A DNA stretch of 27,986 bases. Source: a virus. Location of the stretch: the IMG/VR virus record IMGVR_UViG_3300020450_000078, positions 1 to 27,986 of that record; one strand, 5' to 3'. Positions 1 through 27,986 of the stretch are shown one piece after another. The notes under the pieces are model-generated. The model was not told where the DNA came from. It made no database searches and worked only from the letters and a program-made list of their open reading frames with translations. Numbering within the stretch: position 1 is the stretch's first letter; every line of letters begins with the position of its first letter. The translations under genes and the position numbers were made by a program.

Positions 1-1269
1 TTTGAATTGTATCATGATCTTATAACATTTGGTACAGCAGCTATGTTTGTTGAAGAAGATGATGAAGATGTTTTAAAATTTTCAACAAGACATATCAATG
101 AAATATTTATTGCAGAAAATGAAAAAGGTAAAATAGATACAATCTTTAGAAGATTTAAAATATCTGCAAGAGCTGCAATCAGACAATTCGGTGATGTTTC
201 AACTGCAATATCAAAAGTAAATCAAAGATCAGGATATGATGAAGTAAATATTATTCATGCTGTCTATCCAAGAAACGAATACAATCCAGATAAACAAGAT
301 CAAAAAAATATGCCTTTTGAAAGTGTGTACTATGAAGAAGGTTCACTAGATGAATTGTCAGTTTCAGGTTTCAAAGAATTTCCATTTGTAGTCCCAAGAT
401 ATTTAAAGGCTTCACATGAAATATATGGTCGTTCACCTGCAATGACTGCTTTACCTGATGTTAAAATGTTAAACGAGATGGCAAAGACTACAATCAAAGC
501 TGCACAGAAACAAGTTGATCCACCTTTGCTAGTACCTGATGATGGTTTTATTTTACCAGTCAGAACTGTTCCGGGTGGTTTAAATTTTTACAGATCAGGA
601 ACTAGAGATAGAATAGAACCATTAAACATAGGAGCAAACAACCCTCTTGGTTTAAATATGGAAAATCAAAGAAGAGATGCCATAAGAAATACTTTTTATG
701 TAAATCAACTTATGTTGCAACAAGGTCCACAAATGACAGCTACAGAGGTTGTTCAAAGAAACGAAGAGAAAATGAGATTACTTGGACCAGTATTAGGTAG
801 ATTACAATCTGAATTATTAAAACCTTTAATTGATAGAGCTTTTGCTATATTGTTTAGAAAAAATATGTTTGCACCTGCACCAGATTTTCTTTCAGGTAAA
901 GATGTTGAAATAGAATATGTTTCACCTTTAGCTAAAGCTCAAAAATCTACAGAGTTACAATCTATCATGAGAGGAATAGAAATAATGGGATCACTTGCAA
1001 ATGTTGCACCTGTTTTTGATTTTGTTGATTTTGATAAATTAGTAAGACACTTAATGGATATTGTAGGTGTTCCTCAAAAAGTTTTAAAAACAAGTAATCA
1101 AGTAAATGCAGAGAGACAAGCTAAACAAGAACAACAAGAACAAATGCAACAAATGCAAGATGTTCAATCTTTAGCAAAAGCTGGAGGTCAAATAGCACCT
1201 TTAGCAAAAGCATTACCTGAAGACGCTAAAGCAGTTGCGGAAGGAGTGGGTGAACAATTAGCAGAATAA
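1..1269 (+). CDS. portal (head-tail connector) protein, 5'-truncated by window edge
   Basis: C-terminal ~422 residues of a T7 gp8-type portal, the dodecameric ring at the capsid vertex through which DNA is packaged and ejected. The frame is open from base 1 (Phe-Glu-Leu before the first internal TTG at 7), so the true start lies upstream. T7-like portals are about 500-550 residues, so roughly 100 are missing. The connector-family core is visible in the first third: a PRYLKASHEIYGRSPA-type segment, then TALPDVKMLNEM and the QKQVDPPLLVPDDG stretch. The C-terminus is Gln-rich (EQQEQMQQMQ), common in this family. The next gene starts 1 nt after the stop. The family call is firm from motifs and position; the large terminase gene is expected just upstream, outside the window. 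Confidence 0.93.
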   Translation, partial: FELYHDLITFGTAAMFVEEDDEDVLKFSTRHINEIFIAENEKGKIDTIFRRFKISARAAIRQFGDVSTAISKVNQRSGYDEVNIIHAVYPRNEYNPDKQDQKNMPFESVYYEEGSLDELSVSGFKEFPFVVPRYLKASHEIYGRSPAMTALPDVKMLNEMAKTTIKAAQKQVDPPLLVPDDGFILPVRTVPGGLNFYRSGTRDRIEPLNIGANNPLGLNMENQRRDAIRNTFYVNQLMLQQGPQMTATEVVQRNEEKMRLLGPVLGRLQSELLKPLIDRAFAILFRKNMFAPAPDFLSGKDVEIEYVSPLAKAQKSTELQSIMRGIEIMGSLANVAPVFDFVDFDKLVRHLMDIVGVPQKVLKTSNQVNAERQAKQEQQEQMQQMQDVQSLAKAGGQIAPLAKALPEDAKAVAEGVGEQLAE

Positions 1270-1270
1270 T

Positions 1271-1525
1271 ATGAGTGCTGAAAAACAACTACAAAAAAAT
1301 CTTCAAGAACTCAAAGAAAAATATAGATTTGCTTTCGGATCAGATGAAGGCAAAGCTATAATAGATGATCTTGAGAAAAGATGTCATTATCATACTACAA
1401 CCAATATAAAAGGTGATAGTCATGAGAGTGCATATTTAGAGGGACAACGAAGCGTTCTTCTATTTATTAAATCAATGCTTCGAAAGGAGAATGAAAATGT
1501 CAAGCGAACAGATACCGGAGAATAA
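1271..1525 (+). CDS. Bbp19-like small phage protein
   Basis: 84-residue protein between portal and scaffold. The pattern of a phenylalanine-rich segment (YRFAFGSDEGKAIIDDLEKRC), then a histidine/threonine stretch and an AYLEGQRSVLLFI motif matches the small Bbp19-like proteins (named from Bordetella phage BPP-1) that sit beside the portal in many podoviruses. Their role is unknown; a minor head or packaging function is usually assumed from location. It follows the portal by 1 nt, and its last ~29 bases overlap the scaffold gene in another frame, so the genes are probably translationally coupled. No membrane segment is seen. Confidence 0.75.
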   Translation: MSAEKQLQKNLQELKEKYRFAFGSDEGKAIIDDLEKRCHYHTTTNIKGDSHESAYLEGQRSVLLFIKSMLRKENENVKRTDTGE

Positions 1526-2399
1526 TACTCCGCCTGTAGAGACACCAAAAACAGAAACGCCTACAGAGACAACACAGACCCCTGAAACAAAAACAGAGGG
1601 TTTAGTTTCATCAACAACAAGCAGTACAATTCAAACAGCAAAGTCATGGAAAGAAACTATATCTGAAGAATATAGAAACGATCCTAACATTGCTAAATTT
1701 ACAGAGATAGATGCGTTAGCTAAAAGTTATATCAACGCAACTAGAATGATAGGAACTGACAAGATAGCCATCCCAAATAAAAATTCTACTGACGATCAGT
1801 GGAATGAGTTTTTTGATAAAGTTGGAAGACCAGAAACACCAGATAAATATAATTTATCTTTTAAATCTGATAACTTTCCAACCGATGATGGTCAAATAAA
1901 AACTTTTCAAGAGAACGCACACAAACTTGGATTGAGTACAAATCAGGCTCAAGGTATTTTAGATTACTATAAAAACCTTACAGAGAGTTCTGCTAAACAA
2001 CAACAAGTTGATCTTGAAACATCACAGGCACAATCTCAACAACTTCTAAAAGAAGAATGGGGTAAAAACTATGACGCAAATCTAAAAAGAGCTGCGGGAG
2101 TTGCTAAAGCGAATCTATCACCAGAGGTTTTAGATTTACAAATGCGAGATGGTTCAAGATTAGGTGATAATGTTGATGTAATAAAAGGCTTTGCAAAGAT
2201 TGCAAACTTACTTTCTGAAGATAAAATAGTTGCTACAGAAAGCGAAACTCAAATGCCTAACAAAGATATTGAGACAGAAATATCACAAATCATTAATAAT
2301 AAACAAGGACCATACTGGAATAAAGGTCATCCAGAGCATGATAAAACAGTTCAACAAGTCTTAACTTTAAGGGAAATGTTAGATGGATCATCTAAATGA
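1497..2399 (+). CDS. capsid scaffolding (assembly) protein
   Basis: Acidic, ~300-residue protein directly upstream of the capsid gene, the T7 gp9 position. Scaffolds co-assemble with capsid protein into the prohead and then leave. Residues 1-45 are a low-complexity Pro/Thr/Glu tract; the middle has an alpha-helical segment with GRPETPDKYNL, a motif common in podoviral scaffolds (a region that precedes KAHKLGLS-type helices); the C-terminus is charged and helical. The start is chosen at 1497: AAGGAG at 1484-1489 lies 7 nt before it, whereas the in-frame ATG at 1491 would have a spacing of only 1 nt. The 3' end overlaps a 59-codon gene by 17 nt. Confidence 0.85.
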   Translation: MSSEQIPENNTPPVETPKTETPTETTQTPETKTEGLVSSTTSSTIQTAKSWKETISEEYRNDPNIAKFTEIDALAKSYINATRMIGTDKIAIPNKNSTDDQWNEFFDKVGRPETPDKYNLSFKSDNFPTDDGQIKTFQENAHKLGLSTNQAQGILDYYKNLTESSAKQQQVDLETSQAQSQQLLKEEWGKNYDANLKRAAGVAKANLSPEVLDLQMRDGSRLGDNVDVIKGFAKIANLLSEDKIVATESETQMPNKDIETEISQIINNKQGPYWNKGHPEHDKTVQQVLTLREMLDGSSK

Positions 2400-2562
2400 T
2401 ATTGAATTAAGGTTAGAATGTGTACGATTGGTAAAGGAGTTTGGTACTGAAAATCAGAAACGAAACCCCTTGCCAATCGCTGACGAATATTATAAATGGA
2501 TAACTAGAGGTAAGAAAACTCGCAAGAGCCTACCTGACAGCAAGGAAAAGACTGCGGTCTAA
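2383..2562 (+). CDS. small conserved-looking protein between scaffold and capsid (59 aa)
   Basis: 59-residue reading frame starting at an ATG inside the scaffold gene (overlap 2383-2399), with AGGG about 10 nt upstream. The protein begins MDHLNDIELRLECVRLV and contains ADEYYKWIT, a pattern (helix with LRLE...RL, then A-x-x-Y-x-W-[IL]) that recurs in tiny phage proteins found near head genes. The C-terminus is Lys/Arg/Ser-rich. The coding case rests on the overlapping start, sensible composition and its filling most of an otherwise empty 245-nt scaffold-capsid gap. Function unknown; a minor head or assembly role is possible from position only. Confidence 0.65.
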   Translation: MDHLNDIELRLECVRLVKEFGTENQKRNPLPIADEYYKWITRGKKTRKSLPDSKEKTAV

Positions 2563-2644
2563 AAGACTTTAAATCCAAGAGATGCCTGTTTTTTTAACAG
2601 AGAACCTTTCTGCTTAACATTAATAATAACAATGGGAGACTAAT

Positions 2645-3508
2645 ATGTCATCACAAATAACTACAGCATTTGTGCAGCAGTATTCTGCTAACATTCAAAT
2701 GTTGTCTCAACAAATGGGATCGTTATTGAGAGACAAAGTTCGTCTTGAAAGTATTAATGGCAAGAACGCTTTTATGGATCAAGTGGGAAGCGTAACTGCT
2801 GTTAAGAGAACAAGCAGACACTCGGACACTCCACAAATAGATACACCTCACGCAAGAAGAAGAGTATCTTTAGTGGATTATGAGTTCGCTGACTTGATCG
2901 ATGAACAAGACAAAGTAAGGCTCTTAATCGACCCAACATCTTCTTATGCTCAAGCTGCTGCTATGGCAATGGGTAGAGCTATGGATGATGAAATAATCAG
3001 TGCTGCTTTAGGTACAGCGTTCACTGGTGAGACAGGTTCAACTTCAACTGCATTACCTTCTGCACAGAAGATTGTAGAAAGTGGAACTGATGGTCTAACA
3101 ATAGCAAAATTAAGAACTGCAAAAGAAAAGTTCGATTTAGCTAGTGTTGACCCGTCAATACCAAGACACATCGTTGTATCACCTAAACAGATTACTGATC
3201 TTTTAGGAACAACTGAAGTAACAAGTTCAGATTTCAACACAGTCAAAGCATTGGCTAACGGAGAAATCAACTCGTTTCTTGGTTTTAACTTTATCGTAAG
3301 CAACAGACTTTCTATTGCTTCTTCAAAAAGAAAATGTATTGCATTTGCTCAAGATGGTATTTCTTTAGCTATCGGAAAAGATGTAATGGCTCGTATTGAT
3401 GAAAGATCAGACAAGGGGTACGCAACGCAAGTGTACTACTGTGCATCTTTTGGAAGTACAAGAATGGAAGAAGAAAAAGTAGTAGAAGTACAAGCTCACG
3501 AAGCGTAA
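2645..3508 (+). CDS. major capsid protein
   Basis: 287-residue protein following the scaffold gene, identified by position and by sequence features of the short 'phage capsid protein' family of podoviruses: an N-terminal Gln/Val/Ser-rich segment, a central SLVDYEFADLIDEQDKVRLL stretch, a helix with AMGRAMDDEIISAALG, then IPRHIVVSPKQITDLL and a C-terminal hydrophobic beta region (SFLGFNFIVSNRL). An HK97-like fold is expected for this role. Shorter than T7 gp10 (~345 aa). GGGAG at 2634-2638 gives a 6-nt spacing to the ATG. The next gene follows after 18 nt with a very strong SD, fitting co-expression of the capsid with a second abundant head protein. Confidence 0.9.
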   Translation: MSSQITTAFVQQYSANIQMLSQQMGSLLRDKVRLESINGKNAFMDQVGSVTAVKRTSRHSDTPQIDTPHARRRVSLVDYEFADLIDEQDKVRLLIDPTSSYAQAAAMAMGRAMDDEIISAALGTAFTGETGSTSTALPSAQKIVESGTDGLTIAKLRTAKEKFDLASVDPSIPRHIVVSPKQITDLLGTTEVTSSDFNTVKALANGEINSFLGFNFIVSNRLSIASSKRKCIAFAQDGISLAIGKDVMARIDERSDKGYATQVYYCASFGSTRMEEEKVVEVQAHEA

Positions 3509-3526
3509 TAGAAGGAGGATAATTAT

Positions 3527-3976
3527 ATGGCAAATTCAGTACAAAGAGCTAAAATAGTTAGTACGCCTTCTGAAATGATTAAGACAAATGAACTAACTGG
3601 TAGAGTTAGAGTTGCATTTGCAGAGTACGAAGCAAGTGCAGAGCAATCTACTATAACAATGTTCTCTATACCAAATGGAGCAAGATTGTTATCAGGTTCA
3701 GTTGCTTATGACGCTTTAGGTGGAAGTACAACTATTTCTGTAGGCTACGCTGAACACACAAAATCAGATGGAACAACTGAAGCGGCTGATGTAGATCAGT
3801 ACAAAGCTGCTGCGGCTTCTACATCTGCTGAAAGTGTTGCAGTGTTAGATACTATAGCATTAGACAAAAATGCAGTAACAGATGCTGACAAAGATGGTGT
3901 TCCGGTTACAGTTACATTAGCAGGTGCTAATGGAACAGGAACTATTCAGTTGCAAATGTTATATGTAATTGACTAA
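3527..3976 (+). CDS. putative head decoration / capsid-associated structural protein
   Basis: 149-residue beta-rich, Ala/Thr/Ser-rich protein immediately after the capsid gene. An exceptionally good SD (GAAGGAGG, about 3510-3517) precedes the ATG, and the gene is followed at once by a strong intrinsic terminator, so it and the capsid form the distal end of a highly expressed head transcript. The sequence alternates short hydrophobic strands (TITMFSIPNGARLLSG, TTISVGYAEH, VPVTVTLAGANG) with no membrane segment, as expected of an exterior capsid protein. The function is inferred from location and composition; it could instead be a head-completion protein. Confidence 0.6.
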   Translation: MANSVQRAKIVSTPSEMIKTNELTGRVRVAFAEYEASAEQSTITMFSIPNGARLLSGSVAYDALGGSTTISVGYAEHTKSDGTTEAADVDQYKAAAASTSAESVAVLDTIALDKNAVTDADKDGVPVTVTLAGANGTGTIQLQMLYVID

Positions 3977-3987
3977 TCAATAATATT

Positions 3988-4011
3988 GAGGGGGAGAAAT
4001 CCCCCTCTTTT
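3988..4011 (+). terminator. intrinsic terminator between head and tail genes
   Basis: Perfect 7-bp GC-rich stem, GAGGGGG (3988-3994) with CCCCCTC (4001-4007), 6-nt loop AGAAAT, followed by TTTT (4008-4011). It is 12 nt after the stop of the decoration-like gene and 8 nt before the next start, and is the only canonical rho-independent terminator I found in the window. It should partly attenuate read-through, so capsid and decoration mRNA exceed tail mRNA. Confidence 0.93.
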
Positions 4012-4018
4012 CAAAACA

Positions 4019-4243
4019 ATGACAATAGCTAGATTTGATCCAAGGCTTATCGATTTATACAAAGAGCCTAGACTTTTGTTGCATTTTCAATGGGGAAGGG
4101 ATAATAAAATTTATAGATATGCTTTAGTTGAAAAAATTGATATAACAAATATCAACGATTTAACTAAACAAAAGAAAGATGAAATAAATCTTTCTGAAGA
4201 GGACATTTGGAAAAAGTATGGCATCAGTAGTAGATATTTGTAA
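4019..4243 (+). CDS. hypothetical 74-aa protein between head and tail genes
   Basis: The frame is open from 3986 but the upstream part lies inside the terminator hairpin, so the start is placed at the ATG at 4019. The product is a charged soluble protein: MTIARFDPRLIDLYKEPRLL, then a Lys/Glu/Asn-rich helix ending IWKKYGISSRYL. No recognised domain and no membrane segment. The last 26 nt overlap the tail tubular A gene. By position it could be a head-tail joining accessory factor, but nothing in the sequence shows this. There is no obvious SD; translation may depend on read-through past the terminator. Confidence 0.6.
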   Translation: MTIARFDPRLIDLYKEPRLLLHFQWGRDNKIYRYALVEKIDITNINDLTKQKKDEINLSEEDIWKKYGISSRYL

Positions 4244-4799
4244 CGGAGCATTAAATCAGCTAGGAGCATCAACAATATTAACTCTTACAGAAGATAGTAA
4301 GAACGCAAGACTTTTAAATGCCAGATACACACAGGTTCGAGATAGTTTATTTAGAAATCATCCATGGAATTGTTTGCAGAAAAGAGTAGAACTTGCAGCA
4401 GATACTGCAACACCTGCGTGGGGATTTTCATCACAATTTACATTACCAACTGATTGTTTAAGATTATTAAGAATATTAGATTATGATAGCGATCACAAAG
4501 TAGAAGGTCGTAAGATATTAACAGACGCTTCAAGCATGAAGATATTATACGTTGCTAGAATTACTGATCCAAATGAATACGATGAATTATTAAGAGAAAC
4601 TTTATCAGCAGCTTTAGCAGCAGACATAGCTTATGCTATTACATCATCAAATCCTGTAGCTGTAAATATGTATAATCTTTACAAAGAGAAACTAAAAGAA
4701 GCTAGATTTGTTGATGCAACAGAAGGTCAAAATATAGAACAAGAAGAGGGTATGGCAGATGTTATCGATGCTGGAACATTTATTAACTCAAGGTATTAA
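4218..4799 (+). CDS. tail tubular protein A (gatekeeper/adaptor)
   Basis: 193 residues, the usual size for T7 gp11-type adaptors, which form the dodecameric ring under the portal. Family hallmarks: VVDICNGALNQLGA at the N-terminus, a helix with NARLLNARYTQVRDSLFRNHPWN (the R-D-x-x-L-x-x-x-P-W-x motif typical of tubular A), a beta segment with FTLPTDCLRLLRI, and a C-terminal helical region rich in Ala (ETLSAALAADIAYAIT). Its start overlaps the preceding gene by 26 nt, and tail tubular B follows after 3 nt. Confidence 0.92.
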   Translation: MASVVDICNGALNQLGASTILTLTEDSKNARLLNARYTQVRDSLFRNHPWNCLQKRVELAADTATPAWGFSSQFTLPTDCLRLLRILDYDSDHKVEGRKILTDASSMKILYVARITDPNEYDELLRETLSAALAADIAYAITSSNPVAVNMYNLYKEKLKEARFVDATEGQNIEQEEGMADVIDAGTFINSRY

Positions 4800-4802
4800 A
4801 TT

Positions 4803-6803
4803 ATGGCAAGAGTATCGGTACAGCTCACAAACTTTACAGCAGGAGAATTATCACCTCGTTTAGATGGTCGTAATGATTTATCTAAATATCCTTCTGGATG
4901 TAAAATTTTAGAAAACTTTATTGTCTATCCACATGGTAGTGCAGCAAGAAGATCAGGCACACAATTTATATCAGAAGTAAAAACAAGTGCTAATAAAACA
5001 AGATTAATTCCTTTTGAGTTTTCTACAACACAAACTTATATATTAGAATTTGGTAATCAGTATATCAGAATATACAAAGATAAAGGTCAAGTACAATCAG
5101 GTGGTTCAGCAGTAGAGGTCGCTACACCTTATTTAACAGCAGAGTTATTTGATATTAAGTTCGCACAATCTGCTGATGTTATGTATATTGTTCATCCTAA
5201 TCATGCTACAAGAAAGCTATCAAGAACATCTCACATAAACTGGACTTTAACAACTTGTAATTTTACTAACGGACCATTTCAAGATACAAACACTTCAACA
5301 ACAACTTTAACTCCAAGTGCAACAACTGGGTCGGTTACAATTACTGCATCTGCAAATACTTTTGTTTCTACAGATGTAGATAGACTTGTTCGTATTGGAG
5401 ATGGCATAGCCAAGATTACTGGATTTACTTCTGCAACAGAAGTCAACGCTACAACATCAACAGACTTTGCTAATACAAATGCAAGTACAAATTTTTCTTT
5501 AGGAGCATTTTCAACAACGACTGGGTTTCCATCAACTGTTACTTTCTTTGAACAGCGTTTAGTTTTTGCTGGAACAATTAATCAACCACAAACAATATTT
5601 TTTTCTAAATCAGGAGACTATGAAAACATGGATGCAAATATTGGTGGTACAATATCAGATAGTGATGCAATCATTTATACAATCGCATCAAACCAAGTTA
5701 ATGCTATTCGTTTTATGACTGCAACAAGAACTTTGATTATTGGAACAGCAGGTGGTGAGTTTTCTGTTTCAGGTGGAGGAGCAGATGTTGCAATAACTCC
5801 AACAAACATATTAATTAAAAAACAATCTAATCATGGAGCTGCTAACCTTGATGCTTTAGCTGTAGGTAATGTTACTTTGTTTATGCAAAGAGCTAGAAGA
5901 AAAATGAGAGAACTTGCATATAACTTTGATGTTGATGGTTATATTGCTCCTGACATGACTATACTTGCTGAACATATTACTGAAGGCGGTATAACTCAAA
6001 TGGCTTATCAACAAGAGCCAAATCAAATTATTTGGTTAGTTCGTGGTGATGGTGAACTTATAGGATTTACTTATCAAAGAGAACAACAAGTTACAGCTTG
6101 GCATAGACATATATTTGGTGGAGCTTTTGGCTCAGGAAAAGCTGTTTGTGAAAGTGTTGCGGTTATTCCAACAGATGATACTGAATATGAGGTGTATGTT
6201 ATTATTAAAAGAACTATAAATGGTGCAACAAAAAGATATATAGAAGTTTTAAATACATTTGATTTTACTGAAACAGATAACACTACATTTAATTTTTTAG
6301 ATAGCCAATTAGATTACAATGGATCAGCAACAACAACTATCTCTGGTTTATCTCATCTTGAAGGACAAACAGTTTCTATACTTGCTGACGGAGCTACTCA
6401 TGCAGACAAAGTAGTAAGCTCTGGATCAATAACTTTAGATCGTTCATCAACAAAAGTAAAAGTAGGACTTTCATATACATCTTTATTACAAACTATGAGA
6501 ATAGATGCTGGAGCAAGAGATGGAACTTCTCAATCTAAAACAAAAAGAATATATGAAATAACTATAAGATTATTTGAAAGTGTTGGTGTAGAAGTAGGAC
6601 CAGACTTAAATAATTTAGAAAGAATACCATTTAGATCATCTGCAAATGCCATGAACCAAGGTATAACACCATTTACAGGTGATAAAGAGGTTGAGTTTAG
6701 AGGAAACTACGAAACTGATGGTTTTGTATTTGTAAGACAAACTCAACCTTTACCTTTAACCATTTTATCGTTATACCCAAGACTTATAACCAATGACGGA
6801 TAA
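4803..6803 (+). CDS. tail tubular protein B-like (tail nozzle) protein
   Basis: 666-residue protein occupying the T7 gp12 position; gp12-type proteins form the hexameric nozzle of the short tail. The N-terminus carries the family signature VQLTNFTAGELSPRLDGRNDL, then KILENFIVYPHGSAARRSGT, widely seen in tubular B-like and P22/Bbp-type podovirus tail proteins. The body is beta-rich with FFEQRLVFAGT and an IIGTAGGEFSVSGGG stretch, consistent with a propeller-like core. T7 gp12 is ~794 aa, so this is somewhat short. The 3' end overlaps the next gene by 11 nt. Confidence 0.88.
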   Translation: MARVSVQLTNFTAGELSPRLDGRNDLSKYPSGCKILENFIVYPHGSAARRSGTQFISEVKTSANKTRLIPFEFSTTQTYILEFGNQYIRIYKDKGQVQSGGSAVEVATPYLTAELFDIKFAQSADVMYIVHPNHATRKLSRTSHINWTLTTCNFTNGPFQDTNTSTTTLTPSATTGSVTITASANTFVSTDVDRLVRIGDGIAKITGFTSATEVNATTSTDFANTNASTNFSLGAFSTTTGFPSTVTFFEQRLVFAGTINQPQTIFFSKSGDYENMDANIGGTISDSDAIIYTIASNQVNAIRFMTATRTLIIGTAGGEFSVSGGGADVAITPTNILIKKQSNHGAANLDALAVGNVTLFMQRARRKMRELAYNFDVDGYIAPDMTILAEHITEGGITQMAYQQEPNQIIWLVRGDGELIGFTYQREQQVTAWHRHIFGGAFGSGKAVCESVAVIPTDDTEYEVYVIIKRTINGATKRYIEVLNTFDFTETDNTTFNFLDSQLDYNGSATTTISGLSHLEGQTVSILADGATHADKVVSSGSITLDRSSTKVKVGLSYTSLLQTMRIDAGARDGTSQSKTKRIYEITIRLFESVGVEVGPDLNNLERIPFRSSANAMNQGITPFTGDKEVEFRGNYETDGFVFVRQTQPLPLTILSLYPRLITNDG

Positions 6804-7248
6804 AACACTACATATAGTACCCTACATATCAGATCATGGTAGATTGATTATGCAAAGCCAAATGAACCATGTTCTTATGCAAAAAGATATGAATTATTTA
6901 AAAGAAACTATGAATTTAGAAGAAAAGAATTTAGCTTTTTCTGGTTTTATCAATAACAATATAGTTGCTAGTGCAGGAATGAAATTGTTATGGGGGGGTG
7001 TTGCCGAAGGTTGGGTGATGGCAACGCAGGATGTATGGAGACATCCTATCGTCATTGCTAGAGCAATCAAAAAAAATTTTGAAGTTCTAGCAGAGAACAA
7101 TAAAATCAAAAGAGTTCAAACAGCAGTTAGAGCTGACTTTGATATTGGTTTGAAGTTTGCTAAATGGCTTGGTTTAAAAAATGAAGGTTTGATGGAATAC
7201 TATGGTATTGATGGTAGTCATCATTATAGATATGCGAGGATATTTTAG
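6793..7248 (+). CDS. T7 gp13-like internal virion/acyltransferase-fold protein
   Basis: 151-residue protein between tubular B and the internal core genes. The pattern HIVPYISDHGRLIM at the start, LAFSGFINNNIVASAGMKLLWGGVAEGW in the middle and FAKWLGLKNEGLMEYYGIDG at the end corresponds to a GNAT-like fold (beta4 hydrophobic strand, then WLGLKNEG-type helix and strand), as in the T7 gp13/DUF2833-type family. In T7, gp13 is needed for virion assembly although present in low copy. No convincing acetyl-CoA loop (Q/R-x-x-G-x-G/A) is seen, so catalysis is not claimed. Confidence 0.78.
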   Translation: MTDKTLHIVPYISDHGRLIMQSQMNHVLMQKDMNYLKETMNLEEKNLAFSGFINNNIVASAGMKLLWGGVAEGWVMATQDVWRHPIVIARAIKKNFEVLAENNKIKRVQTAVRADFDIGLKFAKWLGLKNEGLMEYYGIDGSHHYRYARIF

Positions 7249-7728
7249 ATGGGATTTTTAGCAGCAGCAGGACCAGCATTAACGGCAGCAGCTCCGTATG
7301 TTGCAGCAGGAACGGCAGTAGCAGCAGGTCGTCAAGCGTCTGCTATGGGAAAATACAATCAAGGTGTTCAAAATAGAAACGCAAAAGTATTAGAACAAGA
7401 CGCAAAAGCTATAGAACAAAAAAAAGAATTTGATATTGCTAGATTTGATAAAGAATTTGTAAAACTTCAAGGTAAGACAACAACTGCAATATTATTTTCG
7501 GGTGCAGAATTATCTGGTACTGGATTAGAAATTTTAGCAAATAACTCAAGAGAAGCTGAAATAGAAAAAGATTTAATTGAGTATAATGCTAATATAAATA
7601 AATCAAGAAAATTTGAAGAAGCTAACTTTGCTCGTATGCGAGGAAGTATTGCAAGGCAACAAGCTAAAGCAACAGAGCTAGGTTATTATGCAAAAGCTGG
7701 TTCAAGTTTATTAACAGCAATGGGTTAA
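7249..7728 (+). CDS. internal virion protein B-like (T7 gp14 position)
   Basis: 159-residue protein with an Ala/Gly-rich hydrophobic N-terminus (about residues 1-28), then a long charged helix and a second small hydrophobic C-terminal segment (YYAKAGSSLLTAMG). This matches T7 gp14-like proteins, which leave the capsid at infection and form an outer-membrane channel for DNA ejection. The motif ATTTAILFSGAELSGTGLEIL... is replaced here by KTTTAILFSGAELSGTGLEI, a typical conserved core of the family. It starts immediately after the previous stop and is followed by the gp15-like gene after 1 nt. Confidence 0.75.
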   Translation: MGFLAAAGPALTAAAPYVAAGTAVAAGRQASAMGKYNQGVQNRNAKVLEQDAKAIEQKKEFDIARFDKEFVKLQGKTTTAILFSGAELSGTGLEILANNSREAEIEKDLIEYNANINKSRKFEEANFARMRGSIARQQAKATELGYYAKAGSSLLTAMG

Positions 7729-7729
7729 A

Positions 7730-9184
7730 ATGGTAAAAATTCCTACATTTACATCACAACAAAATTTAACAGATCAATCAGGATCAGTTACAACTAATAT
7801 TCAAGTTTCATCAACTGCAACTACTGCGGCAGCTATTTTACCTGCTGCTGAACAAGTTACTACATTTGCAATAAAAAAAAGAGACTTATCTGAAAAATTA
7901 GAAGCTAATAAAATTAGTTCAAGTATCAAAGGAGATATAGATATATTAATAAAAAAAAATGAAAAAAATGCAAATGAAGAAGATGTATTAAATAAATTAT
8001 CTACAGATTTTGATAATTTAAAAAAAACAAAACTTTCTAATATTAAAAACAGAAGAATAAGAGAAAGAGTAAATAATCAATTAGCTTTAGAATATCCTGA
8101 ATATGTAAATACAATAAAATCAAATTCTTTTACAGCTCTTAAATCTCAATCTTTAGAAACAGTTAATAATAAATTAAATGACATAACTGCAAAATATTCG
8201 ACAACAACAAATCCAAAATTAAAAGAAAAATATAAAAAAGAGGGTGAAGCATTACTTGAAGGTTTTAAAAATGATTTTGAATTAGATGATTTTACTTTTA
8301 ATAAAAAAAAGAAAGCATTTAGTGCTAGTTTAATTACAGGAGATATTTTATCTTTAGCAGGAACAGAAGGTTCAGTAGAAAAAATAAAACAACTTGATGC
8401 TATAAATGGTGGAGAAAAAACTTTATCTAATGCAGAATTTGCTGCTGGAATAGTAACAGGTTATGAAAATAAAATTACTGAACTTACTATTGTTGGTGAT
8501 CCCAATGCAGACTTTGATAAAGCTCAAGCATTGATTGATGAAGCAAGAAACATAGAAAGACAAAATGGTTTTAAAGTTGATTTTGGAGCATCTGCAAAAA
8601 AATTAGATGATTTAGAAGAAAAAATTATTTCTCAAAAAATTCAACATGAAAATAGAATAGATCAAGTCAATCAAGGAAGAACATTGCTTGATTATACAAA
8701 GGATCAAAAGACTATAATTAGAAAATCTTTTACGAATGATTTTGGTCAATTAAGTGGTACTGAAAGTACAAGAAAAGCATTAGAGGCAGAAAATGAATTT
8801 GATGTAAGATTTGATAAGTATTTAAAATTAAATCCAGATGCTTCTTTAGAAGAAAAACAAGACTATGCAAGAGAAATAGCTTTGATACTTGTAGATAAAT
8901 ATCAAGATACAGATATAGAAGAATTAACTACATTTAATTTAGAAAGAAATAAATTTGATTTAGTCTCTGAAAAGAAAGAAATTATTACTAATATGAAAGC
9001 ATTTCAACTTTTCACATCTGATCCAAAGGCATTTAGTGATGATGTAAGATTTAGTATAGAAAATGTTAATGCAATAAAAAGAAGAGCAAAACTAAATGGA
9101 TATGTAGATGATAAAGGAGAAGGTGATGTAAATGCTTTCTTTAATAGATTTATAGAAATATTAGATAATAGCAGTTCAGAATAA
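7730..9184 (+). CDS. internal virion protein C-like (T7 gp15 position)
   Basis: 484-residue, highly charged, almost wholly alpha-helical protein rich in Lys, Glu, Asn and Asp, without Cys. By order and composition it corresponds to T7 gp15, which with gp16 forms the ejection tunnel across the periplasm. A predicted coiled-coil-like region covers roughly residues 45-300. T7 gp15 is larger (~747 aa). Direct sequence similarity is not recognisable by eye, so the call rests on synteny. Its stop overlaps the next start (TAATG). Confidence 0.68.
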   Translation: MVKIPTFTSQQNLTDQSGSVTTNIQVSSTATTAAAILPAAEQVTTFAIKKRDLSEKLEANKISSSIKGDIDILIKKNEKNANEEDVLNKLSTDFDNLKKTKLSNIKNRRIRERVNNQLALEYPEYVNTIKSNSFTALKSQSLETVNNKLNDITAKYSTTTNPKLKEKYKKEGEALLEGFKNDFELDDFTFNKKKKAFSASLITGDILSLAGTEGSVEKIKQLDAINGGEKTLSNAEFAAGIVTGYENKITELTIVGDPNADFDKAQALIDEARNIERQNGFKVDFGASAKKLDDLEEKIISQKIQHENRIDQVNQGRTLLDYTKDQKTIIRKSFTNDFGQLSGTESTRKALEAENEFDVRFDKYLKLNPDASLEEKQDYAREIALILVDKYQDTDIEELTTFNLERNKFDLVSEKKEIITNMKAFQLFTSDPKAFSDDVRFSIENVNAIKRRAKLNGYVDDKGEGDVNAFFNRFIEILDNSSSE

Positions 9185-12100
9185 TGACAAAATTAAATGA
9201 AAAATCACTACAGGCTTTAGAAAATTTTTCTGTAGAATATCCAAAGCATCAACCAATAAATTCAGGATTAATAAAAGAACCTAATGAAGAAGATTTTAAT
9301 TTTTGGAATACTTTGGGAGACATGGCGTTATCTGCTCCTCAAGGTGTTGTTAATGCTTTTGAAGAAACAGCAGATTTTTTAGAAGATAATGTTATTTCTT
9401 TAGGAGGTTTAGAATTTGGCGATAATGATGGAAAAACATCTTTTAGAGATTTTATACCAAGATTTGTTCCGCCTTCTAAATGGAAAGCAGAAAACTATTC
9501 CGATAGAAGACAATTTCCTGAATTTCATAAACCTAAAACAACTGCGGGAAACATAACTGAAAGTATGGCAAGATTTATTACAGGTATGGTTGGACCAAAT
9601 AAATTTTTTAAAGCAGTAGGTTTAAAAGGAACTATAGCCAAAACAGGTTTAAGAGGTATGTCAGCAGGAGCTGTTTCAGATTTAACAGTCTTTGATCCAA
9701 ACGAAGGAAGATTATCAGATATGCTTGTTGAGTTTAACTCTCCTGTTTTAAATAATGCGGTAACTCAATATTTAGCTACAGATGAAAACGATACTGAAAT
9801 GGAAGGAAGATTAAAAAATGTTTTAGAAGGAATGTTAATTGGTGGACCGCTAGAAATATTGTTCGGTATCAAAGCATTTAAGAAAGCAAAAAAAACTCAA
9901 GACTTTAATAAAAAACAAAAAATATATAATGAACATGGAAAGGCAATCAAAGATTTAAAAAAAGGTAAAAAAACTAAAAGAGTTAAAAAAATATTAACTG
10001 AAGATAATCCCGGTCTTAAAACAGAAAAGATTTTAGAAAAAATAAAGATAGGTGAAAAAACTGCAAAAAAAGATGCAGAAAGTTTTATTAAAAAAATATT
10101 AAATGTAAGAGGTTTTAAAAATCAACAAGAAGTAGTTGAAGCTGTAGATCAAATAGATAATTTATTTGATGATACTGCAAGAGATTATTTGTCATCTGAT
10201 GTTCTTAAAAATTCAGAAGCTGAAGAATTAGCAAACATTCTTGCAAGAGATAAAGATGAAATATTGAAGGCTTTACCAAAAGATACAGAAAAAGCAAAAC
10301 AAGCAACAGTTAGAATGTTGGCTTTAAAAAAAATAATTCAAGAAATAGCTATAGATGCAAAAGATACTGGTAAAAAATATTTAGATGAGTTTGGAGATAA
10401 TTTTGAAAATTGGACTGAAGAAGCTAGAAAAGATATTGCTTTAAAATCTACTTTGTTAAGAGACACAGTTTATTTTTTAAAAGAACAAATCAGAGGTGCA
10501 GCAAGAGTAACTCAAGCTGGAAACATAAGTGTTACAAGAGCTGGAGGTAAAAGATTAAATGTTGATGAAATGGTAGCAAGTGTAAATAGATTTGCTAAAA
10601 ATCCTGCTACACTTTCTGCACAATGGCAAAAATCATCTATAGAAGAAATAGTAGATAGTGTTGCCAAAACTAGAGGTCAAAGAAGTATAGAAGTATTTAA
10701 CTCTTTGTATATTAACTCTTTACTATCTGGTGTCTTTACTCATGCTGTCAATATTAAATCAGGTTTGTATGAAGCTGTAATAAGACCAATAGAACTCATA
10801 GGTGGTGGTATTGTAGGTAAAGATAGTAGATCGATTGCTTTAGGTTTTGCACAATACAAAGGAATGATTATGTCTATGGGTGATGTTGTTATTGCAACAG
10901 CTAAAGCGTTGAGACAAGGTGATGCTTTGTTAGACCCTCTTTCAAGAACTCAAGATAATTTACAAATTGTAAATGGTCGAGCTGTAAGACCGATTAGTGG
11001 AGAAAATTTAGGATTTCAAGGTTTTGCTGGAAAAGCTATAGATTGGTTTGGAACTATAGTTGAACTTCCTACAAGATTACTAATGACAGGTGATGAACTT
11101 CTAAAACAAGCAAACTTTCGAGGTAGAATGTATGCTAATGCAGTTGAGAACACTTTAGATTTAGGAATACCTTTATATTCTAAAGAAGGTAAGAAAAATG
11201 TAGAAAGTGTTTTTAAAAGTGGTTTTGATAAAAATGGCAGAGCAAATATAAAAAATAATCCTATTGCTGCTGACGCTCTACAATATGCTAGAGAAAGTAC
11301 ATACACTAATGATTTAAAAGGTGGCTCTTATTTAGATTGGGGATATAAAATACAAAAATTCTTAAATGCTTCTCCAGAGTTTAGATTTCTAATGCCATTT
11401 ATAAGAACACCGACAAACCTTTGGAGACATTTTGGAAATAGAGTTCCAATAGCCGGTATATTTACAAAACAAATGAGAGACTTATGGAAGTCTGGGGATA
11501 GAAGAGCAAGAGCTGAAGTTATAGGAAGACAATTAGTTGGAACATCAGTTACACTTTATGCTTACGATCAAGTATTTGGTGAAGTAGAAGATGCTCAAGG
11601 TAATCGTTATCCTGCTGTAACTGGTAATGGTCCAAGAGATTTTAGACTTAAAAAAATGTGGTTACAAAATGGTTGGCAACCATATTCTATAGCAAGAAAA
11701 AATGATGACGGAACTATAACTTATGTTCAATATTCAAGACTAGACCCTAGATTTTATGTTTATGGTGTACTTGCAGATATTAAAGAAAATATATTTGATA
11801 ATATTAATGATAACGATAAACAAAATATGTTGGCTTCAGGTGTATTATCAGTCATGGCAAACGCAGGAAACAAATCATATTTAAGAGGAGTTTCAGATGT
11901 TGCCTCTCTTGTTGCTAATCCTACACCAGAAAACTTTTCTCGATACGCAGGAAATGTTGTAGGTAATGTTATACCTTTTGCATCATTTAGATCGCAAGGT
12001 TTTCCGGGTGCTTTTGATATACAAACAGAAGTTAATAATGTTAGATCGTTTAACGACAAAATATTAGATAAAATTGGATTAGGTAATAAATATTTAGAAA

Positions 12101-12654
12101 AAAGAGTTGATGTTTTAACAGGTGAACCAATAGAAAGAACTCCAAACTCTCTATACTTTAATCCAAATGGTTTTCTTTCTTTATCTACTTTTTTACAAGG
12201 ACCATCATTAGTAGGAAGGCAAGTTGATGTAAAAGCTGATCCTGTATTAAATGAAATAATGAATTTAAAAGTAAGACTAACAGAGCCTTCTGAAACTAAA
12301 GGTAAAGTTGTTGATTTATTATCTTATGAAAAAGATGGTACTACAGCTTATCAATTTTGGGTACAAAATATAGGAAAAGTAGAAGCTCCTTCTGGTAGAT
12401 TTAGAGGTCTAACACTAAAAGATGCTTTACAAAAGGTTATAAATGATGAAATAAGGATTGGTGGCAAAAAATATTCATCTTTGAGTGATGGAGATCAAAA
12501 CTTTGAAGGTGGCAAAGAATATGCTATTAAGAAGATATATCAAGCGTATAAAGATTATGCGGAGAAAAGAATGTATGCAGAATATCCAGAAGTAAGACAA
12601 GCAGTAGAAAATGCTTTAAAAACTAAAATAAAAGTTTTAAAAGGTAAGCAATGA
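9184..12654 (+). CDS. large internal virion / DNA-ejection protein (T7 gp16 position)
   Basis: 1156 residues, the largest gene in the window. It contains a conserved block at about residues 128-235 (SMARFITGMVGPNKF, RGMSAGAVSDLTVFDP, EGRLKNVLEGMLIGGPLEI) shared by many large podovirus virion proteins, then a Lys-rich linker and a long helical C-terminal half with YDPLSRTQ-like and SGRFRGLTLKDAL segments. In T7, gp16 carries an N-terminal lytic transglycosylase; I see no Glu-Ser or GLMQ/AYN motif of that domain here. A role in crossing the envelope during ejection is inferred from position. The stop overlaps the tail-fibre start (ATGA). Confidence 0.78.
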   Translation: MTKLNEKSLQALENFSVEYPKHQPINSGLIKEPNEEDFNFWNTLGDMALSAPQGVVNAFEETADFLEDNVISLGGLEFGDNDGKTSFRDFIPRFVPPSKWKAENYSDRRQFPEFHKPKTTAGNITESMARFITGMVGPNKFFKAVGLKGTIAKTGLRGMSAGAVSDLTVFDPNEGRLSDMLVEFNSPVLNNAVTQYLATDENDTEMEGRLKNVLEGMLIGGPLEILFGIKAFKKAKKTQDFNKKQKIYNEHGKAIKDLKKGKKTKRVKKILTEDNPGLKTEKILEKIKIGEKTAKKDAESFIKKILNVRGFKNQQEVVEAVDQIDNLFDDTARDYLSSDVLKNSEAEELANILARDKDEILKALPKDTEKAKQATVRMLALKKIIQEIAIDAKDTGKKYLDEFGDNFENWTEEARKDIALKSTLLRDTVYFLKEQIRGAARVTQAGNISVTRAGGKRLNVDEMVASVNRFAKNPATLSAQWQKSSIEEIVDSVAKTRGQRSIEVFNSLYINSLLSGVFTHAVNIKSGLYEAVIRPIELIGGGIVGKDSRSIALGFAQYKGMIMSMGDVVIATAKALRQGDALLDPLSRTQDNLQIVNGRAVRPISGENLGFQGFAGKAIDWFGTIVELPTRLLMTGDELLKQANFRGRMYANAVENTLDLGIPLYSKEGKKNVESVFKSGFDKNGRANIKNNPIAADALQYARESTYTNDLKGGSYLDWGYKIQKFLNASPEFRFLMPFIRTPTNLWRHFGNRVPIAGIFTKQMRDLWKSGDRRARAEVIGRQLVGTSVTLYAYDQVFGEVEDAQGNRYPAVTGNGPRDFRLKKMWLQNGWQPYSIARKNDDGTITYVQYSRLDPRFYVYGVLADIKENIFDNINDNDKQNMLASGVLSVMANAGNKSYLRGVSDVASLVANPTPENFSRYAGNVVGNVIPFASFRSQGFPGAFDIQTEVNNVRSFNDKILDKIGLGNKYLEKRVDVLTGEPIERTPNSLYFNPNGFLSLSTFLQGPSLVGRQVDVKADPVLNEIMNLKVRLTEPSETKGKVVDLLSYEKDGTTAYQFWVQNIGKVEAPSGRFRGLTLKDALQKVINDEIRIGGKKYSSLSDGDQNFEGGKEYAIKKIYQAYKDYAEKRMYAEYPEVRQAVENALKTKIKVLKGKQ

Positions 12655-14681
12655 CAATATCAACAACAAGTATAAAAAATACATATACAGGTAACAATTC
12701 AACAGCTACCTTTAACTATACATTTAAAATTTTTGCTAATTCTGACTTACAGGTAATTATAAGAAATTCATCTGGAGTAGAAACTGTAAAAACAATCACT
12801 ACGCATTACACTGTCGCAGGTGCTGGTAACAACTCCGGGGGTTCAATTACTTTCACATCAGGTAATATCCCAACTAACACAGAGACAGTTGTAATCCGTA
12901 GAATTTTACCACAAACACAATCAATAGATTACATAGCAAACGATCCATTCCCTGCTGAAAGTCATGAAGAAGGATTAGATAGAGCTATGATGACTATCCA
13001 ACAAATTCAAGAAGAATTAGATAGATCATTAAAAGTTTCAAGAACAGCAACATTAAACACACCTGAAATAACAGACGATGCTTCATCAAGAGCTGGAAAA
13101 CTTTTGGGATTTTCAGCAGATGGTAATTCACTTGATGCTACAATCGATGGATCAGGAGTTGCAACAAATGCTACAGCCGCAGCTAGTTCAGCAACAGCAG
13201 CAGCGACTTCAGCAAGTGCTGCCGCAACCTCTGCAACCGCAGCAGAAAATGCAAAAAATGCAGCCGAAGCTGCTTTAGATACTTTTGATGATGATTTTCT
13301 AGGAGCTAAATCTAGCAACCCAACAGTTGATAATGACGGAAATGCTTTAGCAGACGGAGCTTTATATTTCGATACGACTAACAATGTTATGAAAGTGTAT
13401 GATTTAGGCAATACACAATGGAAACAATTAACACCAACAACTTCACAACAAACAAATATTGATGCAGCAGTAGCTAACGCAACAAATATTAATAATGTTG
13501 CTAGTCAAATTTCACCAACAAATAATATTGCAACAGTTGCTGGAGACAGTTCACCTATTAATACCTTGGCAGGAGTTTCTGGATTATCAGCTTTAGCAAC
13601 TGCGGAGGCTAGTGGTCATATTACAAATGTTTCAAATAATTTATCTGGTGTTAATTCTTTTGCTGAAAGATATAGAATTACATCTTCAGCTCCTACTACC
13701 AGTTTAGATGTTGGAGATTTATATTTTGATACGACCCAAAATGAACTTAAAGTTTATAAGTCTAGCGGCTGGAGTGCTGCGGGGAGCAGCGTTAATGGAA
13801 CTTCGGCAAGGTTTAAATTTAATGTTACCGGAACTCCTACAACTTTGTCAGGCAATGATGCTAATGGTGTTGCTTTAAGTTATGACGCAGGATTTATAGA
13901 TGTTTATCTAAATGGTGTTAAACAAGTTAATGGTACAGATGTAACAGTATCTTCAGGAAATAGTATTGTCTTTGCATCTGCATTAGCAAATGGTGATGTC
14001 GTTGAAGCAGTTGCTTTTGGGACATTTAATGTTGCAGCTATCAACACATCAGCAATTACTGCTGGAACTTTACCTTTTGCAAGAGGTGGTACAGGATTAA
14101 ATTCATTTGGAACTGCCGGACAAGTAATGAAAGTCAATGCAGCCGCTAACGCATTAGAATTTGGTAATGCTTCAAGTGCTGAAGTATATGGATTTAATTT
14201 ATCTTTTACTGCATCAACAATTAATTATACAGTAGGAGTTCAAAATGTTGGTGGTGCAAATAAATACTTTATCATGGGAGAACAACAACCTACTTTAGAG
14301 TTAGTTGAAGGTAATACTTACATTTTTGATTGGTCAGGTCATACTGCACACCCTTTTAGATTTTCAACTACATCTAACGGAACGCATGGTGGAGGAACAG
14401 AATATACAACAGGAGTTACAGTGGATACAAGTAGTTACAAAACTACTATTGTAGTAGCGAGTTCAGCTCCTACCCTTTATTACTATTGTCAATATCATTC
14501 TGGAATGGGTGGTCAAGCTAATACACCTGCTCCTTTTAACAATACTCTACAGGTAACAACAACAAATGGTGGTGCAGACGATATTTCTGCTGCTACTTAT
14601 GCTGCCTTTGATGATGTAATATTTGCCGCTACAGGGTTCACATTTAGCTTGAGTAATGGAGATTTAATAGCAACAATTTAA
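12651..14681 (+). CDS. tail fibre protein with T7-gp17-type N-terminus and cupredoxin-like C-terminal domain
   Basis: 676 residues. Positions ~1-125 match the T7 gp17 N-terminal tail-attachment domain (SIKNTYTGNNSTATFNYTFK, IRRILPQTQ, FPAESHEEGLDRAMM, IQQIQEELDRSL). An Ala/Ser/Thr-rich coiled-coil-like stalk follows (~176-210), then two copies of an LYFDTT...KVY module (near residues 236 and 360), a GGTGLNSFGTAGQVMKV linker, and a C-terminal beta domain. That last domain has His567 and C613-x2-H616-x2-M619, the ligand set and spacing of an amicyanin-like type-1 copper site. The attachment role is firm; copper binding is a hypothesis from four residues and the surrounding pattern. Confidence 0.88.
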   Translation: MTISTTSIKNTYTGNNSTATFNYTFKIFANSDLQVIIRNSSGVETVKTITTHYTVAGAGNNSGGSITFTSGNIPTNTETVVIRRILPQTQSIDYIANDPFPAESHEEGLDRAMMTIQQIQEELDRSLKVSRTATLNTPEITDDASSRAGKLLGFSADGNSLDATIDGSGVATNATAAASSATAAATSASAAATSATAAENAKNAAEAALDTFDDDFLGAKSSNPTVDNDGNALADGALYFDTTNNVMKVYDLGNTQWKQLTPTTSQQTNIDAAVANATNINNVASQISPTNNIATVAGDSSPINTLAGVSGLSALATAEASGHITNVSNNLSGVNSFAERYRITSSAPTTSLDVGDLYFDTTQNELKVYKSSGWSAAGSSVNGTSARFKFNVTGTPTTLSGNDANGVALSYDAGFIDVYLNGVKQVNGTDVTVSSGNSIVFASALANGDVVEAVAFGTFNVAAINTSAITAGTLPFARGGTGLNSFGTAGQVMKVNAAANALEFGNASSAEVYGFNLSFTASTINYTVGVQNVGGANKYFIMGEQQPTLELVEGNTYIFDWSGHTAHPFRFSTTSNGTHGGGTEYTTGVTVDTSSYKTTIVVASSAPTLYYYCQYHSGMGGQANTPAPFNNTLQVTTTNGGADDISAATYAAFDDVIFAATGFTFSLSNGDLIATI

Positions 14682-14719
14682 TTGCAAACAATATGGAAAT
14701 ATCATAAAAAGGAGACACT

Positions 14720-15436
14720 ATGGCGACTATAAATATTGCGAACTTATCTTTTACCCATAAAGGAGATTATGCAGGTGGCACAGCGTATGTCAAAAATGAC
14801 ATCGTGTACTATGCTACTAATGGTAATTCATATATTGCAAAAGGTTCAACTACAGGAAATGTACCTACAAGCACAGCACATTGGGATTTATTTGTAGCTG
14901 GTTCTAGCGGTATATGGAATGCTGGTTTATCTTTAGGAAGTGCAGGACAACAACTTCGAGTTAATTCTGGTGGAAATGCTTTAGAGTTTGCAACTATTGC
15001 TGGAGGTGCTTTTGGACAAGTAGTTTTTAATACTAATGACACTCAATATTCAAATTCAAGCACTAGCTCTTATGTAGCTGCAACTAATTGCAAAGTTGAT
15101 ATTACCCCATCTGCAACAAACAAACAAATATTAGTAATGTTTAATGTTCAATGTCACGCTACTGGAACAGACAGTAGTTTTTCACACCAATTAATTAGAA
15201 AAGTTGGTGGGTCAGACACAACTATTCGTACAACGTCAAGTGTTTATTCTTACGAACATTATGCAGGAACAAGTGGTGCTAATAGATATTGGCAAGATAC
15301 ACAATTCTTTGTAGATTCACCAAATACTACATCACAAGTTACATATACTTTTAATTTTAAAAATGCTCACAACTCTAATACGTTATATATAAATGATTAT
15401 GACGAAAGTAGTTTTATGGCTTTAGAAATAAATTAA
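14720..15436 (+). CDS. accessory tail fibre/receptor-binding protein with CBM-like N-terminus
   Basis: 238 residues. The N-terminal ~60 residues (SFTHKGDYAGGTAYVKNDIVYY, then GNSYIAKGSTTGNVPT and HWDLF) look like a carbohydrate-binding module 5/12-type (ChiC-like) fold: W/Y-rich strands around a D-I-V-Y-Y-x-x-N-G-x-S-Y core. A linker LGSAGQQLRVNSGGNALEF repeats the module found in the upstream fibre. The C-terminal ~145 residues are a beta-rich Ser/Thr/Asn domain probably exposed for binding. AAGGAG lies about 8 nt upstream of the ATG. A host-recognition role is inferred from neighbours and composition. Confidence 0.75.
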   Translation: MATINIANLSFTHKGDYAGGTAYVKNDIVYYATNGNSYIAKGSTTGNVPTSTAHWDLFVAGSSGIWNAGLSLGSAGQQLRVNSGGNALEFATIAGGAFGQVVFNTNDTQYSNSSTSSYVAATNCKVDITPSATNKQILVMFNVQCHATGTDSSFSHQLIRKVGGSDTTIRTTSSVYSYEHYAGTSGANRYWQDTQFFVDSPNTTSQVTYTFNFKNAHNSNTLYINDYDESSFMALEIN

Positions 15437-15448
15437 GGAGAATAAAAA

Positions 15449-15709
15449 ATGGCAAAAACATATATAGATGCAATTAAAGCAATTAAACCAGATGCACAAG
15501 TAGGTTCACAAGGAACTGACTATGATGGTATTATTTGGTTTGATGAAACACCTATTGATAAAGCTACTTTAGACGCAAAAATTGCTGAACTACCAACTGA
15601 AGAAGAAGATAGACAAGCAAGAAAAGATTTAAAAGCTAGTGCAAAAGCTAAACTTATAGCTGGAGAAAAACTTACCGAAGAAGAAGCTAACGTACTTGTA
15701 GGAGTTTAA
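15449..15709 (+). CDS. small tail-fibre-associated protein (86 aa)
   Basis: 86 residues, acidic and helical: an N-terminal AIKAIKPDAQVGSQGTDYDG segment, the IIWFDETPIDKATLDAKIAEL motif, and an Ala/Lys/Glu-rich C-terminal helix. Proteins with the IxW-D/E-TPIxKAxLDAxIAEL pattern occur next to fibre genes in marine phages and resemble XkdW-type tail accessory proteins; a chaperone or fibre-assembly role is often assumed. Good SD (AAGGAG) precedes the start, and the LamG fibre gene begins 4 nt after the stop. Confidence 0.7.
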   Translation: MAKTYIDAIKAIKPDAQVGSQGTDYDGIIWFDETPIDKATLDAKIAELPTEEEDRQARKDLKASAKAKLIAGEKLTEEEANVLVGV

Positions 15710-15713
15710 TCCT

Positions 15714-17150
15714 ATGACTAAAGCCAGAGATTTAGCAAACTTAATTAGTGGTGGATTTACAGAAGCAGATATACCAAACTTATCTGCATCTAAAATTACA
15801 TCTGGTACTTTTGCAGATGCAAGAATAGCAGCATCTAATGTATCTCAACACGCACAATCATTTGACGATAATAAAATTGTCAATGATATTTCTACATTAG
15901 GATTAAGAGTACACACGCAAGAAAATCTATCAGGTTCAAATACTAATTCTGCGTCTTTTGATGTATTTCAAGACAGTACAAAAATTACTGCTTTAACAAA
16001 TGTTATAAGAAATGATGCAGAATATATATCTTCAGTTTTACCTGCTGGTTTTACATCTTACAACTCAACATTATCTACAAATTTAAGACAATTATATTTA
16101 ATGGATAATGCTCTTACTGATAGTATGGGAAATCAAAATTTACTTAATTCTCCAGATGGGAGTAATAATATTACATTTAATTCAAGTACAAAAAAATTAG
16201 GCACACACTCCGCATATTTCGATGGCAACCAATATACTGAATTTGGATTTGACAATGGAAGTGGTGCAGAAGGTGTTCCTTATTTTCACACTAATAATTC
16301 TAATGGTTCTTATCCACCTGCGGCTTTGTCAATAGCTTACTGGGTTTATTGGACACCAGACAATAATAATTGGAATATGGTTTTTGATGGTTACCACACG
16401 AGTACTAGTGCAAAAAGAAATTATATCTTTGCAGTAGGACAAGATAATAGTAGCTTTCAAGCACACGATAAACCTGCAACTTGGGATGGTTCAGATACTA
16501 ACTGGGGAAACGCAGCAGATGGTGGTTCAGATACAGTTGCTTCAGCAATTTCCAAAAATACTTGGGTACATATTATTCATACATTAACATCATCAACTAA
16601 GAAAATTTATATAAATGGTTCGTTAAGTGGTGGTTCAGTATCAGGAAGTTTTGGATTTGGAAGTAACGGAACAGGTGCACACATAAGAATTGGTGGCAGA
16701 CGAGATAACTCTGATTATCAATTTAAAGGTTATTTAGATCAATTTGGTATATGGGATAGAGAATTGTCAACGACTGATGCTGGATATTTATATAATTCAG
16801 GTTCAGGAAACGCTTACACCGCAGGATCAGTAAACGCAACTGGCTCATTTGAAGGAACTGCAATTACTGCTGCATCAACTTCTAAAATGGGAGCAGTCAT
16901 CACTTATCAAGAAGTTGGTACTAACACACTAAACACAGATATAGTTTTAAAACTTTCTGCTGATAATGGATCTAATTATTCAACTGCAACTTTAACTGCT
17001 TTGCCTGACTTTGCTACTGGTATTAAAATGGCTAAAGTAAATGACTTATCGGTAACAGCAGGTACACAACTGAAATACAAAATAGAATTTGCTAATCAAG
17101 CTAGTGGAAGTAAAGAAGCTAGAATAAGAGGGGTTTCCCTCCAATACTAA
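15714..17150 (+). CDS. tail fibre-like protein with LamG/concanavalin domain
   Basis: 478 residues. The N-terminus (ARDLANLISGGFTEADIPNL, then LSASKITSGTFADARIA) is a repeat-type spacer seen in marine phage fibres. Residues ~126-366 form a LamG/concanavalin-like lectin domain: AYFDGNQYTEFGF, LSIAYWVYWTP, TWVHIIHTLTSSTKKIYING and YLDQFGIWDREL are in the correct order for LamG strands. The C-terminal ~100 residues are another beta domain. LamG folds bind glycans, so this is a candidate receptor-binding protein. No signal peptide or membrane segment. Confidence 0.85.
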   Translation: MTKARDLANLISGGFTEADIPNLSASKITSGTFADARIAASNVSQHAQSFDDNKIVNDISTLGLRVHTQENLSGSNTNSASFDVFQDSTKITALTNVIRNDAEYISSVLPAGFTSYNSTLSTNLRQLYLMDNALTDSMGNQNLLNSPDGSNNITFNSSTKKLGTHSAYFDGNQYTEFGFDNGSGAEGVPYFHTNNSNGSYPPAALSIAYWVYWTPDNNNWNMVFDGYHTSTSAKRNYIFAVGQDNSSFQAHDKPATWDGSDTNWGNAADGGSDTVASAISKNTWVHIIHTLTSSTKKIYINGSLSGGSVSGSFGFGSNGTGAHIRIGGRRDNSDYQFKGYLDQFGIWDRELSTTDAGYLYNSGSGNAYTAGSVNATGSFEGTAITAASTSKMGAVITYQEVGTNTLNTDIVLKLSADNGSNYSTATLTALPDFATGIKMAKVNDLSVTAGTQLKYKIEFANQASGSKEARIRGVSLQY

Positions 17151-17169
17151 TTGTGATAGGTATCTTGTC

Positions 17170-17364
17170 ATGATAGAGAATGAAAAACATACAATAGCTA
17201 AACTTGACAAAGAAGTAGCTGTCATCAAAACAGAAATTTCTGAAATCAAAGATAATCATCTTGCACATATCAAAAAAGATATAGATCGTATCTTATATAT
17301 TCTTGGAGCTGTAGGTATTGCAGTTCTAGGTGAACTCTTCATTCTGCTCAACAAAGTTCTATAG
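17170..17364 (+). CDS. XhlA-like coiled-coil/transmembrane protein (holin-associated)
   Basis: 64 residues. Residues 1-40 form a charged coiled coil (IAKLDKEVAVIKTEISEIKDNHLAHIKKD) and 41-62 a single transmembrane helix (ILYILGAVGIAVLGELFILL). The E-I-x-x-I-K-D-N-H-L-x-H-I-x-x-D-I pattern followed by a membrane segment is typical of hemolysin XhlA-type proteins, which act with a holin and endolysin in host lysis. It opens the lysis region, ~20 nt after the fibre gene. Confidence 0.8.
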   Translation: MIENEKHTIAKLDKEVAVIKTEISEIKDNHLAHIKKDIDRILYILGAVGIAVLGELFILLNKVL

Positions 17365-17396
17365 TATTATTATCCTTAATAGTGTAGTAAAAACTT

Positions 17397-17609
17397 ATGA
17401 AGTTTTTGCTAGTAATGGTTATATGTTCCTCGACTTATAGTAGTTGTATGCCTCCCGTAGAGTACCCAACTATTTATCCAGATAGTTATACTTGCTTACT
17501 TGATGGTTATGAAAAATCAGGTAGCCTGTTGATAACTATGGGACAACAAGATGTTAATCGAGATGGACTATACATAAAGTTTGATTGTAGATTAATAGAT
17601 AATGTCTAG
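17397..17609 (+). CDS. small secreted Cys protein (70 aa)
   Basis: 70 residues beginning with a Lys and a hydrophobic stretch (MKFLLVMVICSS), i.e. a signal-peptide-like N-terminus, followed by SSCMPPVEYPTIYP, and Cys near residues 17, 33 and 64. The Pro-rich segment right after a Cys recalls Rz1-type lipoproteins, but the residues before the Cys do not form a good lipobox. Likely acts in the periplasm or membrane during lysis, from position. Its 3' end overlaps the next gene by 8 nt. Confidence 0.6.
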   Translation: MKFLLVMVICSSTYSSCMPPVEYPTIYPDSYTCLLDGYEKSGSLLITMGQQDVNRDGLYIKFDCRLIDNV

Positions 17610-17901
17610 GAGAAAGAAAGCAGTAAAAGGATTAGAAAGTGAGTTATTAGTGCAACTTAAACTTGCTAAAGACCCCAATATTATAGTATTTACTCCATTA
17701 GGAGGACTTGGACCGATTGATTTAATTACTTTAAATTTAACGACAGGTGAATATACTGCTTATGATGTTAAAACTAAAAACTTTAGATTTAAAGATTACA
17801 TTGGTAAAGACGGATATAAAAGAAATACCAAAGGTTCTCTTATATATAGACAGACAACAAAGGAACAAAAAAAGTTAAAGGTAAAAATTATTTATCCATG
17901 A
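17602..17901 (+). CDS. PD-(D/E)XK nuclease, resolvase-like
   Basis: 99 residues. A KGLESELLV helix supplies Glu14, then FTPLGGLGPIDLI gives Asp40, and YDVKTK gives D55-x-K57, in the order alpha-beta-beta expected of a small PD-(D/E)XK endonuclease such as phage Holliday-junction resolvases. The C-terminal third is Lys/Arg-rich and probably contacts DNA. Its role may be branch resolution before packaging. It sits inside the lysis block, which is unusual. The start overlaps the previous stop and the stop overlaps the endolysin start (ATGA). Confidence 0.72.
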   Translation: MSRRKKAVKGLESELLVQLKLAKDPNIIVFTPLGGLGPIDLITLNLTTGEYTAYDVKTKNFRFKDYIGKDGYKRNTKGSLIYRQTTKEQKKLKVKIIYP

Positions 17902-18377
17902 AACTATCACAAAATTTTTCATTATCAGAGTTAAGCAAATCAAGCGTTGCTACAAGAAAAGGTATAGATAACAATCCAAACGAAGCACAAATAGATAATC
18001 TTAAAAATCTTTGTGATAATGTTTTACAAAAAGTAAGAGATCAATTTGGTGCAGTAACAATAACATCAGGATTTAGATCAGCACAGCTTTGTGTTGAAAT
18101 AGGTAGTTCAATTAATAGTCAACATACTGCAAGTGATAATTCTGCTGCCGCAGATTTTGAATGTATAGGAACTAGCAATGCTTTAGTAGCTGATTGGATA
18201 TTTCAAAATTGTGAGTTCGATCAATTAATATTAGAATTTTTTACTCCGGGTGAACCTAACTCTGGTTGGGTGCATTGTAGTTATTCATCTAAAAAAAATA
18301 GAAAACAATATTTAAGAGCTTACAAAGAAAATGGTAAGACACTTTATAAACCTGTACTTGGAAAAATGGAGGAATAA
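17898..18377 (+). CDS. endolysin: M15-family D-Ala-D-Ala carboxypeptidase-like peptidase
   Basis: 159 residues, full length for a peptidase_M15_3-type endolysin. FSLSELSKS at the N-terminus and SGFRSAQL (Arg60) are family signatures. Zinc ligands appear as His76 and Asp86 (SQHTASDNSAAADFE) and His126 (WVHCS), with Glu113 a candidate catalytic residue. The enzyme cuts peptide bonds in peptidoglycan. There is no signal peptide, so it needs a holin to reach its substrate; the 3TM holin gene follows 2 nt downstream. Confidence 0.88.
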   Translation: MKLSQNFSLSELSKSSVATRKGIDNNPNEAQIDNLKNLCDNVLQKVRDQFGAVTITSGFRSAQLCVEIGSSINSQHTASDNSAAADFECIGTSNALVADWIFQNCEFDQLILEFFTPGEPNSGWVHCSYSSKKNRKQYLRAYKENGKTLYKPVLGKMEE

Positions 18378-18379
18378 AT

Positions 18380-18757
18380 ATGTGGTTTAGTGCAATCAAA
18401 TTAGCTGTATCTGCTGGAAGTAAGATATATGCGAACAAACAAAAAGCAAAGATGGCTATGTCAGAAGCTCAACTACTTCATGCTGAACGACAAGCAAGAG
18501 GCGAAGAAGCATATCAAGGTAAATTATTAGAGGCAAGACAATCAGACTGGAAAGACGAATTTATTTTGATCTTGTTGTCAATCCCGATCATAATGCTCGG
18601 GTTTGCAGTTTGGTCAGACAACCCTGCACACATGGAAAAGATGAAATTATTTTTTGAGTATTTTTCTGATCTTCCATTTTGGTATCAAACAATTTTCGTG
18701 GGAGTTATTGCAAGTGTCTATGGTCTTAAAGCTACAGACTTAATAAAAAGAAAATGA
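18380..18757 (+). CDS. 3TM holin-family protein (GTA_holin_3TM type)
   Basis: 125 residues. A charged N-terminal helix (~residues 20-55; KQKAKMAMSEAQLLHAERQ) precedes two clear membrane segments, ~59-77 (DEFILILLSIPIIMLGFAVW) and ~100-118 (WYQTIFVGVIASVYGL), with a possible third hydrophobic patch at residues 3-14. The D-E-F-[IV]-x(n)-W-Y... pattern ending in ...VYGLKATD is the hallmark of the GTA-type three-TM holin family common in alphaproteobacterial phages. Its stop overlaps the next ATG (ATGA). Confidence 0.85.
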   Translation: MWFSAIKLAVSAGSKIYANKQKAKMAMSEAQLLHAERQARGEEAYQGKLLEARQSDWKDEFILILLSIPIIMLGFAVWSDNPAHMEKMKLFFEYFSDLPFWYQTIFVGVIASVYGLKATDLIKRK

Positions 18758-18897
18758 GCAATCAAATAGCAACAATGTTTTCTCAAGTCTTTGGGAAAAA
18801 AGTAACCCTAAAAGCACAGCAAGGATATGGCAAGAAAAAAGTTCAATCTCGAAAAATTACCTCACGAAAGAATACCAAAAAAAACAAGTCAAGGTAA
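18754..18897 (+). CDS. possible small basic protein (47 aa)
   Basis: The ATG overlaps the holin stop as ATGA, favouring translation by coupling. The product is Lys/Gln-rich (MSNQIATMFSQVFGKKV..., C-terminus KKNKSR). From 18827 on it overlaps another small frame that looks more protein-like, so its C-terminal half may be only out-of-frame sequence. No recognised domain. Confidence 0.4.
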   Translation: MSNQIATMFSQVFGKKVTLKAQQGYGKKKVQSRKITSRKNTKKNKSR

Positions 18898-18979
18898 TCG
18901 TAAATCAAAGATGAAGTTTTCATCGATGAACAAACATAGGAAAAGATCATTTAAGGCTTACAATCGACAAGGAAAATGA
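18827..18979 (+). CDS. small basic protein (50 aa), marine-phage type
   Basis: 50 residues, about 36% Lys/Arg: MARKKFNLEKLPHERIPKK, then SSMNKHRKRSFKAYNRQGK. The motif [ST]SMNKHxxRS[FY]KxYxxQGK recurs in tiny basic proteins of marine myo- and podoviruses, which argues that this frame is genuine. AAGG lies 2 nt upstream of the ATG, a short spacing. Its stop overlaps the next start (ATGA). Function unknown; strong positive charge suggests nucleic-acid or membrane-phosphate binding. Confidence 0.7.
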   Translation: MARKKFNLEKLPHERIPKKTSQGNRKSKMKFSSMNKHRKRSFKAYNRQGK

Positions 18980-19185
18980 AGTCTGTCATAATATTGTTAG
19001 TCGCAGCACACCTAGAATTTACTATAGATACGCCTTTACAAAGATACAAGATTACCTTCAAGGATAATTTTAATTGTTTTGATAAGATAGATGAGATAAG
19101 AGAGAAGATAGCTATTTATCATGACGATATTAACAAATGGTTATTAAAAGACGGAAGGCAAATGGTCGGAGGATATTGCGAATGA
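18976..19185 (+). CDS. small exported-looking protein with two Cys (69 aa)
   Basis: 69 residues with a short hydrophobic N-terminus (MKSVIILLVAAHLEF) that could be a signal peptide or anchor, then a charged helical domain with single Cys near residue 34 and at 68 that might pair. The TPLQRYKITFKDNFNCFDKI pattern resembles other tiny periplasm-directed proteins in lysis/accessory regions. It is coupled to both neighbours by 4-nt overlaps. Function unknown. Confidence 0.62.
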   Translation: MKSVIILLVAAHLEFTIDTPLQRYKITFKDNFNCFDKIDEIREKIAIYHDDINKWLLKDGRQMVGGYCE

Positions 19186-19544
19186 AGAAAGATGATACAA
19201 TTAAAGTTAGTTCAGAGAGCAAACTACAGCTACCTCTTGCTAATTTAATTGGAATAATTATTATCGTTTCAGGAGCAGTGTTCGGCTATGCTAATCTTAC
19301 TGGTAGAATTACAGCTCTTGAAACTCAAGATCAGTTAATGTCTAGTGATTTGTTAAAGAAGGCGGAGCAAGAACCAAAAAATTTAGAAATGTTTATGTTG
19401 ATTGAACACCTTGCCGGACAAATAGAAAGTATAGAAAAAGAAATAGAAGCATCAAGATATAACAAAGTAAATATAGATCATCTCAAAGAACAAGTAGATG
19501 TATTACAAAAACAAATAGATAAATTAAGAAACGGAGGACATTAA
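19182..19544 (+). CDS. spanin-like membrane-anchored coiled-coil protein (120 aa)
   Basis: The ATG at 19182 is chosen because GGAGGA (19168-19173) sits 8 nt upstream; the frame is open further 5' but without a start signal. The protein has a short charged cytoplasmic end, one transmembrane helix at about residues 17-39 (LPLANLIGIIIIVSGAVFGYAN), and a long Glu/Lys-rich coiled coil (LEMFMLIEHLAGQIESIEKE, VLQKQIDKLR). This type II, N-anchored coiled-coil layout is that of inner-membrane spanins (Rz), but no outer-membrane partner lipoprotein is evident, so a structural or superinfection role is also possible. Confidence 0.65.
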   Translation: MKKDDTIKVSSESKLQLPLANLIGIIIIVSGAVFGYANLTGRITALETQDQLMSSDLLKKAEQEPKNLEMFMLIEHLAGQIESIEKEIEASRYNKVNIDHLKEQVDVLQKQIDKLRNGGH

Positions 19545-19660
19545 TGAGAAATATTTTTTTAGGTTTATTTTTTGCTAGTTTATTGTTAGGTTCTTTTTAT
19601 TTAGGATATTTATTTTCAATAGATATATTTGAACTTTTATGTTTTAGGACAAGTTTATGA
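19544..19660 (+). CDS. 38-aa hydrophobic single-TM peptide
   Basis: Starts at an ATG overlapping the previous stop (TAATG), with GGAGG about 6 nt upstream, and ends overlapping the next start (ATGA). The peptide is mostly Phe/Leu/Tyr/Ile (MRNIFLGLFFASLLLGSFYL...), enough for one membrane helix. The good SD and two-sided coupling support expression. Likely an inner-membrane peptide of the lysis block; function unknown. Confidence 0.62.
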   Translation: MRNIFLGLFFASLLLGSFYLGYLFSIDIFELLCFRTSL

Positions 19661-19854
19661 TAGAAGTTATAGCTTTACTTATGTATCTTGGTGATCCACC
19701 TGTTTTAAAAGAACACTTACTTATGCCAAACATAAGCGAGTGCTTGGCTAAAAAAAGGGTTGCTATTAGAAATTCAAATGCAGATTATGCGTGTATGAAA
19801 GTTAATGCTGTGGTAAAAGATGGTAAGATAATAAGTATATCAAAGAGTGATTGA
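19657..19854 (+). CDS. small exported-looking protein with two Cys (65 aa)
   Basis: 65 residues: hydrophobic start (MIEVIALLMYLG), then ISECLAKKRVAIRNSNADYACMKVNAVV, with two Cys spaced 18 apart (near residues 29 and 47) suitable for an intramolecular disulfide. This CxxKRxAxRN...C pattern is shared by tiny exported proteins of marine phages. 4-nt overlap with the upstream gene and 3-nt overlap with the downstream gene. Role unknown. Confidence 0.62.
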   Translation: MIEVIALLMYLGDPPVLKEHLLMPNISECLAKKRVAIRNSNADYACMKVNAVVKDGKIISISKSD

Positions 19855-20138
19855 TGAGAAAAAAACATAAAAATCCTAGAGGTGGTTTGACAGCAGCAGG
19901 AAGAGCTTACTTCAAAAGAAAAGAAGGTTCTAATTTAAGACCACCAGTAAAATCAGCAAGACGAGGTACAAAAAATTTTAGAAGAAGAGTTAGCTTTGCA
20001 GCTAGATTTTCTGGTATGCGTGGTCGAATGAAAGATGATAAAGGCAGACCAACAAGATTAGCTTTAGCTTTGAGAGCTTGGGGTTTTAGAAATAAACAAA
20101 GTGCTGCTGCATTTGCTAGACGAAATAAAAAAAGGTGA
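19854..20138 (+). CDS. basic DUF6321-like protein (94 aa)
   Basis: Starts at ATG 19854 (TGATG with the previous stop); the in-frame TTG at 19851 is rejected as a less likely start. Strongly basic: KNPRGGLTAAGRAYFKRKEGSNLRPPVK-like N-terminal pattern, then RRRVSFAARFSGMRGRMKDDKGRPTRLALALRAWGF. The GGLTAAGRA, ARFxGMxG and KDxKGxPTRxALALRxW blocks match a small protein family widespread in marine phages that I recall as DUF6321; the biochemical role is not known. The strong charge suggests RNA or DNA binding. Followed by a GTGA-overlapping gene. Confidence 0.8.
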   Translation: MRKKHKNPRGGLTAAGRAYFKRKEGSNLRPPVKSARRGTKNFRRRVSFAARFSGMRGRMKDDKGRPTRLALALRAWGFRNKQSAAAFARRNKKR

Positions 20139-20383
20139 GAAAAAAGAAGACTTGGAGCAGAAAAAACATAGAGTTTGTCTGTGGGTATTGCCATAGTTGT
20201 AATAAAGAATTGTTGAATACTATGGGTGGATGGATTATAAATGCAGAGAAGAAATACTTTTGTCATGACGGAAGAGATGGAAGTTGTTTCGATAATTATT
20301 GTAACAATAAAGGAGTAGAAAATGCCGGGAAAAAAAATGAAGAAGCCTATGAAGAAAAAGGCAAAGAAAATGAAGAAGGCTAA
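20135..20383 (+). CDS. Cys-rich zinc-finger-like protein with GTG start (82 aa)
   Basis: Start is GTG overlapping the previous TGA (GTGA). After a basic leader there is C16-x2-C19-x2-C22, then C43, C51 and C56 (YFCHDG, GSCFDNYC), enough ligands for a zinc ribbon. The last 21 codons overlap the ORF for a Lys-rich peptide in another frame and read as Glu/Lys low-complexity, so the functional part is probably residues 1-58. Possibly a nucleic-acid- or protein-binding zinc protein. Confidence 0.65.
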   Translation: MRKKKTWSRKNIEFVCGYCHSCNKELLNTMGGWIINAEKKYFCHDGRDGSCFDNYCNNKGVENAGKKNEEAYEEKGKENEEG

Positions 20384-20408
20384 AAAAGCAAAAATGAGAA
20401 TGTACTAA
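20322..20408 (+). CDS. Lys/Met-rich 28-aa peptide
   Basis: 28-residue peptide of Lys (over half), Met and Ala: begins MPGKKMKKPMKKK. AAGGAG at 20310-20315 lies ~7 nt before the ATG, a good SD, and the stop overlaps the next start (TAATG). Such polylysine-like peptides are recurrent in marine phage accessory clusters. Could condense DNA or interact with membranes; no evidence decides. Confidence 0.6.
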   Translation: MPGKKMKKPMKKKAKKMKKAKKAKMRMY

Positions 20409-20548
20409 TGCCAAAAGGTAAAAACAAAAAGTACACAGCAAAACAAATGAAGATTGCTAGGATCGCAGTTCCAAGAAACGCTATCACAGCAGCAGATTTT
20501 GCAGCTTTAAGGAAAGGCAAAAAAACTAATGCCAAAAAAAAAGCGTAA
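20408..20548 (+). CDS. small basic protein (46 aa)
   Basis: 46 residues, basic throughout: MPKGKNKKYTAKQMKIARI, then VPRNAITAADFAALRKGKK. TAATG overlap with the preceding peptide and a 20-nt overlap with the next gene. The block KQMKIAxIAxPRxxITxADFxxLRK is a well-formed helix-loop-helix-like segment rather than random sequence, supporting coding. Function unknown. Confidence 0.65.
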   Translation: MPKGKNKKYTAKQMKIARIAVPRNAITAADFAALRKGKKTNAKKKA

Positions 20549-20717
20549 ATCTTCTGTTAATAAATCGGGTAACTATACTAAACCCGGTATGAGAAAGAGA
20601 ATGTTTCAAAGAATATTGAGATCAAATGTTCAAGGAACGGCTGCTGGTAAATGGAGTGCAAGAAAAGCTCAACTTCTTGCAAAGCGTTACAAGGCAGCCG
20701 GTGGAGGTTACAGATGA
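20529..20717 (+). CDS. small basic protein with WSARKAQLLAKRYKAAGGGY motif (62 aa)
   Basis: 62 residues, about one third Lys/Arg. Carries KPGMRKRMFQRI followed by GKWSARKAQLLAKRYK and ends GGGYR. The combination of K-P-G-M/L-R-x-R, W-S-A-R-K-A-Q-x-L-A-x-x-Y-K and GGGY is a recognisable marine-phage family (DUF5872-like is my best recollection), common but uncharacterised. Starts 20 nt before the end of the upstream gene and overlaps the next ATG (ATGA). Confidence 0.75.
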   Translation: MPKKKRKSSVNKSGNYTKPGMRKRMFQRILRSNVQGTAAGKWSARKAQLLAKRYKAAGGGYR

Positions 20718-20779
20718 GAAAAATAAAAAAATTATGGAACAAATTTGTTGCATGGTTATTTAGTGGCTACGACAAATAA
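20714..20779 (+). CDS. 21-aa amphipathic peptide
   Basis: Very short frame, MRKIKKLWNKFVAWLFSGYDK, started by an ATG overlapping the previous stop (ATGA). Basic N-terminus followed by an aromatic/hydrophobic helix, an amphipathic pattern that could insert in a membrane. Coupled start and composition make it credible, but the length keeps confidence low. Confidence 0.4.
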   Translation: MRKIKKLWNKFVAWLFSGYDK

Positions 20780-20791
20780 TAAAGGATAATA

Positions 20792-20944
20792 ATGAAAAAA
20801 CTAACAAAGAGACAACAGGCGACACTAAAAAAACATTCAGTGCATCATAGTAAGAAACACATGACTATGATGAGAAAAGAAATGAGAGCTGGTAAATCTT
20901 TTACTGCTGCTCATAAGAAAGCACAAAAGCTAGTAGGAAAATAA
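20792..20944 (+). CDS. small basic His/Lys-rich protein (50 aa)
   Basis: 50 residues: MKKLTKRQQATLKKHSVHH, then SKKHMTMMRKEMRAGKSF and TAAHKKAQKLVGK. The order L-T-x-R-Q-x-x-x-L-x-x-H-x-x-H-H-x-x-K-H-M...M-x-x-G-x-[ST]-F-x-x-A-H-x-x-A is a repeated marine-phage family pattern. AAAGGATAAT precedes the ATG and gives an SD-like AGGA. The stop overlaps the next start (TAATG). Could bind nucleic acid or metal via the His cluster; not shown. Confidence 0.72.
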   Translation: MKKLTKRQQATLKKHSVHHSKKHMTMMRKEMRAGKSFTAAHKKAQKLVGK

Positions 20945-21192
20945 TGGCTTTAAGTAGAAGGCAAAGGAGTTTAAAAGCATGGTCAAAACAGAAATGGCGT
21001 ACAAAATCTGGAAAAAAATCGAGCATTACTGGAGAAAGATATTTGCCTTCTGCTGCAATAAGAAATTTGAGTGCTGCGGAGTATGCTGCAACGACCAGAG
21101 CAAAAAGAAAAGCTAAAAGACAAGGCAAACAATTTAGTAAGCAACCCAAAAGAATTGCTGACAAGGTAAGAAGATATAGAAAATTTAGCTAA
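20944..21192 (+). CDS. basic conserved marine-phage protein (82 aa)
   Basis: 82 residues, strongly basic: SLKAWSKQKWRTKSGKKSS, TGERYLPSAAIRNLSAAEYAATTR, then QGKQFSKQPKRIADKVRRYR. The W-x-x-Q-x-W-R-T-x-S-G-K-x-S and G-E-R-Y-L-P blocks make a family that recurs in marine phages and is uncharacterised. It is the last rightward gene in the late transcript and its stop lies 8 nt inside the convergent leftward gene. Function unknown. Confidence 0.78.
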   Translation: MALSRRQRSLKAWSKQKWRTKSGKKSSITGERYLPSAAIRNLSAAEYAATTRAKRKAKRQGKQFSKQPKRIADKVRRYRKFS

Positions 21193-21307
21193 CCAATTCT
21201 ATAAATTCTATAATCACAATTAGAGCTAACAAGATTGCAAGAATGGAATGATAAATATTCCATAGCAACCATTGTCTATTTTTTGAACTCTTCTTTGATC
21301 TCTTCAT
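21185..21307 (-). CDS. 40-aa single-TM peptide
   Basis: The minus-strand frame is open from 21400, but the part before 21307 overlaps the DnaA-like gene. A strong SD (GGGAGG, complement near 21312-21317) sits just before the ATG at 21307, which fixes the start. The peptide is a basic N-terminus (MKRSKKSSKNRQWLLWN) and one transmembrane helix (ILAILLALIVIIEF). Last gene of the leftward early operon; overlaps the DnaA-like stop by 32 nt. Function unknown. Confidence 0.6.
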   Translation of the reverse strand: MKRSKKSSKNRQWLLWNIYHSILAILLALIVIIEFIELVS

Positions 21308-21788
21308 ATTCCTCCCATATTCTAAAACCCTCGGTCCAAAGCTGTCTTTTATAAAACTTATTCCGAAGATGATGTATGACTGTTGTATGATCTTTACCAC
21401 CCATCAACTCACCTATTCTGGGTAAAGATATATTCATTAGTTCTCTTAACAAAACAAAACATAATGATCGAGCTGAAGACACAGCTCTAGTTCTACAAGG
21501 TGAGAATATTTCTGTTCTAGTTATATCTGTTTTATCTGCAACTAGATTTATTAATTTTGATACATCACTTAATTTAGGATGATGATTATTTTTTTTATCT
21601 TTTACTTTAACTAATTTTTCTCTAAAGTTATATGCTTGTCTTCTTACTTTTTCTTCGTGGTGTTGTTTGGCTAATCGATAGCCTGTTTTAAAACCTATTC
21701 TGTAAATAAATAATTGATTGTTGTCATTTTCATAGCCATTTGTTTTTAATTTTTTTTTAATATCTGATAGTTGTTTAATTAAGAGCAT
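21276..21788 (-). CDS. DnaA domain-IV-like DNA-binding protein (no AAA+ domain)
   Basis: 170 residues. Residues 73-147 match the C-terminal DnaA-box-binding domain IV of DnaA: the ISLPRIGELMGGKDHTTVIHH segment (120-140) has the G-x-x-x-G-G-[RK]-D-H-[ST]-T-V signature, with Lys132 where most DnaA proteins have Arg. Nothing resembling the ATPase Walker A/B of domain III is present; residues 1-72 are a separate Lys/Asn-rich helix region. The protein could bind DnaA boxes to recruit, redirect or block host initiation. SD-like AGGGAT precedes the ATG at 21788. Confidence 0.88.
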   Translation of the reverse strand: MLLIKQLSDIKKKLKTNGYENDNNQLFIYRIGFKTGYRLAKQHHEEKVRRQAYNFREKLVKVKDKKNNHHPKLSDVSKLINLVADKTDITRTEIFSPCRTRAVSSARSLCFVLLRELMNISLPRIGELMGGKDHTTVIHHLRNKFYKRQLWTEGFRIWEEYEEIKEEFKK

Positions 21789-21829
21789 ACGATCCCTATC
21801 CCTTTTGTTGTTTTTACATTAGCTGCTGC

Positions 21830-21988
21830 TTATCGCATCAACTCTTCTTTAGCTTTTTCGACTTTCCAAATTAATCTGAAGCTATCTTTTTGTAACTTAT
21901 CAGCTTTAATTTTAGTTGCTAAATACAACTCATGTTTCCTTTGTTGTAAGTCCCGCAACTTTTGAAGTCGATGTTTTAGCTTTTCCAT
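21830..21988 (-). CDS. small coiled-coil-like protein (52 aa)
   Basis: Minus-strand frame with a perfect SD (AAAGGAG, ~5 nt before the ATG at 21988). Product is a charged, probably fully helical peptide: MEKLKHRLQKLRDLQQRK, then LYLATKIKADKL and EKAKEELMR. The heptad-like Leu/Lys/Glu spacing suggests a coiled coil or a DNA-binding helix. The 5' part overlaps the neighbouring gene by 59 nt in another frame. Function unknown. Confidence 0.65.
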   Translation of the reverse strand: MEKLKHRLQKLRDLQQRKHELYLATKIKADKLQKDSFRLIWKVEKAKEELMR

Positions 21989-22145
21989 CGTTCTCCTTTT
22001 TTACTTTGGTAAAGTCAAATCTCACATCACTGACTTTACATTCTACAAACTTTCCTTTCTCATTGGGGTTTGCAGCCTTCTCGACATCATCAAATAGTTC
22101 TATATAAGTAAAACTACAAGTGCCTTGTCGTTCCCTTTTATACAC
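21930..22145 (-). CDS. hypothetical 71-aa protein with GTG start
   Basis: GTG start at 22145 directly abuts the upstream stop, with GAGGATAG just upstream acting as SD. Product: YKRERQGTCSFTYIELFDD at the start, then KGKFVECKVSDVRFDFTKVKKEND and a Ser/Thr/Lys tail. No recognised domain; the alternating hydrophobic residues suggest a small beta-rich fold. Its 3' 59 nt overlap the 52-aa gene. Plausible as part of the early operon, but the unusual start keeps confidence moderate. Confidence 0.58.
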   Translation of the reverse strand: MYKRERQGTCSFTYIELFDDVEKAANPNEKGKFVECKVSDVRFDFTKVKKENDGKAKTSTSKVAGLTTKET

Positions 22146-22433
22146 TTATCTATCCTCTTTGTCTAGGGTTGATTTGTGTAATTCTTTTGCGATTTTTGTA
22201 TAGACTTGTAGATCATCGTAGCTATCAGCTTTGTAAGGTCGAAGGGTTCTAATTAGTTTTAGACCCATCATAATTTTAGCTGCTTCGTGATCTTCTAGGT
22301 CATCTTTAAGTTTGTCTTGCAAGATAACACTAAACATTACTGCTAATAATCTAAAGTTTTCTTTGTAATCCCCGTATTGTTTGGCTCGGTCTTCGAATAT
22401 TTTTTTTAATCTTTTCTCGTCAATATCATTCAT
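22146..22433 (-). CDS. MazG-related / DUF6378-like protein (95 aa)
   Basis: 95 residues, all helical: MNDIDEKRLKKIFEDRAKQYGDYKEN, then FSVILQDKLKDDLEDHEAAKIMMGLKLIRT and ADSYDDLQVYTKIAKEL. The R-x-x-x-Y-G-D...(F/L)...K-x-x-x-x-[LI]-R...D-S-x-x-D-x-x-x-Y pattern matches the small phage DUF6378 family, helical proteins related to MazG-type NTP pyrophosphatases. The usual EExxE metal motif is not complete here, so catalysis is uncertain. No clear SD precedes the ATG; a structured noncoding stretch lies upstream. Confidence 0.7.
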   Translation of the reverse strand: MNDIDEKRLKKIFEDRAKQYGDYKENFRLLAVMFSVILQDKLKDDLEDHEAAKIMMGLKLIRTLRPYKADSYDDLQVYTKIAKELHKSTLDKEDR

Positions 22434-22532
22434 AAAATATTAGGCGACTAGGCAGAGAAAAACAACTAATGATCCGAAAGAGGTAATTGAAAGGGAAACC
22501 TCCAAGAAAACTCCGCCTAGTCTCGTTCAAAT
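22434..22532. other. structured noncoding stretch between early genes
   Basis: 99 nt with no ATG-initiated frame of meaningful length on either strand. It is bounded by an inverted repeat whose arms (22443-22457 and 22511-22525) share a perfect 8-bp core, GACTAGGC against GCCTAGTC, plus matching flanks. The 53-nt interior has a further GAGGT/ACCTC inverted pair. It sits just upstream of the DUF6378-like gene and could be an RNA control element, a processing site or part of a replication origin. Confidence 0.6.
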
Positions 22533-22799
22533 TTAAACTCTTACACCTGTACCATATTGCGGCTTTGGTGCAAAGTTCTTTTTTTGACCACCTTTGGGGT
22601 GTTCTATTTTTAGATTACCCTGTTGTGGATTTCTCGGACTACTTGGAAAAAAAGTTAGATCGTATGTCCCCGCAGGGATTACAATATCTTCCTTTAAATT
22701 AAAGTTTTTCCATGTATGTGTCGGTCCGTTATCAGATACATTTTCTTGTTTATAAACATTAAAAAATATAGCTGATGCTGGTTGACCACCTTTCATCAT
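22533..22799 (-). CDS. hypothetical 88-aa early protein
   Basis: 88 residues. AAGGAG, about 7 nt before the first ATG at 22799, favours that start over the second Met. The product is beta-rich and basic: SAIFFNVYKQENVSDNGPTH, DIVIPAGTYDLTFFPSSPR and a C-terminal KGGQKKNF segment. A single beta-barrel domain such as a ssDNA-binding or DNA-annealing partner is imaginable, because its start overlaps the ERF-like gene by 4 nt (ATGA), but no family is recognised. Confidence 0.68.
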   Translation of the reverse strand: MMKGGQPASAIFFNVYKQENVSDNGPTHTWKNFNLKEDIVIPAGTYDLTFFPSSPRNPQQGNLKIEHPKGGQKKNFAPKPQYGTGVRV

Positions 22800-23410
22800 G
22801 ATATTACTCCTTCTTTTTCTAACTCTGATTTCTTATATTCAACCCAATTCATAAGATCATTATATTGTTCAGAGTTTTTTTGATTAAGTACATCAAGCCA
22901 ATTCTTATATTGTCTTGCTAACAAGTCATCAATCCTACTGGGATATTGAGCTGATGTAATCTTTTTTTTAAACGCCTCTACATTCAATGGTTCGATGTTC
23001 CCCTCTAATTGGAGAAAGGTATGTTCTTCTTTGCTAGTTATATCTTCCTCAAGCAAACCAAAGAATGAGAGGCAACGAGCTATCGCAAATGTTTCAGCAG
23101 CTTGAAGTCCAGAGATAAAAGGTTTTACTAATTTACCCCCTTCATCATATTCAGCATACTGATTTTTTTGACTGCTATGTGCAGTTCGCTTTAACTCGCC
23201 TTTGTAGTAAAGTTCAGCTCTAACTATGTAGATGTCTTTGTGGCTGTCAACGAGGGAGGTTTTGATGGCTAAATCTTCATCTCCGGCAACAGCTTTTATT
23301 TGACCCCACGCAGATAATTTTAACCTATTTGTTTTACTATCTGTGTATAAGCCTTCTTTCCTACAAATCTTTTTATACTCTTCTAGTTTCTTTTTCATTG
23401 TATGTTCCAT
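22796..23410 (-). CDS. ERF/Rad52-like single-strand annealing protein
   Basis: 204 residues. The order of segments (helix with KKICRKEGL, the strand-turn-strand YIVRAELYYKGELKRTAHSS, then SGLQAAETFAIARCLSFFGLL at residues 100-120) matches the core of ERF-type single-strand annealing proteins; the A-x-A-E-x-x-A-I-[AG]-R-[AC]-L helix is diagnostic. These proteins anneal complementary ssDNA during phage recombination. The C-terminal ~80 residues are charged helices. SD AAGGGA is 4 nt before the ATG at 23410. It is paired with the nuclease genes upstream. Confidence 0.72.
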   Translation of the reverse strand: MEHTMKKKLEEYKKICRKEGLYTDSKTNRLKLSAWGQIKAVAGDEDLAIKTSLVDSHKDIYIVRAELYYKGELKRTAHSSQKNQYAEYDEGGKLVKPFISGLQAAETFAIARCLSFFGLLEEDITSKEEHTFLQLEGNIEPLNVEAFKKKITSAQYPSRIDDLLARQYKNWLDVLNQKNSEQYNDLMNWVEYKKSELEKEGVIS

Positions 23411-24030
23411 ATTTCCCTTGCTAGTTTTTTTTGTTTAGTTGTTAGATCAGAATAGTACCAGTGATCCAAATCTGGTTGCTCAACATATTGTGCCATAACT
23501 CTTCCATCACCATTACTTATGTCTAACAAATTTTGTATTCGCTTTGCTTTTTCAATCATATTATTAAAAGCTGCGTTCAGTTCTTTTTGGCTTGGCTTAA
23601 ATATTTTATATTCATTGGGACTGACATAAACTACATAAGCCTCTCTACCTTTTTCTCTAGCATATAAAGATGTTTGTTGTAGGTGTTCAGGCTTTATTCG
23701 TTCAGGCATTTTCTGTTGCGATACTCCATAACCTGATTTGTTTTTTTTAAAATTAGGCGGTAAAGATTTTAGTTCCATTATCTTTGTATTACTTTCAAAG
23801 TCTATCCTACCTATGATTGGAATAAATAAATCCAAATGTTTAATATCAACATATCTCTCGCATTGTACCGGCTCATCACCAAATACTTCTTCTACTGCTT
23901 TGATAATTAGTTTGATAGTTGGAAGTAAAAACTCTTTCATTGCCTCTCTGCAATGCTTATCTCTATCGTCTTTATATTCTATCTTATCTACTTTATTTAG
24001 TTCGTTTTTTAATATCTCTTGTATATTCAT
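23395..24030 (-). CDS. PD-(D/E)XK (RecB/Cas4-like) nuclease, C-terminal segment
   Basis: 211 residues holding the catalytic core: G74-R-I-D77, then E86-x-K88 (IMELKSLPP) and the QxxxY motif III (Q119...Y123 in LQQTSLYARE), the full signature of RecB/Cas4/lambda-exonuclease-like nucleases. The exonuclease probably resects DNA ends for the adjacent annealing protein. The N-terminal motif I of this family lies in the neighbouring upstream frame (23993-24289), so this may be the second half of one protein. Its own ATG has only GGAAAG as a poor SD. Stop overlaps the ERF-like gene by 16 nt. Confidence 0.82.
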   Translation of the reverse strand: MNIQEILKNELNKVDKIEYKDDRDKHCREAMKEFLLPTIKLIIKAVEEVFGDEPVQCERYVDIKHLDLFIPIIGRIDFESNTKIMELKSLPPNFKKNKSGYGVSQQKMPERIKPEHLQQTSLYAREKGREAYVVYVSPNEYKIFKPSQKELNAAFNNMIEKAKRIQNLLDISNGDGRVMAQYVEQPDLDHWYYSDLTTKQKKLAREIWNIQ

Positions 24031-24289
24031 TTATTTGCTTTCCAAATGTTCCATCTTCTTTTCTTTCGAAGATATATTTTGCGACACATTTTTGAGCTAC
24101 ATTATTTACGGAAGAACCGAAGTGAAGTTTATATCCCTTGACTGACTTTCTTCTTTCTTCTTGGTTCACCATTACATAGTCAATTATATATTTTGCTATA
24201 GGCGATGTCAGTTGAGTAGGACTAAAATGATCGTACCCTTCACCGCCTGATAGCTTCGATTTTATTACATTTACTTTTTTTATATCCAT
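23993..24289 (-). CDS. PD-(D/E)XK nuclease, N-terminal segment in a separate frame
   Basis: 98 residues: HFSPTQLTSPIAKYIIDYV, then GYKLHFGSSVNNVAQKCVAKYIF. This [HF]-S-x-[ST]-[QS]-L...P...G-x-x-x-H-x-G-x-x-[VH]-[NH] pattern is the N-terminal part of Cas4/RecB-type nucleases (motif I and preceding helix). The frame ends 38 nt into the next gene, which carries motifs II and III. A single base removed from the A6 run (complement of T6 at 24005-24010) would fuse both into a ~297-residue protein, a normal family length. First gene of the leftward operon; no SD and a short leader. Confidence 0.72.
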   Translation of the reverse strand: MDIKKVNVIKSKLSGGEGYDHFSPTQLTSPIAKYIIDYVMVNQEERRKSVKGYKLHFGSSVNNVAQKCVAKYIFERKEDGTFGKQINEYTRDIKKRTK

Positions 24290-24301
24290 TGTTTTTTTTA
24301 C

Positions 24302-24332
24302 TTGTATTATATCACAAAATGATATATGTCAA
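24302..24332. promoter_or_regulatory. 31-bp dyad operator overlapping the leftward promoter
   Basis: Interrupted palindrome: TTG at 24302-24304 and TATATCA at 24308-24314 mirror TGATATA at 24320-24326 and CAA at 24330-24332, around a 5-nt centre. Arms total 10 matched pairs per side with three unpaired bases on each. It covers both promoter hexamers and lies immediately before the Cro-like HTH gene at 24340, so that protein or another repressor is the likely ligand. Confidence 0.72.
24306..24332 (-). promoter_or_regulatory. consensus sigma70-type promoter for leftward early operon
   Basis: On the minus strand, TTGACA (complement of 24327-24332) is followed after 15 nt by TATAAT (complement of 24306-24311), preceded by TG, an extended -10. 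Both hexamers are perfect; the spacer is short by 1-2 nt. The predicted start is near 24299, about 10 nt before the ATG at 24289. Confidence 0.82.
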
Positions 24333-24339
24333 ATAAAAA

Positions 24340-24576
24340 ATGACTTTACAAGAATGGATAAAAAAAGAAGGTATATCAAACGCAGAAGCAGCTAGACGAT
24401 TAGATGTCAGCAGCTTTAATCCTTCGACTAATATAGGTCGTTGGATTAGTATTGATCCAAAATCATTTCGTATTCCCCACGAAGATAATATGTTAAAGAT
24501 CATGCGGGGTACAAACAAAGAAGTACAACCGAATGACTTTTATGAGCATATCTGGAAAATCAATAAAAAAGTTTAA
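24340..24576 (+). CDS. Cro/CI-like helix-turn-helix repressor (78 aa)
   Basis: 78 residues. Residues 2-40 form a helix-turn-helix of the Cro/YdaS type: LQEWIKKEGISNAEAARRLDV, with A-x-x-[AE]-A-A-R-x-L as recognition-helix context, then FRIPHEDNMLKIMRGTNKEVQPNDFY, the R-[IV]-P-x-x-D-x-x-x-x-I...T-N-[KG]-x-V-x-P-x-D-F-Y pattern typical of phage Cro proteins. It is divergent from the leftward operon and directly follows the dyad operator, fitting autoregulation and early-switch control. No SD precedes its ATG. Confidence 0.82.
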   Translation: MTLQEWIKKEGISNAEAARRLDVSSFNPSTNIGRWISIDPKSFRIPHEDNMLKIMRGTNKEVQPNDFYEHIWKINKKV

Positions 24577-24826
24577 GCGAGTTTTTATACACTGGATAGA
24601 TATTGAAAGTGATCCTGAATGGACTAACACTTTAGAAGGCAAAACCTATGCTCCTAATTGTTATACTATTGGTTGGTTAGCTGAAAAGAATAAAGATAAG
24701 ACTATTATATTCTCATCATATAGTTTAGACAATGAAGGTTTAATAGATGATTATGGCGACATTACCTCCTTTCCTAGCTCGGTCATTAAAAAAATTACCT
24801 ATCTTAAAGATGAAGAAAAAAAATAA
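24533..24826 (+). CDS. conserved-looking small phage protein (97 aa)
   Basis: 97 residues, overlapping the Cro-like gene by 44 nt. Two in-frame ATGs exist (24533 and 24542); AAAGAAG, 9 nt before the first, slightly favours it. The [VI]-x-[IF]-H-W-[IL]-D-I-E-S-D-P-E-W-T core, then CYTIGWLAEKNKDKTIIFSSYSLD and a FPSSVIKKI end, recur in small uncharacterised phage proteins. The alternating hydrophobic pattern suggests a compact alpha/beta fold. Function unknown. Confidence 0.68.
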   Translation: MTFMSISGKSIKKFKRVFIHWIDIESDPEWTNTLEGKTYAPNCYTIGWLAEKNKDKTIIFSSYSLDNEGLIDDYGDITSFPSSVIKKITYLKDEEKK

Positions 24827-24911
24827 AAAAAAGAAAAAGAAAAAAATATCAGGTTATTATTTTGATGGTAAGAAACTAATTGTTTTATATGAAGATATTA
24901 GTAGCTTGTGA
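24810..24911 (+). CDS. 33-aa peptide with Lys-rich N-terminus
   Basis: ATG at 24810 inside the end of the previous gene. The first 12 residues are nearly all Lys (MKKKNKKKKKKK), then ISGYYFDGKKLIVLYEDI. The switch from polylysine to an ordinary beta-like sequence, and overlap of both neighbours, make coding possible but not certain. Its end overlaps the methyltransferase start region by 23 nt. Confidence 0.35.
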   Translation: MKKKNKKKKKKKISGYYFDGKKLIVLYEDISSL

Positions 24912-25467
24912 GTATTCAGGTATTGTAAGAGATGCCTTTGCTGCCAAAGGTCATGATGCTTGGAGCTGTGATATACTACCTACTGAAAGTCTAGGTAATC
25001 ATATTCAAGGAGATGTACTAAAATATTTAGATAAAGGTTGGGATTTGATGATAGCTCATCCACCTTGCACATATTTATCTAATGCTGGTGCTAGATATTT
25101 ATATCCTAAAGGTAATTTAAACAAAGATAGATATAAGTTAGGATTAAAAGCTAAAGAATTTTTTATGGCATTATACAATTCACCAATAAATAAAATCTGT
25201 GTTGAAAATCCTATCTCAAGTAGAATTTTTGCCTTACCTAAACACACACAAACAATACAACCTTACGAATATGGTCATCCTGTTCAAAAAAAAACTTGTT
25301 TATGGTTAAAAAATTTACCTAAATTAAAACCTACAAATATAATTTATGAAAGACAAAGCACAAAAATAGCGGGTAACTGGTTTAATAAAGGTGGTAAGGA
25401 TAGACAAAAAAATAGGTCTAAATTTTTTAATGGCTTTGCTGAAGCTATGGCTAATCAATGGGGTTGA
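24889..25467 (+). CDS. short C5-cytosine DNA methyltransferase-like protein (192 aa)
   Basis: The ATG at 24889 is used; the frame opens at a TTG three codons earlier without better signals. Residues 1-30 (VACEYSGIVRDAFAAKGHDAW) give the SAM-binding motif I, PPC58-60 is the catalytic motif IV with Cys60, and VENP105-108 is motif VI. A later KKTCLWL and NWF-G end resemble motif VIII and X positions. At 192 residues it lacks a normal target-recognition domain (C5-MTases are ~300-400 aa), so it belongs to a minimal phage type or is a DNA-hypermodification-type enzyme. It may mask phage DNA from restriction. Confidence 0.82.
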   Translation: MKILVACEYSGIVRDAFAAKGHDAWSCDILPTESLGNHIQGDVLKYLDKGWDLMIAHPPCTYLSNAGARYLYPKGNLNKDRYKLGLKAKEFFMALYNSPINKICVENPISSRIFALPKHTQTIQPYEYGHPVQKKTCLWLKNLPKLKPTNIIYERQSTKIAGNWFNKGGKDRQKNRSKFFNGFAEAMANQWG

Positions 25468-25468
25468 T

Positions 25469-25906
25469 ATGAGAAACACGAAACATTTTGATAAGAACCT
25501 TTACAATCGTTGGCATCGTAGGTTCGATAACATTGCAATGGTCGATATAGATCAGGTCGAATGTTGTCAGGTTAAGGGTTGTTGGCAGCCTTTGGCTTTA
25601 GTTGAAACTGCCTATGATACTGGTAATTATTATAAAACTACGACTATTACTAAATGGCTAGGTGAAAAGGCTAATATCCCAGTATGGCTCGTATTTTACA
25701 AGAAAGACGAAATTGTAGGGGGTGATAGCCTAACCTTCAAAGTTCAGCAAATTTACCCTATCTATGGCGATTTAAAGGCTATATCTGAAGCGGAATGGGT
25801 TAGCTATTTAAGGAATTTACAACATAAGCATTACTTGGAAAAACATTGTGATAAAAAAGACGAAATACGAACAACATATCCGGTTAGCAACAAAGATATT
25901 AAATGA
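25469..25906 (+). CDS. possible nuclease-fold phage protein (145 aa)
   Basis: The ATG at 25469 starts 1 nt after the methyltransferase stop; longer in-frame extension (to 25391) overlaps it and is rejected. Sequence: LYNRWHRRFDNIAMVDIDQVECC, then PLALVETAYDTG, and a C-terminal basic part. The D-I-D-x-x-E (D28, E31) and [LV]-E (E46) pattern recalls small restriction-like nuclease-fold phage proteins, whose E-x-K is here E46-T-A48, so any nuclease activity is doubtful. The four Cys could bind metal. Confidence 0.6.
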   Translation: MRNTKHFDKNLYNRWHRRFDNIAMVDIDQVECCQVKGCWQPLALVETAYDTGNYYKTTTITKWLGEKANIPVWLVFYKKDEIVGGDSLTFKVQQIYPIYGDLKAISEAEWVSYLRNLQHKHYLEKHCDKKDEIRTTYPVSNKDIK

Positions 25907-26423
25907 CAGGGACTTTCTAAAGATACCAAAAAGAGATAGGCTCGGTTGTCTTGGTGCTTTAATTGTCTTGCTGCGTTTTGCTGATGGTAGAACACGAAAG
26001 AGTTATCCCCGTCTTCAAACCATTGCTAATCTTCTAGGTTGTGGCAAGAATAAGGCTAGGAAGAGCCTATTGTGGCTAAAAAAAGTCGGCATTATATCAA
26101 TAAAAAGGCTACAATCCACTAATTTATATCAAATCCACCCTTTTTTTTATGTAGGTGATAGTGAGGTTTCAAAACAGGTATATCAGAAGTTTCAACGGAG
26201 GACTTCTGAAGTTTCAAATCAGGTAGGTATTAATAAAACTATCTTTAATATATCTAAAACAAATCCAACAATAGATAAGATAATAAAAAAGTATAGTCAT
26301 GATAAAGAAACATTAATAGATCAATTAGCGACACTCCCCCTGACTGACCTTCAATCTGAATATAATAATGGTCTTAATAAATGGTATATGAATTTAGCAA
26401 TGAAGAAAAAGAATGGCGGGTAA
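25848..26423 (+). CDS. winged-helix replication/regulatory protein with GTG start
   Basis: 191 residues starting at GTG 25848, with GGAAA about 7 nt upstream; overlaps the previous gene by 59 nt. Residues ~55-95 make a winged helix-turn-helix: SYPRLQTIANLLGCGKNKARKSLLWLKKVGII is the classic R-x-L-x-x-x-A...G...A-x-x-x-L-x-x-L-x-x-x-G-[IW]-I pattern found in phage replication initiators and regulators (RepA_N/DnaD-like). The C-terminal half is charged and helical. Role may be replication initiation or transcription control, given its place in the early block. Confidence 0.7.
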   Translation: MIKKTKYEQHIRLATKILNDRDFLKIPKRDRLGCLGALIVLLRFADGRTRKSYPRLQTIANLLGCGKNKARKSLLWLKKVGIISIKRLQSTNLYQIHPFFYVGDSEVSKQVYQKFQRRTSEVSNQVGINKTIFNISKTNPTIDKIIKKYSHDKETLIDQLATLPLTDLQSEYNNGLNKWYMNLAMKKKNGG

Positions 26424-26823
26424 GCCTCGACAAAAGGTGTTTTGTCAAGGGATAACAAGGCTCGGTAATCCTTGTAAAGCTAAAGGCTTTCTTTGTTTAA
26501 ATGGTAAATGGCTTTGTCGGTTTCATGGTTATCAGAATAGAGAAGGTTATTTAAAGCCTAGATTTACCAAAGAAAGTAGAATAAAGATGTTGAAGACACT
26601 ATATCAATTTAGGAATTATACAGAGAATGATTTTGAAAAATACTATCAAGAAAAAATTATCCCAAGACTTAACAATAGAACAAGTGAATACAATCGAAGG
26701 CGAACTCATATCAGGAAAAACGCTTACAGAAATATTTTCAGAGAAAAATCCATATCAGGTCAGCTTACAGAAATTTTACGCTATGTTAAAAAGAAACAAA
26801 GAGTTAGAGATAAAGATCATTGA
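26413..26823 (+). CDS. Cys/His zinc-binding phage protein (HGG-type), 3' part overlapping terS
   Basis: 136-residue frame. Residues 1-40 hold C11-x9-C21-x13-C35-x2-H38 within CKAKGFLCLNGKWLCRFHG, the knuckle typical of small phage proteins near packaging genes (normally continuing with G-x-S-T-G). The next segment (FTKESRIKMLKTLYQF) is plausible, but from residue ~72 on it overlaps the small terminase gene in another frame and reads as Arg/Asn-rich sequence, so the real C-terminus could be shorter. Overlaps the winged-helix gene by 11 nt. Confidence 0.7.
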   Translation: MAGKPRQKVFCQGITRLGNPCKAKGFLCLNGKWLCRFHGYQNREGYLKPRFTKESRIKMLKTLYQFRNYTENDFEKYYQEKIIPRLNNRTSEYNRRRTHIRKNAYRNIFREKSISGQLTEILRYVKKKQRVRDKDH

Positions 26824-27100
26824 AGCTCGTAAAATGGGTATGCAGACATTGATCGATAAGATCATGACATTGCTGCAAACTAAAGAAATAACTGATCCTA
26901 ATTTAATTTTATGGTTAAGAGAAAGAATAAACTTTGTTAAATGGACCGCTAGTAAAATCACAGATTTATATTCAGATAATAAACCTCAAAAGGTAAATAC
27001 AGATCAGAAAATTAGTATAGCTTTTGAAGATAATCTTGGGGATATGATTGATGTTTCAGGCGAGATTGAGGAAGTGTCCCCAACCCCGCCTAAAAATTAG
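26627..27100 (+). CDS. terminase small subunit-like protein
   Basis: 157 residues. Residues ~15-60 form a DNA-binding helix-turn-helix (QVNTIEGELISGKTLTEIF, then VSLQKFYAMLKRNKELEIKI), followed by the helical IEARKMGMQTLIDKIM and LWLRERINFVKWTASKI blocks, ending ITDLYSDNKP. The A-R-x-x-[GM]-x-x-x-L-x-D and L-R-[LE]-x-x-x-[FAR]-x-[KR]-W-x-A-S-K order is typical of small terminase subunits, which recognise the packaging site. The acidic tail is also usual. It sits far from the portal, and the following genes run leftward; the large subunit is not in the window. Confidence 0.8.
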   Translation: MILKNTIKKKLSQDLTIEQVNTIEGELISGKTLTEIFSEKNPYQVSLQKFYAMLKRNKELEIKIIEARKMGMQTLIDKIMTLLQTKEITDPNLILWLRERINFVKWTASKITDLYSDNKPQKVNTDQKISIAFEDNLGDMIDVSGEIEEVSPTPPKN

Positions 27101-27345
27101 TAATCAGCTTTTAATTTAAAATTAACCTCAATGTAATCTTCGTAGCTATGTATCATATCTGAATGGTAATCTAGCTTTCTTACAAATTCAAATAGATCAT
27201 AACAATCCCCAACATCTATTGACTTACCTTTTTTTATTATTGGGTTTTTAAGATCAATATGTTTTTTCTTTTTATGATCGTATCTTGATGTTGTCTTATC
27301 AACCTTTGTTAATACAACATCTTCAAAGTGTATTGTTGGTTTCAT
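27097..27345 (-). CDS. hypothetical 82-aa early-type protein
   Basis: 82 residues, basic: IHFEDVVLTKVDKTTSRYDHKKKK, IIKKGKSIDVGDCYDLFEFVRKL, then a D/Y-rich C-terminus. GAGGAA precedes the ATG at 27345 on the minus strand, a good SD. Its stop overlaps the terS stop by 3 nt (convergent TTAG). The upstream leftward gene's stop overlaps its ATG. No recognised family. Confidence 0.6.
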   Translation of the reverse strand: MKPTIHFEDVVLTKVDKTTSRYDHKKKKHIDLKNPIIKKGKSIDVGDCYDLFEFVRKLDYHSDMIHSYEDYIEVNFKLKADY

Positions 27346-27542
27346 TATTCCTCATCTTCCCAATCAACAATAGCATAGTAAGGGACTTTCATTTGTTCTT
27401 TCTCAAGAAAATCCTCTACAATCTTTTCAGCTTCAGCTTCATTGTCAGCAAGAATACCTTGTTTATATTTTTCTTCAAGGTAAGCTCCGTCATCTCTATG
27501 GCTTTCTTCATCATAGAGAAACCTATATTTATTTTTAGTCAT
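27345..27542 (-). CDS. hypothetical acidic 65-aa protein
   Basis: 65 residues, strongly acidic (about a third Asp/Glu): YDEESHRDDGAYLEEKYKQG, then NEAEAEKIVEDFLEKEQMK and the end VDWEDEE. A GAGGAA SD lies ~6 nt before the ATG. High charge and small size resemble DNA-mimic or inhibitor-type phage proteins, though that is only an impression. Part of the leftward edge operon; no domain recognised. Confidence 0.62.
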   Translation of the reverse strand: MTKNKYRFLYDEESHRDDGAYLEEKYKQGILADNEAEAEKIVEDFLEKEQMKVPYYAIVDWEDEE

Positions 27543-27718
27543 TGTTTCCTCATTAGTTGGTTGTTTTTGATAAGGTTGATAGACAATAGCTCGGCTTTAG
27601 CTTCGAACCAAATCTACTGCAATGCCAACGAGACTGCCTACCATACCTTATATTTTCTAGGGTTTGTTTTATAAGCGACATAACATTACCGCTTATTACT
27701 TCCCCTTGAAAATTCTGT
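27543..27718 (-). other. noncoding stretch with structured RNA hairpin
   Basis: 176 nt between two leftward genes. The minus-strand frame through it lacks a supported start. It contains a minus-strand RNA hairpin at 27672-27695: a 10-bp stem with two G-U pairs (outer TAAGCG against CGCTTA) and a 4-nt loop. The plus-strand RNA would have A-C mismatches at the two wobble positions, so the fold is specific to leftward transcript. No polyU follows, so it is not a standard terminator. Confidence 0.6.
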
Positions 27719-27889
27719 TTATTTGTACCAATATTTGTCGATATTCTCTTTGTTATATTCGACTGCTTGATACTTGTTTTTTCTTGGCTTTGATCGTTTA
27801 ATATAATCATTAGCCTTTGCTTCTGTTTCAAAGATTTCATTTGTGTATGATGTCCATTTGTTGTCTTTGAAAATGATAATAAAATACAT
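27719..27889 (-). CDS. small phage protein (56 aa) hidden in a longer overlapping frame
   Basis: 56 residues on the minus strand, ATG at 27889: MYFIIIFKDNKWTSYTNEIF, then ETEAKANDYIKRSKPRKN and an end IDKYWYK. The strand-turn-strand start (Y-x-[IV]-[IV]-[IV]-x-x-D-x-x-W-x-S-[YH]) followed by a helix beginning [FA]-E-x-E-A-x-A-N-D-Y is a common small phage protein pattern. A longer 95-codon frame (27553-27840) runs across this region on the same strand but lacks an SD and has poor composition. No good SD near this ATG either. Confidence 0.62.
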   Translation of the reverse strand: MYFIIIFKDNKWTSYTNEIFETEAKANDYIKRSKPRKNKYQAVEYNKENIDKYWYK

Positions 27890-27907
27890 TAATCATATTA
27901 TATATTA

Positions 27908-27986
27908 CTATTGTTTTACTTCCCATTCTTTTTTAAGTATCAATACATCTTTGTATTCAACTGGTTTTTGTCGCTGCCAATCTTCA
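27908..27986 (-). CDS. C-terminal end of a leftward gene cut by the window edge
   Basis: 25 visible codons ending at a TAG (complement of 27908-27910): a segment with W-Q-R-Q-K-P-V-E-Y-K-D-V-L-I-L-K-K-E-W. Composition is protein-like and continues off the right edge. No identification is possible. Confidence 0.5.
   Translation of the reverse strand, partial: EDWQRQKPVEYKDVLILKKEWEVKQ

What the first reader, a model, noticed from the sequence alone, without database searches (positions are those of the whole stretch)
24302..24332. Operator dyad placed over a perfect leftward promoter beside a Cro-like gene
TTGACA and TATAAT on the minus strand are both inside a 31-bp interrupted palindrome that ends 7 bp before the Cro-like ATG at 24340. 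This is a compact genetic switch for divergent early operons in a phage with T7-like virion genes, which usually use phage RNA polymerase control rather than repressors.
Basis: partly seen in the sequence, partly recalled or inferred. Interest (0 to 1): 0.78.

Follow-up and report, generated by a model that had tools for sequence, protein, structure and literature searches.

The report
Pelagiphage early promoter with Cro-like gene
A marine phage of the HTVC010P type, which infects SAR11 bacteria, has a 50-base gap between its two early gene sets that holds a strong leftward promoter overlapped by a small mirror-image site just before a Cro-like regulator gene; this is probably an ordinary self-limiting early-gene control and not a lysogeny switch.

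Summary
The letters are as reported. TTGACA (24332-24327) and TATAAT (24311-24306), minus strand, lie inside a 31-bp dyad that ends 7 bp before ATG 24340. Three qualifications apply. (1) The spacer is 15 bp, not 17, although the site also has an extended -10 (TGn) and is the best promoter-like site in the window. (2) The 31-bp dyad is not rare in such AT-rich DNA (10 found, 9.7 expected); only the 19-bp core TATATCA-CAAAA-TGATATA is kept in the four close relatives, and TATAAT is kept in only one of them. (3) No rightward promoter of comparable quality was found. The downstream protein is a Cro/XRE-fold HTH (AlphaFold pLDDT 93). Relatives occur in the prototype HTVC010P, in other cultured pelagiphages and in well over 200 viral contigs; three cultured isolates with the same layout lack the gene. 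No T7 RNA polymerase was found (positive control worked), nor an integrase in six records, nor any relative of the protein in 84,980 prokaryote genomes. So host-RNAP promoters are expected here, and a lysis-lysogeny 'switch' is unsupported. Most likely this is an autoregulated Cro-like repressor acting on a lambda-like divergent early region. The strongest rival is mirrored extended -10 promoter elements that mimic an operator. New member of a known kind.

The parts
24308..24326 (.). 19-bp dyad core TATATCA-CAAAA-TGATATA, candidate operator of the Cro-like protein
   Evidence: 7/7 arm pairs with a 5-nt centre; invariant in the 4 close relatives; the 25-bp pattern TATATCA-N5-TGATATATGTCAA occurs in only 4 of 2.9 million viral contigs, all with this gene; the symmetry alone is not rare
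24302..24332 (.). 31-bp interrupted palindrome as reported (10 of 13 arm pairs)
   Evidence: present but expected by chance about 10 times per window; outer part not symmetric in L002/L004/L005
24327..24332 (-). -35 element TTGACA of the leftward promoter
   Evidence: exact consensus, conserved in all close relatives
24306..24311 (-). -10 element TATAAT of the leftward promoter, with upstream TG (extended -10); spacer to -35 is 15 bp
   Evidence: TATAAA in L002, L004 and L005
24303..24327 (+). possible weak mirrored rightward promoter TTGTAT-15-TATATG with extended -10 (TGA)
   Evidence: sequence inspection; no good rightward promoter in the weighted scan (best + strand score 5.1 against 11.5 for the leftward one)
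24340..24576 (+). Cro/XRE-like HTH protein, 78 aa
   Evidence: AF2 pLDDT 93.3, five helices; best folds YdaS, C.Esp1396I, CylR2, Xylella prophage Cro (weak E-values); relatives hit HTH_3, RstR, P22_Cro; start conserved in relatives
23993..24289 (-). first leftward gene, 98 aa, N-terminal part of the early nuclease
   Evidence: aligned by eye with the N-terminus of the single ~300-aa 'putative nuclease' of HTVC010P/034P/100P; split also present in L002, L003 and L005
23395..24030 (-). second leftward gene, 211 aa, C-terminal part of the nuclease (Cas4/exonuclease-like)
   Evidence: weak PHROG exonuclease/Cas4 hits; comparison with HTVC010P nuclease
24533..24826 (+). next rightward gene, small protein (phrog_25889)
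   Evidence: its relative is the first rightward gene in HTVC100P, where the Cro gene is absent
24892..25467 (+). DNA methyltransferase-like gene of the rightward set
   Evidence: phrog_757, E 4.8e-58
25848..26423 (+). replication-initiation (DnaD / O-like, HTH_36) gene of the rightward set
   Evidence: phrog_186, phrog_270, phrog_391; PF13730

Best explanation
This is the divergent early control region of an HTVC010P-type pelagiphage. Host RNA polymerase is proposed to transcribe leftward (nuclease and other recombination/replication genes, ending in a DnaA-domain-IV gene) from TTGACA-15-TATAAT with an extended -10, and rightward (Cro-like gene, methylase, DnaD/O-like protein, small terminase) from a weaker overlapping promoter. 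The 78-aa Cro/XRE-like protein, made from the rightward transcript, probably binds as a dimer to the 19-bp dyad core 24308-24326, which lies between and over the -35 and -10 of the leftward promoter and next to its own start. It would thereby block RNA polymerase and turn down the early genes and itself (Cro-type negative feedback). Shown: promoter letters, dyad, gene layout, HTH fold, conservation of the core with the gene in close relatives, no RNAP or integrase found. Inferred: dimer binding to this dyad, repression, rightward promoter, timing.
For: Best promoter-like site in the window lies inside the dyad. Core invariant in four relatives although the sequence to its left differs; in L005 an extra 66-aa gene sits directly behind the same promoter/leader. 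A 25-bp pattern with the core is found only with this gene. The adjacent gene is a confident Cro/XRE-type HTH fold. More distant relatives carry conserved ATAAC[C/T]-N5-GGTA at the matching place with an invariant C:G pair (28/28) and one A:T to G:C double change (L226/L227). Host-RNAP dependence: no T7 RNAP, working control, and PMC10504331. An XRE-type regulator of Pseudomonas prophage origin, LfsT, recognises NAAC-N(5,8)-GTTN (PMC9769523).
Against: The dyad by itself is near chance level for AT-rich DNA. Pair covariation in the HTVC010P-like group is no better than shuffled, and the double change in the other groups is one evolutionary event. The gap-length scan favours odd gaps in general (5 and 7), not 5 alone. 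The close relatives are too similar (Cro gene 2-10 nt differences of 237) for conservation of the core to be strong evidence. No clear rightward promoter and no Shine-Dalgarno before the Cro-like ATG, unlike in other groups. Three cultured isolates do without the gene.
Confidence: 0.55

Rival explanations
1. The dyad is not an operator but the by-product of two mirrored, overlapping divergent promoters: each direction uses an extended -10 (TGA-TATA) and the -35 of one overlaps the -10 of the other, which makes the DNA palindromic. Control would come from RNA polymerase binding one way or the other; the Cro-like protein acts elsewhere.
For: TGATATA read on both strands is an extended -10; TTGTAT-15-TATATG mirrors TTGACA-15-TATAAT; near-symmetry of the whole gap 17/21. 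Bacterial bidirectional promoters from pseudo-symmetric sequence, with RNAP competition, are established (PMC12825309).
Against: The rightward half is a poor promoter (4/6 -10 with G at the last position). In relatives the invariant inner C:G pair falls at a position that extended -10 recognition does not need. Start-site spacing of about 35 bp differs from the 10/18/23 bp reported for shared -10 bidirectional promoters.
Confidence: 0.25
2. The protein binds DNA here but mainly as an activator or bending factor that corrects the 15-bp spacer of the leftward promoter, in the way MerR-type activators work on mis-spaced promoters.
For: Dyad core lies exactly between -35 and -10 with a non-optimal spacer; Cro/XRE proteins can activate as well as repress (PMC9769523 abstract).
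Against: MerR proteins act on over-long spacers (general knowledge); the site overlaps the -10 hexamer; an extended -10 can make the promoter independent of the -35 spacing.
Confidence: 0.08
3. Chance dyad in AT-rich intergenic DNA; the promoter is real but the palindrome has no function.
For: Core and 31-bp dyad occur at chance frequency across the window; shuffles of the 75 nt reach the same palindrome score in 53 of 150 cases.
Against: Placement directly over the promoter and beside an HTH regulator; the core is kept while the flank to the left changes; related block conserved in other groups.
Confidence: 0.12

Closest known systems
Phage lambda / P22 OR-OL early region with Cro
   Same: Divergent early region: leftward nuclease/annealing genes, rightward cro-like gene followed by replication genes; small HTH protein beside a dyad over an early promoter.
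   Different: One dyad and not three operators each side; no cI or integrase found; no sequence-level membership of the Cro families for the window protein; gene dispensable in related phages.
HTVC010P-type pelagiphages (HTVC010P, HTVC034P, HTVC203P, HTVC204P, Lederberg)
   Same: Same gene order; each encodes a relative of the 78-aa protein as first rightward gene, directly after the divergent gap.
   Different: Their gaps hold a clear rightward promoter with a Shine-Dalgarno and no TATATCA-N5-TGATATA core; HTVC024P/035P/100P lack the gene.
Bidirectional (pseudo-symmetric) bacterial promoters (PMC12825309)
   Same: Overlapping divergent promoter letters, possible orientation competition of RNA polymerase.
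   Different: There the two directions share one -10 with starts 10-23 bp apart; here -35 and -10 elements are mirrored and predicted starts are about 35 bp apart.
Controller proteins of restriction-modification systems (C.Esp1396I) and YdaS/CylR2
   Same: Fold neighbours in the structure search; small XRE-type regulators, some autoregulatory.
   Different: Foldseek E-values 0.6 and higher, sequence identity 18-28%; no restriction system noted here.

Membership tests
Cro/XRE-type helix-turn-helix regulators | Five-helix HTH fold | tested here: met
   AF2 pLDDT 93.3, H3-10, H14-20, H28-35, H48-57, H64-77; top fold neighbours are XRE/Cro proteins, though none with E below 0.6
Cro/XRE-type helix-turn-helix regulators | Significant profile match of the protein itself | tested here: inconclusive
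   No Pfam hit for the window protein; relatives in its alignment hit HTH_3 (best 1.9e-6, 8 of 25) and NCBIfam RstR (best 4.6e-5, 8 of 25)
Cro/XRE-type helix-turn-helix regulators | Binds an operator beside its own gene | not testable with these tools
   needs EMSA or footprint
Lambda-type lysis-lysogeny switch | Opposing CI-type repressor gene | tested here: not met
   The leftward neighbours are nuclease parts; no CI/LexA-like hit among the window proteins scanned. Not every window ORF was scanned and the record is a fragment, so absence from the full genome is not shown
Lambda-type lysis-lysogeny switch | Integrase or other lysogeny module | tested here: not met
   PF00589 absent in the window, its 34.5-kb relative and four other records; controls ring; no relatives of the Cro-like protein in 84,980 genomes
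T7-type (Autographiviridae) transcription | Single-subunit phage RNA polymerase | tested here: not met
   PF00940 absent in the window, L002 genome, HTVC010P, HTVC034P and HTVC100P; present in HTVC019P control, E 4.2e-106
HTVC010P-type pelagiphages | Shared gene order and homologous early and virion genes | tested here: met
   Pelagibacter phages are 19 of 24 records with DNA matches to the early region; layout with nuclease, annealing protein, DnaA-C, DnaD-like gene, TerS; podovirus head-tail connector, tail and internal virion proteins
Bidirectional promoters | Shared symmetric -10 with starts 10-23 bp apart | tested here: not met
   The two -10 candidates lie at opposite ends of the core (24306-24311 and 24322-24327), about 35 bp between predicted starts (sequence)

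The most novel reading that the evidence does not exclude
In abundant lytic marine phages without repressor, integrase or own RNA polymerase, one near-symmetric 50-bp element acts as a two-way early promoter whose direction is set by RNA polymerase competition and by a Cro-like protein, and the protein-operator pairs have diverged between phage lineages (TCA/TGA, ACC/GGT, GCC/GGC inner half-sites), giving lineage-specific early-gene shut-off or mutual exclusion between co-infecting phages.
Probability: 0.12. Interest if true: 0.55.

Novelty: new member of a known kind. Interest (0 to 1): 0.3.

Why it matters
HTVC010P-type phages are among the most abundant pelagiphages (second most abundant known group according to PMC12753301), yet how they time transcription with only the host RNA polymerase is not established. 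If true, this names the protein, the promoter and the site of their early control in a testable 50-bp piece, and provides well over 200 related loci for comparing operators with recognition helices. It does not change what kinds of regulation are known.

Tried and rejected
Significance of the dyad from single sequences: not reached. Covariation of a 5-nt-centred dyad in the HTVC010P-like group: equal to shuffles. Unbiased gap-length scan over 22 divergent upstream regions: gap 5 z = 2.4 but gap 7 z = 3.0 and most odd gaps raised, so no clean preferred spacing. Natural control of phages without the gene (HTVC100P, 024P, 035P): best gap-5 scores 4.3, 5.9 and 3.7 against 4.0-7.4 in the cultured gene carriers and 9.3 in L002; right direction, too few, overlapping. 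Extra operator copies in the window: none above chance. Prophages carrying the gene: none found. A frameshift error in the nuclease was suspected and rejected, because relatives keep the same split. T7-like transcription control and a lambda-like bistable switch: rejected on missing RNAP, integrase and repressor. A profile search with alignment A2 could not be run because it has no conserved stretch; Du et al. 2021 on HTVC010P-type phages is not held in the library.

Full report
The window is part of an HTVC010P-type pelagiphage. Its early region matches Pelagibacter phages at 64-73% identity in short pieces. The gene order agrees with HTVC010P, HTVC034P, HTVC100P and others: virion genes (podovirus head-tail connector, tail and internal virion proteins), then a leftward block (DnaA-C domain gene, single-strand annealing position, nuclease) facing a rightward block (Cro-like gene, small gene, methyltransferase, DnaD/O-like gene, small terminase). 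Between ATG 24289 (left) and ATG 24340 (right) there are 50 bp.

The observation. The letters are right. The leftward promoter is TTGACA-15-TATAAT with TG at the extended -10 position, 16 nt before the leftward ATG and without a Shine-Dalgarno. It is the best promoter-like site of the window in a weighted scan even though the 15-bp spacer is penalised; a standard 16-18 scan misses it. A perfect hexamer pair at spacer 15-19 is expected 0.14 times per window and in 0.09% of such 50-nt gaps. The dyad is a different matter: the 7/7 core with 5-nt centre occurs 4 times in the window against 3.8 expected, and the 31-bp version 10 times against 9.65. The near-symmetry of the whole gap (17 of 21 pairs) is rare but includes the A/T tracts before both start codons and was chosen after the fact. 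The rightward promoter is not convincing: the mirror site TTGTAT-15-TATATG does not score, and the best + strand site (5.1) is far below the leftward one.

The protein. The window protein has no Pfam hit of its own. An alignment of 25 relatives gives a confident five-helix model (pLDDT 93.3). The best solved-structure neighbours are mostly small XRE/Cro proteins (YdaS, C.Esp1396I, CylR2, Xylella prophage Cro) with weak E-values. Members of the alignment hit HTH_3, P22_Cro and the RstR repressor family. So 'Cro-like' is right as a fold statement.

Relatives. Close relatives (Cro protein 97-99% identical, L002-L005) keep the 19-bp core and the -35 without change. To the left they differ: TATAAT is TATAAA in L002, L004 and L005, and L005 carries an extra 66-aa gene placed exactly behind the same promoter and leader. 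The pattern TATATCA-N5-TGATATATGTCAA exists in only four of 2.9 million viral contigs, all of them these relatives. However, the Cro genes themselves differ at only 2-10 of 237 nt among the window and these four, so this conservation is weak evidence by itself.

More distant relatives come in three further groups. Group A (HTVC010P-like, 32-39% identical to the window protein) has a clear rightward promoter TTGTCA-N16/18-TATATA and a Shine-Dalgarno; a 5-nt-centred dyad there does not co-vary beyond shuffles. Groups B and C (about 50% identical) keep a block ATAAC[C/T]-N5-GGTA at the place that corresponds to the window core, with one C:G pair in 28 of 28 sequences and one A:T to G:C double change in L226/L227. 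This suggests a family of operators with a 5-nt centre and changing inner half-sites, but the gap-length scan was not clean and the double change is a single event.

Life style. No T7-type RNA polymerase was found in the window, in its 34.5-kb relative or in HTVC010P, HTVC034P and HTVC100P, with HTVC019P as positive control. No integrase was found in six records. No relative of the protein was found in 84,980 prokaryote genomes, with two queries. These genome scans reach close relatives only. The literature states that phages of this type depend on host RNA polymerase and carry two transcriptional regulators (PMC10504331). The cultured phages HTVC100P, HTVC024P and HTVC035P have the same divergent layout without the Cro-like gene, so the protein is not a general necessity.

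Mechanism. The best-supported reading is Cro-type negative feedback: host RNA polymerase starts the early genes, the Cro-like dimer then occupies 24308-24326, which overlaps the leftward -10 and abuts the -35, and shuts the leftward promoter and probably its own gene. Dimerisation, binding, repression and the rightward start are inferred. The main rival is that the symmetry simply reflects two mirrored extended -10 elements (TGATATA on both strands), as in pseudo-symmetric bidirectional promoters (PMC12825309). The invariant inner C:G pair in groups B and C argues against that for the relatives, not for the window itself. A third possibility, a chance dyad, cannot be excluded by sequence alone.

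Verdict. A real and well-placed early promoter beside a real Cro-like gene; a plausible operator; no evidence for a lysogeny switch; no conflict with T7-like control because this phage type has no such control. It is a new member of a known kind, useful because the early regulation of this abundant phage group has not been worked out.

Noticed in passing
L102-L164 (for example L107, L115, L132), upstream of the Cro-like ATG: 23 of 42 distinct group B upstream regions contain a DnaA box TTATNCACA within 75 nt of the Cro-like start (0.34 expected in shuffles; sequences are related), and all eight phage records tested encode a DnaA domain IV (PF08299) protein. The early region of these phages may be under control of that protein or of host DnaA, or may be an origin.
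   Followed up: partly
23395-24289 (minus strand): The early nuclease, one ~300-aa gene in HTVC010P, HTVC034P and HTVC100P, is split here into two overlapping genes (98 and 211 aa); the split is kept in the relatives L002, L003 and L005, so it is not a sequencing error.
   Followed up: yes
L019 5848-6234 (HTVC010P record 30415-30801): The deposited HTVC010P gene starts too far upstream: homology and a Shine-Dalgarno place the Cro-like start at record position 30568, so the annotation hides the early promoter inside a reading frame.
   Followed up: yes
L005 left of 913: A 66-aa gene with a CPYCGK end is inserted directly behind the leftward promoter and leader, ahead of the nuclease gene.
   Followed up: partly
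L001, L253, L254: HTVC100P, HTVC024P and HTVC035P have the same divergent early layout but no Cro-like gene; the next rightward gene follows the promoter directly.
   Followed up: yes
22146-22433 (minus strand): Small leftward gene with DUF6378, matched by PHROG families annotated as phosphofructokinase.
   Followed up: no
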